64,000 nt of DNA from positions 1 through 64,000 of the forward strand of contig JABDGE010000011.1 of the NCBI GenBank assembly GCA_013286235.1, given 5' to 3'. A program made the translations under genes and the position numbers. How positions within the stretch are numbered: position 1 is the stretch's first letter; every line of letters begins with the position of its first letter. This DNA comes from Bacteroidota bacterium. Lineage in GTDB: Bacteria; Bacteroidota; Bacteroidia; Sphingobacteriales; Sphingobacteriaceae. The notes beneath the pieces were generated by a model. The model searched no databases and was not told the DNA's origin. It saw only the letters and a program-made list of their open reading frames with translations. Below, one piece after another: positions 1 to 64,000 of the stretch.

Positions 1-1
1 A

Positions 2-718
2 ACCCCTATTAAATATGTAAATCTCCCGGTGACCGATGACGACGTGCTGTTTGAAGATAACCACATCATTGCCATAAATAAACGCGCAGGCGACATTGTG
101 CAGGTGGATGAAACCGGGGACGAATCGCTTGAGGATAAAGTTAAAAAATATATTGCCCAAAAATACGACAAGCCAAACGGCGCGTTTTTAGGCGTTGTTC
201 ACCGGCTGGATCGACCAGTTAGCGGAGTGATCATCTTTGCTAAAACCAGTAAGGCGCTTGACAGGTTGAATAAAATGTTTAAAGACCGCGAAATGCATAA
301 AACCTACTACGCGGTGGTAAAAAACAGGCCTTATCCTGAGGCAGGCACACTTATTCAATGGCTGGTAAAAGACCCGCAAAAAAATGTAAGCAGGGCATAT
401 GACCACGAAGTAAAAGGCAGTCTCCGATCAGAACTCAGCTTCGAGCTGGCGGGCGAGGTAAATGGTTACAGTTTGTTAAAGGTAGATCCGGTTACCGGGC
501 GCCCGCACCAGATACGGGTGCAACTGTCCACTCTGGGTTGCCCGATCGTTGGCGACAATAAATATGGCTACCCGCGCGGGAGCTTGCGCAAAAGTATCAG
601 CCTGCATGCCAGAAGGCTTGAGTTTATACACCCCATCAAAAATGAGCCGGTAAAAATTGTGGCGCCTGTACCCAAGGATGGCTTTTGGGAAAGGTTCGAA
701 GATATGATGGTGGGGTAG
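2..718 (+). CDS. RluA-family RNA pseudouridine synthase (5' end outside window)
   Basis: Converts uridine to pseudouridine in rRNA or tRNA. The catalytic signature HRLDRPVSG (the family's catalytic Asp) and the later GRPHQIRVQL motif are both visible, giving a single catalytic domain with no S4 domain. The reading frame is open from base 2, and related proteins start about ten residues before the VLFEDNH segment, so the true start probably lies just outside the window. A GTG at 29 is possible but less likely. Which RNA position it modifies cannot be told from sequence alone. Confidence 0.85.
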   Translation, partial: TPIKYVNLPVTDDDVLFEDNHIIAINKRAGDIVQVDETGDESLEDKVKKYIAQKYDKPNGAFLGVVHRLDRPVSGVIIFAKTSKALDRLNKMFKDREMHKTYYAVVKNRPYPEAGTLIQWLVKDPQKNVSRAYDHEVKGSLRSELSFELAGEVNGYSLLKVDPVTGRPHQIRVQLSTLGCPIVGDNKYGYPRGSLRKSISLHARRLEFIHPIKNEPVKIVAPVPKDGFWERFEDMMVG

Positions 719-857
719 GTTTTGGTGGTGGAAAGTAGGCAGTAGGCACAGTAGGCAGTACGCGGAGGGTGAAAGGTCCGTATTTTTCTTTGTGCAAAAT
801 AAAGTTGCCTCAATTTAGTTTATAGCTGTAAGCTCCGGGTATATTGGCCGGATTTTA

Positions 858-865
858 TAATTTTG
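858..865 (+). promoter_or_regulatory. Bacteroidetes -7 box TAATTTTG
   Basis: Matches TAnnTTTG and lies 13 bases before the ATG of the small lipoprotein gene, implying a very short leader. No clear -33 box was seen. Confidence 0.4.
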
Positions 866-878
866 GCATCGTAAATAA

Positions 879-1391
879 ATGAAAAACAAACCCACGATTT
901 TTGTTCTTGTCGGATTCGTTTTGGTGGGCTTACTTGTAAATTCGTGCAAAAAAGAAAGCCAGGACCCTATACAGCAGCTTTTTACCGGGGGCACCTGGGA
1001 GTTGGCATCGGTTGTGGCAACTTATTATACGGGTGCTACCCAGGATTCAACCGTTACGTTAGATACCACCGCTATGTGCAGTGGGCAATTTTTTACTTTT
1101 TACGCCAATAACACCTGCACTTATACCAATTACGATTGTATAACCCAAACGCCGGCGGCTGCCACCTGGAGCCTTACGCAAAACAAGGTTTACCTGCAGG
1201 CCAATGTGGTTTGTAAGGATACAAGCGCTAAAGGGAGTTCAATGCCTTTTGCCTATGCACAAATTGAGAACCTGGGCCAATATTCCCTTGTATTGTATAT
1301 CGGCGATATCCAGCCGAATTATTCGCTCACCCAATATAGAGTGATCTACACCTACGGATTTATCAGGCAAAAGGTAAACGGGGTTGACTAA
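879..1391 (+). CDS. Small secreted lipoprotein, lipocalin-like
   Basis: 170 aa with a lipoprotein signal: positively charged start, hydrophobic stretch and lipobox LVNSC with Cys at about residue 23, followed by KKE. The mature part starts with a GTWELASV segment and contains the CSGQFFTFYANNTCTY segment, resembling the small lipocalin-like beta-barrel lipoproteins common in Bacteroidetes. It has several cysteines (CSG, CTY, DCIT, VCKD) that could form disulfides in the periplasm. It stands alone between the RluA gene and purN. No specific ligand can be named. Confidence 0.7.
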   Translation: MKNKPTIFVLVGFVLVGLLVNSCKKESQDPIQQLFTGGTWELASVVATYYTGATQDSTVTLDTTAMCSGQFFTFYANNTCTYTNYDCITQTPAAATWSLTQNKVYLQANVVCKDTSAKGSSMPFAYAQIENLGQYSLVLYIGDIQPNYSLTQYRVIYTYGFIRQKVNGVD

Positions 1392-1478
1392 TGGTTAACC
1401 CAGTCCGGTTGTTATCCGCCAAAAATTAAAATAACACATCAATATCAATTTTACGCGGGAAATTTGTCCCGAAAATTT

Positions 1479-1486
1479 TATATTTG
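1479..1486 (+). promoter_or_regulatory. Possible -7 box TATATTTG upstream of purN
   Basis: Fits TAnnTTTG but sits over 100 bases before the purN start, so it would imply a long leader. Candidate only. Confidence 0.2.
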
Positions 1487-1597
1487 GTGGTTGTAAAAAA
1501 GCTGCCTCTGATTTATCGTTCTGGTTATTTGTTCTTAGTGAAACAGGTAATGCTGTACGGAAAACTGTAAAGCTGGCATTAAAAGCAAATTGTTTTA

Positions 1598-2176
1598 ATG
1601 AAAAAAAGAATCGCGATTTTTGCTTCAGGGTCCGGGTCGAATGCTCAAAAAATAATGGAGCATTTTAAGCGAAATTCAGAGGCGGAAGTAGTTTTGGTGC
1701 TTACAAATAATCCGCAGGCCTACGTTTTACAACGGGCCGACAACTTCGAGATTCCCTCGCATATTTTTACCCGGAAAGAATTTTACGAAAGCGGCGACGT
1801 GATCAGGTTGCTAAAAAACCTGCAGGTGGACCTGATCGTGTTAGCCGGCTTTTTATGGCTGGTTCCTGAAAGCCTGTTGCAGGCCTTCCCCAACAAGATC
1901 ATTAACCTGCACCCTGCCCTGCTGCCGAAATTTGGAGGCAAGGGGATGTATGGCGATAACGTACATAAAGCTGTACTCACCGCAAAAGAAGAAGAATCAG
2001 GCATAACCATCCATTTTGCAAGCGATAAATACGACGAAGGCGAGATCATACACCAATCCCGTTTTAAGATAGAGCCCGATGACAACCTCGAGGTGATCAA
2101 ATTCAAAGGCCAGCAACTGGAGCACCAGCATTTCCCGAGGGTTATTGAGGGGCTTTTGAAGAAAATGAAGTCTTGA
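1598..2176 (+). CDS. purN: Phosphoribosylglycinamide formyltransferase (PurN)
   Basis: Transfers a formyl group from 10-formyl-tetrahydrofolate to GAR, the third step of purine synthesis, in the cytoplasm. It has the N-terminal FASGSGSNAQ nucleotide-binding loop, the INLHPALLPKFGG segment with the catalytic His, and the downstream GITIHFASDKYDEGEII segment with the conserved Asp. At 192 aa it has normal family length. It precedes purH by about 400 bases with one small opposite-strand gene between, so the two are clustered but probably not one transcript. Confidence 0.95.
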   Translation: MKKRIAIFASGSGSNAQKIMEHFKRNSEAEVVLVLTNNPQAYVLQRADNFEIPSHIFTRKEFYESGDVIRLLKNLQVDLIVLAGFLWLVPESLLQAFPNKIINLHPALLPKFGGKGMYGDNVHKAVLTAKEEESGITIHFASDKYDEGEIIHQSRFKIEPDDNLEVIKFKGQQLEHQHFPRVIEGLLKKMKS

Positions 2177-2217
2177 CTTTGTAGATTAGTCCGGAAGTCC
2201 GAAAGAAGCTACAGCTA

Positions 2218-2427
2218 TCAGTAAGTATATTTAGAAAACGCGGTCTCAATATCAATCGGTTCGGCATCCTGACCCTTTGAAAGATAGTCAAGCAGTTCTT
2301 CATCCGTAGCTTTTCTTCCGATTCCCCTTTCCATCGCAGCTATATCAAGTTCCCTAAACCCTTTCGCATTAGTCAATGATGTAGGTTCTTCCAATTCTTG
2401 TAAGTTCTTTTTTGAATTCTTGTTCAT
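2218..2427 (-). CDS. Small hypothetical protein, 69 aa
   Basis: A charged, soluble 69-aa protein with no signal peptide or membrane segment. The middle (GFRELDIAAMERGIGRKATDEELLDYLSKG) looks helical. It lies between purN and purH on the opposite strand. The size and charge are antitoxin-like, but no toxin partner is adjacent, so no function is claimed. Coding status is likely because the start and stop sit neatly in the gap and the composition is protein-like. Confidence 0.5.
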   Translation of the reverse strand: MNKNSKKNLQELEEPTSLTNAKGFRELDIAAMERGIGRKATDEELLDYLSKGQDAEPIDIETAFSKYTY

Positions 2428-2459
2428 ACTTTTAATTTACCTTAATTAGAGTTGTACAT

Positions 2460-2548
2460 CACCAAAAATCGGTGAAATCAAACAAAAATCGGTGAAATCC
2501 CCAAAAACAAAAAAACTATCCTCTGATCTCTAATCTCTGATCTCTATT
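2460..2548. repeat. Short direct repeats (aaaaatcggtgaaatc; tctctgatctctaa)
   Basis: The 16-mer aaaaatcggtgaaatc occurs twice in tandem near 2463-2500, followed by degenerate tctctgatctctaatc repeats. The second type recurs at 5565-5625, 6108-6160 and 37928-37960. Confidence 0.6.
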
Positions 2549-2551
2549 ACC

Positions 2552-2559
2552 TACCTTTG
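2552..2559 (+). promoter_or_regulatory. -7 box TACCTTTG of purH
   Basis: Perfect TAnnTTTG match 21 bases before the purH ATG, at the end of the simple repeat tract. Confidence 0.6.
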
Positions 2560-2580
2560 CGGCTCAAAAATTTGCTATAA

Positions 2581-4107
2581 ATGAGCCATCCAGTTCAAAT
2601 AAAAAATGCTTTAATATCAGTTTATTATAAGGATAATTTAGCGCCTATTATACAGGAACTAAACCGCCTAGGGGTTAAGTTATATTCCACCGGCGGCACC
2701 GAAACTTTTATCCGCAACCTGGGGGTTGACGTGATCCCGGTTGAGAGCTTAACTTCCTATCCATCTATTCTCGGCGGACGTGTTAAGACGCTGCATCCAA
2801 AAGTTTTCGGGGGCATTTTAGCCCGGCGCGGCTTTGCAGGCGACGAACAACAGTTAGCAGAATACGAAATCCCCGAGATAGACCTGGTGATTGTAGACTT
2901 ATATCCCTTTGAGGAAACGGTTATGTCGAACGCCGAAGAAGATGAGATCATCGAGAAAATCGATATCGGCGGTATTTCGCTGATTCGCGCTGCGGCCAAG
3001 AATTTTAAGGATGTGGTTATTGTGGCATCGAAAGCGGATTACGGTGCGCTTGAAGATATCCTGAAAACACAAAACGGTGAAACCGCCATAGACCAGCGCC
3101 GGTCATTTGCACAAAAGGCTTTTAATATATCCTCTCACTACGACACCAATATTTTCAAATATTTTAACCAGGAAGAACCGCTGCCGTTATTTAAGGAAAG
3201 CATACAAAGCAGCCAGGTGTTGCGCTATGGGGAAAACCCCCACCAAAAAGGCGTTTTTTATGGCGACCTGGACCGGATGTTTAACAAGCTGCACGGCAAG
3301 GAGCTATCGTACAATAACCTGGTAGACGTGGATGCGGCGGTCGCTTTGATCGATGAATTTACCGAGCCTACCATTGCCATTTTAAAACACACGAATGCCT
3401 GCGGGATTGCTTCGCGGAACAATATCAAGGAAGCCTGGATAGATGCGCTGGCCTGTGATCCTGTATCGGCTTTTGGCGGGGTGATCATCGCAAATGACGA
3501 GATCGATGGGGAAACTGCAACCGAGATCAGCAAAATATTTTACGAGGTTTTGATAGCGCCGGCCTATACTGACAAGGCTGTTTTGATACTAAAAGAGAAA
3601 AAGAACCGTATCATACTGGTACGTCAGCCTGTGTTGTTGCCGGCAAAACAGTTTAAAACGCTGCTGAACGGTGTGATAGAACAGGATAAAGACGAGGTGA
3701 TTGAAGGGCCGGAGCAGATGAAGCTAGTAACCCTTCGCCACCCGACCGAACATGAATTGCGGGATTTATATTTCGCCAACAAGGTGGTAAAACATACCAA
3801 ATCGAACACGGTAGTATTTGCCAAAAATAACCAGCTGATGGCCAGCGGGGTGGGGCAGACATCGAGAGTTGATTCGCTGAAGCAGGCGGTTATTAAAGCG
3901 GAAAGTTTCGGCTTTGATTTGAGCGGCGCGGTGATGGCATCGGATGCATTTTTCCCGTTCCCGGATTGTGTTGAACTGGCGGCCGAAGCAGGCATAACTG
4001 CCGTACTTCAGCCGGGGGGCTCTATCAACGATAAGCTATCTGTTGAGATGTGCGACCTGAAAAATATCTCGATGGTAACCACCGGGGTAAGACATTTTAA
4101 GCATTGA
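2581..4107 (+). CDS. purH: Bifunctional AICAR formyltransferase / IMP cyclohydrolase (PurH)
   Basis: Catalyses the last two steps of IMP synthesis. The N-terminal MGS-like cyclohydrolase domain (about residues 8-140) contains the YSTGGTETFIRNLGV and GGRVKTLHPKVFGGIL segments. The C-terminal transformylase domain (about 145-508) contains LRYGENPHQKGVFY, KHTNACGIA, DPVSAFGGVI and the terminal SDAFFPFPD and GGSINDKLSVE motifs. The 508-aa length is normal. The ATG at 2581 follows a good -7 box. With purN upstream it forms a small purine cluster. Confidence 0.97.
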   Translation: MSHPVQIKNALISVYYKDNLAPIIQELNRLGVKLYSTGGTETFIRNLGVDVIPVESLTSYPSILGGRVKTLHPKVFGGILARRGFAGDEQQLAEYEIPEIDLVIVDLYPFEETVMSNAEEDEIIEKIDIGGISLIRAAAKNFKDVVIVASKADYGALEDILKTQNGETAIDQRRSFAQKAFNISSHYDTNIFKYFNQEEPLPLFKESIQSSQVLRYGENPHQKGVFYGDLDRMFNKLHGKELSYNNLVDVDAAVALIDEFTEPTIAILKHTNACGIASRNNIKEAWIDALACDPVSAFGGVIIANDEIDGETATEISKIFYEVLIAPAYTDKAVLILKEKKNRIILVRQPVLLPAKQFKTLLNGVIEQDKDEVIEGPEQMKLVTLRHPTEHELRDLYFANKVVKHTKSNTVVFAKNNQLMASGVGQTSRVDSLKQAVIKAESFGFDLSGAVMASDAFFPFPDCVELAAEAGITAVLQPGGSINDKLSVEMCDLKNISMVTTGVRHFKH

Positions 4108-4388
4108 GATAGACACGAATTGCACGAATTTGAGATAGACACGAATTGCACGAATTTGATCGAATTACACGAATTAATATATAGACACGAATTGCACGAA
4201 TTTGACGATATATAGACACGAATTGCACGAATTTGATCGAATTGCACGAATTTGATCGAATTACACGAATTTGATCGAATTGCACGAATTTGACGATATA
4301 TAGACACGAATTGCACGAATTTGATCGAATTACACGAATTGATATATAGACACGAATTGCACGAATTTGACCGAATTACACGAATTGG
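4108..4388. repeat. Tandem repeat built on acacgaattgcacgaattt
   Basis: About 280 bases made almost entirely of variants of gacacgaattgcacgaatttga, some with a tcgaattacacgaatt spacer and some with a gatatatagacac joint. It begins right after the purH stop codon. Apparent opposite-strand reading frames here are repeat artefacts (QFDQIRAIR-type peptides). Confidence 0.85.
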
Positions 4389-4507
4389 GTTGTTTGGGCG
4401 CGAATTTTGAAATTAGACAAAAGACAAGAAGTTAAAAGGTATATTTAAATAATGATAATTATTCGTGGAATTCCTTTGAATTAGCGAAAATTAGCGTCGT
4501 ATATCGT

Positions 4508-4515
4508 TAGCTTTG
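4508..4515 (+). promoter_or_regulatory. -7 box TAGCTTTG of mreB
   Basis: TAnnTTTG match 25 bases before the mreB ATG. A TTTG at 4475-4478 is too far upstream to be a normal -33 box. The region between it and the 4108-4388 repeat is AT-rich. Confidence 0.5.
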
Positions 4516-4540
4516 CACACTATTTTGACAAGGATACCAA

Positions 4541-5563
4541 ATGGGTTTATTTAATTTTTTTACACAGGAAATTGCAATTGATTTAGGTACAGCAAATACC
4601 CTCATAATACATAATGATAAAGTTGTTGTTGATGAACCATCAATAGTGGCTTTTGACCGAACGACGAATAAAGTGATCGCGATCGGCCGGCAAGCCATGC
4701 AGATGGAAGGTAAAACACATGATAACATCCGCACCGTAAGGCCGTTGAAAGACGGCGTTATAGCTGACTTTAACGCGGCGGAACACATGATCCGCGGAAT
4801 GATCAAAATGATCAACCAGGGCAAGGGCTGGTTTTTTCCTTCGTTGCGAATGGTGATCTGTATACCTTCGGGCATTACGGAGGTGGAGAAACGCGCCGTG
4901 CGCGACTCGGCCGAAATTGCCGGGGCAAAAGAAGTTTACCTGATACACGAACCAATGGCCGCTGCGGTAGGTATCGGCATCGACGTGGAGGAGCCAATGG
5001 GTAATATGATCATCGACATTGGCGGTGGCACTACCGAAATTGCCGTAATTGCACTGTCAGGTATCGTATGTGACCAGTCCATCCGTACAGCGGGTGACAA
5101 TTTCGACTCCGACATCGTTCAATATATCCGCCGGCAGCATAATATCATGATCGGTGACCGTACTGCCGAAAAAGTAAAGATTGAGGTTGGCGCCGCCTTG
5201 CCTGAACTATCGGACCCACCTCCTGATTTTGCCGTCCAAGGTCGCGATTTGATGACGGGCGTCCCCAAACAGATCATGCTTTCCTACTCGGAAATTGCGC
5301 ATTGCCTGGATAAATCAATCTCGAAAATTGAAGAAGCGATACTAAAGGCGCTTGAAATTACCCCGCCTGAACTTTCGGCTGATATTTATCAAACCGGTAT
5401 TTATTTAACCGGTGGCGGCGCCTTGCTGCGCGGCCTTGATAAGCGAATTGCCGCCAAAACCAAGCTGCCGGTACACGTAGCCGAAGATCCGCTGCGCGCG
5501 GTGGTACGTGGTACGGGAACAGCCCTGAAAAATATTGGGAATTTTAAGTTCTTAATGCAATAG
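4541..5563 (+). CDS. mreB: Rod shape-determining protein MreB
   Basis: Actin-like ATPase forming membrane-associated filaments that direct cell-wall elongation. It has the phosphate-1 loop DLGTANT, the IDIGGGTTEIAVI phosphate-2 motif and the TGGGALLRGLD adenosine motif. At 340 aa it has normal length, and the N-terminus MGLFNFFTQE is the typical amphipathic membrane-binding helix. First gene of the mreBCD-mrdA-rodA cluster, separated from mreC by an inserted gene. Confidence 0.96.
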   Translation: MGLFNFFTQEIAIDLGTANTLIIHNDKVVVDEPSIVAFDRTTNKVIAIGRQAMQMEGKTHDNIRTVRPLKDGVIADFNAAEHMIRGMIKMINQGKGWFFPSLRMVICIPSGITEVEKRAVRDSAEIAGAKEVYLIHEPMAAAVGIGIDVEEPMGNMIIDIGGGTTEIAVIALSGIVCDQSIRTAGDNFDSDIVQYIRRQHNIMIGDRTAEKVKIEVGAALPELSDPPPDFAVQGRDLMTGVPKQIMLSYSEIAHCLDKSISKIEEAILKALEITPPELSADIYQTGIYLTGGGALLRGLDKRIAAKTKLPVHVAEDPLRAVVRGTGTALKNIGNFKFLMQ

Positions 5564-5564
5564 G

Positions 5565-5630
5565 GGGTAGAGATTAGAGGTTAGAGATCAGAGATTAGGT
5601 GTGGCGATTAGAGGTTAGAGATTAGTTAAG
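5565..5630. repeat. Degenerate gagattagaggttagagatcagag repeat
   Basis: Simple repeats directly after mreB. The same kind, in opposite orientation (ctctaatctctaacctctaa), lies at 6108-6160 before mreC, so the two tracts bracket the inserted four-helix-bundle gene. Confidence 0.65.
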
Positions 5631-5698
5631 ACGCTTCTTAATAGCAAAATAGACCTGGATTCGTTTCCAAATGATTTAAATTTTTTCGAATATTAGGG

Positions 5699-6070
5699 AT
5701 GAATTCATTTACTGACCTTGAAGTTTGGAAAAAGGCCCGGATTTTACGAAATAATATCTTTTCCCTGGTTAAATCATTTCCGGCAGAAGAAAAATATCGG
5801 TTAGTTGACCAAATCATTCGTTCTTCGCGTTCTATTGGAAATAACATCGCTGAAGGACATGGCAGGTTTCATTATGTCGATGCCGCCAAATTTTTGATAA
5901 ATGCCCGGGGATCGGCAGCTGAAACTATCGACCATCTTTACATTGCTATTGACATGGGAATTATTGACGAAAAGATATTTGAAACTTTTAAACAAGATTG
6001 TGAGGAATGTATGAAGATGATAAACGGTTATATTACTTATTTAAGAAACCAGGGCGGCGGTAAAAGTTGA
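5699..6070 (+). CDS. Four-helix bundle protein (23S rRNA intervening-sequence / S23-type family)
   Basis: 123 aa with the family's pattern: FTDLEVWKKARILRNNIF, then FPAEEKYRLVDQIIRSSRSIGNNIAEGHGRF, then AKFLINARGSAAETIDHL. Members form a small helical bundle. They are encoded inside rRNA intervening sequences in some spirochaetes but occur as free genes in Bacteroidetes, with no proven function. The start at 5699 gives the expected N-terminus. It sits between mreB and mreC, where no such gene is expected, and is bracketed by simple repeat tracts, which suggests insertion as a cassette. Confidence 0.88.
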   Translation: MNSFTDLEVWKKARILRNNIFSLVKSFPAEEKYRLVDQIIRSSRSIGNNIAEGHGRFHYVDAAKFLINARGSAAETIDHLYIAIDMGIIDEKIFETFKQDCEECMKMINGYITYLRNQGGGKS

Positions 6071-6107
6071 TTGAGATCCTATTGTGGTTTTAGGTTAAAA
6101 TACTAAA

Positions 6108-6160
6108 CTAACCTCGAACTAATCTCTAATCTCTAACCTCTAATTAACTAATCTCTACCA
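6108..6160. repeat. Degenerate ctctaatctctaacctctaa repeat before mreC
   Basis: Pyrimidine-rich copy of the repeat found after mreB, ending just before the mreC ATG at 6164. Confidence 0.6.
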
Positions 6161-6163
6161 CCC

Positions 6164-6997
6164 ATGCGTAACCTCTGGAGATTCATCAGTAACTATAACG
6201 CATTTTTTTTGTTCCTGATCTTTGAGATCGCATCGCTTGTTATCTATATAAAAAACAATTCGTATCCAAGGGCGGAGTTTATCAATTCGGCAAATAATGT
6301 TGCCGGGGGCTTTTACGAAAAGGTAAATGGACTATATGCCTATCTTTCGCTGAAGGATGTGAATGATAGCCTGGCCCGGGAGAATGCACACCTGCGTAAC
6401 CTGCTGAAGACATCCTACTATGTAGATACAGTCACCCGGCAAAAGGTTTCGGACACCGTTTATAACCAGCAGTATGAATATATTGTGGCAAGGGTGATCA
6501 ATAATTCTGTTAACAAAACCAATAACTATCTTACCATCAACAAAGGCAGCAAGCAGGGAATAGCCACCGGAATGGGCGTTATATGCAGTAAGGGGATCGT
6601 AGGCAAGGTGATATTTGTATCGGATCATTTTGCCCTCGTGCAGTCGCTCCTTCACAAGGATTCGCAGTTTAGCGCAATGCTGGCCAGCACGAAGGAAATC
6701 GGTTCTATAGCCTGGGGCGAGGATATGGACCCTCATAAAGCCGTGTTAAAAGAAGTATCGAACAACGCCCAGCCTAAGTTGGGGGAGTGGGTGGTTACTT
6801 CGGGTTATTCGCTTTTCCCCGAAGGGATACCCATTGGAAAGATCAGCAGCCTGCGCATTAAAGGCGGTGGTTATTCGTTAAACATGGGTGTAGCGCTATC
6901 GGTAGATTTTAGTAAGCTGGAATACGTTAATGTAGTGTACAACAAATTCGCAAAAGAACAGGACGCGCTGGAGGCCCGCCAAAAGAAAGATGAGTAA
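6164..6997 (+). CDS. mreC: Rod shape-determining protein MreC
   Basis: Periplasmic scaffold of the elongation machinery. It has one N-terminal membrane helix (about residues 10-30, FFLFLIFEIASLVIYI), then a coiled-coil (about 55-85, with DSLARENAHLRNLL), then the beta-barrel MreC domain with conserved INKGSKQGIATGMGVI and GKVIFVSDHFALVQSLLH segments. At 277 aa it has normal length. Its end overlaps the mreD start by 8 bases, so the two are translationally coupled. Confidence 0.95.
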   Translation: MRNLWRFISNYNAFFLFLIFEIASLVIYIKNNSYPRAEFINSANNVAGGFYEKVNGLYAYLSLKDVNDSLARENAHLRNLLKTSYYVDTVTRQKVSDTVYNQQYEYIVARVINNSVNKTNNYLTINKGSKQGIATGMGVICSKGIVGKVIFVSDHFALVQSLLHKDSQFSAMLASTKEIGSIAWGEDMDPHKAVLKEVSNNAQPKLGEWVVTSGYSLFPEGIPIGKISSLRIKGGGYSLNMGVALSVDFSKLEYVNVVYNKFAKEQDALEARQKKDE

Positions 6998-7508
6998 AAG
7001 CATTTTAATTAACCTGCTGAGGTTTGTGGTGTTGGTTTTTATACAGGTTTTCCTGTTAAAGAATGTCTCGTTGTATAATCTTTCCACGCCATACCTGTAC
7101 ATCCTCTTTATCTTATTACTGCCTTTCGATATACCCAACTGGCTGCTTTTCCCCATTGCCTTTATTACCGGGTTAACCATTGACGCCTTTTATGACACAC
7201 CAGGACTGCATGCAGCCGCGTCTGTTGTGCTTGCTTTTGTACGTATATTATTTATTGGAATAACTGTTCAAAAGGATGGGTTCGACAACGAGCCCGAGCC
7301 TACATTAAGCAATATGGGTTTAAGGTGGTTCTTTACCTATATTCTGACGCTTACGCTTGTCCACCATTTCTTTGTGTTCAGTATGGAGTCGTTTAACCTT
7401 GCCGGTATCCAGTATACCATTGGCCGCTTTTTATTAAGTTCGGCGTTCACAATTATTTTGATCTTAATTTCGGGTTTAATATTTTTCAGAAGGAAAGAGC
7501 GGAAATGA
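6990..7508 (+). CDS. mreD: Rod shape-determining protein MreD
   Basis: 172-aa integral membrane protein with five or six hydrophobic segments, typical of MreD, the membrane partner of MreC. The sequence itself is weakly conserved, so the assignment rests on hydrophobic profile, size and position between mreC and mrdA. It overlaps mreC by 8 bases and mrdA by 4 bases. Confidence 0.92.
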   Translation: MSKSILINLLRFVVLVFIQVFLLKNVSLYNLSTPYLYILFILLLPFDIPNWLLFPIAFITGLTIDAFYDTPGLHAAASVVLAFVRILFIGITVQKDGFDNEPEPTLSNMGLRWFFTYILTLTLVHHFFVFSMESFNLAGIQYTIGRFLLSSAFTIILILISGLIFFRRKERK

Positions 7509-9499
7509 ACAGTTTTTTTGAGCGCAGGTATGTGATCGCCGGGATTTTTATCGTCATCATCTTTATTTTATTAGCAAGGCTATTTTACATCCAGATCATC
7601 GATCCGCGCTACGCTATTTACGCCAGCAAAAACGTTCTCCTGCCGATCATCCACAACCCCGCCCGCGGCCCGATATTAGATCGTACCGGGAAAGTGCTGG
7701 TGCAAAACGTGCCGTTTTACGATATCATGGTAACCCCTAAGATGGTAAAGCCATTCGATACCGCCGAACTTTGCAAATTACTTGGCTATGATCGCCCAAC
7801 CTTTGACAAGCAATGGGAAAAGGCTATCAGGTACTCGCCTTACCGGGCTTCTGTTTTCGAAAAGCAGATTTCGGCCAGCACCTATGCGTCGGTACAGGAG
7901 CGTTTGTCCGAATTTCCGGGCTTTTATTCCCTACCGAGGTATTTGCGTACCTATCCCGATTCAGTCGCCGCGCAGTTTTTAGGATATATTGGTGAAGTGA
8001 CGGATAAGGACATTAAACGGTCGGACGGGTACTATCATCGTGGCGACTTTATCGGTGTGACCGGTGTCGAAAAGTCGTATGAGTCGGTTTTACGCGGCCA
8101 GCGGGGGGTTGAAAACTGGATGGTTGATTCGAGGGGTAAGTACAAGGGCAAATATGCCGGCGGGATGTTTGATACGGCGGCAGTAGCAGGGCAGCGGCTC
8201 ACTTCGTCACTTGATGTGGACATTCAAAAATTAGGCGAGCAACTGATGCAAAACAAAGTTGGAAGCATCGTAGCCATTGAGCCATCAACAGGCGAGATCC
8301 TTTGTTATGTGAGCAGCCCAACTTACAATCCTAACCTGCTGGTAGGCAGGGAACGGGGAAACAATGCCGCGAAACTCTACGAAGACCCTTACAGCCCGTT
8401 TTTTATCAGGCCGATACAGGCTAAATATCCGCCGGGTTCCTCGTTTAAACCGCTGAGTGCGCTGATTGCGTTGCAGGAAGGCGCCATAACACCGTCCACA
8501 ACCTATTTTTGCCCCGGATATTATACAGCAGGCAACCGGAGATTCAAATGTAATAACGGCGAAGCCCACGGCCTGGTAAACTTGAGCAGCGCGGTGGCCA
8601 AATCATGCAACGGCTATTTTATGATGGTTTTTCAACGGTTGATCGATCGTTATGGAGTTAAACAGACCGAAAAGACCTTTGCAAAATGGCGGGCCGACGT
8701 AAATAAGTTTGGCCTGGGTACGAAACTTGACCTGGATATGCCGGGCGAAGCGAGGGGTAATTTACCAACGCCTTTGCATTATGATAATATTTATAAACGC
8801 GGTGGCTGGCGCTCAAGCACGGTGCTCTCCCTTGCGATCGGCCAGGGTGAGTTGCTGGCAACACCCTTGCAGATGGCTAACCTTGAATGCATTGTTGCTA
8901 ACCACGGTTATTTTTACAAGCCGCATTTAATAAAAGCCATCGGCGCAGAAAATGTTATCAGGAAGGAATATACCGAGCGCAATTACGTCGGCATCGATTC
9001 GGGAAATTTTGAACCGGTGATTGACGGGATGCAGTCGGTGGTTGAAAACGGCACAGCCATACGATCAAAAATTCCCGGAATTATCATGTGCGGAAAAACG
9101 GGCACGGCCCAAAATAATCATGGCGACTCCCATTCCATATTTGTCGCCTTTGCCCCGCGCGATCATCCCAAAATAGCCATCGCTGTAGTGGTTGAGAACT
9201 CGGGCGAGGGGGCGCATTGGGCCGCACCGATTGCCAGTTTTATTGTTGAGAAATACCTGAGGGGCAGCATATCGCCCCGTGAGTCGGGGATTACGCCTGA
9301 ATACTTTATGAACGCTAACAAACTGCCGGATATTTCTACCTATACCATTAAATCAAAGCCGAAGACAGCCCCGGTTGATACCAACAAAAAATTAAAAAAA
9401 GACAGTGTCAATAAACTGAAAGGTTTAAAAAGCGCTGCCCGCTATAATAGAAAAGACCGGACGGAACAGGTTTTAACGGCGAGGTTTAACGGCAAGTGA
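7505..9499 (+). CDS. mrdA: Penicillin-binding protein 2 (elongation transpeptidase)
   Basis: Cross-links peptidoglycan during lateral wall growth with RodA. An N-terminal membrane anchor (about residues 9-28) is followed by the PBP dimerisation domain and the transpeptidase domain. The SxxK motif is SSFK with the nucleophile at Ser312, then SCN (SxN) and KTGTAQ (KTG). At 664 aa it is slightly long because of a basic Lys-rich C-terminal tail of about 50 residues. It overlaps mreD by 4 bases and is followed one base later by rodA. Confidence 0.96.
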   Translation: MNSFFERRYVIAGIFIVIIFILLARLFYIQIIDPRYAIYASKNVLLPIIHNPARGPILDRTGKVLVQNVPFYDIMVTPKMVKPFDTAELCKLLGYDRPTFDKQWEKAIRYSPYRASVFEKQISASTYASVQERLSEFPGFYSLPRYLRTYPDSVAAQFLGYIGEVTDKDIKRSDGYYHRGDFIGVTGVEKSYESVLRGQRGVENWMVDSRGKYKGKYAGGMFDTAAVAGQRLTSSLDVDIQKLGEQLMQNKVGSIVAIEPSTGEILCYVSSPTYNPNLLVGRERGNNAAKLYEDPYSPFFIRPIQAKYPPGSSFKPLSALIALQEGAITPSTTYFCPGYYTAGNRRFKCNNGEAHGLVNLSSAVAKSCNGYFMMVFQRLIDRYGVKQTEKTFAKWRADVNKFGLGTKLDLDMPGEARGNLPTPLHYDNIYKRGGWRSSTVLSLAIGQGELLATPLQMANLECIVANHGYFYKPHLIKAIGAENVIRKEYTERNYVGIDSGNFEPVIDGMQSVVENGTAIRSKIPGIIMCGKTGTAQNNHGDSHSIFVAFAPRDHPKIAIAVVVENSGEGAHWAAPIASFIVEKYLRGSISPRESGITPEYFMNANKLPDISTYTIKSKPKTAPVDTNKKLKKDSVNKLKGLKSAARYNRKDRTEQVLTARFNGK

Positions 9500-9500
9500 A

Positions 9501-10763
9501 ATGAATAACCAGCGCAGCTTTTTTTTTAATGTCGACTGGGTGACGGTACTCATTTACCTCGCTTTGTGTACCATTGGCTGGTTCAATATACATGCTGCTG
9601 TTTTTGATGAGCGCCATCCGAGCATTATCGATCTGTCGACCAATTACGGTAAACAGTTCATGTATATCGTGATCTCGGTGGTGCTGGCCACCGTGATCCT
9701 GCTGCTCGAAAGCAGGTTTATTGCCGCACTTGCCCCCGCGTTTTATGGCATCACCATTGTACTGTTGATGCTGGTGCTGGTTATCGGCAGGAGTGTGGGG
9801 GGTAATGCCGCCTGGATTTCGCTTGGAGGCGGGTTTAAGCTACAGCCATCGGAGTTCGCGAAGTTTACCACCTGCCTGCTTTTGGCGAGGTACCTGAGTG
9901 CGACCAACGTTCGCATCACCGAAATGCGATCCTTTTTACTTGCCCTGGCCATCATAGGTTTCCCGATGGTGCTGATACTGTTGCAACCCGACATGGGCTC
10001 AACCCTGGTTTTTTATTCGCTTATTTTTGTTTTGTACCGGGAGGGGCTTTCGCCGTACTTTTTGGTGATCAGCGCACTTTTTATTGTGCTGTTTTTGACG
10101 TCGATATTGTTTACGCCTTTGGACGTTGTTGCTGTTACCTCCGGCGTGGCGTTGCTGGCGGTGCTTTTATTGAGGAAAAACAGGAAGCTGGTAATTACGG
10201 TGCTTGCAGGGCTTGCCATTTGCATTGCCTTCATTTTCAGTGTAAAGTTTATTTACAACCATGTGCTGCAGCAACACCAAAAGGTGCGCATCGATATTGT
10301 TTTGGGGATTAAGAACGATCCCCGCGGCCAGGGTTATAACGTAAATCAATCGAAAATTGCCATCGGGTCGGGTAAAATGTGGGGTAAGGGTTACCTGCGC
10401 GGTACCCAAACCAAATACTCCTTTGTCCCTGCCCAAAGCACCGACTTTATTTTTTGCACAGTAGGCGAAGAGTGGGGCTTTGCCGGGTCCGTAGTAGTTT
10501 TAGGCTTGTATTTGTTTTTAATCTTAAGGGTGATCATGATAGCCGAGCGACAGCGATCACCCTTTTCGCGGGTATACGGTTATGGGGTGGCCTCCATCTT
10601 GTTTTTTCATGTGATGATCAATATCGCCACAACCATCGGCCTGGCGCCGGTGATTGGTATCCCGTTGCCTATGGTGAGCTACGGTGGTTCTTCCCTGCTA
10701 AGTTTTACGATACTGATATTTGTATTGGTAAAGCTTGATTCGAACAGGATGGGGATTGTGTGA
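9501..10763 (+). CDS. rodA: Rod shape-determining protein RodA (SEDS glycosyltransferase)
   Basis: SEDS-family polytopic membrane protein that polymerises lipid II glycan strands together with PBP2. 420 aa with about ten membrane helices. Conserved SEDS segments include LQPSEFAKF, LLQPDMGSTLVF, the QSKIAIGSGKMWGKGYLRGTQ loop, FIFCTVGEEWGF and the C-terminal PLPMVSYGGSSLL. It starts one base after mrdA stops. Last gene of the cluster; it converges on the next gene on the minus strand. Confidence 0.96.
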   Translation: MNNQRSFFFNVDWVTVLIYLALCTIGWFNIHAAVFDERHPSIIDLSTNYGKQFMYIVISVVLATVILLLESRFIAALAPAFYGITIVLLMLVLVIGRSVGGNAAWISLGGGFKLQPSEFAKFTTCLLLARYLSATNVRITEMRSFLLALAIIGFPMVLILLQPDMGSTLVFYSLIFVLYREGLSPYFLVISALFIVLFLTSILFTPLDVVAVTSGVALLAVLLLRKNRKLVITVLAGLAICIAFIFSVKFIYNHVLQQHQKVRIDIVLGIKNDPRGQGYNVNQSKIAIGSGKMWGKGYLRGTQTKYSFVPAQSTDFIFCTVGEEWGFAGSVVVLGLYLFLILRVIMIAERQRSPFSRVYGYGVASILFFHVMINIATTIGLAPVIGIPLPMVSYGGSSLLSFTILIFVLVKLDSNRMGIV

Positions 10764-10814
10764 GGAATTTACGATTTACGGTTTACGATTTTGGCTGTGG
10801 GCAAAACAAGCTAA

Positions 10815-11855
10815 CTACGCGTACCTTCTCTTCAACAACGCATAAAACTTCTCCACGGTAGCGGGCTTGCTGTCCCAGTTGTTTTTGGTGACGTAGTTAG
10901 TTTTTAAGAAGCGGGATGCTTCTTCAAAGGTGTTAAAGCGGTTAAGTATTTCGACGGCTTCGCTGTAGGCGAGGTTATAGCCGTTGAACAGGTCCTTCAC
11001 GTAGAGCAGTTTATCGTTTAAGGTTATCGCTAACTTTATATCGCTGATGGGTTTGATGCTCAACTGCTCGGTGCGGCTGATGCCTTTGTCGCGCGACATC
11101 ATTTGATTGATGGTTGGTATCCCTTCTTCGGCCGGCTCGGGTTCCGGGACATTTACAGTAACCGGTTCTTCTTCATGGACAGGGCTGGGTTCGGCAACCG
11201 GTTCTTCTTCCTCAACGGGCGCTTCTGTTTTCTTTCTTTTTGACACTCTTGACGGTTCTAATTCCACTTCGGGAATCTCGATGTCATGGGCTTCTGCTTC
11301 AGGCTTTTCATCATCGTCAAAGATCATGCTCTCGTCGAGTATCAACTCGTGCCTGATGGTTTCGGGTTCCTGCCTGGTATAATCGTAGTCGTCAGATGGA
11401 GCAGCGGATGCTATATCGATCGATGGTACAGGCCTGTCTTCTTCGGCATGTTCGGCTACTTCGAATTCGATCGGTTTAAACAGCTCCTTTTCCGGCTTTT
11501 TAGGTTCGTCTTCGGCATGTTTCATTTGCCGCACAACGGGTTCGAAGAATTTCTGTTCGTAGGTAGTTTCGCGCTTTTCGGGTTTTTCAGTCTTTTCGGG
11601 CTTCGGCAGTTTAACTTCCGATTGGGGTTCGGGCTTCGGTTCCGGTTTTGTTTCGGGCAATTTCCGTTCGTCCTGCTTTTGCAGGTTCAGTTTGTACAGG
11701 ATTTCGATATGGTCGGCCAGGAAATGGGCGTTCGCGGCAAACAACTCCAGCTCCAGGTCGTTCAGGTCTTCTTTTCCCGTTTTTAAGTATTCGTATTGGT
11801 CACTCAGCTCCTGTATAATTCCACCTATTTTTTTAAAAACATCCTTTTGCTTCAT
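10815..11855 (-). CDS. Conserved acidic Bacteroidetes protein, function unknown
   Basis: 346 aa. The N-terminus (about 1-60) is predicted helical and well formed (FKKIGGIIQELSDQYEYL). Residues about 65-250 are a low-complexity linker rich in Glu, Pro and Lys (KPEPKPEPQSEVKLP). The C-terminal about 90 residues (ISRTEQLSIKPISDIKLA... to FYALLKRRYA) look folded and conserved, with the LTLNDKLLYVKDLFNG-like pattern seen in other Bacteroidetes proteins. No signal peptide or membrane helix. It is divergent from tdk. A disordered linker between two small folded ends suggests an adaptor, but that is inference. Confidence 0.75.
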   Translation of the reverse strand: MKQKDVFKKIGGIIQELSDQYEYLKTGKEDLNDLELELFAANAHFLADHIEILYKLNLQKQDERKLPETKPEPKPEPQSEVKLPKPEKTEKPEKRETTYEQKFFEPVVRQMKHAEDEPKKPEKELFKPIEFEVAEHAEEDRPVPSIDIASAAPSDDYDYTRQEPETIRHELILDESMIFDDDEKPEAEAHDIEIPEVELEPSRVSKRKKTEAPVEEEEPVAEPSPVHEEEPVTVNVPEPEPAEEGIPTINQMMSRDKGISRTEQLSIKPISDIKLAITLNDKLLYVKDLFNGYNLAYSEAVEILNRFNTFEEASRFLKTNYVTKNNWDSKPATVEKFYALLKRRYA

Positions 11856-11879
11856 GTCTCAATGTTAGAAAATGCCAAT

Positions 11880-11887
11880 CAAAAGTA
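11880..11887 (-). promoter_or_regulatory. -7 box TACTTTTG for the acidic protein gene
   Basis: Read on the minus strand, a TAnnTTTG match 24 bases before the start codon at 11855. Confidence 0.45.
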
Positions 11888-11948
11888 AGATTAAATTCTG
11901 ATATTTGCGGCTTGCCGAGCGCAGGAGGATAGCGGTTTTGGCCCGGAA

Positions 11949-12593
11949 ATGAACGTAAAACGGCTTCCTCCGCTTATCCCGGCAACTGAATCTTTAAAAA
12001 AAGCAAACACCTTGGTTTTCAACGAAGAAGTTTTCAAGCGCAAAAGCGAACTCGGCGGAAGCATCGAAGTGGTTTGCGGTTCGATGTTCTCGGGCAAAAC
12101 GGAGGAGCTGATCAGGCGCCTGAACCGGGCCCGCATCGCGCGGCTAAAGGTAGAAATATTCAGCCCAAAAGCCGATACCCGGTACGGCGAAAATGCCCTG
12201 GTATCGCACAATTCCAATTTTATACCTTCTACACCGGTGGAAAATGCGTCTTCCATCTTATTGTTTGCCAGCGATGTTGACGTGGTGGGCATTGACGAGG
12301 CCCAGTTTTTTGATGATGAGTTGCCTGATGTTTGCAATGTTTTAGCCAACAGGGGCGTGCGGGTTATCGTGGCGGGGCTGGATATGGATTTTAAAGGGGA
12401 GCCTTTCGGGCCCATGCCTGCGGTGATGGCGATTGCCGATTCCGTTACCAAACTGCAGGCTGTATGCGTTAGATGCGGCAACCCGGCAATGTACTCCTAC
12501 CGGCTGGTTGCCAATGATAAGAAAATCCTTTTGGGCGAAAAGGAGACCTATGAACCGAGGTGCAGGACTTGCTATTTGTTGGGGGATAGGTAG
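11949..12593 (+). CDS. tdk: Thymidine kinase
   Basis: Phosphorylates thymidine in nucleotide salvage. Type II thymidine kinase features: P-loop [12 protein letters not shown], the Walker B-like [14 protein letters not shown], the [17 protein letters not shown] lasso segment, and four zinc ligands in CVRCG and CRTC near the C-terminus. 214 aa; the first about 35 residues precede the usual start of the family, so a later start is possible but none has a better ribosome site. Confidence 0.95.
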
Positions 12594-12951
12594 GGCGGTT
12601 AGTTTTAACACCAGAGGGGTCGCAAAGAACCCAGAAGAATAGGCAGGGCGGTAAATTTAACCACGGAGAACGCAAAGAAGGCGCAGAGAACGCAGAGAGA
12701 TTTGCAAAGTTTGGTAGCTACCTGTTGCGTCACGGGTCGCCTTTGCGCTTTGGGCCGCCCGTCACACCCGCGCCGGAAAGAGGTATCCAGATAATAATAA
12801 GCTCCGCTAAACTATTTCTTCCATTAAAGCCCTGAACTCCTGGTATTGTGGCTAACTTCTCCCAAACAACAATTCCGCAATAAAATAACGCATTAACTAA
12901 AACAAAACATGTACTGTTAATTGTTATGAAGCAAGAACTGCAAAAAAAGCT
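12594..12951. other. Intergenic region with dispersed cgcagagaacgcagag repeat
   Basis: Holds a copy of the accacggagaacgcaaagaa...gcgcagagaacgcagag repeat around 12660-12702; related copies lie near 53180, 54432 and 58052. Beyond that it carries only AT-rich DNA leading to the response regulator. No gene seen. Confidence 0.6.
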
Positions 12952-13323
12952 ATGGCCAAAAAAATACTGGTTATTGAGGATGACAAAGATATCAGGGATA
13001 CCATTGCTTTGATTTTGAAAGAGGAGAATTATGATGTGGTGGATTCAGGCGATTCCAAGATCCTAAAGCACCTCCATCACCATAATCCCGACCTTATCCT
13101 GATGGATAACTGGCTTACCGAATGGAAAAGCGATGCAAACGGGCAGCAGCTCAGCAAACAATTAAAGACCGACCCCGCAACCAACCATATCCCCATTATC
13201 ATCATTTCCGCCGTAAGCAATCTCAAAGAGATTGCCGAAGAGGGTTTGGCCGATGCCTGGCTGATGAAACCGTTTGATATGGAGGATTTGATTGCGATTG
13301 TGAAAAAACACATTAAAAAATAG
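12952..13323 (+). CDS. Single-domain response regulator (receiver only)
   Basis: 123-aa CheY-like receiver domain with no output domain. The acidic pocket is E9/D10/D11, the phospho-acceptor is D52 in LILMDNW, the conserved Ser is in IIIISA and the Lys in LMKPF. An unusual insertion follows the acceptor Asp: the TEWKSDANGQQL loop replaces the usual PxxxG turn, as seen in a Bacteroidetes subgroup. No kinase is adjacent, so its partner is unknown. Confidence 0.88.
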   Translation: MAKKILVIEDDKDIRDTIALILKEENYDVVDSGDSKILKHLHHHNPDLILMDNWLTEWKSDANGQQLSKQLKTDPATNHIPIIIISAVSNLKEIAEEGLADAWLMKPFDMEDLIAIVKKHIKK

Positions 13324-13464
13324 TTCGAATCAGCTGTTTTTGATTTACGATTTACGAATTACGATTTTGGGAGTCTCCAGGAGGCCAACCCGCTGTCCGG
13401 ATTTACAGATGCATCTCAGACATCAAACGCCCGAAATTTCAGCCGTTGTAGTGATAATCGTATG

Positions 13465-13560
13465 AAAATTTAATTTTTTATGCGAACCACGACATTCCGT
13501 AGTAAATATTCAATATGGCAAATAACTAATTATCAGCTATTTACAGCTATATTTTGAAAA
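13465..13560. repeat. Paired intergenic element, copy 1
   Basis: About 95 bases beginning aaaatttaattttttatgcg and containing cgaaccacgacattccgtag, nearly identical to copy 2 at 13874-13970 (offset 409). It is followed within about 30 bases by a tandem array. Confidence 0.85.
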
Positions 13561-13589
13561 AAAAGAGACCGTTTCCTGCTGTTTTTTTA

Positions 13590-13684
13590 ATGGTGGTTGA
13601 TGGTGATTTGCTTGTGGTTGATAGTGGATTGCTTGTGGTTGATAGTGGATTGCTTGTGGTTAATGGTGGATTGCTTGTGGTTGC
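13590..13684. repeat. G/T-rich tandem array after copy 1
   Basis: About four copies of a roughly 21-base unit of the form ttgcttgtggttgatagtgg, with small variations (aatggtgg, gatggtga). Confidence 0.8.
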
Positions 13685-13701
13685 CTCGTCCTGAAATAGG
13701 T

Positions 13702-13876
13702 TTACACTTGAGTAAGATAATCCTGTTTTTTGTTTACTGACAAGAACCTTACTTCGAGGAAACGCTTAAAATCCTCCCGGGGCATACGCGATGGCAGTTT
13801 TTCTTTCTTTTGAAAATAATTATGCAGCGCAGGGTCCTCTGCGAGAGACCCTGCGAGGACGGTAAAATCGATAAAA
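13702..13876 (-). pseudogene. Decayed coding remnant, possibly a transposase tail
   Basis: On the minus strand an open stretch of about 57 codons ends in a stop at 13702-13704 and reads like protein (AEDPALHNYFQKKEKLPSRM, then PREDFKRFLEVRF). It has no start codon and begins at the edge of the copy 2 element. After the stop comes acctatttcaggacgag, which resembles an insertion-sequence end. The family is not recognised with confidence; a transposase remnant is an inference. Confidence 0.35.
13828..13855. other. Hairpin with 9-bp perfect stem
   Basis: cgcagggtc pairs with gaccctgcg around a ten-base loop, just before paired-element copy 2. No T tract follows, so it is not a standard terminator. 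It overlaps the coding remnant. Confidence 0.5.
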
Positions 13877-13970
13877 ATTTAATTTTTTATGCGAACCACG
13901 ACATTCCGTAGTAAATATTCAATATGTCAAAGAACTAATTATCAGCTATCTACAGCTATTTTTTCAAATA
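13874..13970. repeat. Paired intergenic element, copy 2
   Basis: Second copy of the element at 13465. About 90% identical over about 90 bases. Differences between the copies change the would-be codons in non-synonymous ways, so the element does not behave like a coding sequence. Confidence 0.85.
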
Positions 13971-13984
13971 AAACAGGGTGTAAT

Positions 13985-14072
13985 TCCTGTGTTTTGTTTG
14001 TGTATTTGTTGTGTATTGTTTATGTATTGTTTGTGTATCTGTTGTGTATCGTTTGTGTTTTGCTGTGTTTTT
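13985..14072. repeat. G/T-rich tandem array after copy 2
   Basis: About eight copies of a 10-11-base unit such as ttgtgtattg / tttgtgtatc. Different unit from the array after copy 1, but the same G/T bias and the same position relative to the element. Confidence 0.75.
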
Positions 14073-14385
14073 TCCTGAATCGTAACAGCTGGTCACACAA
14101 TTGTTTCTACAATTATTGTCGGCTTAATGCGGGGTTACTGCTATGCTTTTCGCTCAATTATGGGCGATTATCCCGCCTAATGCGATGTTAATGCTATGTC
14201 TATTGCAGGATTATTACGCCCTCCCAACCCGCTACCCAGCGGGCGAGTTTATTTAACACTTACCACCCTGTTTGAAATCACCCCGGCTGCAGACGACGCA
14301 TAAACTGGTGATTATAAACTAAATAAAAGAATACTTTTTAATTCATTTCTGCCGAACAATTTCCTTCCATCCCTCCGGCCTTACC

Positions 14386-14403
14386 CGGATTTTTAAAAAT
14401 CCG
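14386..14403. other. Perfect 18-base palindrome cggatttttaaaaatccg
   Basis: Self-complementary site in the gene-poor region upstream of the first blaI-like gene. The flanks are not T-rich beyond the palindrome. Possible terminator core or protein-binding site. Confidence 0.4.
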
Positions 14404-14451
14404 AATGAGGGGTATTTAGATGCGGCGGGCATTGATATTTGCCTGCAGTCA

Positions 14452-14497
14452 CGGACTTGCTTGTCACCGGGTGGCCTGCGTCATCTGGGCAAGTCCG
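14452..14497. other. Inverted repeat cggacttgc ... gcaagtccg
   Basis: Nine-base arms around a GC-rich 28-base loop. Could fold in RNA. Function unknown. Confidence 0.35.
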
Positions 14498-14543
14498 AAA
14501 TCCGATCAAATATGAAAGGTTTTCATGATCAAAAAAAATCGGG

Positions 14544-14602
14544 TTTTCGTGAGCGTACAGTAGCTGTAACGTGACGTTACACTACGAGTTACGTCACGAA
14601 AA
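14544..14602. other. Overlapping inverted repeats built on cgtgacgt / acgtcacg
   Basis: cgtgacgt (14570-14577) pairs with acgtcacg (14591-14598), and ttttcgtga (14544-14552) with tcacgaaaa (14594-14602). gtaacg-tga-cgttac also forms a small stem. The two larger stems share the right arm, so alternative folds are possible. Confidence 0.4.
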
Positions 14603-14814
14603 TTTGTATGAACAGTTAATGAACTGATTTTTAACGAGTTGTTTATATTTTTAAGGCATTCAAGGGGCCCCGCCTGTGGTCTTGATTTTCCTGAGGATTT
14701 TTTGGAATTAACACAAAAAATCCGCAGTTAAATTTTCGTGCAAATCAGATCGAATTTTTTTTTGTTGCCGATCGTTATTTGTTTAACAGTACATGAAAAA
14801 AGTATTTTTCAAAA

Positions 14815-14830
14815 AACTACAATTGTAGTT
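14815..14830. promoter_or_regulatory. BlaI/MecI-type operator palindrome aactacaattgtagtt
   Basis: A perfect 16-base palindrome with the TACA-nn-TGTA core known for BlaI/MecI repressors, 33 bases before the ATG of a BlaI-family gene. It predicts autorepression of the blaI-M56 pair. A looser TGTA/TACA half-site arrangement follows at 14830-14842. Confidence 0.65.
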
Positions 14831-14863
14831 GTATAATTACAAAATTAGTTTTATAATTGTGCC

Positions 14864-15229
14864 ATGAAACGTTTAAGCGAAAAAGAAGAAGTCATTATTA
14901 AGGCTGTTTGGAAACTGAAAAAAGCATTTGTGAAGGACGTGCGGGAAGAATTGCCCGACCCGAAACCTCATATCAATACCGTGGCTACCATGATGCGGAG
15001 AATGGCCGATAAAGGTTTTTTGAAGTACGAGGATTTCGGCGCTACCTACCGTTACTCGGCCTCGGTATCAAAAAAGGAATATACCAACACCTTCGTTAAG
15101 CCATTGCTTACCGGTTTGTTTGGTAACTCGATGAAGAACGTGGTTAGCTTTTTTACCGAGGAAGAAGAAATTTCGGTTGATGAACTCAAAGAGATCATCG
15201 AGATGATCGAGAACAAGAACAAACAATAA
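14864..15229 (+). CDS. BlaI/MecI/CopY-family transcriptional repressor (module 1)
   Basis: 121 aa winged-helix repressor: LSEKEEVIIKAVWKLKKAFV, recognition helix region HINTVATMMRRMADKGFL, wing YRYSASVSKKEY, and a C-terminal dimerisation helix. Family members are inactivated by proteolysis when the partner M56 membrane protease senses a signal. The partner gene starts 11 bases downstream, and a consensus operator lies just upstream. The native signal is unknown; beta-lactam sensing should not be assumed, because the partner lacks the penicillin-binding domain. Confidence 0.92.
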   Translation: MKRLSEKEEVIIKAVWKLKKAFVKDVREELPDPKPHINTVATMMRRMADKGFLKYEDFGATYRYSASVSKKEYTNTFVKPLLTGLFGNSMKNVVSFFTEEEEISVDELKEIIEMIENKNKQ

Positions 15230-15240
15230 ATTCTTCGGAT

Positions 15241-16752
15241 ATGGAAACTTTGATGGCGTACCTGGTAAAGGTTAATGTGATCTTCACCATTCTTTTTTTG
15301 GCTTATGTTGTTTTGTTTAAGAACGAGAAAGCGTTTTACCTGAACAGGGCATTCCTGTTGAGCACTTTACTGCTTTCAAGCCTCCTGCCGTTTGTGCCCG
15401 CCATCCATTCCGGTTCAGGCGGAACATTCCCGAACTATGTGACCGGAATAAACCCGCTAAAAAATGTTTTGCCAGCCGGGCCGAGCCTTCAAAACGTGCC
15501 GCAGCCCGTTGCCCGGGCTGCCTCGCATGGATCTTTTGCCGGGATTTTTGGGCATATCACGCTTATCCAGGTTTTCATGGGGATTTATTTGCTGGTGGTC
15601 CTGGTGTTGTTAAATAAATTCATTTACCAGTTGCTGAACCTGTATTTCCTGTTCAAACGAAGCAAAAACTACAAAGGCGACGCGGTAGTGTATTGTGAGC
15701 ATAACCAGGATCTTTTGCCGTTTTCTTTCTTTAATGTCCTTTTTATCAATCCAGGAAGCAATTATCACCAGTTGGAGGAAATCATTGAACACGAAAAGGT
15801 GCACATCCGGCAGTGGCATTCCATAGATATATTATTAGCTGAAGTGTTCAGCATTGTTGCATGGATAAACCCGCTCACCATTTTTTTGAAGCGATACAAC
15901 CGGCTCAACCTTGAATATATCGCCGACCAGGAAGTGTTAAACACCGGGATCGATAAGAAGCAGTACCAGTTAAGTATCCTGCAGAATTCGCTGAGCCCCA
16001 ATGCCTACCCGCTCACTAATTTATTCAGCTCGTCAAAAATTAAACTTCGCATAAAAATGATCAACCAAAGTAAACCAACCGGGAAGCTATACAAATACCT
16101 GTTTGTGCTTCCGCTGGTGTTAATCAGCTATCTGCTCGTTAACCCTGTAATTGCCAACTCGGCAGGTATTAAAATTTCGAAGGCAGACGAAATGCCTTTG
16201 ACTGCTTTTGAAGGCGTTTATCAAAACCGGGATGCCCGGACGGCCTATTATAAAGTATCCGTGGTAAACAATGCGCTGGTAGCCAGCAGGCTTGATTTTA
16301 AGCAGCAATATGTATTAAACCGTGCCTCCGGGCTGACTTTTGAAACCACGGACCCGGCGACCGGCAAAAAGGTCATCCTAACTTTTTCAAAAAACGATGC
16401 AGGCACGATAAGCCAGCTGCGTGTTGATGACCATAGCCCGTGGATAAAAGTAAATGCGTATAAGCTAACCGACCAGATAAGAATGCCGCCCGGAATGATG
16501 AAGAAATTTGAAGGAGAATACCAGCTTGAGGCAAAACCCGGAACGTTTTTAACGATAACGTCAAACGGAACCGGACTGATCCTTAAGCAGAAATGGGACG
16601 GAAAAGAGATTGGCCCCTTCGCCCCGACCTCCCTTCTTGACTTTTTACAGATGGACGATGCGATGCCTTTGCGGTTTGTTAGGGACAATAATCGCAATAT
16701 TGTAAAAATGTATGCCAGTGGTGGGGACGTATGGGATAAGGTGAAAGAATAG
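15241..16752 (+). CDS. M56-family (BlaR1-like) membrane metallopeptidase, module 1
   Basis: 503 aa. The N-terminal about 290 residues hold four membrane segments and the M56 zinc protease domain, with HEKVH (184-188) as the HExxH motif and NLEYIADQEVL as the downstream Glu motif. After the last membrane helix (about 283-305) comes a periplasmic C-terminal region of about 200 aa that lacks BlaR1's penicillin-binding motifs. It resembles two repeated beta-rich segments (FEGVYQNRDARTAYYKVS and FEGEYQLEAKPGTFLTIT). Co-transcribed with its BlaI partner. Confidence 0.9.
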   Translation: METLMAYLVKVNVIFTILFLAYVVLFKNEKAFYLNRAFLLSTLLLSSLLPFVPAIHSGSGGTFPNYVTGINPLKNVLPAGPSLQNVPQPVARAASHGSFAGIFGHITLIQVFMGIYLLVVLVLLNKFIYQLLNLYFLFKRSKNYKGDAVVYCEHNQDLLPFSFFNVLFINPGSNYHQLEEIIEHEKVHIRQWHSIDILLAEVFSIVAWINPLTIFLKRYNRLNLEYIADQEVLNTGIDKKQYQLSILQNSLSPNAYPLTNLFSSSKIKLRIKMINQSKPTGKLYKYLFVLPLVLISYLLVNPVIANSAGIKISKADEMPLTAFEGVYQNRDARTAYYKVSVVNNALVASRLDFKQQYVLNRASGLTFETTDPATGKKVILTFSKNDAGTISQLRVDDHSPWIKVNAYKLTDQIRMPPGMMKKFEGEYQLEAKPGTFLTITSNGTGLILKQKWDGKEIGPFAPTSLLDFLQMDDAMPLRFVRDNNRNIVKMYASGGDVWDKVKE

Positions 16753-16905
16753 TCGCGAAGTCCGAAAGTCTGAAAGTCCGAATGTCCGGAAGTCCGAATG
16801 TCGGAAAGTCCGGAAGTCGGAAAAAGCTGAAAGCTGAAAGACCAAAGCTGAAAGCCCGAAGCGGAAAGAGCTGAAAGCTGAAAGTCGGGAAGCCTGGAGG
16901 AAGCT
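16753..16905. repeat. Degenerate agtccgaaagtccg / gctgaaag repeats
   Basis: Low-complexity tandem of nine-base units such as gtccgaaagtc, passing into gctgaaagctgaaag. Same kind as at 2188-2210, 30813-30960 and 54290. The long opposite-strand frame over it is an artefact. Confidence 0.75.
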
Positions 16906-16968
16906 TCGATCAACGTTTCGGCAAAAAACTTAAGTTTTATAGAAGACTATAAAACCGCAATATAACCG

Positions 16969-17005
16969 AGCACCTGCCAACTGAAAGAAGGCAGGTGCTT
17001 TTTTA
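16969..17005 (+). terminator. Rho-independent terminator of blaI-M56 module 1
   Basis: Perfect ten-base stem agcacctgcc / ggcaggtgct with an 11-base loop, followed by a run of T. Confidence 0.88.
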
Positions 17006-17074
17006 TTATTTGGGCCGGGTGTTCGGGATATGCCGCCATTGTTATAAATTTAGATGGTTCTTTATTTTTAAAAA

Positions 17075-17458
17075 ATGAAACATAAAGCTTTAAAGTTTTT
17101 ATTTGCCTCGATTGCCAGTTTATTGGTCAGTTATAACGCTCGCTCGCAATCCGTACCAACGGTGGCTGTTAACAGCCCCAAAGACCTTGATGCCGGGCGG
17201 GTTAAAATTGATTCGTTAGATAACCTGCTGATGAGGGTATTGGGCGAACGTGAGCGAATTGCCGGTGCAATAGGCGCTTATAAGGCAAAAAACCATATTC
17301 CTCCTTTACAGGAAGCCCGCTTTAAACAGGTGGTTGAAAAGAGTATTGAAGCGGGGAAGAAAGAAGGCTTGTCGGCAGAATTTATTACTGAAATAATGAA
17401 TTCGATTCACAAAGAAAGCCTGCGGATTGAGAATGACAGCACTTTAATGAGGCATTAG
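17075..17458 (+). CDS. Exported AroQ-type chorismate mutase
   Basis: 127 aa. A signal peptide (about 1-24, KFLFASIASLLVSYNARS) precedes an all-helical chorismate mutase II domain: IDSLDNLLMRVLGERERIAGAIGAYK (first long helix with the substrate-binding Arg), PPLQEARFKQVVEKSIEAG, then EFITEIMNSIHKESLRIE. The enzyme converts chorismate to prephenate. Family members are normally cytosolic; periplasmic forms are known in some bacteria. The next gene starts 17 bases downstream, so they may be co-transcribed. Confidence 0.82.
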   Translation: MKHKALKFLFASIASLLVSYNARSQSVPTVAVNSPKDLDAGRVKIDSLDNLLMRVLGERERIAGAIGAYKAKNHIPPLQEARFKQVVEKSIEAGKKEGLSAEFITEIMNSIHKESLRIENDSTLMRH

Positions 17459-17475
17459 CCCGGCCAAACCCGTAA

Positions 17476-19665
17476 ATGGTGAAAAAAAGCTTACTAATAT
17501 TTATTGCACTTATAGGGGCTGTGGTTGCCGGCGCGCAGGATTTACCCGTGTGGAACGAATCGCTTAATTCCGCGGTAACTAACGACTGGCTGGTAAAGCC
17601 GGTGGGGACAAAAGCCGGGGTATTCAGGAGCAGCGATGGTAAAGATGTGGTGCTGTATAATGGATTGGTGAAGCGTGTCTTCAGGCTTGGTCCGAACCTG
17701 TCCTGCACCGGTTATGCCAATTTGTACACGGGGCGGCAGTTGCTCAGGGCGATAAGTCCCGAAGGCAGGTTAATTATTGACGGTAAAAACTACAACATCG
17801 GAGGTTTGTACGGTCAGCACCAAAAAGCCTATTTGCTCCCGCAATGGATAGACGGCTTTACCGCCGGCGCCAATGATTTTAAATACGCGGGGTTCACAGT
17901 CGGCCCCATCATTCCGCAACTCAGGTACAAAAAACGTTTTTGGGCAAGCGATAGCCGCTATGGAACGGGTAAAACAATATCCTTTCACTTCATCCCCGGC
18001 GCGCATGAGTTAGCAGGTTTAGAGGTTTGGGTGAATTATGAGCTTTACGATGGACTGCCGCTTATTGTTAAATCATTAACCATTAAAAATAATTCGGACA
18101 AGAGGTTCAAGCTCGACAGGGTAGTGAACGAGGTGCTCGGACTGGTGGAAGAGGATAGCGCAGTTGACGGGAGCTTTTTGAAGATGAAAAAGCCGCAGGG
18201 GATATACTTTGAGACGAACTATGCCTTTAACAATGCTATGCGTTACGAGCAAAGTGATCAAACCACACATTGGGAAACGGATACCGGCTATACATCGCAG
18301 GTGAATTCCAACCGGCAGACGCCGGTATTGATGGAGAATTATGAGGACAAAGGCCCGGGCATAGAACTAAAGCCCGGTGAAATCTTTAATTCCGTTCGCA
18401 CCCATGAATTGCTCATGAACAGCTACGACCGGGAGGCGCGGGGACTTGCGGTGCGCAAAATGTACAGTGCAGTAGCTCCGTGGACGTTGGAGAATCCAAT
18501 TTTTATGCACCTGGTGAGCAAAAATGATGCAGAGGTAAAAACCGCGATAGACCAGTGCGCGGCGGTTGGGTATGAGGCGGTGATTTTAAGCTTTGGCAGT
18601 CATTTACACATCGAGGATACCAGTGCTGCCAATATCAAACGCTGGAAGGCCCTGGCTGCCTATGCCCATAGTAAACATATCGCTATAGGCTGCTATTCGC
18701 TGTTCAGTTCGCGGTCTATTGGCCCGGAGACTGATGTGATCGACCCTGCGACAGGTAAGCCCGGAGGGGCATTTTTTGGTCACGCACCTTGTTACGGCAG
18801 TAAGTGGGGCTTGTGGTACCGGGACAATATCGAGCACTTTTTTACCATTACAAGCTTTGATATTTTTGAAAATGATGGGCCGTATCCAGGCGATGTATGC
18901 GCCTCGACAACCCATCCGGGACACGAAGGGCTTGATGATTCGCAGTGGCGGCAAATGGAGATCCAAAAGGGGCTATACCATTGGCTAAATGGGCATGGGG
19001 TTTATATTAATGCACCCGACTGGTATTTTTTGGATGGTACAAATAAAATAGCTTTGGGTTACCGTGAAGCAAATTTCTCGTTACCGCGGGCGGACCAGGA
19101 AATACTAAACCGTCAGAATATTTTCGACGGTACCTGGGATAAAACCCCGTCAATGGGCTGGGGACTTGTGCCGCTTACCGAATACGAAGGCGGAGGCGCT
19201 GCCGCCACTATTGAGCCGCTTGCAGATCACCTGAAGGATTACCGGCAACTGATGATGCAATATTACGGCGCCGGCATTCAGGCCTGCTATCGCGGCCCCC
19301 GCTTGTATGACAACCCTGAAACCGAAAAAGTGGTGGCAGAGGTGATCAACTGGTACAAAAAATATCGGGGCATATTGAATTCTGATGTGATACACCTGCG
19401 CCGGGCCGACGGCCGCGACTGGGACGGCATTCTGCATGTCAACCCATACCTTAAAAACAAGGGCTTGATAATGATCTACAATCCCACCAATGAAACAATT
19501 ACCCGAAAAGTTAAAATACCGTTGTATTACACGGGTTTAACCGAAGTTGCCAGGGTACTTGAAGAGGAGGGTCCGCCTAAGGTGTATAAATTAAATCGTG
19601 ATTATACGATCGATATGGAATTTAGCCTCGGGCCTGATTCCTATACCTGGTTTGTTATTCAGTAA
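17476..19665 (+). CDS. Secreted glycoside hydrolase, GH36/clan D-like (putative)
   Basis: 729 aa with a signal peptide (about 1-20, ending VAGAQ). An N-terminal beta-sandwich (about 25-330) is followed by a barrel-like domain containing AIDQCAAVGYEAVILSFGSH and the acidic DIFENDGPYPGD segment, then a C-terminal beta domain (YNPTNETITRKVKIPLYY). This order matches alpha-galactosidase-type enzymes of clan GH-D. The exact family, substrate and catalytic pair are not certain. It starts 17 bases after the chorismate mutase gene. Confidence 0.6.
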   Translation: MVKKSLLIFIALIGAVVAGAQDLPVWNESLNSAVTNDWLVKPVGTKAGVFRSSDGKDVVLYNGLVKRVFRLGPNLSCTGYANLYTGRQLLRAISPEGRLIIDGKNYNIGGLYGQHQKAYLLPQWIDGFTAGANDFKYAGFTVGPIIPQLRYKKRFWASDSRYGTGKTISFHFIPGAHELAGLEVWVNYELYDGLPLIVKSLTIKNNSDKRFKLDRVVNEVLGLVEEDSAVDGSFLKMKKPQGIYFETNYAFNNAMRYEQSDQTTHWETDTGYTSQVNSNRQTPVLMENYEDKGPGIELKPGEIFNSVRTHELLMNSYDREARGLAVRKMYSAVAPWTLENPIFMHLVSKNDAEVKTAIDQCAAVGYEAVILSFGSHLHIEDTSAANIKRWKALAAYAHSKHIAIGCYSLFSSRSIGPETDVIDPATGKPGGAFFGHAPCYGSKWGLWYRDNIEHFFTITSFDIFENDGPYPGDVCASTTHPGHEGLDDSQWRQMEIQKGLYHWLNGHGVYINAPDWYFLDGTNKIALGYREANFSLPRADQEILNRQNIFDGTWDKTPSMGWGLVPLTEYEGGGAAATIEPLADHLKDYRQLMMQYYGAGIQACYRGPRLYDNPETEKVVAEVINWYKKYRGILNSDVIHLRRADGRDWDGILHVNPYLKNKGLIMIYNPTNETITRKVKIPLYYTGLTEVARVLEEEGPPKVYKLNRDYTIDMEFSLGPDSYTWFVIQ

Positions 19666-19755
19666 AGGGCACCTCTAAAAACTCGGTTTTTTGTTTAGCC
19701 TCACCTTTGATTCCTCTCCAAAGGAGAGGAAAAGGAGAGTTTTTAGAGGTGCCCT
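19666..19755. repeat. 90-base nested palindromic element
   Basis: A perfect 19-base inverted repeat (agggcacctctaaaaactc at 19666-19684, its complement at 19737-19755) encloses a second perfect hairpin, cctctcc-aaa-ggagagg (19713-19729). The left arm starts at the stop codon of the hydrolase gene. It could act as a terminator or be a REP/MITE-like element. Confidence 0.75.
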
Positions 19756-19775
19756 AAAGAAGATGGCATTCCCGT

Positions 19776-21335
19776 TTGTTTTTCGGTGGAATTTTCTCAT
19801 CATTACATCGAATTATAAATCAGTTTTTAATGATTCCCGCACTTAACCGGCTTTGTTGGACGGTATTTCTAACTATTATTTGTGTTAACAGCCAATGCCT
19901 TGCACAAAAAAAGATGACGGTGGGTACTCGTTATTATGTAAGTAATTCCGGGGACGACAGCAATGCCGGGACAATCAGTGCGCCTTTTAAGTCGATCCAA
20001 AAGATAAATCAACTTGCACTCCATCCCGGCGATGCAGTTTATTTTAAAGGCGGGGAAATTTTTAAAGGTGCAATAGTTATTGGTCCGCATAGCCGGGGCA
20101 GCGCCTTGCAACCGGTTACTATTTCCTCATACAGTGCAGGCAAAGCCGTTATTACTGCTGATAGCGTGCGGGCGATCAGTTTGTTCAGAACAAAATATGT
20201 CCGTGTAAGCCACCTCAGGCTGAACGGTTTGGGCCGAAAGACGGGGAATCGTGAAAGCGGCCTGGCTATTTTAAACAGTTTGAACGTGAGGGCAGAAGAT
20301 ATCGATATCAGTGGTTTTCAAAAATCGGGACTGCTGATCGATTCAGCATCGCATGTTTTGGCCGATCATGTTTTTGTGCATGACAACGGCTCGGCCGGGA
20401 TAACGGTTGAAGGAAACGAAAAAAAATCATCGCGGGATATTATCATCCGGTATTGCCGGGCAGAAAACAACCCGGGCGATCCAACAAAACTGGATAATCA
20501 CAGCGGTAATGGTATTGTGGTTGGGCATTGTACCGGGGTTTTGATAGCGCATTGTACAGCCACCAATAACGGCTGGGACATGCCCCGGATAGGGAACGGC
20601 CCGGTGGGGATATGGTGTTATGAAGCTGACAGTGTGGTTATTGAGCATTGTCTTTCTTATGAGAACAAAACCTCAAAAGGAGGTGCGGATGGCGGCGGGT
20701 TTGACCTGGATGGGGGCGTCACAAATTCTGTTATTCAATATTGTTTCTCTTATGGTAACCAGGGCAGCGGGTACTGCATTTTTCAGTATTATGGCGCCGG
20801 TCCCTGGCACGATAACGTGATCAGGTATAACATTACCGAAAATGATGGCACGGTGTCGGATTCGAGGGCGGGGTTATATATATGGAACAGTTCCGACGAC
20901 CCAAAGCAATTTTATAACTGCAAAGTGTATGGCAATATTGTTTATAACGACCAGGTGGCCGCGATAAGCTTTTCGGACAAAAGCGAAAACGGGGGATTTG
21001 ATCTTTACGATAACATTTTTGTCGGTAAGGACTCCCTGATCAAGGGCCGCGACCTGTTAGGCAGGTGCAGGTTTACCGGCAATGATTGGTGGAGCTTAGC
21101 CGCAGGATTTAATGCGTGGGGCGAACAGGATTTCAGGGCCTGGGCAAAAAAATACGGCCAGGAGCAAAAGAAAGGCAAAATCGGCGGGTTAAATGTAAAC
21201 CCGCAATTTCGACATCCCGGCAAAACAAAAATCACATCGGAGGCACAAATCAGTTCGATTTCCGGATATGAGCTGCCGAAAGGTTCGGAATTGAAAAAAC
21301 TGTTGAAAGGCGTCGCACAACCGGTATCCCAATAG
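19776..21335 (+). CDS. Secreted right-handed beta-helix protein
   Basis: About 500-519 aa. The start may be 19776 or the ATG at 19830, which gives a cleaner signal peptide (LCWTVFLTIICVNSQCLAQ). The mature part begins TRYYVSNSGDDSNAGTIS, the DUF1565-like entry strand, and continues as parallel beta-helix repeats (VRVSHLRLNG, VRAEDIDISGF, IIIRYCRAENN, VLIAHCTATNN, VVIEHCLSYEN, SVIQYCFSYGN). Such proteins are often pectate lyase- or alginate-lyase-like, but no catalytic residues can be assigned. It fits the surrounding carbohydrate-active genes. Confidence 0.82.
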   Translation: MFFGGIFSSLHRIINQFLMIPALNRLCWTVFLTIICVNSQCLAQKKMTVGTRYYVSNSGDDSNAGTISAPFKSIQKINQLALHPGDAVYFKGGEIFKGAIVIGPHSRGSALQPVTISSYSAGKAVITADSVRAISLFRTKYVRVSHLRLNGLGRKTGNRESGLAILNSLNVRAEDIDISGFQKSGLLIDSASHVLADHVFVHDNGSAGITVEGNEKKSSRDIIIRYCRAENNPGDPTKLDNHSGNGIVVGHCTGVLIAHCTATNNGWDMPRIGNGPVGIWCYEADSVVIEHCLSYENKTSKGGADGGGFDLDGGVTNSVIQYCFSYGNQGSGYCIFQYYGAGPWHDNVIRYNITENDGTVSDSRAGLYIWNSSDDPKQFYNCKVYGNIVYNDQVAAISFSDKSENGGFDLYDNIFVGKDSLIKGRDLLGRCRFTGNDWWSLAAGFNAWGEQDFRAWAKKYGQEQKKGKIGGLNVNPQFRHPGKTKITSEAQISSISGYELPKGSELKKLLKGVAQPVSQ

Positions 21336-21344
21336 TTGACAAAT

Positions 21345-21853
21345 AGTGCGGGCCAAGAATCAAGAGCCAAGAATCAAGAACCAAGAATCAAGAGCCAGGG
21401 AGAAAGTGGCAGTGGCAGTAGCAGTGGCAGTTGCAAGATCAAGGGTTGGGATGAAAGGGAAAGGTCGAGGAGGGCCAAGAATCAAGAGCCAGGGAGAAAG
21501 TGGCAGTGGCAGTAGCAGTGGCAGTTGCAAGATCAAGGGTTGGGATGAAAGGGAAAGGTCGAGGAGAGCCAAGAATCAGGAGCCAGGGAGAAAGTGGCAG
21601 TGGCAGTAGCAGTGGCAGTTGCAAGATCAAGGGTTGGGATGAAAGGGAAAGGTCGAGGAGAGCCAAGAATCAGGAGCCAGGGAGAAAGTGGCAGTGGCAG
21701 TAGCAGTGGCAGTTGCAAGATCAAGGGTTGGGATGAAAGGGAAAGGTCGAGGAGAGCCAAGAATCAGGAGCCAGGGAGAAAGTGGCAGTGGTAGTGGCAA
21801 GATCAACGGTTGGGATAAAAGGGAAAGGTCGAGGAGAGTCAAGAACCAATCCC
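21345..21853. repeat. 94-base tandem array, about five copies
   Basis: Units begin at 21392, 21486, 21580, 21674 and 21768, exactly 94 bases apart and almost identical. Each contains gagccagggagaaagtggca, a run of gtggcagtagcagtggcagt and ggttgggatgaaagggaaag. The last copy has a 12-base deletion in the cag run. A degenerate lead-in of ccaagaatcaaga repeats lies at 21352-21391. Overlapping frames on both strands in this stretch are artefacts. Confidence 0.92.
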
Positions 21854-22347
21854 GCGCGTGCGGGAAAGAAAAATATGGATGAGATGGACAAATTGTCGAA
21901 AAGAATTGGACCATTTGGGAAGGTGTTTGGCCGCAAAGTGGCCGGAATTTACCTGCTTATCCCGGTTCCTTCCCGCAAATGCGAATTTGGCTCAACTATA
22001 TGATTAAATATCTGATTTTCAGTAAATTATGTATATTAGTTCACTTGTGCAACACAAATATCCTACGCAGGTTGGGCTAAAGCCCAAATTCTGCACCTTT
22101 TAATACCGTTGGCTGAAGCCAAACGGCAATGAATAGAATATTCGAATAGTCAATTCAAAATAATTATAATAAGCTGAAGTATAGCATGTCATAAATATAA
22201 GATTGACGCAAATTCGCACGTGCGGGATTGTATCGCCAGGAGTACTTCGGACTTGGCTGGTAATACGCATTAATAATTAAAAATTTTGCCTGATAATTAT
22301 TGCGATTTAATCCTTAACTTGTTCTTGCTAACCAATACTGACCAGTT
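21854..22347. other. Intergenic region with REP-like palindromes
   Basis: No convincing gene. Contains cccgc-gcgt-gcggg at 21851-21864, the REP pair listed separately, and AT-rich DNA before the NIF3-like gene. Confidence 0.6.
22072..22126. repeat. REP-like palindrome pair
   Basis: ttgggctaaagcccaa (22072-22087) and ccgttggctgaagccaaacgg (22106-22126). This pair is a well-known dispersed REP-like form in Bacteroidetes, probably mobilised by REP-associated tyrosine transposases; none is in the window. Confidence 0.7.
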
Positions 22348-23283
22348 ATGAGAACAGGAGAGGAATTGAACGGGGAACGCCGGCCGGCCTTCACCCGCCG
22401 CAAGTTTATTTACAACGTTTCTGCCGGCATTGGCGCGGGCCTGGTGCTGACCAGCCCATTGATGAGTTTGGCCACTAACATAAGGTCTGCGGATGATTAT
22501 ACGGTAGGGCAGGTGATGGACGAGTTTATCAGTGAGGTTCCGGGTGGTGTTTTGAGCCCGACGGTTGACACCCTGAAAGCCGGCAGCCGCGACACTAAAA
22601 TCACCGGAATTGTAACCACGATGTTCGCCACCATCGCTGTGATCAGGAACGCGATCGACCTGGGCGCGAATTTCATCATTGCGCATGAGCCAACTTTCTA
22701 TAATCATCCCGATGATACCGACTGGCTGAAGGACGACGATGTATATAAATTTAAGATCAACCTGTTAAACCAGCATCATATCGCTATCTGGAGAAATCAT
22801 GATTATATCCATCATATGAAACCGGACGGCGTAACCATCGGTACGCTTGAACAGCTTGACTGGCGAAAATATGCAGATAAGGACACCCTCAATATTATAA
22901 CCCTGCCCGCGGTTACGCTAAAAGAATTGATCCATCATGCCAAATCGAAACTGAACATAGACAGGGTAAGGTATGTTGGCGATCCGCTGCAAAAATGTAC
23001 AAGGGTATTGTTTATTCCAGGGGCTGCAGGCGGGAGGGTACAGATCGATTCCATCCGGCAAGTTAAGCCGGACGTGCTTGTTTGCGGCGAGATACAGGAA
23101 TGGGAAACCGCGGAATACGTACGGGATGCGCTGGCCAAAGGCGATAACCTGTCCCTGGTGGTTTTAGGGCATATAGCCAGCGAAGAGCCAGGGTCGACGT
23201 ATATGCTTAAATGGCTTTCGGAAAAGTTCCCCAGCATTAAAGCAACCCATGTACCCAGCTCGAATTCGTTGTCGTTTATGTGA
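22348..23283 (+). CDS. Exported NIF3-like (DUF34) metal-binding protein
   Basis: 311 aa. The N-terminus has a twin-arginine-like signal (TRRKFIYNVSAGIGAGLVL, about residues 16-36), followed by a NIF3 family domain. Candidate metal ligands are in IIAHEPTFYNH (His and Glu), IWRNHDYIHH and the later VCGEIQEWE. NIF3 proteins normally sit in the cytoplasm as dinuclear-metal toroids; an exported version is unusual and is consistent with Tat export after metal loading. The start at 22348 puts the RR motif 16 residues in. Confidence 0.8.
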   Translation: MRTGEELNGERRPAFTRRKFIYNVSAGIGAGLVLTSPLMSLATNIRSADDYTVGQVMDEFISEVPGGVLSPTVDTLKAGSRDTKITGIVTTMFATIAVIRNAIDLGANFIIAHEPTFYNHPDDTDWLKDDDVYKFKINLLNQHHIAIWRNHDYIHHMKPDGVTIGTLEQLDWRKYADKDTLNIITLPAVTLKELIHHAKSKLNIDRVRYVGDPLQKCTRVLFIPGAAGGRVQIDSIRQVKPDVLVCGEIQEWETAEYVRDALAKGDNLSLVVLGHIASEEPGSTYMLKWLSEKFPSIKATHVPSSNSLSFM

Positions 23284-23330
23284 TATCCGGCATAGCAATC
23301 AAATTTAATTATCGAAGCAACCCATACCCT

Positions 23331-24200
23331 ATGAAAACCCGTAATTGTTTTATTGTGGCAGCGATGTTCGCCGCATTATTTACCAAAGCACAGCCAACAA
23401 AACTTAAAACCGACACCGTGTTTTTTGAAGATTTTAACGAAAATAGCCTCGACCGTGCAAAATGGAATGTTGAGGTTACCGGGAACACGGTGAATGACGA
23501 GCAACAGGCTTACGTGGATTCATCCTCGACCCTGTACCTGGTAAAAGGCGCAGCCACCGAAGGGGCAACCAACGGGGCGCTTATGATACAGGCGCTTTAC
23601 CGGCCTGGTTATACCAGTAAGCAAGGCAAAAAGTATGATTTTATATCGGGGAGAATAAACACCCGCAAAAAAATGGAGTTTACGTATGGAACGGCTTCGG
23701 CACGGATGAAGGTTACCGGTGGCGCTGGTTTATGGCCCGCATTCTGGGCGCTGGGTGAGGGCAGGTGGCCCGACTGCGGCGAGATAGATATGATGGAGAC
23801 GGTTGGCGACTCTTCATGGTTCAGCAACGCGCTGCACGGCCCCAACTATTTTGGGAATACGCCCCTGGCTTATCGCTATCATTTCCCGCAGGGCACCGAT
23901 GTAACCAAGTGGCATGTTTATTCGATTGATTGGAGCAGGGATTCGCTGGTATTTAAAATTGACGGGACTGTCACCTACACCGTTACACGAGCTATGGTGG
24001 AACATTATGGCCGATGGGCCTTTGACAACCCCAAATTCATTATCCTGAATTTTGCGCTTGGCGGCGGCTATCCACACGGTGTAAACAAAGTTGAAACGCC
24101 TTACTATGGTATTTCGACGGAAACAGTGAATAAAATAAAATCGGGCAATGCAAAAGTTTGGGTTGACTGGGTACTGGTCACTAAACAGGCCGGTCAATAG
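23331..24200 (+). CDS. Secreted GH16-family glucanase
   Basis: 289 aa from the ATG at 23331, which gives a signal peptide (about 1-18, IVAAMFAALFTKAQ); the frame is open further upstream but that overlaps the previous gene. The GH16 catalytic motif EIDMMETVG is present (E151 nucleophile, D153, E156 acid/base), as are GLWPAFWALGEG upstream and WHVYSIDWSRDSLVFKIDG downstream. Members cleave beta-1,3 or beta-1,3-1,4 glucans (laminarinase or lichenase type). Part of the carbohydrate-active stretch. Confidence 0.93.
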   Translation: MKTRNCFIVAAMFAALFTKAQPTKLKTDTVFFEDFNENSLDRAKWNVEVTGNTVNDEQQAYVDSSSTLYLVKGAATEGATNGALMIQALYRPGYTSKQGKKYDFISGRINTRKKMEFTYGTASARMKVTGGAGLWPAFWALGEGRWPDCGEIDMMETVGDSSWFSNALHGPNYFGNTPLAYRYHFPQGTDVTKWHVYSIDWSRDSLVFKIDGTVTYTVTRAMVEHYGRWAFDNPKFIILNFALGGGYPHGVNKVETPYYGISTETVNKIKSGNAKVWVDWVLVTKQAGQ

Positions 24201-24277
24201 CCCGGCAGAACAAAAATGCCCCCGGTTGGGAGGCATTCAGTCCATATCGATGTTTTATCCCACCGTTAGCAGTTATT

Positions 24278-24382
24278 TTAATAACCGTGCCAATGATGCC
24301 TATGGCGGTATTCAACAGTACAACTTGAGATCGACGATGCTAATATCAGCAAAACGACCAGTCTTAAAATGTGCTTTTTCAT
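24278..24382 (-). CDS. 34-aa lipoprotein with histidine-rich tail
   Basis: From the ATG at 24382: MKKHILRLVVLLILASSISS then Cys, a typical lipobox (SISSC), followed by TVEYRHRHHWHGY. The frame extends upstream but the added residues are not signal-like. The mature lipopeptide would be about 14 residues with five His. Too short for family assignment. Compare the His-rich secreted peptide at 43850. Confidence 0.5.
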   Translation of the reverse strand: MKKHILRLVVLLILASSISSCTVEYRHRHHWHGY

Positions 24383-24541
24383 AATAATTTGATAGATATA
24401 TAATAACCAAGCACATTCTATGCCAAAAAATCGTTTGGATAGCTTTATTGTTTCTAACCCTTTATAATGGTTATTTTTATCAGTTATAAAATCATGCATA
24501 TTATATATCCCCAGTTTACTTAATAAACATTGTCAGTGGTA

Positions 24542-27500
24542 ATGAAAAGCGGGGTTCGGATATCGTTTCTTTTGACAGTTTTGTTTTTAATTAAAATAGG
24601 ACCAATTGCAGCCCAGGCCCCGGCGATATCGTATACAACTCCTCAAACGTATTCAGTCAATACACCAATTGCTACGCTCATTCCGAGGAATAGCGGAGGA
24701 GCCGTTCCAGTTATGGCCTATGGCGAAGTTACCACGTTAGCCGGGAGCGGCACACAGGGTTCCGCAGATGGACAAGGCGCTGCTGCGAGTTTTAACCAAC
24801 CAAGGCGTTTGGCTATCGATAAATCCGGAAATTTATACGTCGCCGACGTGTACAATAATGTAATCAGAAAGATTACGCCCGCTGGCTTGGTAACAACGCT
24901 CAATATTACCGGTTCGAATTTCAATGGTCCTGACGGGATTACGATTGACCAACTCGGCAATCTATATGTTGCAAACTCGGGCGACAACAGAATCGACGAA
25001 GTTACTCCTGCTGAAATAAATAGTGCGATTGCTGGCAACGGATCATACGGGTCGCAAAACGGACCAGGTCAAACGGCAAGTTTTAATGATCCGGTTGGCA
25101 TTTGTATTGACAATGCTAACAATGTCTACGTTGCTGACTACGCAAACCAACTTATCCGAAAGATTAATTCAAATTACGTGGTAAGCACAATAGCAGGCAG
25201 TGGGACGATCGGTTCAAATAATGGAAACGGAAGCGCTGCAAGTTTTGATTACCCGAATGGTGTTGGTACTGATAATTCGGGAAATGTATATGTGGCAGAC
25301 GGGGGCAACGGTTTGGTTAGGAAAATTGATCCTTCAGGCAATGTAACCACTTTCGCAGGCGCAAGTACAGGCCAACAATTTGGAGACCCGATGGATGTAA
25401 TCGCAGACCCACAGAACAATATATACGTAACGGATGGCGTTAAAGACCAGATATTTAAAATTGACCCCTCCGGTGTAATCTCCGTACTTGCGGGAAGCGG
25501 TATCCAAGGATCGTCTGACGGAAAGGGCCTCGCAGCAAGTTTTTATGGGCCTGTTGGGCTTGCGTACGGTTCCACCGGCTATATCTATATAGGGGACGGA
25601 TTTAATAATCTGATACGTAAAATTTCTATATATGGCTACACGATAGATAAGCCACTTCCGGCCGGGATAAATTTTGATCAAACCACCGGGATAATCAGCG
25701 GAACACCCACGGGTTCTTCTCCACCTGCAAATTATACTATCACCGCGTATAATGCCGCCGGCAGTAGCACCACTGTTGTTAATATCGCCGTTCAAGCAGG
25801 CTCGATCGTTGTGCCGGCCCCGCCAAATATCAGCTACCAAAGCCCGCAAACCTATAATTTAAATACACCTATCGCGCCGTTGGGGCCCGTAAACACCGGT
25901 GGTGCAATTCCTATGAACACCTATGGGCAGGTGATTACAATTGCGGGCAGCACCGCCAGCGGCAGCCTGAATGCAAAGGGTTTGGCGGCAACTTTCGCAA
26001 CACCTGTAGGCGTTATTTGCGACCCATCAGGAAATGTTTACGTATCTGAATTCGGCAACAATGATATAAGAAAAATAGACCCCGCCGGAAACGTAACAAC
26101 CTATGCCGGCACCGGCAGACAGGGCGCAAACAACGGGCAGGCAGCCCAGGCGACTTTCAACACGCCCTACCAGTTGGCTATCGATCCGGCCGGGAACCTA
26201 TATGTTGCAGACGTAGCGAATAACCAAATCAGGGAAATAAGCAATTCGGGCATAGTGACGGCGTTTGCGGGCAGCGGAAACGCCGGACGAACGGATGGGC
26301 CGGCGGCTACTGCCGAGTTTAATAGTCCCATCGGTGTTGCATTGGATCCCTCAGGCAATATGTATGTAGCCGACCGGGGAAACAATTCGATCCGGAAAAT
26401 TGATGTTTCAGGCCAGGTTAGCACATTTGTGGCGTTAAATGGAGGCGCACCACAGTCCGATGAAACCGGTCTCGACTTTCTGACCACGGACATGTCGGGT
26501 AACATTTTTTTTGCGAATAGCTACCAGGTTGAAAAAAGCTCGCCTGCGGCGGCAGTGACCGTTGTGGCGGGCAACGGAAATCCGGGCTACGCTGATGGGG
26601 TTGGCGGCGCCGCATTTTTTAATGGGTTGGTGGGTATAGCGATAAACCCGGGTGGCGATAGCTACGTAGGCGACGATGCAAATAGCCGCATAAGAAGGAT
26701 AGGTGCGGACGGTACTGTGACTACTGTGGCAGGTGGACCCACCCCCGGCGCGAGCGATGGCACAGGCTCCGGGGCCCGCTTTAATGCGCCTAATGGTGTG
26801 GCGATCGATGCTACAGGTAACTTTCTATATGTAGCTGATGCGGGGAACAACCTCGTAAGAAGGGTTGGCATAACCGGGTATTCGATTGACAAATCACTAC
26901 CTACAGGCTTAACTTTCGACCCGGTGACAGGAATAATCAGCGGGACCCCAGGCGTCACTACTCCACCCGAGGTTTATACGATAACAGCTTACAACAACGG
27001 CGGAAGCAGTTCGTACCCGGTAACGATACAAATAGTCGATGACCAGACTATCGTTTTTCCGCCATTGTCTCCAAAAACGGTTTGCAACGCTGATTTTGAC
27101 CCTGGCGCGACCAGCGCTGCGCCAATCACGTACAGTAGCAGTAACCCGGCAGTCGCGACAATTGTATCGGGGAAGATCCATATCACCGGGGCAGGAACTT
27201 CGATGATTGCGGCAAACGATGGAACGTCGCAGGTGATCCAAACATTAACAGTAGTTGCGGCGATAACGCCTGCAATTACTATCACGCCGGCGTCGCCCGA
27301 CACCTGCCAGGGCAAAACCATGGTTTTTTCGGCTGAGATAACCGGTGGAGGATCGCAGCCGGTGCTGCAATGGCAGGTAAACGGGCAAAACCAGGGCACT
27401 AACAGCCTGCAGTTTTCGACCAGCAGTTTAAACAACGGAGATGCAGTAACCTGTGTACTCACCAGTAATGCTGCCTGTACTACCAGCAATACCGCAACCT

Positions 27501-28078
27501 CCAATATAGCCGTTTTTACGACCGACCCATTCATTTCCACTTCGGTGGCGATCACTTCGTCGGAAACCGGATTGGTATGCGAGGGCACGCCAATAACGTT
27601 TACGGCTATCGGCTATAGTCCGGATTTCAAACCTGACTATCAATGGCAGGTGAACGGAAAAAATGCCGGAACTGATCAATCAACATTTACAAGCGGCACG
27701 TTAGCAAACGGCGATACAGTTACCTGCATTTTAACCAGCACGGGTAAGTGCCTTATCGACCCGCAAACGACTTCAAATGCGATTACCGTGGCGTTTAGTC
27801 CGCAAAGCCAGTGCATTATCTCTATACCGAATACCTTTACACCTAACGGCGACGGTATAAATGATCTTTGGGATATCAATGCGCTGGGAGCCTATCCGGG
27901 ATGCACGATATCAATTTTTTCACGTGACGGGGCATTGGTTTACAACTCCATCAACTATCCTAAACCCTGGGATGGCACCCGCGACGGTCAAAAGCTGCCT
28001 GTAGGGACTTATTATTATGTTATTGATCTTAAGAATGGTAAAAAACCACTGGCAGGCTCGGTAACAATTTTGCGATAA
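24542..28078 (+). CDS. Secreted NHL-repeat protein with type IX secretion C-terminal domain
   Basis: 1178 aa from the ATG at 24542 (signal peptide about 1-25). Two large NHL-propeller blocks (about 45-370 and 455-790) consist of repeats of the GNLYVADVYNNVIRKI kind. Each block is introduced by the same motif (ISYTTPQTYSVNTPIA and ISYQSPQTYNLNTPIA) and closed by a putative Ig-like segment (LPAGINFDQTTGIISGTP and LPTGLTFDPVTGIISGTP). Then come Ig-like domains and a gliding-motility-type (type B) T9SS sorting tail from about 1095 (IPNTFTPNGDGINDLWDI). Predicted to be secreted or cell-surface attached. Confidence 0.9.
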   Translation: MKSGVRISFLLTVLFLIKIGPIAAQAPAISYTTPQTYSVNTPIATLIPRNSGGAVPVMAYGEVTTLAGSGTQGSADGQGAAASFNQPRRLAIDKSGNLYVADVYNNVIRKITPAGLVTTLNITGSNFNGPDGITIDQLGNLYVANSGDNRIDEVTPAEINSAIAGNGSYGSQNGPGQTASFNDPVGICIDNANNVYVADYANQLIRKINSNYVVSTIAGSGTIGSNNGNGSAASFDYPNGVGTDNSGNVYVADGGNGLVRKIDPSGNVTTFAGASTGQQFGDPMDVIADPQNNIYVTDGVKDQIFKIDPSGVISVLAGSGIQGSSDGKGLAASFYGPVGLAYGSTGYIYIGDGFNNLIRKISIYGYTIDKPLPAGINFDQTTGIISGTPTGSSPPANYTITAYNAAGSSTTVVNIAVQAGSIVVPAPPNISYQSPQTYNLNTPIAPLGPVNTGGAIPMNTYGQVITIAGSTASGSLNAKGLAATFATPVGVICDPSGNVYVSEFGNNDIRKIDPAGNVTTYAGTGRQGANNGQAAQATFNTPYQLAIDPAGNLYVADVANNQIREISNSGIVTAFAGSGNAGRTDGPAATAEFNSPIGVALDPSGNMYVADRGNNSIRKIDVSGQVSTFVALNGGAPQSDETGLDFLTTDMSGNIFFANSYQVEKSSPAAAVTVVAGNGNPGYADGVGGAAFFNGLVGIAINPGGDSYVGDDANSRIRRIGADGTVTTVAGGPTPGASDGTGSGARFNAPNGVAIDATGNFLYVADAGNNLVRRVGITGYSIDKSLPTGLTFDPVTGIISGTPGVTTPPEVYTITAYNNGGSSSYPVTIQIVDDQTIVFPPLSPKTVCNADFDPGATSAAPITYSSSNPAVATIVSGKIHITGAGTSMIAANDGTSQVIQTLTVVAAITPAITITPASPDTCQGKTMVFSAEITGGGSQPVLQWQVNGQNQGTNSLQFSTSSLNNGDAVTCVLTSNAACTTSNTATSNIAVFTTDPFISTSVAITSSETGLVCEGTPITFTAIGYSPDFKPDYQWQVNGKNAGTDQSTFTSGTLANGDTVTCILTSTGKCLIDPQTTSNAITVAFSPQSQCIISIPNTFTPNGDGINDLWDINALGAYPGCTISIFSRDGALVYNSINYPKPWDGTRDGQKLPVGTYYYVIDLKNGKKPLAGSVTILR

Positions 28079-28156
28079 GTGCCGCAACGACAATTATTTC
28101 GGGATAAATGTGGTTTTTTGGTAACTTCCCTGGAAACGGCCTCGTACAAAAGGGAT

Positions 28157-28390
28157 ATGAGGGGTTATGTAAATGTTCCGCGATCAATCTATTGCAAGCC
28201 CTGCAAAGAATGTGGTTCGCGACCGGTAATAGCGTTAGTAGACGAAATTGGCTATATCGTAAAGTGTTCAAAAGACGACAGACATTACCAAACAATGCCT
28301 GGTTTGATCGATATTGAAGACTGGAACAGCCATAACACCATCCAATCCCAGGCAAACGACTATAGCTTGAGCCAACTAATGGCCTGGTAA
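28157..28390 (+). CDS. Small cysteine-containing hypothetical protein
   Basis: 77 aa from the ATG at 28157, which follows an aaaggg ribosome site; longer starts overlap the previous gene's end. Contains IYCKPCKECGSRPVIAL and VKCSKDDRHY, a CxxCxxC-type knuckle and a later Cys/His pair that could bind zinc. No signal peptide. Function unknown. Confidence 0.5.
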   Translation: MRGYVNVPRSIYCKPCKECGSRPVIALVDEIGYIVKCSKDDRHYQTMPGLIDIEDWNSHNTIQSQANDYSLSQLMAW

Positions 28391-28503
28391 GTTACGGTTC
28401 GACATCTGATTTGATCTTTGGAACCCGGGCTTGATCATGAATCTTAAAAAGCATTTTCTTCCGGGTGTTATTTGTATGTTTAAATATTAAACGCACAAAC
28501 ATC

Positions 28504-28995
28504 ATGAAACTAATATTATCGTCCCTGTTAAAATCGAACTTTCTAAAATCAGTAATATTATCCATTACTTTTTTATGCCCGGGCATAATATGTGCTCAAA
28601 ATACATCCACTTTCAATCAGCCGGTTTTTAATCATGCGGCTTTGTGCGCCAAAAACCTCAACAAAACGGCAGCGTTTTATAGCAACGTGCTTGAGCTGCA
28701 AAGGATACATCATCCATTTAATGACACCCTGCATGTATGGTTCAAAATAGGAGAGGGCCTTGCACTCCATGTTATACAGGGCGAATGCCCCGACACCGTG
28801 CACAATATAGGGATACACTTATGCTTTAGTGTGCCCCACCTGGATTTGTTTATGAAGCACCTGGATGCATTGAACGTAAAGTATGGCAACTGGAACGGCG
28901 AACCGAAAAAAGTTCAGCAAAGGCCTGATGGCGTACACCAGATATATCTGCAGGATCCGGACGGATTTTGGATAGAAGTGAATGACGCAAAATAA
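28504..28995 (+). CDS. Exported VOC-family (glyoxalase-like) protein
   Basis: 163 aa from the ATG at 28504, which gives a signal peptide (about 1-32, [16 protein letters not shown]). The mature part is one VOC module pair: [24 protein letters not shown], then [24 protein letters not shown] and [14 protein letters not shown]. The metal-ligand positions (His in FNHAAL, His in LHVIQG, Glu in FWIEV) are kept. Substrate unknown; export is unusual for this family. Confidence 0.83.
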
Positions 28996-29015
28996 ATTTA
29001 ACGACGGAGGTGGGA

Positions 29016-30812
29016 ATGTGGCTCTTAAAAAAAATCAGAGACTTTATTGGGTTTGATAACCCGGAACTATCGGTTGAAAACCAACTATTTAATGCCATTT
29101 GCTTATTGCTGGCATTAAGTCTTTCAAACGGCCTGGTAAATAACTTTATCCTCGGTTTCCCGATAGCCCTAATGGCTGTTGAGGTTTTTGTGCTTGGGCT
29201 GGCCGTGTTTGCATTTTACCGCAGCAGGTATGTGGGGTATAACGAATATATGCCGGTTGGCTTTGTTACCCTTGGCATTCTTTCCTTTATTCCCGGGTGG
29301 TTTTTTAATGGCGGCATCGAGGGCTCATCTGTTCTATCCGGGGTGTTTTTGGTGGTGCTGATCATTATCCTGTTAAAACGGAAGTACCATTTGTTTTTTA
29401 TTGGTTTTTTGATCCTTGTAATTATCGGCTGTTATATTTTGGAGCAGCATTTTCCGAACCTTACGTCGCCCATAAAAAGCAAAGGTCAGAAAGAAAGGGA
29501 CGCCATCTCGGCCACCATTACAAATATCCTGTTTGCCGGCCTGCTGATCAGCTTTTTGAAAAGAAGCCACGAGAACGACAAAAAGCGGTTGATCAAACAA
29601 AGCGAGGAATTATTGGCATCGCAGGTTGAACTTTCGTCCGCCAAAGACCAGGCGGAGGAAGCCACGGTTGCTAAATCGAACTTTTTGGCCAATATGAGCC
29701 ATGAGATCCGTACACCGTTAAATGGGATTATCGGTACTGCACAGTTATTGTCACTTTCAGAACTTTCGGCCGAACAACACGAGTTACTTCAAACGCTGCA
29801 ATCGAGCAGCAATCTGCTCATCAATATTATCAGCGATATACTCGACCTTTCGAAAATTGAAGCCGATAAATTGGTGTTATATCCTAAGACAACGAACATC
29901 CGGAACTGTGTAAAAACTGTGTTTGACATCAGCAAACCCGGAATCAAAGCACCCGAAAAAAGCATCGGCCTTAATTATGAGATCGATGAAAATGTGGCTG
30001 AATATTTAAAGATGGACGAAAGCCGCGTACAGCAAATACTGGTAAACCTGGTGGGTAACGCCATTAAATTTACTGACGAGGGATTTGTTTCGGTGCATGT
30101 TTCCGCGGTGAACGAGCTTAACGGGGTTCAACGGGTAACCTTTAGTGTAAAGGATACCGGGATTGGCATAAGCGAGGAAGCATTATCCCAGTTATTTAAG
30201 CCATTTTCGCAGGTGAACAATACAGCCATGCGCAAGTACGGCGGCACGGGCCTTGGTTTATCGATATGTAAAAAACTGGTAGAGATGATGAACGGAAGGA
30301 TATGGGCCGACAGCATAGAAGCGGAGGGATCGGTTTTCAGTTTTAGTTTGCCCTTATCCATCGGATCGCGCCATTCGGTCGAAAAAGAACCGGTGGTGGT
30401 TAATGATAACTACCAGTTCCAGCCCATTGAAATCCTGTTAGCCGAAGACAATAAGATGAACCAGCTGATCGCCAAAAAAATATTCAGCAAAATAGGATGT
30501 ACCATCGATATAGCCGACAATGGGAAGATCGCTGTTGAAAAGGCCGGCGCCAAAAAGTATGACCTGATATTTATGGATATGCAAATGCCCGAGATGGATG
30601 GATTGGAAGCGGCGCGCAGCATAATTGAAAGCAGCGGGAAAGAGGCGCCGCCTATCGTCGCCATGACAGCGAATGTAATGAGCGAAGACGAATTTAAATG
30701 CAAACAGGCAGGCATGAAGGATTTTATCAGCAAGCCATTTACAATCGAGCGGCTGGAGAATGTTATCAAAAAATGGGTGGTGAAGGAGGCTTTTGTGGAA
30801 GGGCGGGTTTGA
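29016..30812 (+). CDS. Hybrid sensor histidine kinase with receiver domain
   Basis: 598 aa from the ATG at 29016, which follows an ggaggtgg ribosome site; a GTG at 29010 is less likely. About six membrane helices (residues 25-190), then a short coil, a HisKA domain with the phosphorylated His229 in [12 protein letters not shown], a HATPase domain ([25 protein letters not shown]) and a C-terminal receiver (LAEDNKMNQ, acceptor D521 in [12 protein letters not shown]). No extracellular sensor domain, so the signal is probably sensed in the membrane. Output partner unknown. Confidence 0.93.
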
Positions 30813-31250
30813 TTTCGGATTTCGGAAGTCGGAAGTCGGATTTCGGAAGTCGGATTTCGGAAGTCGGAAAGTTGGGAAGTCCGGAAGTTGGGAAGACCGG
30901 ATGTGAGATATGAGATATGAGATATGAGCCGGAAGTCGGAAGACGGATTCCGGATCCCCAAAGCGAAATGCTATTAAGTTAACGGATGCATTGGCGGTAA
31001 TTGACGCGCTCCGTTTACTCACCCGAATCCCGGACATCCGGGACTCGTTCTGCCCTCTTTTCCGCGGGCGGAAAAGTGGGCAAAAAGTGGCACCGTTTCT
31101 TAACTAAATAGCATTGCCCATAGCGGTCGGAACGGAAGTAGGAAAGCTCGTAAGCAAATTAAGTCAACTCATTGTAACAATCACCTGTATCTTTTCTGCT
31201 TTCATGGTAATTTCATCTGCCAGGTATAACTTGTTCTCATTAAACTATTG
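30813..31250. other. Intergenic region: aagtcggatttcgg repeats and hairpins
   Basis: 30813-30960 is a tandem of ggatttcggaagtcgg and gatatgagatatgag units. 31028-31075 holds cccgga-ca-tccggg and a perfect stem ttttccgc-gg-gcggaaaa. The rest shows nothing gene-like. Confidence 0.6.
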
Positions 31251-31577
31251 ATGATGGAACAAGTGCTATTTTCTGAAGACTTTACCTGCGATAATATCCT
31301 CTATATAGGCGATAACGCCAAAGATTGCTTGAAGATAATTGAAAAGTTTACCCGTCGACTGCAAAATATCGGGGAAACTTTTTCCGGGCTATTTTGGCGC
31401 GACGAGCATCTTTGTTCTTCATCGCGCTGGCTGCAACACCACATACAATATCATTTTGAAGGCGGCATCGTTGTTTTCAAATTCAGGAATGAAGATGAAC
31501 TACCTGCCATCGTCCGCAGCGAATGCCTGCTTGCCTGCCGCAGCCTCGCTTTTGAGCAATTATTTTACGCTGCCTGA
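31251..31577 (+). CDS. Hypothetical protein, about 108 aa
   Basis: Soluble, mixed-charge protein starting MMEQVLFSEDFTCDNILYIG, no signal peptide. It carries three to four Cys and a Trp-rich middle (GLFWRDEHLCSSSRWLQHH). A different-frame reading overlaps it, but this one has better composition. No family recognised; coding status is moderate. Confidence 0.4.
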   Translation: MMEQVLFSEDFTCDNILYIGDNAKDCLKIIEKFTRRLQNIGETFSGLFWRDEHLCSSSRWLQHHIQYHFEGGIVVFKFRNEDELPAIVRSECLLACRSLAFEQLFYAA

Positions 31578-31680
31578 TAGATTTTATTTTTAGGAATTTT
31601 TATTGTGCTGTATATCAGTGCAATAAAAATTATTTTGCGTAAACTTAGAACTTCTTCTTGCAACGTACGTTTTTAATACA

Positions 31681-31688
31681 TACCTTTG
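31681..31688 (+). promoter_or_regulatory. -7 box TACCTTTG of blaI module 2
   Basis: Perfect TAnnTTTG match. It places the transcription start near 31695, so the ATG at 31693 cannot be used with a leader; the ATG at 31711, which has an aaagga site, is the likely start. A loose inverted pair (aatacata ... tatgttatt) surrounds the box and could be a weak operator. Confidence 0.6.
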
Positions 31689-31710
31689 ATCTATGTTATT
31701 TACAAAGGAT

Positions 31711-32085
31711 ATGGACAGCGAAATGATACCGACAAAAACCGAGATGGATGTACTGATGATCCTATGGAAATTCGGGCCATCCACCGTGCGTTTTGTACAC
31801 GATAAACTGAATGAACAGAAGGAAGCAGTGATCTATACTTCCACGCTGAAGTTGATGCAGGTGATGAAGGAAAAGGGGATGCTTGACCGGGATGAAACAA
31901 ATATGAAGCATATTTACAGGCCGATACTTGAGGAACGTACCGTGAAAGGGAGTATGCTCGACCGCTTTATGGATAATATGTACGACGGTTCGCCGAGCGA
32001 CCTGATATTGTCCCTGCTGGGGAACAAAAAAACCTCGGCGGATGAATTGCAGAAGATAAAGGATCTGTTGAATAACATGGAATAA
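31711..32085 (+). CDS. BlaI/MecI/CopY-family repressor (module 2)
   Basis: 124 aa from the ATG at 31711 (ribosome site aaagga); the open frame from 31693 is ruled out by promoter position. Winged helix: PTKTEMDVLMILWKFGPSTV, recognition helix TSTLKLMQVMKEKGMLDRDE, wing HIYRPILEERTV, C-terminal dimerisation helix. A distant paralogue of module 1. The M56 partner gene begins 15 bases downstream. Confidence 0.92.
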   Translation: MDSEMIPTKTEMDVLMILWKFGPSTVRFVHDKLNEQKEAVIYTSTLKLMQVMKEKGMLDRDETNMKHIYRPILEERTVKGSMLDRFMDNMYDGSPSDLILSLLGNKKTSADELQKIKDLLNNME

Positions 32086-32100
32086 ATAAAACAACCCGCC

Positions 32101-33828
32101 ATGCAATTGTCACTTACCCACACACAACATTTTATACAGGCTTTCAGCTGGATGCTGCTTCATTCGCTTTGGCAAGGGTTAATAGCGGCAGCGCTGACGG
32201 GTGCACTGTTTGCAATATTCCGTCGCTCTTCGGCGATCCTTAAATATAACCTGGCGTTGGTTCAGTTTTTATTGTTTGTTGCGGGTTGTGCTTATACGTT
32301 TATATGGGAATGGAAAAGCGCCCCGGAAACAGTCCTTGTCCGGCCAGTTGTAAGGGCCATCCATGCCGGCGTTTCTATCCCCCTGGACTTGAATATACAT
32401 GGCCTGGAGCAGTTTGCCAGGATATGCCTGGGTTACTTTTCGGCCAATGCGCCTTTGGTGGTGCTGTTATGGCTGATCTTTTTTGTATTTCGGTCGTTCC
32501 GGATGATCGGCGGGCTGATGTACACCCACCGGGCAAAAAGGCGGCATCTTTTTCAGCCTGCCGGCGAATGGAGCGATAAACTGGATAAACTCAGTAAAAA
32601 GTTACAGTTAAAAAAGGTTGTCCGCTTGCTGGAATCGGGATTCGTGAAAATACCAATGGTGGTCGGTAATTTGAAACCAGTTATACTTATGCCCGTGGGA
32701 CTTATGGCCGGGTTGCCTGCCGGCCAGGTTGAGGCCATATTGCTTCATGAGCTTGCCCATATCCGCCGGAACGATTATTTTGTGAATTTGCTTCAAACCG
32801 CTGTCGAAACTGTATTTTTCTTTAACCCCGGATTGTTGTGGATTTCGGCCCTAATCCGCGAGGAGCGCGAAAATTGCTGCGATGATGCCGCTCTCGCTCA
32901 AACAAAAAACAAAAAGGAGTTTGTACAGGCGCTTATCAGCTTTAAAGAGCATGCCATGTATGCCAACAATTATAAAGTGGCTTTTCCGGGAAAGAAAAAC
33001 CACCTGCTCAACCGGGTTAAGCGTATCATAGGGGGCGAATACAATACTTTTGGGGCCGCCGAAAAAGCCGCACTGATGGCCTGTTTTTTTGTTTTGTTTG
33101 CGATAGCAGCGACGGCAACTATCACACGGAGCGGGGTAATGCACAACAGCCATTCGAAGTTCGCCACAAAGATGGTTTATCATGCGCCCAATAAAATCAC
33201 AACCCTGGTGAAACAAGCCGGCGCTTCGCCGTCAGCCATCACCAAAAGGAAAAAAGCGCGGTTTTATCGTACCGGGAACCCTGTTTTGAGAAAGCCGGAA
33301 ATAAGGCCGGTATTGGACGGGGTAAAAGATGAAGTTACCATGGTACACGGCAATGATGTGCAAACAGCGAGTGTAACCGTTGAGTCCGCAAAAGTGCTGC
33401 ATGTTAGCCAGGAGGAGCAAGCCCGGCGTGATCAACAACAAGCCATTGTGGACCAGGAGCAGGCTGCAAACGACCAGGTACAGGCAAAAAGGGACCAGGC
33501 CCAGGCTTTGCTTGACCAGGCTCAAGCCAAAAAAGACCAGGCGGCAGCACAACGGGACCAGGAGCAGGCGCGATCAAACCAGGAACAGGCGAGGAAAAAC
33601 GAGGAGCAATCAGAACGCAACGCTATTCAGATCCAGGAAAACAATGTCCAGGATATAAAAAACCGGGAGCAGGCGGAACGAAACCGGAAACAGCAAGCTT
33701 TGAATGAAGTACAGGCGAAAAAAAACCAGGAGCAGGCGAAAATGAACCAAATACAAGCGAAGAAAAACCTGCAGCAGGATACAATAAACCGAAGGCAAGG
33801 CGTTGGCAGCCACGCAAGCGTGCAATAA
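32101..33828 (+). CDS. M56-family (BlaR1-like) sensor protease with heptad-repeat tail
   Basis: 575 aa. Membrane part and M56 protease domain (residues 1-340): HELAH at 216-220 with the downstream EERENCCDDAAL Glu motif. A final membrane helix lies around 325-345, then a periplasmic linker. From about residue 436 to 568 there are about 18 consecutive seven-residue units of the form QxQAxx[D/N]. The first seven or so end in Asp and the rest mostly in Asn. There is no penicillin-binding domain. Two secreted proteins with matching heptads follow downstream. The tail probably senses or binds these proteins; that is inference. Confidence 0.88.
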   Translation: MQLSLTHTQHFIQAFSWMLLHSLWQGLIAAALTGALFAIFRRSSAILKYNLALVQFLLFVAGCAYTFIWEWKSAPETVLVRPVVRAIHAGVSIPLDLNIHGLEQFARICLGYFSANAPLVVLLWLIFFVFRSFRMIGGLMYTHRAKRRHLFQPAGEWSDKLDKLSKKLQLKKVVRLLESGFVKIPMVVGNLKPVILMPVGLMAGLPAGQVEAILLHELAHIRRNDYFVNLLQTAVETVFFFNPGLLWISALIREERENCCDDAALAQTKNKKEFVQALISFKEHAMYANNYKVAFPGKKNHLLNRVKRIIGGEYNTFGAAEKAALMACFFVLFAIAATATITRSGVMHNSHSKFATKMVYHAPNKITTLVKQAGASPSAITKRKKARFYRTGNPVLRKPEIRPVLDGVKDEVTMVHGNDVQTASVTVESAKVLHVSQEEQARRDQQQAIVDQEQAANDQVQAKRDQAQALLDQAQAKKDQAAAQRDQEQARSNQEQARKNEEQSERNAIQIQENNVQDIKNREQAERNRKQQALNEVQAKKNQEQAKMNQIQAKKNLQQDTINRRQGVGSHASVQ

Positions 33829-33961
33829 TTAAACCGGGCCATAACTACGCTGATCACCGTAGCTTATAGCCGTCGAAATAAATCTGAAATTTTAATTTTT
33901 TTAAAATCCGCGAAATCGTGGGGTGGTAATCTGTTGTCTAAATTTTTTAACTAAATAATCA

Positions 33962-34795
33962 ATGAAAACGAAAAAAAACAACATTATCCGGGCGGTATGC
34001 CTGGTAATAACGCTATCGGCTGCAATCACTGCCGGTGCACAAACAAAAAGCGCCGGACAAACGGCAGATAATGATGGCGTAAGAAATAGCTTCGACCAGA
34101 GCCGGGTTGAAAATGGCAAGCGCATTGAAAAGGTGCAAATATATCTGCATGACCAGCAGTACAAAGTTGAATTAGTAGATGATAAAATGACGAAGCTGTA
34201 TATCGACGGGAAGGAAATCCCGGCTGCGGATTGGAGCAAATACAGCGACGCAATAGGGGCGATCCGCGAACAAATCAAGGAGAACAGGTTACAGGCTGTG
34301 CGCAACGAGGAGCAGGCAAAACGCAATCAACTGCAGGCGCAAAAAAATGAAGAGCAGGCGGTACGCAACCAGGAGCAGCAGGTTAGGAACCAGGAACAGG
34401 CTGAGAAAAACCAGGCGCAGGAAAAACGCAACGCGATACAGGCTCAAAAAAATGAAGAACAGGCCGTACGCAACCAGGAGCAGCAGGTGAGGAACCAGGC
34501 ACAGGCTGAAAAAAACAAAGAGCAAGCCGTCCGGAATGAACTGCAGGCAAAAAAGAACCAGGAGCAGGCCGAAGCCAACGAGCGTTTTATTAAATCAATT
34601 ACAGCGGACTTAGTGGCCGACAAGATCATTAAAGATGAAAATAGTTTGGAGGATTTAACCATCAACGCCAATGAAATGATTGTAAATGGCGTAAAGCAGC
34701 CGGAAGAGACGCATAAAAAGTACATAGAAAAGTACAACCGTTTTTCGGACAGCAGCTTTTCGTTTTCAAATCATGGGGTAGTGAACGGTAATTAG
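33962..34795 (+). CDS. Secreted heptad-repeat protein, Asn type
   Basis: 277 aa. Signal peptide (about 1-27, ending TAGAQ). An N-terminal domain (about 30-100) contains QYKVELVDDKMTKLYIDGKE and IPAADWSKYSDAIGAIREQI. Fourteen Q-x-Q-A-x-x-N heptads follow (about 106-205), then a C-terminal domain with ITADLVADKIIKDENSLEDL and NANEMIVNGVKQPE. The heptads contain an internal 35-residue (105-base) duplication. It is a paralogue of the next gene and the same length. Function unknown; its neighbour upstream is the M56 sensor with the same heptads. Confidence 0.8.
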   Translation: MKTKKNNIIRAVCLVITLSAAITAGAQTKSAGQTADNDGVRNSFDQSRVENGKRIEKVQIYLHDQQYKVELVDDKMTKLYIDGKEIPAADWSKYSDAIGAIREQIKENRLQAVRNEEQAKRNQLQAQKNEEQAVRNQEQQVRNQEQAEKNQAQEKRNAIQAQKNEEQAVRNQEQQVRNQAQAEKNKEQAVRNELQAKKNQEQAEANERFIKSITADLVADKIIKDENSLEDLTINANEMIVNGVKQPEETHKKYIEKYNRFSDSSFSFSNHGVVNGN

Positions 34796-34889
34796 CAATA
34801 AATAAATAACAAACAGGGATAAAAACAAATAGGAATAAATAAGAAGTGGCGAACGAAAAGACGCCGCTAACAAAAATAAAGCAACGAAA

Positions 34890-35723
34890 ATGAAAACAAA
34901 TTATAGGAAAGTCAGCATAGCGCTGGTAATAGCATTGCTGACCGCTTTTGCGGTAAAGGCACAACAGATCAGTGTACAGGATAAGTCGGCAGGAGACGCC
35001 GGCCGGTACGAAAACTACGATGTAACGAGTAACCGGGATGGCAAACAGGTGGAAAAGCTGCAAACCAACTGGAACAATAAGCAATACAAGATGGAATTGG
35101 TGAATGATAAGATGACCGCGCTGTATGTAGAGGGCGAAAAGATCCCGGCGGCTGACTGGGGGAAATATAGCAAAGTGATAGCGGAAATAAGGGAACAAAT
35201 AAGAAAAGACAAGATACAGGCAAAGCTTGACCAGGCCCAGGCTAAACGCGACCAGCAGCAGGCAGTGAAAGACGAGGAGCAGGCTAAGCGCGACCAGGAG
35301 CAAGCGTTGCGCGACCAGGCTGAAGCAAAGGTAGCGCAGGAACAAGCCGTGAACGACCAGATACAGGCCAAGCGCGACCAGGAACAGGCTGTCCGCGACC
35401 AGGAGCAGGCAAAAAAGGACCAGGAACAGGCAAGGCTTGACCAGATTCAAGCCAAAAAAGACCAGGAACAGGCTGCCGAAGACCAGCATTTAATGAAACA
35501 AATGATCGCAGACCTGATAGCTGATAAAATTGTTCCCGATGAAGAAAGCCTTAAGGAGGTGACTTTAAATGCTGATGAAATGACCGTGAATGGGGTAAAA
35601 CAACCGGACGCCGTTTATCAGAAATATAAAACCAAGTACAACCGTTTTGCTTTGGGCGATTTCTCCTATGGTAATGAACAAAGCAATTACCGGGGCATTC
35701 ACATGAGCAGGCAGGAGCGTTGA
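34890..35723 (+). CDS. Secreted heptad-repeat protein, Asp type
   Basis: 277 aa, same layout as the preceding gene. Signal peptide about 1-23 (ending AVKAQ). N-terminal domain has [20 protein letters not shown] and [20 protein letters not shown]; then about 13 Q-x-Q-A-x-x-D heptads (about 108-198); C-terminal domain has [20 protein letters not shown] and [14 protein letters not shown]. The end domains match the first paralogue closely, but heptads use Asp where the other uses Asn. The gap to the first paralogue is 94 bases, so they may share one transcript with it. Confidence 0.8.
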
Positions 35724-35905
35724 GTGAGTGGCAGTAGCGGTAGCAGTAGCAGTAGCAGTTTGTTCATAGTTCATAGCCGGAGGATAGGTGAATGAGTGGC
35801 AGTTGCAGTAGCAGTTGCAGTTTGTTCATGGTTCATGGTTCATAGCCGGAGGTTAGGTGAATGAGTGGCAGTTGCAGTTTGTTCATGGTTCATAGCGGGA
35901 GGTTA
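35723..35905. repeat. Roughly 68-base tandem repeat with gtggcagttgcagt core
   Basis: Copies start near 35723, 35790 and 35859. Each contains gagtggcagt...gcagtttgttcat followed by catagccggaggttaggtga. The gtggcagtagcagt core resembles the core of the 94-base array at 21392. Confidence 0.75.
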
Positions 35906-36010
35906 GTGATCCGCCGTCGCTGCCTCCTTCGCCTTAGCTACGGCTGCTGATAAAAGCAATGGCCGACGAAGAAGCGAAAGTAATACAGGCCGTGAATTAA
36001 TGAACTAATC

Positions 36011-36055
36011 ATGACAAAGAACTATTTGAAAATGGCCTTTCGGAGTTTAATATAA
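36011..36055 (+). pseudogene. Tiny remnant of an FtsX/MacB-like permease start
   Basis: Reads MTKNYLKMAFRSLI then a stop. This matches the characteristic first residues of Bacteroidetes ABC-transporter permeases of the FtsX/MacB type. The rest of the gene is absent. A remnant is the simplest reading, chance is possible. Confidence 0.35.
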
Positions 36056-36162
36056 AAATTTTTTTTCTGATAACGTAACTATTGAGCAATATCTCCGTAG
36101 AAAAGGGCATAATTTGATAAATTATATTTTTTGATAGATTATCCTAAGAAAGGACAAAACTC

Positions 36163-36315
36163 ATGGTACAGAAATTAAATTCCTTTAAATCAGATTTTTA
36201 CAATGTATTTGTAAAGGGCGAAGCAAGCAGTATGCAGATGGCGCGAGTTTTTATCGTACTGGCAATCCCCGTGATGGTTGTTTTCCTGCTGGGTTTGCAC
36301 AACATCAGGTATTGA
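36163..36315 (+). CDS. 50-aa single-pass membrane peptide
   Basis: Preceded by an aaagga ribosome site. A soluble N-terminal half (LNSFKSDFYNVFVKGEASSM) is followed by one membrane helix (RVFIVLAIPVMVVFLLGLH, about 28-46) and a short basic end. No signal peptide. Family unknown. Confidence 0.5.
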   Translation: MVQKLNSFKSDFYNVFVKGEASSMQMARVFIVLAIPVMVVFLLGLHNIRY

Positions 36316-36478
36316 CTATTGCCAACCGGAACTAAAAACAGCGGATAGCAACCAACGTAAAGCCTTGGGAACGCAGCAAATGACGATCGATCTTTGAGCG
36401 GGCCCAACGCCTTTTAAGCTCTGCCGATGACAGACATGCCGCTGAATTTTTTAATGCCAGACAGAAACCGGCGCAAGG

Positions 36479-36898
36479 TTACTTTTCCAAATTATCATTG
36501 CCCGCCGCGTTAAGGTCCATGTCAGCAGTCATGGGATTGGCGTAATTGAAGCCGAAATCGCGGTAAACAGGCCTTCCGAAAATATCCGTGTAATAAAATC
36601 CAAAATTACGGTTCAGTAAGAAAGGATTTCTTTTCAAATAAGCGATCATGTTTAATGGAAAGAGTCCATTGTCAAGATAAGAAATGATCGCCCCCCTCTT
36701 GAAATGCGCTTTAGCTATATTGTAGCTAACAAAACGCAGCCCGGTGTGTGGTTTGGACGTGGATATTTGGCGTACAACCTGTTGGGGCCGGGCGCTTTTC
36801 CGCGGTCCCGTCTTATTGGTGGGAAATAATTGGGCGCATTGAATAAAGACAAAAGCGGCGCCGACGAAAAACAAAAAATTGAGTAACAATTGTTTCAT
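36479..36898 (-). CDS. Hypothetical lipoprotein, 139 aa
   Basis: N-terminal lipoprotein signal (LLNFLFFVGAAFVFIQC, Cys at about 21). The mature part is basic and aromatic, with FVSYNIAKAHFKRGAIISYL and repeated NFGFYYTD / DFGFNYAN segments. No family recognised. A -7 box lies 57 bases upstream. Confidence 0.65.
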   Translation of the reverse strand: MKQLLLNFLFFVGAAFVFIQCAQLFPTNKTGPRKSARPQQVVRQISTSKPHTGLRFVSYNIAKAHFKRGAIISYLDNGLFPLNMIAYLKRNPFLLNRNFGFYYTDIFGRPVYRDFGFNYANPMTADMDLNAAGNDNLEK

Positions 36899-36954
36899 AG
36901 CAGATCTCTTTAAGGTAGCGATTAAAAAGATGCTTTATAAGCAACATTTTAATT

Positions 36955-36962
36955 CAAATATA
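36955..36962 (-). promoter_or_regulatory. -7 box TATATTTG for the 139-aa lipoprotein gene
   Basis: TAnnTTTG match on the minus strand 57 bases before the ATG at 36898. Confidence 0.4.
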
Positions 36963-37110
36963 ATAAATTAAAAGCAAAGTTGGTATAGGATAAACACGAT
37001 TTTTCATACGTAGTTTTACGTATTTTACATGAAAACTCTTTCCGAGATTTATTTCTCCTAAGCAAATGGTTGTTTTTGGGTATTCCTGGCAATATTTTGC
37101 ACAGATCTGC

Positions 37111-37118
37111 TACCTTTG
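37111..37118 (+). promoter_or_regulatory. -7 box TACCTTTG of the HAD gene
   Basis: Perfect TAnnTTTG match 16 bases before the ATG at 37135. It lies inside the open frame that starts at 37066, which shows that the longer frame is not the gene start. Confidence 0.65.
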
Positions 37119-37134
37119 CGGTCAAATAGTCAAC

Positions 37135-37779
37135 ATGCCCCTTTCGTTAAAAAACAAATTCGACAGTATCATTTTCGACCTTGACGGGACACTTTGGGAC
37201 AGCACCGGCAATGTGGCGAAAGCCTGGCAAGAGGCTATTGAGCAGGTAGACTATGTTGATGAGGTGATGACCCGTGAAAAGATCCGTTCGATCACCGGGT
37301 TGGCCTACAACGTGATCTTCGATAAACTTTTCCCACATCTTGACGTCGAAAAACGTACCGAGCTGATGGGCATTTGCGCCAAAAGCGAGCTTGATCTTTT
37401 ACACGAACAGGGTGGGGATCTATACCCGAGCCTCGACGCGACGCTCGATTACCTGGCCCGTAAATACAGGCTGTTTATTGTGAGCAACTGCCAGAGCGGG
37501 TATATCGAGGTTTTTTTAAAACTGAGCGGAACCACTCACTATTTTTCGGGACATCAATGTTATGGGACCAAAGGCAATCCAAAAGCCGAAAATATTAAAG
37601 ATATTGTAAACGATCATCAACTTGAAGCACCAGTTTATGTGGGTGATACGATGGGCGATTATGACGCAGCAACAAAAGCAGGCGTTCCGTTTATCTTCGC
37701 GGATTATGGATTTGGGACGGTTGAAAAAGGACAAATAACCACCATCAGCACGTTCAGTGACCTGGTGGAACTGCTTTAA
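37135..37779 (+). CDS. HAD-superfamily phosphatase (phosphoglycolate phosphatase-like)
   Basis: 214 aa from the ATG at 37135; the longer frame from 37066 contains the -7 box and is excluded. Motif I is FDLDGTLWDS (nucleophile D15, D17), a cap domain follows, motif II is IVSNCQS, and motif IV is VGDTMGDYDAA. This is the PGP/beta-phosphoglucomutase subgroup of small-molecule phosphatases. Substrate unknown. Confidence 0.88.
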   Translation: MPLSLKNKFDSIIFDLDGTLWDSTGNVAKAWQEAIEQVDYVDEVMTREKIRSITGLAYNVIFDKLFPHLDVEKRTELMGICAKSELDLLHEQGGDLYPSLDATLDYLARKYRLFIVSNCQSGYIEVFLKLSGTTHYFSGHQCYGTKGNPKAENIKDIVNDHQLEAPVYVGDTMGDYDAATKAGVPFIFADYGFGTVEKGQITTISTFSDLVELL

Positions 37780-37962
37780 TACCGCAATAGCTGCCTGACA
37801 AGCAAGCGACAAAGATTGGAAGGTATGGATTCCATCTACCCCCGCCGTGATTCCGTAAAATGCGGGAAGATTTTTTGATCTGCAGGATTTTTTTTAATTT
37901 TATGGTGGTAGTCGATATGCTTTTTAACGATCTCTAACCTCTAAACACTGATCTCTAACCCC

Positions 37963-39249
37963 ATGCTTTTCCCGGAGGATTTTCTGCATTATATATGGAA
38001 ATTTCGCCTGTTTGAACGCGCGGATCTGAAAACTACGGAAGATGATTCCCTGGAGATCTATTCGGCAGGATTGCACAACTCCGACTCGGGGCCTGATTTC
38101 CATAATGCAAGGATTAAAATAGGGGATACAGTTTGGGCCGGCAACGTGGAGGTGCATTTGTCGTCGTCCGACTGGAAAAAGCATGGACATAGCGGGGATG
38201 GCTCCTACAACAATGTTATCCTTCATGTGGTTTACCGGGATGATGAGCCCCTCGTGCTGCCCAATGGCCGCAGGGTGCCTACATTGGTATTGCAGGACCG
38301 CATTCCCGATGATCTTTACGGCCGGTACCACAAACTGATATTCGGCGAGAAAACTATCATCCCCTGCGAAGCAAATATCGGCTCGGTAGACAGCATGACG
38401 CTGCAAAACTGGCTTACCCGTGTTTTGGTTGAGCGGCTGGAAAAACGGTCGGCCGCGGTTACAACGGCACTTGAGTTAAACAGGGGTGATTGGGAGGAAA
38501 CGTTTTACCAATTTTTAGCCGCGAATTTCGGGTTTAAAACCAATGCGCTGCCGTTTGAGCTGTTGGCTAAATCGCTGCCGCAAAACATCCTGGCGAAACA
38601 TAAAAATAACCCAACCCAGGTGGAAGCGCTCATCTTTGGACAGGCCGGTTTTTTGGAACAAGAATTTAAGGATGCGTATCCGCAGAAACTTAAGATTGAG
38701 TATACCTTCCTTCGTCAAAAATATAAACTGACGCCTGTCGACAATCATTTATGGAAGTTTATGCGCCTTCGGCCGGCGAATTTCCCGACGATAAGGCTGG
38801 CACAATTTGCGGCGCTGGTGTTACAATCCAATCATTTATTTTCAAAACTATTGGAGATCAAAGACGTAAAAGTGCTGAAGGGCCTGTTTACCGATGTTAA
38901 GGTTAACACGTATTGGGAAAATCACTACCGCTTTGACCAGGAATCGGCGCCATCGGCAAAGCAGATGGGCGAGGCTTCGGTTAATATCCTGCTGTTGAAT
39001 ACATTGGCCCTGTTTTTGTTCAGCTATGGTAAGCACAACGGGTTGCAGTACTTTATCAGCCGAAGTTTAGCTTTGCTGGAGTTTTTGCCACACGAGGATA
39101 ATAAAATTGTGGAAGATTTTAGTACCTTAGGGGTCAAAATAAAGAATGCGTTTGAATCGCAGGCATTGCTGGAGTTAAAAAACAACTACTGCAATTATAA
39201 AAAGTGCCTGCAGTGCGGAATTGGCAATAAGATTTTAAGATATGCGTGA
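37963..39249 (+). CDS. DUF2851 family protein
   Basis: 428 aa, soluble. Recognised from its N-terminus (FPEDFLHYIWKFRLFERADL, IYSAGLHNSDSGPDFHNARI, GNVEVHLSSSDWKKHGH), which is highly conserved in Bacteroidetes. Family function unknown. The NSDSGPDFHNA...EVH pattern resembles a nuclease-like core, but that is only an impression. A cysteine cluster sits at the C-terminus (NYCNYKKCLQCGIG). It overlaps the next gene by 8 bases. Confidence 0.85.
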   Translation: MLFPEDFLHYIWKFRLFERADLKTTEDDSLEIYSAGLHNSDSGPDFHNARIKIGDTVWAGNVEVHLSSSDWKKHGHSGDGSYNNVILHVVYRDDEPLVLPNGRRVPTLVLQDRIPDDLYGRYHKLIFGEKTIIPCEANIGSVDSMTLQNWLTRVLVERLEKRSAAVTTALELNRGDWEETFYQFLAANFGFKTNALPFELLAKSLPQNILAKHKNNPTQVEALIFGQAGFLEQEFKDAYPQKLKIEYTFLRQKYKLTPVDNHLWKFMRLRPANFPTIRLAQFAALVLQSNHLFSKLLEIKDVKVLKGLFTDVKVNTYWENHYRFDQESAPSAKQMGEASVNILLLNTLALFLFSYGKHNGLQYFISRSLALLEFLPHEDNKIVEDFSTLGVKIKNAFESQALLELKNNYCNYKKCLQCGIGNKILRYA

Positions 39250-39472
39250 AAGATTGCAAAGGATAATCACTTTTTTTGAACGGTACTCCTTCGGGGTGTG
39301 TACTTACCTGGGCGAAAAATTCAATGTTTCCATCACCAAGATCAGGCTGTTTTTTATTTACTCTTCTTTTTTGGCGGTTGGTTTCCCGCTGATTGTTTAC
39401 ATATTCGCCGGAATCGTGCTTGATATCCGCAACTATGTTAAAAGAGTTCGGATGCGGGTGATGGATCTGTAA
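39242..39472 (+). CDS. PspC-domain membrane protein
   Basis: 76 aa: a GVCTYLGEKFNVSITKIRLFF segment typical of PspC, then one membrane helix (about 40-62). PspC-type proteins are linked to envelope stress. Starts inside the last codons of the DUF2851 gene (8-base overlap), so translation is coupled. Confidence 0.85.
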   Translation: MRERLQRIITFFERYSFGVCTYLGEKFNVSITKIRLFFIYSSFLAVGFPLIVYIFAGIVLDIRNYVKRVRMRVMDL

Positions 39473-39490
39473 AGCTTGTTAGTTATTATC

Positions 39491-39622
39491 ATGACAAGAA
39501 GTGATAAGATACTCGTCGATAGTTTGATCTTCTTGGTTCAGGCGGTCTCGTTTTTCTTTATTTTGAAGGTCATTTGGAAAAGCAAGAAGGACGACGCAGG
39601 AAGTCCTCAATCTAAAGGGTAA
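39491..39622 (+). CDS. 43-aa possible membrane peptide
   Basis: One membrane helix (LIFLVQAVSFFFILKVIW) and a basic tail. No good ribosome site. Weak evidence for coding. Confidence 0.25.
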   Translation: MTRSDKILVDSLIFLVQAVSFFFILKVIWKSKKDDAGSPQSKG

Positions 39623-39625
39623 CTT

Positions 39626-39905
39626 TTAAACTTTGGGCCGAGACTCGGACTTATGGCTTTTGTCACGTTTATGACCGACTGGTCTTGTTGGTGACAACAC
39701 CAACAAGGGCGAAAAGAAGAGGACGCTGGGAGTTCTCCGCTCAGGAAGTGACTGGCAAACTTTGTTCAGCAGGCTTGAACCTATGGCTTCTGTCACGGTA
39801 ATTACAGACTGGTCTTGTTGGTGAAAACACCAACAAGGGCGAAAAACGACGATGCCGGGAGTGCTCAATCCAAGCAGTGAACGGGAAACTTTGGACAACA
39901 GGCTT
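39626..39905. repeat. 130-base tandem repeat with conserved hairpin
   Basis: Three starts about 130 bases apart (aaactttg at 39629, 39757 and 39887); two full copies carry a perfect ten-base stem, cttgttggtg ... caccaacaag, at 39684-39707 and 39814-39837, with loops acaa and aaaa. Stem bases are identical in both copies while flanks vary. The stretch would also read as a 101-aa minus-strand frame, which I reject. Confidence 0.82.
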
Positions 39906-39937
39906 GAACTTAGGGCTAATTGCTGGCTCAAATCAAA

Positions 39938-40405
39938 TCAATCATTTATTGGCGCCAATACGTCCTCTTTGAGTTTATTTGTCAAATTTGAATCCAAACC
40001 TTTTTCGGAAAGCAATGAAATTAAATTGTTCAGATAATCTTGGGCCTCCCACTTATGAAGATAATAAGTGTTGATTATAGAATTCTTTTCATAAAGAGAT
40101 ATCTGTAAGCATCCATATTCGGTAAAGTTCTGTCTGGAATCTTTTCCCGCTGGTTTATCGTCAATAACGAATGAAACAATGTTCGATAAGGCTTTCTCGT
40201 TAGTTATTACCCGATCAATCATTCCACCGTTTTCAGTTGTGTCGATGTTAGTTAACTTCGCCATACTTATGTAAAATATATCTCGCGGAACATCACTATT
40301 GCCGATTGGACTGATTTTAACATAATCAAACTTCACATTTTGAGGAGATCGACAACTCATCATAGTCATCAATAAGGATGAAATAATTAAATTCAGTTTT
40401 TTCAT
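39938..40405 (-). CDS. Hypothetical lipoprotein, 155 aa
   Basis: Lipoprotein signal (LIISSLLMTMMSC, Cys at 18). The mature part is about 138 aa, mixed alpha/beta by composition, with no recognised family. Contains DIFYISMAKLTNIDTTE and YYLHKWEAQDYLNNLISLL. Confidence 0.65.
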   Translation of the reverse strand: MKKLNLIISSLLMTMMSCRSPQNVKFDYVKISPIGNSDVPRDIFYISMAKLTNIDTTENGGMIDRVITNEKALSNIVSFVIDDKPAGKDSRQNFTEYGCLQISLYEKNSIINTYYLHKWEAQDYLNNLISLLSEKGLDSNLTNKLKEDVLAPIND

Positions 40406-40473
40406 AATCGAAATTATTTTCCGACGCCTATGCTTGTAGTTTTAATTAAAGGACCAGTCCGGCCTGGCAATCA

Positions 40474-42459
40474 TCAACGTTTCTCCGGATACAAATGCAC
40501 CACCTGCCCACCACCAGCCGCCAGCATCATTGACAGCACAGATTGCCTGTTCACGTTTTCCATCCGTTTCACTAAATGATTCAAGTCAGGGTCTGTTGAA
40601 GGTGCATCGCTCCAGATATCGGCGGTATAATTTCCATCCGGCAGGAAATCAAGTGCGTGAGTTATTGTCCTTGCATCATGATTGGTGATGGCGCCGACGT
40701 ACCAATCTCTGCCTTTGCGGCGGGCAATGGCGAGGTATTCGCCGGGTTTGGCATCAATTACATGTGTTTCGTCCCAGGTGGTGGGAACTTGTTGAATAAA
40801 TTCAAAACCGGGTTGGTTAATGTAAGCATCGGGGTCATCGCAAACCATTCCGAGGGCGTTCTCCAGCACCACGTACATAGCGAGCATATGGCAGCGGGTG
40901 CCCATTACATAGGGCCGGGTATAATGTATTTTAAACTGCGCGGGCGAGGCGGCCCTGAAACCGCCCAAATGATAATCGGTTGATCCGGCCAGCAGGCGGG
41001 TAAAGGGGATATTGACGTCGGCATCGGGCGTTACCCAATTGCTCCATTTATCATTCTCGTAGTTAAGGGTGCCTTCGCGGGTAAACTCATTGGGCCAGGT
41101 GCGGCTTTCGCCGGTTGGCTTGTACGCGCCATGAAACTGGATATGGAGATGATGCTGCGCGGCCTTCTGTAATATCTCCTCCTGCATGTTTACCATTTCC
41201 TGGTCGTCGCGGTCCATAAAGTCGCACATCAGGCCTTTAATGCCCCATTTCTCATATTGGGTAAAAGTCTCATCCAGCTTAGGGTATAAGGCATAAAAAT
41301 GTACCCAAACCCGTATGCCGACGCCTTTTTTAGCGGCGGAGTCACAAACCTGCTGCATATCCAAACCCGAAACTGCTTTTGACGGGTCGGCATGCGGGCC
41401 GGGCTGAAAACCGGCGCCGTCGTTAACATACCATTCATGCAAGCCGTACTCTACAACAGAATGGTATTCGAGGCCGTATTTGGCGCAGAAATCCACATAG
41501 TACATATTGGTTACGTAGTTGTTGCCCGGGGCGTTAATGGTGTCGGGTACGACATCGCCGTTCCACCAGGGGAAGGTAGTTTTGCCAGGCTTTATCCAGG
41601 AAAGATCATTTATTTTACAGGGTTCGCTCAAATTGGTGAGGATGTTCGATTCAATGAGGGCACCCACACGGTCGCTGATCATCATCACGCGCCAGGGGCT
41701 GTTGTGAGGCAGCGTGGCTTTAACTTTTAGTTCGGTTTGATGGGGGAGGGGTGAAAGCCGGGTTTCGAGCAGGTTGTTATGCTTCAGGAGGTACATGCCG
41801 GCATAGTCGTGCAGGTTTGCCTCGGTTATAGCAAGGAAAAGATTGTTGGGGTATTCAAACAACGCGGGCATATCCATCAATGTGTCTGCCTGCAGGTGGG
41901 CGAGGTCAATTTTTGTGTAGAGCCCCTCGTGCGAAGTGGTATAGTTATGCCGGTACATTACAGTAGCTACCGGGTTTTCGGTGAGGTTGAAGGAATCGAG
42001 CTCATCGGTTATATTTACCATATCGGCCCATTGCTTTTGCTCCGGAATGATGTACCTGAAAGCCGCGCCATCATTAAAAACCCTTATTTCGATCTGCAAG
42101 GTTCTTTTCAGGCCGTCTTTTTCGACTACGGTAACGATTATATCATTGCTTTCGCTGTGAACCTGGCTGGTTTTTCCGGTGATCAATGGATAGGCTTCTA
42201 CGATTCTTTGCGGCATGGCTGCAGTGATCGTTAAGGCATCATCAATCGCGCCGCCTTCTTTAAAAACCAGTTTCAACCTGGATACGTCAACCATCAACAC
42301 GCCCTTGTAGCTCACTCTATAAAATAAGCCATCCTTATCTGTACTGAGGCTGAATTTAATCTTTGAATCTGGCGAGGTTACTGTAAAAACTTTTGCGGCA
42401 AATGTATTTGCAGTACCTAAAAGGCACATGGCAAGTGTCAGACAGATAAAAAAACGCAT
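40474..42459 (-). CDS. GH97-family glycoside hydrolase
   Basis: 661 aa from the ATG at 42459, which gives a signal peptide (RFFICLTLAMCLLGTANTFAA); the frame is open ten codons further. GH97 N-terminal beta-domain (VTSPDSKIKFSLSTDKDGLF), then the barrel with GYHSV...EYGL and LMCDFMDRDDQE (D413/D416). The family splits into inverting alpha-glucosidases (Glu base) and retaining alpha-galactosidases (Asp nucleophile). The DFMD segment suggests the second type, by inference. Secreted or periplasmic. Confidence 0.9.
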   Translation of the reverse strand: MRFFICLTLAMCLLGTANTFAAKVFTVTSPDSKIKFSLSTDKDGLFYRVSYKGVLMVDVSRLKLVFKEGGAIDDALTITAAMPQRIVEAYPLITGKTSQVHSESNDIIVTVVEKDGLKRTLQIEIRVFNDGAAFRYIIPEQKQWADMVNITDELDSFNLTENPVATVMYRHNYTTSHEGLYTKIDLAHLQADTLMDMPALFEYPNNLFLAITEANLHDYAGMYLLKHNNLLETRLSPLPHQTELKVKATLPHNSPWRVMMISDRVGALIESNILTNLSEPCKINDLSWIKPGKTTFPWWNGDVVPDTINAPGNNYVTNMYYVDFCAKYGLEYHSVVEYGLHEWYVNDGAGFQPGPHADPSKAVSGLDMQQVCDSAAKKGVGIRVWVHFYALYPKLDETFTQYEKWGIKGLMCDFMDRDDQEMVNMQEEILQKAAQHHLHIQFHGAYKPTGESRTWPNEFTREGTLNYENDKWSNWVTPDADVNIPFTRLLAGSTDYHLGGFRAASPAQFKIHYTRPYVMGTRCHMLAMYVVLENALGMVCDDPDAYINQPGFEFIQQVPTTWDETHVIDAKPGEYLAIARRKGRDWYVGAITNHDARTITHALDFLPDGNYTADIWSDAPSTDPDLNHLVKRMENVNRQSVLSMMLAAGGGQVVHLYPEKR

Positions 42460-42558
42460 GAAATTTAGTTTATGAAACGGATGATGCAATAAATGTAGCG
42501 AATAACATTTACTGTATCATAAAAGGCGGGATTTATCGTTCAGTTGACTGAAATAATT

Positions 42559-42668
42559 AAGCCATTGCGGGCTACGCGGCGAGCCAATAAATGAAAGCCG
42601 TTGCAAGCTGACCGAACATTTACGTGCCATGCACTGCATGGAGGCTGCCTTGTAACCCGCAATGGCTT
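42559..42668. repeat. 110-base element with 13-base inverted ends
   Basis: aagccattgcggg (42559-42571) pairs perfectly with cccgcaatggctt (42656-42668). Inside is ccatgc-act-gcatgg. The right arm touches the stop codon of the next minus-strand gene. Could be a terminator region or a non-autonomous mobile element. Confidence 0.6.
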
Positions 42669-43039
42669 TATATCAGTCGTCCGGTTTTGAAAGCGTCCTG
42701 CAGGTTGCTTACCCTGAACTTTGGTTTATAGATCTTGTTCGACAGGCTTTTTACCCAATTTGAGTTATAGCCGAACAAAGTGCGTATAACTTTAACGCTG
42801 GCCGACCCTTTTGGGTATCCATATTTGTACCAACTGAACTTTGACTGATCGATCCGGAAAGTTTCGGCAAACTCGGCCAGGAACAGATCCATCTCGATAT
42901 CGGCAATGTCCAGATCCAGATCGATGCTGGTTTCCAGGTTTAATGTGCCAGGATCAACCTTGCTGATCTTGTACCGGCTGCAGTAATCAATAATAAACTC
43001 CTTTAACTGCGGATGAACCTCTTCCATTTGCATCAACAT
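42668..43039 (-). CDS. DUF1493-like small protein
   Basis: 123 aa, acidic N-terminal half. LNLETSIDLDLDIADIEMDL followed by FLAEFAETFRIDQSKFSWYK matches the acyl-carrier-like pattern of DUF1493. There is no Ser in a phosphopantetheine DSL context, so it is not a working carrier. Function unknown. Confidence 0.65.
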   Translation of the reverse strand: MLMQMEEVHPQLKEFIIDYCSRYKISKVDPGTLNLETSIDLDLDIADIEMDLFLAEFAETFRIDQSKFSWYKYGYPKGSASVKVIRTLFGYNSNWVKSLSNKIYKPKFRVSNLQDAFKTGRLI

Positions 43040-43152
43040 TGTCGGGATTATTTACTCTATAAGACAACGTAAATTTTAGCAAGGTTGCATGCGTGGGGAT
43101 AAAAAAAGGAAAATTGATAGAAGAATTTATATCGCTCGATTTCAATCAAGCC

Positions 43153-43665
43153 CTATGATAATATTTTTTCCATAACGATAAGCTCGATCGGCTGTTTCGG
43201 GATACCGAACCGTGTGCCTGCGTGGAAGGGCTGCGTTTCGCCGGTTGCATGGTAGCCGCGTCGTTCGTACCAGCCGATCAGCTCGTGCCGGGTGCTGATG
43301 ACGGTCATGATAAGTGTTTGGCAGTTGATTTGCCGTGCATGTTCCTCGGCCGCTAGCAACAGCTCGCGGCCAATGCCCTTGCCCTGCAGCAAGGGCGAAA
43401 CGCTGAACATGCCTACATAAAGTTTGGGCAGCCTTTCCTCAAGATAAACACAGCCGATGATGCGGCCGTCATCGCCGGTGTATTTGAGGATAGAAACCCC
43501 GGGCGTGCTAAAGTATCCGCTCAATATATCCTCGTCTATCCTTATCCCGTCGAGCAAATGGGCTTCTGTGGTCCACCCCTGTTTGCTGCTTTCACCCCGA
43601 TAGGCGCTGTTTACCAATAGGTTAAGCTCCGGTACATCGGTAATTGTTGCTTTTGAAACTGCCAT
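43153..43665 (-). CDS. GNAT-family N-acetyltransferase
   Basis: 170 aa. Acetyl-CoA binding motif PLLQGKGIGRELLLAAEEHA (QxxGxG), a first-strand ELNLLVNSAYRG segment, and the TLIMTVISTRHELIGWYERRGY C-terminal pair typical of GNAT enzymes. Substrate unknown. Confidence 0.9.
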   Translation of the reverse strand: MAVSKATITDVPELNLLVNSAYRGESSKQGWTTEAHLLDGIRIDEDILSGYFSTPGVSILKYTGDDGRIIGCVYLEERLPKLYVGMFSVSPLLQGKGIGRELLLAAEEHARQINCQTLIMTVISTRHELIGWYERRGYHATGETQPFHAGTRFGIPKQPIELIVMEKILS

Positions 43666-43681
43666 ATAAAAATTGAAGGCA

Positions 43682-43689
43682 CAAACCTA
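43682..43689 (-). promoter_or_regulatory. -7 box TAGGTTTG of the GNAT gene
   Basis: TAnnTTTG match on the minus strand 17 bases before the ATG at 43665. Confidence 0.5.
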
Positions 43690-43849
43690 TAATTTTTTAT
43701 CAGCATGTGCCAGCTCCTTATACTTATTCCCCGGCAAATTCCGTTATGTAACAATTTGATGGGCTAACGATGAATGATTAAACTTTCATCGAAACCATTA
43801 GTTAAACATTCAAGGAAATAATTTAATCATATTAAAAAAAACCACAGCT

Positions 43850-43975
43850 ATGAAGTATTTAAAAGCATTGTTGGTAATGGTTGTTGCTGTATTTACAGTA
43901 GGCAGTGCGATGGCACAGCCAATCCATCACCCCCACCATCGCCACTGGCATCACCGTCACTGGCATCGCCATTAA
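43850..43975 (+). CDS. 41-aa secreted histidine-rich peptide
   Basis: MKYLKALLVMVVAVFTVGSA then MAQ: a clean signal peptide cleaved after about residue 22. The mature 18-19 residues are PIHHPHHRHWHHRHWHRH, about half histidine. A strong terminator follows immediately, which supports a real gene. His clusters suggest binding of nickel, copper or zinc; not proven. Confidence 0.65.
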   Translation: MKYLKALLVMVVAVFTVGSAMAQPIHHPHHRHWHHRHWHRH

Positions 43976-43979
43976 TAAA

Positions 43980-44012
43980 AAAAAGCTCCGCAGAAAACGG
44001 AGCTTTTTTTAT
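43980..44012. terminator. Bidirectional terminator between 43850 gene and the cupin gene
   Basis: Stem agctccg / cggagct with A-run before and T-run after, so it can stop both the plus-strand His-rich gene and the minus-strand cupin gene that ends at 44018. Confidence 0.85.
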
Positions 44013-44017
44013 GGTAA

Positions 44018-44353
44018 TCAGAGTTGTCTGTAGTCTTCCCTTACGGGGCTAAAAATGTCGATCAATTTGCAATCGGTTATTGCCGTGCCACCATGCCATA
44101 CGTTTGAAGGGATCACGGCAAATACCCCCGGCTCCAAAATCTGCGGAATGTCATCCACCACCAGCTCAAATTTCCCTTCCAAAGCAAATGCGCATTGCTG
44201 GTGAACATGACGGTGCCTGGCTATGGTGCTTCCTTTGGTTACCTCGATAAAATTGATGGTATTCGTTTCGGTATGTATCAACGATGAGAAAAAGCCGGGC
44301 GCAATTTCTTTTACTTTGATGTCGGCAAATTTTCGGAAAACGGGTTCGTCCAT
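44018..44353 (-). CDS. Cupin-domain protein
   Basis: 111 aa, one cupin barrel. Metal-ligand motif 1 is in RHRHVHQQCAFALEGKFEL and motif 2 around PGVFAVIPSNVWHGG. Likely binds a small ligand or metal; no enzymatic role can be named. Confidence 0.85.
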   Translation of the reverse strand: MDEPVFRKFADIKVKEIAPGFFSSLIHTETNTINFIEVTKGSTIARHRHVHQQCAFALEGKFELVVDDIPQILEPGVFAVIPSNVWHGGTAITDCKLIDIFSPVREDYRQL

Positions 44354-44632
44354 TTTATAAAGTAATTTTAAAACATGTTCCTTTATTCAGCGCGCTTTCT
44401 ACGGTAATATCGCCATCCGGGCCATCGTTTACCTATTAAATGGAAAAAAGAACCGCGCTTTCTAAAACTAAAAAAATATTCGGCAGCGGGCGGGAAGATG
44501 ACCATTGTCATGCAAAAATACAATCAGTCTTGTTAAATTTGTTAAAAATCGGGCTTTACTGTCATAAATGTCTTTTAAAAACTATTTATCACGGTTTAAG
44601 TTACAATACTGAAGCTTTACGACAAACCTCAA

Positions 44633-45544
44633 ATGGCATTTATTGATTATTACCAGGTATTGGGCATTCCGAAAACCGCATCCGAAAAGGAGATAAAGGA
44701 CGCGTACCGGAAGCTCGCCCGCAAACACCATCCCGACCTGAATCCGAAAGACCCGGAAGCGAACAAGAAATTTCAACAGCTGAACGAAGCCAACGAAGTG
44801 CTGAGCGATCCGGAAAAACGAAAAAAGTACGATAAATACGGCGAGAACTGGCAGCATGGCGAGGAATACGAGAAATACCAGCAGCAACAGCAGCAGAGCA
44901 GGCAGCAGTCGCGCAGTTACGCCGGCGAGCAAGGCGCAGGCTTTGAGGGTTTTGGCGGAGAAGATTTTTCGGATTTTTTTCAATCGATGTTTGGGCAGGG
45001 TGGGAGACCGGCGGGCGGCAGGCAGGCGAAATACCGCGGGCAGGACTTTAATGCTGAGCTTCAGTTAAATTTAAAGGACGTAGCTGAAAGCCACAAACAA
45101 ACTTTAACGGTTAACGGGAAGAACATTCGCCTGACCATTCCGGCCGGCGTTGAAAACGGGCAAACTATCAAAATTGCAGGTCATGGCGGTCCGGGGGCCA
45201 ACGGCGGGCCTGCGGGCGATCTTTATATTACGTTTGTGGTGAACGATGACGAAAGATTTAAGAGGGTTGGTCGTGACCTGTATGCCACTACGAAGCTTGA
45301 TCTTTACACCGCAGTGCTGGGCGGCGAAGTAACCGTGGATACATTGAACGGTAAGGTGAAAATAAAGGTAAAGCCGGAGACTCAAAATGGAACGAAGGTT
45401 AAATTAAAGGGAAAGGGCATGCCGGTTTATAAAAAGGAAAACGAGTTTGGAGACCTTTATGTAACTTACGATGTCCAGGTCCCCACAAATCTTACTGATA
45501 AACAGAAAAAATTGTTTGAGGAGTTAGCAGCCGATGCGAAATAG
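44633..45544 (+). CDS. cbpA: DnaJ-type co-chaperone CbpA
   Basis: 303 aa. J-domain (about 1-70) with HPD in [10 protein letters not shown], a Gln/Gly-rich linker, and the two DnaJ C-terminal substrate domains ([30 protein letters not shown]). No cysteine-rich zinc domain, as expected for CbpA. Works with DnaK. Followed by cbpM. Confidence 0.93.
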
Positions 45545-45575
45545 CAGAATAGGCTGACACAACACCAATGAACCC

Positions 45576-45591
45576 CCCGATAGCTATCGGG
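45576..45591. repeat. Perfect palindrome cccgatagctatcggg (copy 1)
   Basis: 16-base self-complementary site between cbpA and cbpM. A second copy lies at 54299-54314. A dispersed short palindrome common in Bacteroidetes intergenic DNA. Confidence 0.65.
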
Positions 45592-45606
45592 AGAACCAGT
45601 GAACCA

Positions 45607-45891
45607 ATGAGTCAAACCATGGAAAATTTAATAGCAACATCGGATATATGCATTTATCACGAGGTGGAGTACACCTTTATCAGTTCGTTGAGCGAAGCCG
45701 GGCTGGTGGAGTTAAGGGTGATTAATGACACACCTTACGTGCCGGAAAGCGAGCTGCAGAAGCTTGAAAGGATGATCAGGATGCACAACGAACTGGAAAT
45801 AAACATTGCCGGTATAGAAGCCATTACCTATTTGCTGGAAAGAATTGAGCAGATGCACGAACAATTGCGGCTGCTAAGGAATAGGTTGTGA
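45607..45891 (+). CDS. cbpM: CbpA modulator CbpM (MerR-like)
   Basis: About 94 aa; the start at 45607 is preferred because an upstream in-frame extension runs through the palindrome at 45576. A ISSLSEAGLVELRVINDTPYV segment and C-terminal helix resemble the MerR-like fold of CbpM, which binds the J-domain of CbpA. The gap to cbpA is 62 bases, in the same direction. Confidence 0.85.
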   Translation: MSQTMENLIATSDICIYHEVEYTFISSLSEAGLVELRVINDTPYVPESELQKLERMIRMHNELEINIAGIEAITYLLERIEQMHEQLRLLRNRL

Positions 45892-46201
45892 AGGTTTATC
45901 AATTGGGTTTCGATTGGCCTTTTCCGCCAAAACTATGCATGGGGGGCGAATCAATTAGTACTGTACTTTGCGAAAAGTCGCTTTGATATAGGAGGCTCCT
46001 CCGGAGCCTTGAGCGTTTTTTGGTAGTTTCTATAAACAGGGGGCTCCTCCGGAGCCCGGAACCGGCATTGTTTAGTTAACTTTTAGCTAAAGTCTAACAG
46101 ATCTTGTCCTTCCCGGATTCACAGTTTGGCAATTAACCATTACAAACTGCTACTGCTACTTGCCTTTTACCACCCGCCACTCACCATACACCTCTCACCA
46201 C
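45892..46201. other. Intergenic region with ggctcctccggagcc palindromes
   Basis: aggctcctccggagcct at 45993-46009 and gggctcctccggagccc at 46041-46057, separated by tttctataaacagg. A third related copy, ggctcctacggagcc, lies at 54501-54515. No gene seen. Confidence 0.65.
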
Positions 46202-47884
46202 TCACATTGTGTATTTCCGCTTCAATTCCTCGCTCACAATGTATGCATCTTCTACTACCGATTCGGGATAGCCGATGGTTTCGAGGATGGCAATGCCGTT
46301 CCGGTTTTTCAAAACACCGGTTTTCATTTTATAGTCAAAAACCAGGCGGGTATCATTTACCTGTTCTTCGAAGGAGTAAACGGCATAATCGTTATCAAGG
46401 AGCTCGGCCAGCTCAAGGTCATGGGTCGAGACAAAAACAAAATTCTTGTTATCTGTAAGATAGGTCAGCACGGATTTGGCGGCTGCTACGCGTTCAATGG
46501 TGTTGGTGCCGCGGAAAATTTCGTCAATGATGATGAGGCTTTTTACCGGTTCGTCCTGGCTGGCCTGGTTTATGATATCCAGTATGGATAGTGCTTCGGC
46601 CTGGAAGTAGCTGGTATTCTCGCGCAGGTTGTCCATTGTACGCACACTGGTCTGTATTTTCAGCAGTGGCGCCTTATACTCACGGGTACAGGTGGTGTAA
46701 ATGGTTTGCGCTAACAGGGCATTCAAAGCAATGGAGCGGATAAATGTTGTTTTGCCCGACATGTTGGAGCCCGTAATGAGCACGCCCTCTTCCGTGCGGG
46801 TGTGGATGGAGTTGGGTACGCAATTATAAATCAACGGGTGGAACATATCTGTTATATCCATACGCATATTATCGGTATAAAATACAGGCTTGCTGTAGAA
46901 TGGAAGCCCCTGTCGTACCGACAATATAGATACCAGCATATCAATCTCGCCAACGTATTTATACAGTACTTCAATATCTGCACTGTACTTGTTTACCCGT
47001 TTTACCGAGGTAATAAACATCAGCGGATCGAGCAGGAAAAGCATTTTAAAGATGCGGTAAATCGCATAGCTTAAACTATCGGGGTTCCCCGCAAATTTAT
47101 TTTCAAAATTTACAAGGTTTAAAGTACGGTTTAGCCCCCCAAGTTTGGATATGCTTTGTTTAACCTCCTCGTCCTGTTCGCTCTTAACTTTCTTTAATAA
47201 TTTACGGGCTACACTGTGCAGGATGATGAGCTGCGGAAGCGTCCGGGTGTACGACGAAATTTTATTACGGGTGGTATAATGCAATACAATATTGCCGATA
47301 AGCAGGGCAACGAGTACCACTAAGGGAATGATCGCCGGTTCGATGAACAATAAAACTGCCAGGCCAACTATTGCCAGCCATGAGATGCGGACATATAAGG
47401 CCATCAAAGACGGCAGCGACAGCTCATGACGTTCCAGGAACAGATCGGCAATATGATAGGCATCGGGGCTGTTAAGATTTGCAATATCAAGCTCAACCCG
47501 TTCAAGGTCGGGGCGCGGAAAGTTTACTGATTCGATCTTTTTGTCGAATTTAAACAGTTCTTCAAACGAGGTAACCGGTGTAAATAATTTTTTGTACAGA
47601 ACCTGTTTGCCGGGCTTTGAGTTGGTCCGGTCTATATAGTTGAAAATATTGTTCAGATCAAGATCTTCGCCGATGGCCGGGGATAGCTTTGCCGGATCGT
47701 CGGTACCATTAAGGTAAGCCGCTATCATTTTAAAATTGCGGCGTGAATTTACGGGCCGGCCCCATTTGGTCTTTATCCTCTCCAGGTTCTTCTCAACTGT
47801 TCTGAGCTTGTCATAGTAATTAAAGACATAAAATACAATGATGATACCAGCCAGAGCTACAACAACGATTACCCAATAAAACAT
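46202..47884 (-). CDS. Membrane-anchored MutS-like ATPase
   Basis: 560 aa. Membrane helix at about 1-22 (WVIVVVALAGIIIVFYVF) and a pair of helices around 170-215; the C-terminal half is a MutS domain V ATPase: Walker A TGSNMSGKTTF, LIIIDEIFRGTNTIERVAA (Walker B and signature) and VSTHDLELAEL. No mismatch-recognition domain, and it is anchored, so it is unlikely to perform standard mismatch repair. Role unknown. Confidence 0.88.
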   Translation of the reverse strand: MFYWVIVVVALAGIIIVFYVFNYYDKLRTVEKNLERIKTKWGRPVNSRRNFKMIAAYLNGTDDPAKLSPAIGEDLDLNNIFNYIDRTNSKPGKQVLYKKLFTPVTSFEELFKFDKKIESVNFPRPDLERVELDIANLNSPDAYHIADLFLERHELSLPSLMALYVRISWLAIVGLAVLLFIEPAIIPLVVLVALLIGNIVLHYTTRNKISSYTRTLPQLIILHSVARKLLKKVKSEQDEEVKQSISKLGGLNRTLNLVNFENKFAGNPDSLSYAIYRIFKMLFLLDPLMFITSVKRVNKYSADIEVLYKYVGEIDMLVSILSVRQGLPFYSKPVFYTDNMRMDITDMFHPLIYNCVPNSIHTRTEEGVLITGSNMSGKTTFIRSIALNALLAQTIYTTCTREYKAPLLKIQTSVRTMDNLRENTSYFQAEALSILDIINQASQDEPVKSLIIIDEIFRGTNTIERVAAAKSVLTYLTDNKNFVFVSTHDLELAELLDNDYAVYSFEEQVNDTRLVFDYKMKTGVLKNRNGIAILETIGYPESVVEDAYIVSEELKRKYTM

Positions 47885-48145
47885 ATCTTATAGATATCAG
47901 TGAATTTTAAAAAATCTCCCCCAAAAACATATCGTAAAGCTATTTAAACTTTAACAATAACCAACAGTTACATAAATAATTAATTGTGTAAAATTATATC
48001 AATTCATAATGTACCGGCGATGTACTTGAACGGATTAGTTATACCTAAGGTTCCCAATATAACGGATATTAAAGGCAAATGTTTATAAGTATCCCGGAAT
48101 AATACTCCCGGCTGCTCCCCGTTTAGCTGCACCATGGGTTGGCGG
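47885..48145. other. Gene-poor stretch after the MutS-like gene
   Basis: AT-rich, with no recognised gene, repeat or clear promoter. It ends at the enoyl-CoA hydratase remnant. Confidence 0.4.
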
Positions 48146-48274
48146 TCAGCGTTTTTCCTGTAAAAACTCTTTCAGCGTATTTTGGGTGAAATCCGAGAGC
48201 ACCGGTTCACCGCTGATGGCAGCACGATGGTTAAGCAGCTCGTCCCGGTTTTTGGTACCCTCCGATAAAATTTC
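48146..48274 (-). pseudogene. C-terminal fragment of an enoyl-CoA hydratase
   Basis: On the minus strand the 43 residues before the stop at 48146-48148 include ILSEGTKNRDELLNHRAAIS and FTQNTLKEFLQEKR. They align residue for residue with the end of the intact hydratase at 52322-53098 (ILWEGTADWDELLNQRAAVS; FTQQALRAFLTEKR), about 60% identical. An in-frame stop lies just upstream and the rest of the gene is missing. Confidence 0.8.
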
Positions 48275-48381
48275 TTAGCGTTCGTGCAGCTTATTTTAAA
48301 GTGCAAATGTTGTTTGCTAATCCCTCTACGCCGGCACGCTGACTATTTTACCGCTATATTTTATGTTTCGGCATGGTAATT

Positions 48382-51300
48382 TCACAGATCATGATCTGAA
48401 ACATCTTCGGCCATGCCAATGATCACGGCATCTAATCTTTCAAGTTCAATGTTAACATACTGCAGGAGTTCGACGTTAGCCGGGTCATCTTCTAAAAGGG
48501 CAGCAAGGCCTTTTAAGTTTGCCACGGGGCTGCGTATCAGGTGCGACTGTTTCCAGGCCATATCTTTTATACTGCTGATATGGTCCTGTATCAGGTTATA
48601 TGCAGTTCTTAAGCTTTCTTCGGCATTTTTTCTTTCAGTTATATCCGATACTGCTATCATTAAACCGAATATTTCCTGCTTGTCGTTAGTGATCGGGAAT
48701 AACTTTACATAGTACCAGAGTTCGGAACCACCTGGTTGGGGGTAGTTAATTTCATAGTTGATATGCTTTCCTTTTAATACCTCATCGGCGTTCTTTACAA
48801 ATTGCGGAAACCTATCTTCCGGCAGGAAATCAGTAAGTTGGTCGCCATTGGCCGGAGTATGGTTGTAACGGCTATTTACAAATTTAATGGCCATCTGGTT
48901 GTAAGCAATAATTTTAAGTTTCTTATCCAGTAGTGCGTAAGCCGTATCGGTAGTATCCATTATAGCCTTTAGATTAGCCTCTGATTTCTGGAGTTTTTCT
49001 TCTGCCTTTAGCTTCTCAGTAACATCTGTGTTCAGGGAAAGCCTTACCGACCGGCCTTCGAAAGTAATATCATGGGCAATTATATGAACAAATATTTCGG
49101 TTCCATCTTTCCTGATATGCCGGACAACTCCCAGATCAGCCGAGCCGCTGATATCCTGTTTGAAAAATTCCAATTGCTGGCCCAAATCCTCCTTTGGCCT
49201 TAATACAGTAGCCTTTAACTTCAAGAATTCGTCCTTTGTATAGCCATATTGTTTGGCAAAAGCTTCATTAACGGCAATTATCGAAAGGTCATCCTTCGCG
49301 ATCATCGATAATGGCTGCGGATTACTGTCAAAAAGCAACTTATACTTCTGCTCGGATGACCTCAACTCGTCTTCTGCTTTTAGTCGCGATGTTATATCAA
49401 CGGCTATCCCTAACACGCATTGTTGGTTTTCGTATATGAGCGGTGTAATGGTTATTAAAAAAGGTACTTTAACGCCATATTTGGTTACAATCCTCGCTTC
49501 AACTGTTGCATGGCCTTGTTTAAACATCTTTTCAACAGCTTCTTGTACCTTTCCCTGGTCTTCTTCGGCTAACTGACTTCTTGACTGCAGTGTTCTGATC
49601 TCTTCAGATGAGTAGCCGGTTATTTTTTCAAAATTTTTATTCCAGCGCAAAAACTCACCTTTGTCGTTTCGCAAATAAAATACTTCGGGCAAACTATTTA
49701 TGATGGTCTCCGAAAGTGTCTTTTCTCTAAAAATAACCTCCTCGGCTCTTTTGCGTTCAGTAATATCACGCGCTATTACCAATACCCTGTCTTCGGGAAA
49801 CATCTTAACATTTATTTCTACATTAAATACGTTACCATCTTTATTTACAAACCGCCTTTCACGTATAACAGGCTGTTTAGGATTATGCGCGGCAGGCGTA
49901 AGAGGGTCTGTTTTCAACTGTTCGGGGTCTATCAATTGCTCAATGTTCAATTGCATTAATTCCCCCACCGTGTAGCCGGTCATTTTGCACATGCTTTCGT
50001 TTACCTCAATAAAATTGCCTTTATAGTCAAGCAGGTATATGGCATCAGATGCATGCTCAATCAATTCGTGGTATTTTTCCTCGCTCTTTTTAAGCTGATC
50101 TTCTACCATTTTACGTTCAGTGACGTCGCGCGTAACTGTAATTACCGCGCCAAGATCAGGATCGGAAAGTTTATTGCAAACGAGGGATTCGATCCAGATA
50201 TAATACCCGTTTTTATGGAGGATGCGGTAGGTAACGTTTATTGATTTGCCGGGGTTTGACAACACTTCCCCGTGTACTTTTCTTATCATTTCTAAATCGT
50301 CCGGGTGGGTCAATTTGAAATAGTTGCGGTTCATTTCGTCATCGGTCCATCCGTTAATCGCCTGCATCGAGGGGCTGCGATAAATGATATTTCCTTCCGC
50401 ATCATTTAATTTTATACCCACAAACACACTTTCGACAATTGCTCTAAACCGCGCGTCTGATTTGCGGATCTTATTGTCCGCCTCTTTTGATGCTGTAAGA
50501 TCAATTGAATAGGATGAAATCGCAATAACTTTGCCATCTACAATAACGGGTGCAAATGAAATCCTGAAATATAAATTCTTCCCATCCCGGGTATACATGG
50601 CTTCAAAAACCTCTTTGCTTCCATTTAATACCCTGTTGACGATTTCATAGCGTTTTTTCTTTTCGTCGGGTGGTAAATGGCCGTAAAGTTCATCGCCAAC
50701 CCGTGGTTCCCTGCCGGTCAGCATTGCCTGCTTTTCCCGAAAAACCTTGTTAAAAACAATTAACCGCATGTTGGTATCCAAAAGACTGGTAGCGCCTTCT
50801 ACATTGTCGAAAATTGCGCGCAATCTTTCTTCGTTTTCAACAATCCGGTCGTTTGCATATTCCGCTTTTTTACGTTCGGTAATATCTTCAATTTGGGCAA
50901 CAAAATACAACGGGGTATCTCTGCTATCTACTATGGTAACCAGATTGACGGATACCCAAACGATCGATCCATTTTTGCATAAGTAACGTTTTTCCATCAC
51001 GTGGAATCCTTTTTCCCCTTTTAACGCGCTATCCCGCACATCAACGTGTACGCCCAGGTCATCTGGATGGGTTATATCTAAAAACGTCATGGAGAGAAGC
51101 TCCTGCTCAGAATATCCAACAATTTCGCATAAGCGGTTATTTACTTGCAGGAAACGCCCATCTTCTATCGAAACCATCACCATCCCAATAGGGGAGTATT
51201 CAAAAGCGGCCCTGAACTTTGATTCACTTTCTTTGTATTTTTCTAATAGGTTGAGCAATTCGGACGAACGTTCTTCCACCCTTTCCTCGAGATCTTCATT

Positions 51301-52185
51301 CATCACCCTGATCTCTTCTTCTGCTGCGTATCGTTGTGAATCTATCCGGTTCAGGTAGTTTGCAGTGTACCAAATGATCAGCAAACTCACAAACAAGAAA
51401 CAGACCGCAAGAAGAGAAATGCCGGTTTCTGTTGAAAGTATTCCATACCGTTCGGATTGCACCCTTAATGATCCGAAAATAACGACCATTAAAACCAACA
51501 GTACAAATATCCTCCTTGCCATTTTATTACCTACAAGCTGACCGCTAAATAAATTGGTAATGCCAAGTGAAGGGTGCAACAAGGTTGCTATTATCGACAT
51601 GAAAAAAAACAGGATAGCCGTATGAACGGCCATCGATCCTATAAAGGTGAGTTTATAGAATAAGGATAAACCATATAAGTAGCCAATTATCGCCACAGCG
51701 GAAATTGCGGTTACGAGGTGCAACAAGTATTGAGACAGGATATTGATCGGGCGGTTTCTGATGTTAAAACCAATCATCGACAATCCAAAAAGTAAAAAGC
51801 AAAGTGATACGTTGGCGGCCATTCGCCCGGGGAACGGATATTTTTCAGCTATTGCATTCTTGTCGATTATAAACAATTGGTCAATCCCGAAATTAAAATG
51901 AAAAATATCCTGCGATAGTGAGAGCCCACCAATTAAGGCCGCCAGCGCTGATGATGTAAGGATCAGTAATTTGTTGTTGTTTTTACTTTCAAATTGTGTT
52001 AAAAGCAAGGCAGTACCCAACAAAATAAAACACGAAGCGGTATTAAATTTCATCGAATCGTATTGGGGGAAGATGGTTTCGAGGCCCGGCAAATTAAATA
52101 CCCAGCCAAGAACTACCGACACGCCCAAAATTATAGCAAGTATGCTTATAATAGCAACCGCTTTGCTCTTTTCCGGGTTGTACAT
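48382..52185 (-). CDS. Membrane sensor with seven PAS domains and a truncated kinase end
   Basis: 1267 aa. About eight membrane helices (residues about 10-285), a short coil, then seven PAS/PAC units, each ending in an ITERKxAE-type linker (about 325-1195). The C-terminus has a HisKA-like helix with the candidate His in WKQSHLIRSPVANLKGL and a following partner helix, then stops; there is no ATPase domain. It may dock a kinase or be phosphorylated in trans. It lies between the decayed and the intact hydratase gene. No PAS ligand can be named. Confidence 0.88.
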   Translation of the reverse strand: MYNPEKSKAVAIISILAIILGVSVVLGWVFNLPGLETIFPQYDSMKFNTASCFILLGTALLLTQFESKNNNKLLILTSSALAALIGGLSLSQDIFHFNFGIDQLFIIDKNAIAEKYPFPGRMAANVSLCFLLFGLSMIGFNIRNRPINILSQYLLHLVTAISAVAIIGYLYGLSLFYKLTFIGSMAVHTAILFFFMSIIATLLHPSLGITNLFSGQLVGNKMARRIFVLLVLMVVIFGSLRVQSERYGILSTETGISLLAVCFLFVSLLIIWYTANYLNRIDSQRYAAEEEIRVMNEDLEERVEERSSELLNLLEKYKESESKFRAAFEYSPIGMVMVSIEDGRFLQVNNRLCEIVGYSEQELLSMTFLDITHPDDLGVHVDVRDSALKGEKGFHVMEKRYLCKNGSIVWVSVNLVTIVDSRDTPLYFVAQIEDITERKKAEYANDRIVENEERLRAIFDNVEGATSLLDTNMRLIVFNKVFREKQAMLTGREPRVGDELYGHLPPDEKKKRYEIVNRVLNGSKEVFEAMYTRDGKNLYFRISFAPVIVDGKVIAISSYSIDLTASKEADNKIRKSDARFRAIVESVFVGIKLNDAEGNIIYRSPSMQAINGWTDDEMNRNYFKLTHPDDLEMIRKVHGEVLSNPGKSINVTYRILHKNGYYIWIESLVCNKLSDPDLGAVITVTRDVTERKMVEDQLKKSEEKYHELIEHASDAIYLLDYKGNFIEVNESMCKMTGYTVGELMQLNIEQLIDPEQLKTDPLTPAAHNPKQPVIRERRFVNKDGNVFNVEINVKMFPEDRVLVIARDITERKRAEEVIFREKTLSETIINSLPEVFYLRNDKGEFLRWNKNFEKITGYSSEEIRTLQSRSQLAEEDQGKVQEAVEKMFKQGHATVEARIVTKYGVKVPFLITITPLIYENQQCVLGIAVDITSRLKAEDELRSSEQKYKLLFDSNPQPLSMIAKDDLSIIAVNEAFAKQYGYTKDEFLKLKATVLRPKEDLGQQLEFFKQDISGSADLGVVRHIRKDGTEIFVHIIAHDITFEGRSVRLSLNTDVTEKLKAEEKLQKSEANLKAIMDTTDTAYALLDKKLKIIAYNQMAIKFVNSRYNHTPANGDQLTDFLPEDRFPQFVKNADEVLKGKHINYEINYPQPGGSELWYYVKLFPITNDKQEIFGLMIAVSDITERKNAEESLRTAYNLIQDHISSIKDMAWKQSHLIRSPVANLKGLAALLEDDPANVELLQYVNIELERLDAVIIGMAEDVSDHDL

Positions 52186-52321
52186 CTTAATCAGGATTCA
52201 CACGTATATTTATCGTAAATGAACGGTTCCATCGTCTCACCAGGATAAATCGCCGATTATAAATTTATGACAAAAAGAACTATAATATGCAAGCAGATCA
52301 TTAAAAAATAACCATTCAAAA

Positions 52322-53098
52322 TTAACGTTTTTCTGTTAAGAACGCCCGTAGGGCCTGCTGGGTAAATTCCGACAATACAAGTTCGCCGCTAACTGCTGCA
52401 CGCTGGTTTAAAAGCTCGTCCCAATCGGCCGTTCCTTCCCACAAAATTTGTTTAAGGCCATTAAGCGCTTCGGGATGATAGGAGGCCAGCTTTTGAGCAA
52501 GGGCGTCTAAAGCCACATCCATTTCGGCAATATCTTTGTACACCTCATTGTACAATCCTTTTTCCTTCGCCCATTGCGCGGTTTGAAAATCGCTGGCACG
52601 AATTGTCAGTTGTGAAAAAGCCGGCAAACCGATCTTCCGGATCACGGCCGGCGATATAACAAATGGCCCGATACCAATTGCCAGCTCACTTAATTTTATC
52701 GAAGCAAATTCGGTAGCGAGGCAATAATCAGCCGCCGCCGCCAAGCCCACGCCGCCGCCCACCGCTTTGCCCTGTACCCGTGCAATAATAATTTTAGGCG
52801 ATTTGCGACAGGCATTGATCACCCTTGCAAAACCCGCAAAAAAGGCGGCGCCTTGTTCTTTGGTTTTTATTTGAAGCAGTTCGTCAAAGCTGGCGCCAGC
52901 GCAAAAGGTGCGGTCGCCTTCGCTTTTCATGAGGATGGCCTTTGTTTGCGGATCGTTTCCGGCGAGGTCAATTTTCTCAACTAATTGATCCAGGAGGCGC
53001 GATGGCAGCGAATTCTGGGCAGGATGGTAAAAGCTGATGGTAGCGATACCCGTTTGGCTGATAGTAAGGGCGACGCTTCCTTTTTCGGTTAATGACAT
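52322..53098 (-). CDS. Enoyl-CoA hydratase/isomerase family protein
   Basis: 258 aa crotonase-fold enzyme. CoA-binding segment FCAGASFDELL and oxyanion/active-site region KAVGGGVGLAAAADYCLATEFA followed by LSELAIGIGPFVISPAV. The Glu pair of classical enoyl hydratases is not clearly present, so the exact reaction is uncertain. A -7 box (TAATTTTG) lies 29 bases upstream. Confidence 0.9.
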   Translation of the reverse strand: MSLTEKGSVALTISQTGIATISFYHPAQNSLPSRLLDQLVEKIDLAGNDPQTKAILMKSEGDRTFCAGASFDELLQIKTKEQGAAFFAGFARVINACRKSPKIIIARVQGKAVGGGVGLAAAADYCLATEFASIKLSELAIGIGPFVISPAVIRKIGLPAFSQLTIRASDFQTAQWAKEKGLYNEVYKDIAEMDVALDALAQKLASYHPEALNGLKQILWEGTADWDELLNQRAAVSGELVLSEFTQQALRAFLTEKR

Positions 53099-53126
53099 TA
53101 AATTTTTCGATTTAAATGTTGGTTTT

Positions 53127-53134
53127 CAAAATTA
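53127..53134 (-). promoter_or_regulatory. -7 box TAATTTTG of the hydratase gene
   Basis: Minus-strand TAnnTTTG match, 29 bases before the start at 53098. Confidence 0.5.
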
Positions 53135-53322
53135 AGTTAAAATATTAGTGTGTTCTTAAGAAAATATTTCGCAAAATTTAACCACAGAGATACAGAGAAG
53201 ACGCAGAGGCCACAGAGGAAGATTTATTTTTAAGATATTTTATCCCGATTTTCGGTTGACCCACGCTTGACTACATTTTTTATAGCACAAAAAATGTATT
53301 TTCGGGTTTAAAATCCGGGAAA

Positions 53323-53955
53323 ATGTTCAATTTTCAAAACCTGTATTTGTTTTTTATCGCATCGTTACTCTTAAATCTTACGCCGGGTAATGACATGCTT
53401 TATGTCGCCTCAAGGAGTGTATCGCAGGGTGTAAAAGGTGGCATCGTCTCCGCGCTGGGCGTTTTTGTGGGGTGTTTTGTCCATATCCTTGCCGCAGTGC
53501 TGGGCTTGTCTATCATTATTTCAAAATCAGCCTACCTGTTCCAGGTGATCAAATTCGCGGGGGCCGGTTATTTAATTTACATCGGTATCCGTTCGCTGCT
53601 GGCTAAGCCGCCAACAGCGCTGGCGGAAGATGTGCCCGTGAAAACAGACTACTTAAAATTGTTTAAACAAGGCGCAATCACCAATGCGCTTAACCCAAAG
53701 GTGGCCATCTTTTTTTTATCGTTCCTGCCGCAGTTTGTTGATGTATCGTCGCCGTATGTTAAAGTTCAGTTGTTTACCCTGGGCGTTTGGTTCGCGGTGC
53801 AGGGGACGACGGTGCTGATCATCGTGGCCTGTATATTTGGCAAGACAAAAGATTTTTTCAAGAAAAATCCAAAAGCCGTCCGGATACAGGAAAAAATCAC
53901 GGGCCTGGTTCTGATCGGGCTTGGAATTAAGATAGCTGTTTCAACAAGAAAATAA
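53323..53955 (+). CDS. LysE-family amino acid exporter
   Basis: 210-aa membrane protein with six hydrophobic segments. Family signature TPGNDMLYVASRSVSQGVKGG near the N-terminus and KQGAITNALNPKVAIFFLSF in the middle. Exports amino acids or related small metabolites; substrate not clear. The next gene starts one base after its stop, suggesting an operon. Confidence 0.9.
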   Translation: MFNFQNLYLFFIASLLLNLTPGNDMLYVASRSVSQGVKGGIVSALGVFVGCFVHILAAVLGLSIIISKSAYLFQVIKFAGAGYLIYIGIRSLLAKPPTALAEDVPVKTDYLKLFKQGAITNALNPKVAIFFLSFLPQFVDVSSPYVKVQLFTLGVWFAVQGTTVLIIVACIFGKTKDFFKKNPKAVRIQEKITGLVLIGLGIKIAVSTRK

Positions 53956-53956
53956 G

Positions 53957-54289
53957 ATGGTTGAATTAGAAGCCGCCCGCCAGTTAGCCTTGTCGTTCCC
54001 CGGAACGGTAGAAAAGGATCATTTCGGTATCCCTTCGTTCAGGGCCAACGATCGCATTTTTGCAACCCTTTGGATACACCATAACCGGATGATGGTTAAA
54101 CTATCGCCCATCGATCAATCCGTATTTCATTCATTCGACCGGTCGGTTTTTTATCCTGTACCCAACAAATGGGGTTTAAGCGGCGCTACCTTTGTTGAAT
54201 TGGCGTCGGTGCGCCCTGAAATGTTGGAGGATGCTTTGAATTTGTCTTACCAGGCCGTGATGGATAGGAAGAAGTCCGGAAGGCAGTAA
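53957..54289 (+). CDS. MmcQ/YjbR-family DNA-binding-like protein
   Basis: 110 aa. ALSFPGTVEKDHFGIPSFRAN and FVELASVRPEMLEDALNLSY match the MmcQ/YjbR family, which has a CyaY-like fold. Function unclear. Tightly linked to the LysE gene. Confidence 0.85.
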   Translation: MVELEAARQLALSFPGTVEKDHFGIPSFRANDRIFATLWIHHNRMMVKLSPIDQSVFHSFDRSVFYPVPNKWGLSGATFVELASVRPEMLEDALNLSYQAVMDRKKSGRQ

Positions 54290-54701
54290 AGTCCGAATCC
54301 CGATAGCTATCGGGACCGAAAGAAACTGCGATTGAAGTCCGACAGCTGGCGGACAACTTTAGTTATATGAAGTGTAAAATAAAGGCTGTATGTTTCGGCT
54401 AAAATAGCTGTTAGCAAATAAATTTCATTTTAACCACGGAGACCGAAAAGAAGGCGCAGAGAGCACGGAGGCATCTGTCTCGGCAGTATTTGAGTGAGGG
54501 GGCTCCTACGGAGCCTATTTCATTCCTTGTTTTTACTATAAACAGGTAACCCCCCCGGGGTTTAAAAATAGGACACACCGAATCTCGAAACTTGCCCGCT
54601 CTTTACCGTCTCCTTGACTGTGTTAAACTTTTAAACTTTAGTTATATGGAAAGGAAATAAACGTCTTCAGATATGGAGGATCTACCTAAACGTACACCAC
54701 C
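54290..54701. other. Intergenic region packed with dispersed repeats
   Basis: Holds agtccgaa repeats, the palindrome cccgatagctatcggg at 54299-54314, a roughly 110-base element at 54361-54475 (ttatatgaagt...atgtttcggctaaaata...accacggag) matching 57983-58095, and ggctcctacggagcc at 54501-54515. No gene seen. Confidence 0.6.
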
Positions 54702-55406
54702 TTATTTAACAAGTACATCCAACACATTTTCCCTTAAATTCTTGCTTACCGGCACACGGTGGTTCAGTATATGCAGAATATTCCCTTCAATGGTCTGCAC
54801 TTTGTCAATGGCGGCAATGTAGGATTTATGTGTTTGAATAAACCTGCCAGCCGGCAATTTTTCGAGCATGGCTTTAATGGTGGTATGGATGATTAGCTTT
54901 TTGTTTTCGAGGTAAACAGCCATGTAATTTTCCATTCCTTCGAGGTATAGAATTTCGTCAAAGCTGATCTTTTCGAGCTTGCCGTTTGCTTTTGCAAACA
55001 TATAGGTATCTGCGGGGGTACTGCTATCCTTTTTCTCTTCCCGCAGTGCAAAATAATCGCGCGCTTTCCAGGCTGCTTTTAAAAAACGGTCGTACGATAT
55101 CGGTTTCAGCAGGTAGTCGAGCACGTCGAGCTCGAAGCCCTGCAAGGCATATTGTTCAAAAGCGGTGGTGAAAATAACTTTTGGAGGCCTCGGCAACGCC
55201 CTGATAAACTCAACGCCGGTAAGATGCGGCATCTGGATATCTAAAAAAAGCAGATCTACTGGTTGACGTTGCAGCAGGTCGCCGAGTTGCAGCGCGTCCT
55301 CACAGGAGCCTTTCAAATCTAAAAACCCGGTTTTAGCGACGTATCCTTCAAGGCCTTTCCGGGCAAAGGGCTCATCGTCGGTGATAATGCAACTGATCTT
55401 ATTCAT
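54702..55406 (-). CDS. LytTR-family response regulator
   Basis: 234 aa. Receiver domain with IITDDEPFARKGLE and acceptor Asp in LLFLDIQMPHL, then a LytTR DNA-binding domain (LEKISFDEILYLEGMENYMA, GRFIQTHKSYIAAIDKV). Binds direct repeats two helical turns apart in known members. Its start overlaps the end of the kinase gene by 8 bases. Confidence 0.93.
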   Translation of the reverse strand: MNKISCIITDDEPFARKGLEGYVAKTGFLDLKGSCEDALQLGDLLQRQPVDLLFLDIQMPHLTGVEFIRALPRPPKVIFTTAFEQYALQGFELDVLDYLLKPISYDRFLKAAWKARDYFALREEKKDSSTPADTYMFAKANGKLEKISFDEILYLEGMENYMAVYLENKKLIIHTTIKAMLEKLPAGRFIQTHKSYIAAIDKVQTIEGNILHILNHRVPVSKNLRENVLDVLVK

Positions 55407-56427
55407 ACTGGATCTTTAGTTCGGCGGTGAACAAATTGCCGGCCTTTTGCGCCACAAACGAATGCTTGCCCGGGTACAGCAAATCGAGGCGGCGTTTTAA
55501 ATTTTCGATACCGATGCCGCCATTTTTTGACCCTGTCGGCTCAAAGTCAGGTGTCGAATTTGCAACCGTAAATACGATCTGTCCGGCATCAACACCGGCT
55601 TGAATTTTCAATTGGTAATCCCCACCTATAAATTTGAATGCATTTTCCACCAGCGGTAAAAATAACAAAGGGTAAACCAGTTGGCCGTTTAACTTTTTAT
55701 CGAGGTCGACCGTCAATTTCAATTTTTCGCTGGTGCGCATCTTCTGCAGGTCGATGAAGGTTTGCAGGTACTCCATTTCATTGATCACCGTAACTTTTTG
55801 CTGCTGGTCGTACAATTGGTAGCGCAGCAATTCCGAAAATTTTTCGATGCTTTGTTTTGCCCCGGCCACATCCTCATCCATCTGGAAATAAATCGTGTTG
55901 AGCGCATTGAACAGGAAATGAGGATGGTATTGCGATTTTAAAAATTTCAACTCCGTTTGCAATTGATCGTTGGTGACCTTTTCGAGGAGGATGCGGTTAT
56001 CTACATAAGCAACCATATACTTTCGCGCACGTGCTATACCATAATAAACAACAGCATAAAGCGCAGGGATCGTACAGATGTCGGCCAGGTCGTCCATATA
56101 CAATTTCCCATTGATGAAGATCACCCAGGGCGTAAATACGATGTTCATCAGTACCAGGTTAGCGCCAACCATTATCGCCAATTCACGGACGATGTTCCAA
56201 TAGCTAAATTGAGACGTCCGATGCCTGTCGTAGTATTTGAACAGCCGTTCGAAGATGTAAACCCCAACATAACCCACCAACATGCTCATCACTAATTCGA
56301 TCGAGTTTTGCTGCCAGGTGCGTTCCCAGAAAGGTATTCGTATTTCCGTATCATGCAGCAGCCTTACCGTAAAGTAAATGATCAAACCGTACAGCGGCGG
56401 AAAGATATATTTCCTAAAAAAATTCAT
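55399..56427 (-). CDS. LytS/YehU-type sensor histidine kinase
   Basis: 342 aa. Four membrane helices (about 10-160), then the His_kinase domain with the phosphorylated His in SQYHPHFLFNALNTIYF, a HATPase part with LPLVENAFKF and NGGIGIENLKRRLDLLYPG. Co-transcribed with the regulator downstream and the acyltransferase upstream. Confidence 0.93.
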   Translation of the reverse strand: MNFFRKYIFPPLYGLIIYFTVRLLHDTEIRIPFWERTWQQNSIELVMSMLVGYVGVYIFERLFKYYDRHRTSQFSYWNIVRELAIMVGANLVLMNIVFTPWVIFINGKLYMDDLADICTIPALYAVVYYGIARARKYMVAYVDNRILLEKVTNDQLQTELKFLKSQYHPHFLFNALNTIYFQMDEDVAGAKQSIEKFSELLRYQLYDQQQKVTVINEMEYLQTFIDLQKMRTSEKLKLTVDLDKKLNGQLVYPLLFLPLVENAFKFIGGDYQLKIQAGVDAGQIVFTVANSTPDFEPTGSKNGGIGIENLKRRLDLLYPGKHSFVAQKAGNLFTAELKIQYE

Positions 56428-56445
56428 TTTTTAAAATTATTAAAT

Positions 56446-57660
56446 TCAGGCCGAAAGCACCACCACATCATCTATCTTTTCTATTTTCTTCGTTTCGGCA
56501 GGCTTTGCCCTGTCCATCGGCTTCATTCCGAACAGGAAGCGCATCACTGGAAAAGGCTGCACCAGCAGATGATAAATACCCACGGTTACAAACACGGTCA
56601 TGCCGACGGTGTAAATGTATTTTGACAGGATGCTTTCATTCTGTGTTTGTACAATGTAGTAAGCCAGTATCACAATTACGGTTTGGTGCAGGATATAAAA
56701 GGGATATACCGCCTGGTTAAGGTAACCCAATACTTTAAGCTTGCGGTTAAGGTATTTTTTTCCATAACCTATTAGGGCCAGCACCCATCCCCAGGCTACC
56801 ATGGGCGGCAACAGGGAAAATGACGTTGTCATTAGCTGGCTGTGAAAGGGCCAGCGCTCATAGCCAGGCTCTATCTTATTCCATCGCAGGACGTCTAACA
56901 ATATAAAGGCTAAAAATCCTATCGTGAGGGCAAAACGCCGGTTGCGTTCCAAACTGTCCCTCAGCTTTGGTTGTGCAATGCAGATAAATCCCACCAGCAC
57001 AAAAAACAGCCAGTAAACAAAATACGGCATATCCTGCACCAGGTTGTTTGTTTCGGGGCTGTTTGATGCCACGAGTGCGTACCAGAGAATACCCGGTAAG
57101 GTCAGCAGGTATAACAGTTTGCCCCGTGCCAATACCGAAAGTTTTTCTTTAAAACTTTTGCTTTTTGGCGAGGCCATCCATGCAAACGCCGGCGCGAAAA
57201 TGATATCGTATACCAACAAATAGGCGATGAACCATAGGTGGTGCCAGCTGAAGCTGCCTTTGGGATAAGGCACAAAATTGAACACCGTTTTATAAAATTC
57301 CCAATAGCCGCCGGTGTAGCCGTTGTTCAGGCGCTCCATATAGATCTGCGGCGGAACGATGATAAGCATGCCTACTACCAGTGGTATGAACAGCCTGCGG
57401 AACCGGAGCCCGATAAAGCCAAGGCTGCTTCGATTTTGCATCATATAGTAGCTCACCGTGCCCGAAATAAAGAACAGCAGGGGCATGCGAAACAAATGCA
57501 GAAAGAAGTTTGATTCCATCAGCAGATTGCTGGTTTCGTGGTTTTTGATATGCCACCAATTTTCGGCGACATAGGGCATTGCCGAATGAAAGAACAATAC
57601 GCCGATGATGGAGAAGATTCGGAGCCAGTCGAGGTAGGTTTGACGTTGTGTGGTTTCCAT
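56446..57660 (-). CDS. Acyltransferase 3 (OafA-like) membrane protein
   Basis: 404 aa from the ATG at 57660; the open frame continues 33 codons upstream but those are not membrane-like and run into the direct-repeat region. About ten membrane helices. Signature TYLDWLRIFSIIGVLFFHS with the catalytic-type Arg and His. Likely O-acylates a surface glycan or similar. First gene of the acyltransferase-kinase-regulator operon. Confidence 0.88.
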   Translation of the reverse strand: METTQRQTYLDWLRIFSIIGVLFFHSAMPYVAENWWHIKNHETSNLLMESNFFLHLFRMPLLFFISGTVSYYMMQNRSSLGFIGLRFRRLFIPLVVGMLIIVPPQIYMERLNNGYTGGYWEFYKTVFNFVPYPKGSFSWHHLWFIAYLLVYDIIFAPAFAWMASPKSKSFKEKLSVLARGKLLYLLTLPGILWYALVASNSPETNNLVQDMPYFVYWLFFVLVGFICIAQPKLRDSLERNRRFALTIGFLAFILLDVLRWNKIEPGYERWPFHSQLMTTSFSLLPPMVAWGWVLALIGYGKKYLNRKLKVLGYLNQAVYPFYILHQTVIVILAYYIVQTQNESILSKYIYTVGMTVFVTVGIYHLLVQPFPVMRFLFGMKPMDRAKPAETKKIEKIDDVVVLSA

Positions 57661-57706
57661 GAGTCGTTGATTTTTTTGTAAAGGAACCACCGCTGCAGGT
57701 TTTAGG

Positions 57707-57748
57707 GAAACTATTTTGACGAATGGACCGATTTTGGTGACGATTGGA
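57707..57748. repeat. 42-base direct repeat, copy A
   Basis: Starts gaaactattttgacgaatgg and matches copy B at 57854-57895 in 35 of 42 positions. The conserved parts are the two GACGAnnGG half-sites. Confidence 0.8.
57718..57747 (-). promoter_or_regulatory. Candidate LytTR operator, copy A
   Basis: gacgaatgg (57718-57726) and gacgattgg (57739-57747), same orientation and start-to-start spacing 21 bases. This is the geometry of LytTR sites: two about nine-base direct repeats two helical turns apart. It lies 58-87 bases before the acyltransferase start. Confidence 0.5.
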
Positions 57749-57853
57749 GCGTTTAACAAGGTTTACGATGTGTTCGCTCCGTTGATGGATAGCGTGGCAA
57801 CAAGGACTCGACGTTCCACCAGTTGTGGTGCAACCTCACCTGTAAGTTATAGA

Positions 57854-57895
57854 GAAACTATTTGGACGAACGGGCAGTTTTCGGTGACGACTGGA
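57854..57895. repeat. 42-base direct repeat, copy B
   Basis: Second copy, starting gaaactatttggacgaacgg; 147 bases from copy A. Confidence 0.8.
57865..57894 (-). promoter_or_regulatory. Candidate LytTR operator, copy B
   Basis: gacgaacgg (57865-57873) and gacgactgg (57886-57894), again 21 bases apart. The half-site bases GACGA and GG are kept while the intervening bases differ. Confidence 0.5.
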
Positions 57896-57982
57896 TATTT
57901 AATTAAAGTTTGGATAATGCAGGTGTAACCAAACATGCGAACGGGTAGTCAGACAGGCTTCATGTCCTTGATTCCCGGAATT

Positions 57983-58095
57983 AACTTATATAGAAGTCCA
58001 AAATAAAGGGCTTTATGTTTCGGCTAAAATAATTCCTGGAAGTGCATTTTAACCACGGAGGTCGCGGAGAATGCACAGAGAACACAGAGGAAACA
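57983..58095. repeat. Dispersed element copy (ttatat...atgtttcggctaaaata...accacggag)
   Basis: About 110 bases similar to 54361-54475, with the shared 17-mer atgtttcggctaaaata and the accacggag...cacagag end. It precedes the DUF2306 gene. Confidence 0.7.
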
Positions 58096-58167
58096 TGCAC
58101 GAACTATTAAGAGACCGCGGCCTCTACACTGTTCGCGGTTATACTTTAGACATTAGTTATACAGAAG

Positions 58168-58818
58168 ATGAAAATCAAAAACCTGCCCTGGATATCGTTT
58201 GCATTTTTTGCGATAGCGGTCGGCCTTTATCCTTTCGTATTTTACCTGGTTGATATTCATAATCATGACAAAGGATTATTACATAGCAAGCCGGCAGAAT
58301 TGGTAAACAGTACGATTTGGATGACAATATTTTACGTGCATATTACCTTCGGTGGCATTGCCCTACTAACCGGCTGGACGCAGTTTAGCCAAAGACTGCG
58401 TAACCGCTACCTAAACGCACATCGCATTGTGGGGAAAATTTATGTGATATCGGTATTATTGAGCAGCTGCGCTGGTTTGTACATCGCTTTTTTTGCCACA
58501 GGCGGAATAATCACGGCAATGGGTTTTGGAGCGCTTGTGCTGCTTTGGCTGTTTACCATCATCAAAGCCTATACGAGCATCCGTCGTCTCGACATTACTG
58601 AACATCAAAAATGGATGATCCGTAATTATGCCCTCACCTTTGCCGCAGTCACCTTTCGAATATGGACGCCTTTATTTATAGGCTTTATCCTTCCTAACGA
58701 CGTACTTGATTCTTTTCGCGCCACGTCGTGGTTATGCTGGGTACCAAATATTATTGTGGCCGAGCTTATTATCGCTAAAATGAAACGAAAACCAGTTTAT
58801 GTGAATGCCAGAAGCTGA
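58168..58818 (+). CDS. DUF2306 membrane protein
   Basis: 216 aa with about six membrane helices. The FYVHITFGGIALLTGWTQFS segment with a conserved His and the NAHRIVGKIYV and HQKWMIRNYALTFAAVTFR segments are typical of DUF2306. Function unknown. Convergent with the Kai operon's kinase gene. Confidence 0.85.
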   Translation: MKIKNLPWISFAFFAIAVGLYPFVFYLVDIHNHDKGLLHSKPAELVNSTIWMTIFYVHITFGGIALLTGWTQFSQRLRNRYLNAHRIVGKIYVISVLLSSCAGLYIAFFATGGIITAMGFGALVLLWLFTIIKAYTSIRRLDITEHQKWMIRNYALTFAAVTFRIWTPLFIGFILPNDVLDSFRATSWLCWVPNIIVAELIIAKMKRKPVYVNARS

Positions 58819-58827
58819 AAAGTTTAA

Positions 58828-58836
58828 GGGGGGGGG
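58828..58836. repeat. Run of nine G
   Basis: Homopolymer between two convergent genes. Long G runs can change length between cells, but here it lies outside coding sequence. Confidence 0.7.
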
Positions 58837-58868
58837 ATAGAATATTTCTTTAGCGTAATGCCACGATT

Positions 58869-60551
58869 TTACTCGCTTACAGGCATCAAAGGCAATTCAA
58901 AATAAAAGGTTGCCCCTTTGCCCAAATCGCTTTCAACGCCGATAAGGCCGTTGTGGTTGCGAATGATCTCGGCAGATATGTATAGCCCCATGCCCAAACC
59001 ACTGGTCATATACTTTTTATCCTCGACCCGATAGAAACGCTCAAAGATGCGTTCCTTTTGATCTTCGGATAAGCCGATCCCAAAATCAGTGACGGATATC
59101 CTGACCTTTTCGTCATGCACCGATGATTTAATAATGATCTTTTTACTTTCGGGCGAATATTTAACGGAGTTATTAATAAAGTTCATCATCACCTGCTCCA
59201 GCCGTTCGGCGTTTCCATTTATAAAAAGATGGTGGCCATCCTGTACGATAAAATTGTACGAGGGGTTAACATGACCGGCATTTTCTACACAAGTTTTTAT
59301 CAGTTCTGATACATCCACTTCGCTGAATGCATATTCCAGCTTGCCCGCCTGTATTTTACTTACGTCGAGCAGGTCGTTGATAAGCCTTTGCAACTTGTTC
59401 AAAGCCATGTTAGCTTTGTCGATATAAGGCTTCACGCTCGGGCCGATGTCTTTGTTTTTATATGAGGAGATGAGCTGGAGATAACCCTTGAGGCTGGTTA
59501 AAGGTGTTTTAAGCTCGTGGCTCGCGATACCGATAAACTCATCCTTTTTTTCGAGTTGTTGTCTCTGTTCTTCAATATCGGTAGCAGTTCCCACCCAAAA
59601 AACTATTTCATCGTTTTCATTGTGCAGCGGAACGGCCCTGTTTAAATGCCAGCGGTATACCCCGTCAGCTCGCTTATACCTGTTCTCCACTTCAAAAATT
59701 TCTCCTGTTTTCAGGCTGTTTATAAATTTTGCCGAGGTCGTCGCAACATCGTCGGGATGTAGGGTATCGGGCCAGTCAAGCCCGGTTGTTTCATCAAAGC
59801 TTAGCCCGGTGTAGTCACCCCACTGCGGGCTGTAGTAGTCCACTTTGCCATCGGGAAGGTTTGTCCAGCTCATTTGGGGTATATTGTTTGCCAGGTACTT
59901 AAAATGCTCCCTGCTCAGGTAAAGTTCCTTAGTACGTTCTTTGACGGCGTCTTCCAGCTCGTTATTTAGTTTTTCAGTGTCCGCGTGTGCGGCAGCTAAT
60001 TCCAGGTTTTTGATCCGCAATTGGTTTTCGGTTTCCTTTAATAAGGTCAGGTCGGTTAGAATGAGGCTTAGGGCCGGCCCCTCGTCAAGCTCCAGCGTAT
60101 TGCATGACAGCAGGCAGTAAATCGCTTCACCGTTAGCAGTAATTAATTCTATCTCTTCCTTACAGTCTTCCTCCCAGGCTTTGTTCACCAGGCGCTCAAA
60201 TTTTTCAAATGCCGATGGGTGTACAAAGGTTCTGAAGGTAAGCCCGATAACCTTTTCGAGCGGCATTTTAACCATTGCGGCGAACTTGGTGTTGCTATAC
60301 AATACCAGCCCTTCGCGGTTAATGGTTACCGCACCTTCGTTCATTTTCTCTATAAATACCCTGTAGGTTTGATCGGCAGTTTTTAATGTATACAGCTCAT
60401 GGCCGCTGCCATTATTTACCACGAGGGCATCCACCTGCCCGGTGCGTATAGCCTCAATGGCGTCAGTCGCTTCCTCCAGTTGCTGTTTAAGCTCCCTGTT
60501 TAAGCTTAGTAATTCATCATATGTTAGTGTATCGTGCTCCATAGTATTCAC
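58869..60551 (-). CDS. PAS-domain sensor histidine kinase of the Kai operon
   Basis: 560 aa, soluble, no membrane helix. N-terminal coil (1-50), PAS 1 (about 60-180), coil, PAS 2 with a PAC tail (about 215-335; MSWTNLPDGKVDYYSPQWG), HisKA with His345 in GIASHELKTPLTSLKGYL, and a full HATPase (MNFINNSVKYSPE, VTDFGIGLSED, SGLGMGLYI). It follows the second kaiB by 12 bases. It is a candidate output partner of KaiC/KaiB, as SasA is in cyanobacteria, but has no KaiB-like domain. No response regulator is adjacent. Confidence 0.93.
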   Translation of the reverse strand: MNTMEHDTLTYDELLSLNRELKQQLEEATDAIEAIRTGQVDALVVNNGSGHELYTLKTADQTYRVFIEKMNEGAVTINREGLVLYSNTKFAAMVKMPLEKVIGLTFRTFVHPSAFEKFERLVNKAWEEDCKEEIELITANGEAIYCLLSCNTLELDEGPALSLILTDLTLLKETENQLRIKNLELAAAHADTEKLNNELEDAVKERTKELYLSREHFKYLANNIPQMSWTNLPDGKVDYYSPQWGDYTGLSFDETTGLDWPDTLHPDDVATTSAKFINSLKTGEIFEVENRYKRADGVYRWHLNRAVPLHNENDEIVFWVGTATDIEEQRQQLEKKDEFIGIASHELKTPLTSLKGYLQLISSYKNKDIGPSVKPYIDKANMALNKLQRLINDLLDVSKIQAGKLEYAFSEVDVSELIKTCVENAGHVNPSYNFIVQDGHHLFINGNAERLEQVMMNFINNSVKYSPESKKIIIKSSVHDEKVRISVTDFGIGLSEDQKERIFERFYRVEDKKYMTSGLGMGLYISAEIIRNHNGLIGVESDLGKGATFYFELPLMPVSE

Positions 60552-60563
60552 TGCTCTGTGCTG

Positions 60564-60884
60564 TCATCCGGCAGTTAAACTTAACCCTCTGAAGATCTTA
60601 TCCTTGTCGGACATATCGCCGATGAGCCTTCGCAAAGGCATGGGCGACAACTTAATCAACATCGGGATAGCGATCACCTGGTCGGCCTGCGCTATTAGCG
60701 GCTGCTGATAAACATCAATTATTTCCAGCTCATAATTGTCTTTCAGGTGCGTTTCGCAAAAATCCTTCAGGTTAACAATTGCGCGTGCCGAATTCGGAGT
60801 AGCACCGGTGACGTATAGCCGGAGACGGTATCGGTCATCCTCTAAATCGTCATTATACGATGGCGCAGCTGTTAGCTCCTTCAT
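60564..60884 (-). CDS. kaiB: KaiB-family protein, divergent copy
   Basis: 106 aa thioredoxin-like KaiB domain: RLRLYVTGATPNSARAIVNL, then FCETHLKDNYELEIIDVYQQP, then QVIAIPMLIKLSPMPLRRLIGDMSD. It has a 15-residue N-terminal extension not found in the first copy. The switch-region GDxSD is kept. The gap to the first kaiB is 3 bases, so it is the third gene of the operon. Confidence 0.92.
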   Translation of the reverse strand: MKELTAAPSYNDDLEDDRYRLRLYVTGATPNSARAIVNLKDFCETHLKDNYELEIIDVYQQPLIAQADQVIAIPMLIKLSPMPLRRLIGDMSDKDKIFRGLSLTAG

Positions 60885-60887
60885 TTA

Positions 60888-61184
60888 TTAAAGTTTGTTT
60901 ACCGGGCGTATGTCCAACCCTACCAATACCTTTTCCTCGTTGGAAAGATCTCCTATAATTTTACGTATGGGTTCCGGCACTTTACGTACCAGCGTGGGAA
61001 TAGCAAAAATTTGGTCGCCTTCTGCCAGCTGGGGCTTCTCCAGCAGATCGATTATCTCAATAACATATTCGCCTTTTAAATGTTCTTCACAATATCTTTT
61101 AAGATTTGCTAATGCTGTGACCGACTTCGCAGTTTTGCCGGCAACGTATAATCTTAACTGATACTTTTCTTCCTTAATGTCCAT
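60888..61184 (-). CDS. kaiB: KaiB-family protein, canonical copy
   Basis: 98 aa, close to cyanobacterial Kai[42 protein letters not shown] and [20 protein letters not shown], with the conserved GDLS segment where fold switching occurs. KaiB binds the KaiC CI ring. Lies 15 bases after kaiC. Confidence 0.95.
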
Positions 61185-61199
61185 TGTTCTTCTATCTTT

Positions 61200-62912
61200 T
61201 TATTGTTCGCCTTTCCGGCGTTTTACCAGTTCAACCCGGTTTTCGTCTGTTACTTTTTTTACCAGTTCTTCTTCTATATTTATTCGGTTTAACTCTTCTT
61301 CGGTGGTTTCAAATTCGGTGCGCAGGCTGGCAATTTTCGATTCCAGCATTTTCCGTTTGCGGTCGAGCTCGCGGTCTTTCATATTGACCGTGTTTTTATG
61401 CAGCACCCTGTCTGTCAATTCCTGCAACATCTGCGCCTCCCTTGCCGAGCCTATTAAAACACCATTCGGACCCAAATACACGTCAACGAGGTCAATCCCC
61501 CTGTCGCTTATCACAAATTCGCGCACCTGGTTTGAATGCTGCATCCCCCGCGATTTCATGATATAAACACCCCGGTTACGTTCTCCGTTATATTCAATAT
61601 AACGCACCATTACCCAGGTATCAACCAATGACGATACGCCTTCATCGGTCTGCTCATTGATGACCGTATTTAATGAAAGCGCAGTGAACATTACGGTTAT
61701 TTGCTCATCCAGCAGGAAGTCGATCAGCCGGGTTAGCATCGACTTTACGTCGCTGACCGAACCGACAGAAATGAGGTTGGTGATCGGGTCAAAAATTACC
61801 ACGTCGGGCTTAAACTCCTTAATCATTTTATGCATGGACACGAGGTGCTGTTCCAGGCCATATAAAGTCGGCCTTGATGCATGAAATTGCAAAAGCCCCT
61901 TATCAACCCATTGCTGCAGGTTAAGCGAGATCGAACGCATGTTGCGGACGATTTGCTTTGGGGATTCTTCGAAAGCAAAATAAAGGCAGCGTTTCTTTTC
62001 GCTGCAGGCGTGGTTGGCAAAGCTTGCGGCCACGCTTGTTTTACCGGTGCCGGCAGTCCCCGAAACAAGGATGCTGTTGCCCTTATAAAAGCCCTTATCG
62101 CCCAGCATTTTATCGAGTGCCGGGATTCCCGAGGATATTCTTTCAGCCGATGCTTCCTTATTCAGCTTTAGGGCTGTAACCGGCAGTACCGAAATACCGT
62201 CTTCATCTATCATGAATGGATATTCGTTTGTGCCATGGATAGAACCGCGGTATTTGATGATCCGCAGACGGCGGGTCGAAATCTGGTTGATAACCCGGTG
62301 GTCGAGCAGTATAACGCAATCCGAAACATATTCTTCCAAACCCTGCCTGGTCAGGGAGTTTCCATCACCCCGCTCACCTGTAATAACGGCCGTAACACCT
62401 TTGGTTTTGAGCCATTGGAAAAGCCTTCGCAGCTCCGCCCGCAGGATAGATTGATTGGAGAGGCCTCCAAAAAGGTTCTCTATGGTATCCAGCACTACCC
62501 GTTTTGCACCAATGCTGTCTATCGCGTAACCTATCCGGATAAACAAGCCTTCCAGGTCATACTCGCCGGTTTCTTCTATTTCAGTGCGGTCGATATGAAC
62601 ATAATCGAGCTTTAGCAGCTTATCCTTTTGCAGTTGATCAAGATCAAAGCCCAGCGAGGCAACATTCATCGCCAGTTCGTCGGCTTTTTCTTCAAACGCC
62701 ACGAAAACGCCGGGCTCATCATAGTTTAGCGCGCCTTTCACAATAAACTGTATGGCGAGCAACGTTTTTCCGCAACCCGCTTCACCACATATGAGTGTCG
62801 GCCGGCCCGTAGGGAGGCCGCCGCCTGTAATGTCGTCAAGGCCGGGAATGCCTGTTAATGTTTTCGGAAGCCGGGCAATATCCTGTTTACCCTTTTTTAT
62901 CTCCTTGGCCAT
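61200..62912 (-). CDS. kaiC: KaiC-family ATPase with C-terminal helical extension
   Basis: 570 aa, two RecA-like domains. CI (about 15-250): Walker A GEAGCGKT (Lys49) and catalytic Glu pair in VFVAFEEKADE. CII (about 258-490): Walker A GTAGTGKT (Lys291) and Glu pair in LYFAFEESPKQ. The trio T422, S427 and S428 matches cyanobacterial T426, S431 and T432 in spacing, in segment EQTDEGVSSLVDT. From about 491 the protein continues with an about 80-residue charged helix predicted to form a coiled coil, unlike cyanobacterial KaiC. First gene of the operon. Confidence 0.95.
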   Translation of the reverse strand: MAKEIKKGKQDIARLPKTLTGIPGLDDITGGGLPTGRPTLICGEAGCGKTLLAIQFIVKGALNYDEPGVFVAFEEKADELAMNVASLGFDLDQLQKDKLLKLDYVHIDRTEIEETGEYDLEGLFIRIGYAIDSIGAKRVVLDTIENLFGGLSNQSILRAELRRLFQWLKTKGVTAVITGERGDGNSLTRQGLEEYVSDCVILLDHRVINQISTRRLRIIKYRGSIHGTNEYPFMIDEDGISVLPVTALKLNKEASAERISSGIPALDKMLGDKGFYKGNSILVSGTAGTGKTSVAASFANHACSEKKRCLYFAFEESPKQIVRNMRSISLNLQQWVDKGLLQFHASRPTLYGLEQHLVSMHKMIKEFKPDVVIFDPITNLISVGSVSDVKSMLTRLIDFLLDEQITVMFTALSLNTVINEQTDEGVSSLVDTWVMVRYIEYNGERNRGVYIMKSRGMQHSNQVREFVISDRGIDLVDVYLGPNGVLIGSAREAQMLQELTDRVLHKNTVNMKDRELDRKRKMLESKIASLRTEFETTEEELNRINIEEELVKKVTDENRVELVKRRKGEQ

Positions 62913-63239
62913 TTGTAAGAAAGTAAATTAAGCATATATAAACTTTAGTCTGTTTGCCTCCCGTTTTAATTTCCAACTACCAGGATGGCAGAAAAATAAA
63001 ATCAAAATCTAATAATGCAAATCCAAATAAATTGTTTTTAGCGATTACAAAGAATATTGAAAATGTTACAAGCGAAAGATTATCAGTTTATTAAGTTTTA
63101 GTAAAGCAAATAACTGACGCGTAAGAGCAAATAGGTGTGGAAATTAACCAAAGGGAAAATAAATTCATCCCGGTTAAATATGATCGGATCGGAAGAAAAA
63201 AGGTTTTGATAAAGTTAATCAAAAAAACATCAAATTCTA
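62913..63239. other. Promoter-side intergenic region of the Kai operon
   Basis: AT-rich, no gene. I found no clear TAnnTTTG box on the minus strand here. The region between KaiC and the DUF3078 gene must carry the operon's control site if there is one. Confidence 0.4.
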
Positions 63240-64000
63240 TTAAAATTTATACGTCACCCCCGCGCCAAAGATCTGCCTCACCTGCAGGGCTTCATGATAG
63301 GTGGTAGCCAAGGGGTCGGATATCAGTTCAACGCCAAAGTTTACGGTTACGATCTTATTCACTTTCATATAAATGTTGCCTGAATAATCAGCATAAATAT
63401 TCTGTGGCTGGGCAAGGTAGTTTGAAAACAGCTTTAAACTGTTTTCGAAGGAGATGTTTTTCGCAATGTTAAATTTATAGTAAGCATCGAGCGAAGCGCC
63501 AAATTCAAACAGCGTATGGCTGCCGGGTGTTACCCCGAACGCGCCGATTGATGAAAGCGAATCATTTTGAACAAAGGTTATGCGCGAGGCCAGGGGCGAG
63601 AAATTTATCCTGAAATTGTCCGACTGCTTATAGGCAAAACCAGGCCCGAAAGTTAAATAGGCAGGAGCGAAGGGCGCAGACACTAAAGTGCGGTTATTTG
63701 AGGCATCGTAGGAGTACCCGTTTGTAAACTGCGTTTGAAAATTAGCATAAAAAGTATATAGCCAGTATTGTGCGGCTTTGTAACCAAGCAGGCTGTTTAA
63801 AATTATCCGGTCATCGTTTTTGCGCCATCCCAACCCCGCCTGGTCGCTTAAACCATAAGCCAATATTGCTTTATTATCCCAACTCCAGTTTCCTTTTTTA
63901 TAATCGAAATCATAATCCAGGACAACATTTATAGAAGCTGCATTGGCCCCGCCGGCTGCCCAGTTTGAGAATGAACTTTGGCTGATCAAAAGCGTGTTTT
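63240..64000 (-). CDS. DUF3078 family protein (5' end outside window)
   Basis: At least 253 aa visible; the frame stays open to the window's end. SQSSFSNWAAGGANAASINV followed by alternating beta strands to a terminal GAGVTYKF fits the outer-membrane beta-barrel-like DUF3078 family in Bacteroidetes. Function unknown. Confidence 0.85.
   Translation of the reverse strand, partial: NTLLISQSSFSNWAAGGANAASINVVLDYDFDYKKGNWSWDNKAILAYGLSDQAGLGWRKNDDRIILNSLLGYKAAQYWLYTFYANFQTQFTNGYSYDASNNRTLVSAPFAPAYLTFGPGFAYKQSDNFRINFSPLASRITFVQNDSLSSIGAFGVTPGSHTLFEFGASLDAYYKFNIAKNISFENSLKLFSNYLAQPQNIYADYSGNIYMKVNKIVTVNFGVELISDPLATTYHEALQVRQIFGAGVTYKF

Follow-up and report, generated by a model that had tools for sequence, protein, structure and literature searches.

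The window analysed here, a stretch of 64,000 nucleotides, encodes a BlaR1-type membrane sensor with a repetitive tail and, downstream of it, two exported proteins that carry the same heptad repeat. The locus raises the question whether the sensor tail and the secreted proteins are made for each other, and what such a pairing would serve. The reading favoured here, at a probability of about 0.7, is that of a BlaR1-type receptor in two pieces: the sensing parts would be secreted and would dock via matched polar coiled coils, all encoded in one operon with a conserved promoter.

Genes, promoter and heptad repeat

The genes follow each other in the order blaI, M56 sensor, SEC1 and SEC2, and blaI is part of the same unit as the sensor and SEC genes. 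The features of the locus are:

31658..31688, + strand: putative operon promoter/operator, with TTG, the palindrome AACGTACGTT (31662-31671) and TACCTTTG
31693..32085, + strand: BlaI-type repressor gene blaI (Pfam Penicillinase_R, 6.4e-23)
32101..33828, + strand: M56 BlaR1-type membrane metalloprotease sensor with heptad tail (Pfam M56, structure model)
32437..33021, + strand: M56 protease domain (sensor aa 113-307), HELAH motif
33178..33399, + strand: flexible linker of the sensor tail (aa 360-433; pLDDT <50)
33430..33576, + strand: tail D-block, Asp-initial heptads (aa 444-492), part of one predicted helix
33577..33807, + strand: tail N-block, Asn-initial heptads (aa 493-569; heptad calls, structure model)
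33962..34795, + strand: SEC1, N-type exported protein (signal-peptide-like N terminus, N-domain, coil, C-domain)
34283..34597, + strand: SEC1 N-type heptad coil (aa 108-212)
34890..35723, + strand: SEC2, D-type exported protein
35016..35129, + strand: SEC2 N-terminal beta domain (aa 43-80; AlphaFold model), a related domain being fused to M56 elsewhere
35148..35522, + strand: SEC2 single continuous helix (aa 87-211; D-type heptads at aa 107-204; pLDDT block means 90-98)
35523..35675, + strand: SEC2 C-terminal small domain (about aa 212-262), VNGxKQP motif, also found in M56 chains

The true start of blaI may be an in-frame ATG downstream of 31693.

The stretch 31658..31688 probably functions as promoter and operator. 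Its element TACCTTTG fits the -7 element of Bacteroidota, TAnnTTTG. The putative promoter is nearly invariant upstream of blaI in the same-genus loci, and ACGTACGT precedes blaI in L110, in L111 and, within the Chitinophagaceae set, in 18 of the 23 split loci. When up to three mismatches were allowed, the motif matched once in each of 8 of 12 genomes and not at all in the other four. Seven of these matches lie at the operon; the eighth, with 3 mismatches, is the only site away from it in the 12 genomes and belongs to a genome that lacks the system (G012).

The heptad has the register [D/N]-Q-x-Q-A-x-x and is repeated 19 times in the sensor (aa 437-569), about 15 times in SEC1 (aa 108-212) and about 14 times in SEC2 (aa 107-204). 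Residue identity at a lag of seven amounted to 58/138, 48/113 and 51/113 for the sensor, SEC1 and SEC2, compared with means of 15.7, 14.1 and 14.1 and largest values of 30, 31 and 26 in 2000 shuffles of the same composition. The letters of the sensor tail, QDDDDDDDNNNNNNNNNNN, fall into two blocks, the first of D type and the second of N type; the heptads of SEC1 are all N and those of SEC2 are D with one A. An earlier note on this DNA had given the coordinates of the sensor, SEC1 and SEC2 genes exactly and had counted 18, 14 and 13 heptads, right to within one. Its account of a sensor with two secreted proteins and a shared repeat holds, but it overlooked blaI (31693-32085) and the division of the repeat into D and N blocks.

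Matching of tail and secreted proteins among relatives

In Mucilaginibacter and relatives, the secreted proteins and the M56 sensor share the heptad, and its variable letters change in step between species. With callers biased towards D or N at position 1 of the heptad, D tails were found paired with D-type SECs, tails containing both blocks with SECs of either type, and the sole N-only tail with an N-type SEC. The presence of an N-block agreed with that of an N-type SEC gene in 36/37 rows, as did D-block and D-type SEC gene (36/37), and the R/Q majority agreed between tail and SEC in 34/34. The same type of caller placed the D-block before the N-block in all 11 mixed tails. Other dialects match too, position 1 being Q in both proteins of L244, H in L240 and A in L248. 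Among the exceptions, L057 has kept N heptads but has no N-type gene, a single stray N heptad occurs in each of three D-type tails, G424 possesses blaI-SEC while its other P0001 matches are without a heptad tail, and L111, with a short tail and degenerate SEC heptads, fits poorly.

Covariation was also assessed with a heptad caller that uses positions 4 and 5 only, on which the contrasts, the leave-one-out values, the own-pair excess and the synonymous-site test are based. Phylogenetically independent contrasts over 51 loci gave r=0.88 for N, 0.89 for H and 0.70 for D at position 1 (leave-one-out minima 0.86, 0.77 and 0.67) and r=0.91 for R and 0.74 for Q at position 2 (minima 0.89 and 0.67). 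These contrasts left out six of the 35 same-genus sensors (L054, L061, L073, L076, L082 and L084), whose SEC was absent from the stretch, cut or short of the motif filter, as well as L110 and L111 with too few called heptads and L232, whose M56 row is identical to that of L140. For Q at position 1 the signal comes mostly from a single locus, L244, on whose removal r dropped from 0.78 to 0.40. Own pairs exceeded far pairs most at positions 2, 6 and 1, and the excess was smallest at 5, 4, 7 and 3. Since E at positions 3 and 6 correlates to some degree as well (r=0.55 and 0.74), the covariation is not confined to the proposed contact face. Independent-pair tests on a smaller tree comprised 3 and 4 pairs, of which 2.9/3 and 4.0/4 were concordant on average, too few to reach p<0.05. 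The order of heptads was collinear between tail and SEC at p<0.05 in 4/46 pairs (Fisher p 0.038) and is not generally so; therefore no polarity or register is claimed.

A search that started from the tail matched 34 of 149 same-genus genomes, and all of the matches listed fall, by place, in the sensor and SEC genes of this operon. The earlier note would have given up its proposal if heptad-tailed M56 proteins mostly stood without secreted neighbours; in fact a SEC gene, intact or broken, accompanies 33 of the 35 same-genus sensors within the same fetched stretch, and the other two show an interrupted gene (L054) or a contig end (L084). Its suggestion that the tail binds the secreted proteins has gained strong comparative support from the D/N blocks, the corrected covariation, the fusions described below and the tail-first search. 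The system occurs in 4/395 genomes of the class and in 2/395 genomes of the phylum, its own genome included in each, and a search for plasmid copies gave no match.

Relation to BlaR1 and to fused sensors

The sensor matched Pfam Peptidase_M56 at 1.4e-28 (100.3 bits, cut-off 31) and Peptidase_M48 below the cut-off. H216, E217, H220 and E255/E257, corresponding to HExxH and a downstream Glu, are invariant in 30 aligned sequences, and the hydrophobic segments together with the match of the predicted model to BlaR1 point to a membrane-embedded fold like that of BlaR1. The best Foldseek match of the model was S. aureus BlaR1 (8exs; E 1.8e-6, TM-score 0.33 by query length), and the NCBIfam model blaR1_generic scored 88.3 bits with a cut-off of 400. 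The tail is predicted as a disordered linker followed by one helix (aa 434-568). Pfam revealed no penicillin-binding domain in the sensor, such as the class-D-like sensor domain of BlaR1 and MecR1, in line with the earlier statement that no beta-lactam binding domain is present. As with BlaI and MecI, a Penicillinase_R-type repressor gene adjoins the M56 gene. Of the 35 same-genus loci, 34 have a BlaI-like gene listed alongside the sensor, and the exception, L082, begins inside the sensor gene.

In the available text on BlaR1/BlaI and MecR1/MecI, a blaI-type gene likewise adjoins an M56 metalloprotease with HExxH (PMC9834060, PMC7593790). These systems differ from the present locus, where the chain carries a heptad tail instead of a penicillin-binding domain and the apparent ectodomain is encoded as separate secreted proteins. 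The M. tuberculosis BlaR1 homologue is described as an M56 protease that has no counterpart of the penicillin-binding sensor domain; the likeness is one of description, and the available part of that account mentions neither a heptad tail nor secreted partners (PMC9834060).

The fusion survey covered 45 named loci out of 62 fetched and revealed BlaR1-type sensors with ectodomains other than a penicillin-binding domain in many Bacteroidota. SEC-type domains occurred only as a fused M56 chain in 36/45 loci, only split in 8/45 and in both forms in 1/45; L112 and L114 are further loci that bear on the fusion. Because these domains are found only fused to M56 in most of the loci, the secreted proteins resemble the ectodomain of a BlaR1-type sensor that has become detached, a likeness that the earlier note, correct about the presence of secreted proteins, had missed. 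Fused sensors of Dyadobacter, Hymenobacter, Ferruginibacter and Pedobacter combine an N- and/or C-domain of the SEC type encoded at the present locus with M56, with a coil in the chains inspected and a BlaI gene adjoining in most loci. Unlike the split locus, they consist of one chain without a separate secreted protein. Among the matches listed, the literature on BlaR1, M56 and BlaI in Bacteroidota and on coiled-coil or heptad sensors contained no paper on the split arrangement, no account of what the non-penicillin-binding BlaR1-type sensors of Bacteroidota sense and, for BlaR1, M56 and BlaI, no description of the fused sensors.

For SEC1, Pfam gave Macoilin and TFIIA matches below the cut-off only, and SEC2 had no Pfam match. 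Foldseek found no known fold for SEC at E<=0.001, and the number of solved structures related by sequence at E<=0.01 was 0. DNAJB6b was rejected as SEC fold, as its best VIA-align Z of 6.5 (58 residues, rmsd 5.3) is under the trusted level of the tool; BamC and the beta-lactamase-inhibitor-like 3d4e were weak matches in fold lists and were not used.

Proposed mechanism and alternatives

The operon, its conserved promoter, the matched code and the fused relatives can be read from the sequences, and binding between tail and SEC is strongly implied. Both partners are long predicted helices with covarying positions; their physical docking and geometry are inferred. The M56 protease would sit in the inner membrane, with the flexible linker and the long helix reaching into the periplasm. 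The exported SECs would represent the detached ectodomain, with one small domain at each end of a long helix that docks onto the sensor helix through matched polar coiled coils. The contact face would consist of Ala and a polar residue that varies between Asp, Asn, Gln and His, and the neighbouring Gln/Arg would add specificity. It speaks against this picture that an Asp-containing polar core is unusual for a coiled coil. At this locus the tail would offer two docking sites, its D stretch for SEC2 and its N stretch for SEC1, which would let one sensor read two secreted partners. The sensor presumably monitors the secreted proteins: changed occupancy or posture of docked SECs would be passed to the protease, which would cleave BlaI, as in S. 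aureus BlaR1 according to the available text (PMC9834060), and derepress the operon. More sensor and more SEC would then be made, closing a feedback loop. Our guess is that an envelope target draws SEC off the sensor and thereby switches the protease on.

A more specific form of the split-receptor explanation is possible, if doubtful: SEC may be an envelope-binding effector that in excess represses its own sensor in the manner of CpxP, docking being the feedback arm and the sensor having no other ligand. In the pairs CpxP-CpxA and RseB-RseA, a signalling protein that spans the membrane is tuned by a periplasmic partner; the likeness lies in the way of working, and docking here is proposed to involve matched helix repeats. 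Such a loop would suit the single operator-like promoter, as well as the gene content, since most of 44 loci held no further recognised operon gene in a survey that looked for the blaI, sensor, SEC and serine hydrolase families only. A beta-lactamase-family serine hydrolase gene stands against it; it lies between the sensor and the last SEC gene in 8/44 loci (three of the eight were checked and all three confirmed by Pfam), which means that SEC is not the only output at every locus.

It is unlikely that tail and SEC, instead of binding each other, share a third binding partner (an ion, a protein or a polymer of the envelope), with SEC serving as a soluble scaffold or decoy. In favour of this, each helix is long, polar and charged, and matched heptads would equally arise if both tracked changes in this partner. 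However, one genome has both types and a single tail carries the blocks that match them, the fused relatives point to a direct relation of sensor and ectodomain, and the genus search (E<=1e-3) showed no third heptad protein among the matches listed, although such a partner need not have heptads.

Very unlikely, in our view, is a likeness due to descent and DNA exchange only, with coils duplicated and kept alike by repeat recombination without functional pairing. An uncommon repeat is indeed common to adjacent genes, the own pair was mostly above the median of the others and the best DNA match in 7/32 D and 3/10 N comparisons, and the Q/R heptad order of L056 runs the same way in both proteins. 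Yet the own pair was not the best in 25/32 and 7/10 comparisons, and that of the N-only locus L081 scored under all nine others. Synonymous-site identity at the best diagonal was close to background, with identical-codon rates of 0.507 and 0.491 on the best and the other diagonals and the best exceeding every other in 1/59 pairs. Moreover, covariation is much stronger at positions 1 and 2 than at position 7. Gene conversion as the sole cause was rejected as main cause on the DNA ranking and the synonymous sites.

If the split receptor is taken further, there are even odds that one protease reads several secreted ligands via an evolving one-letter coiled-coil barcode, in which one heptad position is Asp, Asn, Gln or His and the next is Gln or Arg, with D and N blocks as orthogonal addresses gained and lost with their partners. 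If true, this would amount to a natural set of mutually orthogonal polar-core coiled coils and a split class of M56 receptors. The covarying code would in itself provide natural, apparently orthogonal polar coiled-coil pairs, which bears on the specificity of protein pairing and on design. A separate soluble ectodomain would also make the sensor input directly testable, as SEC lends itself to purification, labelling and use as bait for its target.

Gene content and predicted structures

Pfam matches and ORF reading outlined one unit of four genes in the window:

31693-35723, + strand: four-gene unit of blaI, M56 sensor and two exported proteins
31693-32085, + strand: blaI, BlaI-type repressor
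32101-33828, + strand: M56 (BlaR1-type) membrane metalloprotease, the sensor, with heptad repeat tail
33962-34795, + strand: exported heptad protein SEC1
34890-35723, + strand: exported heptad protein SEC2

In the Pfam search the repressor matched Penicillinase_R (6.4e-23) and the sensor the M56 family (100.3 bits), and SEC1 and SEC2 matched no family above cut-off. The sensor tail comprises 19 heptads of the register [D/N]-Q-x-Q-A-x-x, compared with about 15 in SEC1 and about 14 in SEC2; lag-7 residue identity far exceeded that of composition shuffles in each of the three (2000 shuffles). In the AlphaFold model of SEC2 a beta domain is followed by a single helix spanning residues 87-211 (pLDDT about 90-98) and by a small C-domain. 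The sensor model is a BlaR1-like membrane protease (Foldseek to 8exs, E 1.8e-6) with a tail in which a linker of low confidence (360-433) leads into a helix (434-568). By our own helical-wheel reasoning, heptad positions 4, 1, 5 and 2 would form one helix face, its core made up of Ala plus the D/N/Q/H residue and its flanks of Gln and Gln/Arg.

At 14864-16752 the window encodes another BlaI-type repressor together with an M56-type membrane protein of 503 aa that has an HEKVH motif and lacks heptads. The same genome, an assembly 65% complete in 218 contigs, contains a tandem M56 pair of 778 and 820 aa (locus L088, G000:C52), the tails of which carry several copies of an NGK/NGxKQ module.

Correspondence between tail and secreted proteins

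The earlier note correctly described the heptads shared by the sensor and both secreted proteins and overlooked the pattern of their first letters. These read Q-DDDDDDD-NNNNNNNNNNN in the window tail, N throughout in SEC1 and D with one A in SEC2. SEC2 matched 50 of 149 same-genus genomes at E<=1e-3, some of them solely via the C-domain of other M56 proteins. Stretches were fetched from 37 of the 50, besides the window's own genome; heptad-tailed sensors numbered 35, in 35 same-genus genomes including the window's. In this set, loci with only a D-type SEC gene had a D-type tail, apart from one stray N heptad in three tails and a short N stretch in locus L057. Loci with N-type and D-type genes had a tail of D then N, and the sole locus with a single N-type gene (L081) had an N-only tail. 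With other genera included, N-block and N-type gene were concordant in 36 of 37 rows, as were D-block and D-type gene (36 of 37). The exceptions were L057, whose apparently decayed N stretch lacks an N-type gene, and L110, in which the heptads of one partner were missed by the caller and DRx[RQ]A repeats are visible in both by eye. The D-block preceded the N-block in 11 of 11 mixed tails, L057 among them. Two loci, L061 (genome G071) and L074 (G130), combine an intact sensor N-block with an N-type SEC gene disrupted by stops or a frameshift, suggesting recent decay or an assembly error.

The correspondence extends to further residues. The R fraction at position 2 of the sensor D-block and of the D-type SEC correlated at 0.98 (38 loci), and the majority type, R or Q, was the same in both partners in all 34 cases. 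A profile search of the Chitinophaga-containing family was positive in 26 of 394 genomes, three seeds included. Among 20 fetched stretches, 17 held a complete blaI-M56-SEC set (one of these, L232, matches L140), two SEC only and one nothing recognised. First-residue dialects here were Q in both partners (L244), H/Q (L240), A/Q/M (L248) and a D/H/Y mixture (L246).

Sensor and SEC composition was compared by independent contrasts on a tree built from the M56 domain without the tail (51 loci after one duplicate was dropped); as some residue states are rare, the P-values of these contrasts call for caution. Correlations were calculated for position 1 (N 0.88, H 0.89, D 0.70, Q 0.78, A 0.54) and position 2 (R 0.91, Q 0.74, M 0.66, A 0.65, K 0.36, E 0.21), and were lower at position 7 (R 0.50, K 0.42, L 0.25, A and E about 0). 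Leave-one-locus-out minima were 0.86 (N), 0.77 (H) and 0.67 (D) at position 1, and 0.89 (R) and 0.67 (Q) at position 2; for Q at position 1 the minimum fell to 0.40 because this signal depends on L244. Covariation was also seen at position 6 (E 0.74), where salt bridges to the position-2 R may be involved, and to some extent at position 3 (E 0.55, L 0.56). The own pair exceeded related loci in 332 (position 1), 317 (position 2), 341 (position 6), 286 (position 3) and 259 (position 7) of 452 comparisons. Independent-pair tests on a smaller tree comprised 3 and 4 pairs, too few to reach significance.

DNA ranking and identical-codon rates speak against DNA copying as the main source of this likeness. 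The tail had its best DNA match in the own SEC gene in just 7 of 32 comparisons for D and 3 of 10 for N, and identical codons amounted to 0.507 at the best diagonal vs 0.491 elsewhere (59 sensor-SEC pairs; excess 0.017, standard error 0.009). Judged from these sequence comparisons, the likeness seems to be maintained mainly at the protein level.

Occurrence in split and fused form

A search with the tail alone, which can miss R-dialect tails such as that of L080, was positive in 34 of 149 same-genus genomes; the listed matches, judged by place, fell in the operon's genes for the sensor or SEC. The expectation of the earlier note that heptad-tailed M56 proteins have secreted neighbours held for 33 of 35 sensors, whose fetched stretch also contained a SEC gene, either complete or broken. 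In genome G025 (L054, contig C28) the sensor lacks a complete SEC gene nearby: foreign genes begin after the first ~34 codons of SEC, the remainder of which lies near the end of another contig (L053, G025:C39). The foreign genes resemble a restriction/DNA-modification island. The sensor of G067, without SEC in its stretch, is located at a contig end. A counter-example from another genus is G424, where blaI adjoins SEC and the genome's three other matches to the sensor lack such a heptad tail. At its locus L109 (G424:C5) a D-type SEC gene comes immediately after blaI, without an intervening M56 gene, and its product is an orphan secreted protein. Locus L185 (G424:C6) encodes a repeat-tailed sensor of a different kind, an M56 protein with a long tandem FNSPEWKKQ repeat.

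Named relatives carrying the system include many Mucilaginibacter species. SEC-type domains are also found on M56 chains, and the window's own genome has further M56 proteins with the C-domain in their tails. Among 45 named loci (L134-L178 of 62 fetched), 36 had only this fused form, the C-domain being the only SEC-type part recognised in many chains; they belong to Dyadobacter, Hymenobacter, Ferruginibacter, Pedobacter, other Mucilaginibacter and more. Eight had only a separate SEC gene (Mucilaginibacter, Chitinophaga, a Chitinophagaceae MAG and a Bacteroidetes MAG), and one, L162, had both. At L112, M56, N-domain and DSEQA heptads lie in one chain up to the contig end. The N- and C-domain of SEC may be related to each other, with an HHalign probability of 82% in local mode over 28 columns and 17% in global mode.

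Regulation and proposed function

The element TTGCAACGTACGTTTTTAATACATACCTTTG 5' of blaI is nearly invariant across the genus. Of 12 genomes, 8 had a single occurrence of its core pattern (<=3 mismatches), including G012, which lacks the operon, and 4 had none, including G082, which has the operon with a diverged promoter. In the Chitinophagaceae set, blaI is preceded by ACGTACGT at 18 of 23 split loci; in the remaining 5 the inspected stretch may be misplaced through the chosen blaI start codon. The operon is likely autoregulated by BlaI, and cleavage of BlaI is assumed here by analogy with S. aureus (PMC9834060).

Of 44 loci, 8 (L052, L062, L064, L065, L066, L070, L074 and L111) also have a gene for a secreted beta-lactamase-family serine hydrolase within the operon, downstream of the sensor gene and ahead of the final SEC gene; in two further loci such a gene stands at the edge or before blaI. 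All three hydrolases tested matched PF00144, with TPR matches below cut-off.

The best reading, to which we assign a probability of about 0.7, is that of a split BlaR1-type receptor, in which SEC would be a detached ectodomain docking to the sensor via matched coiled coils.
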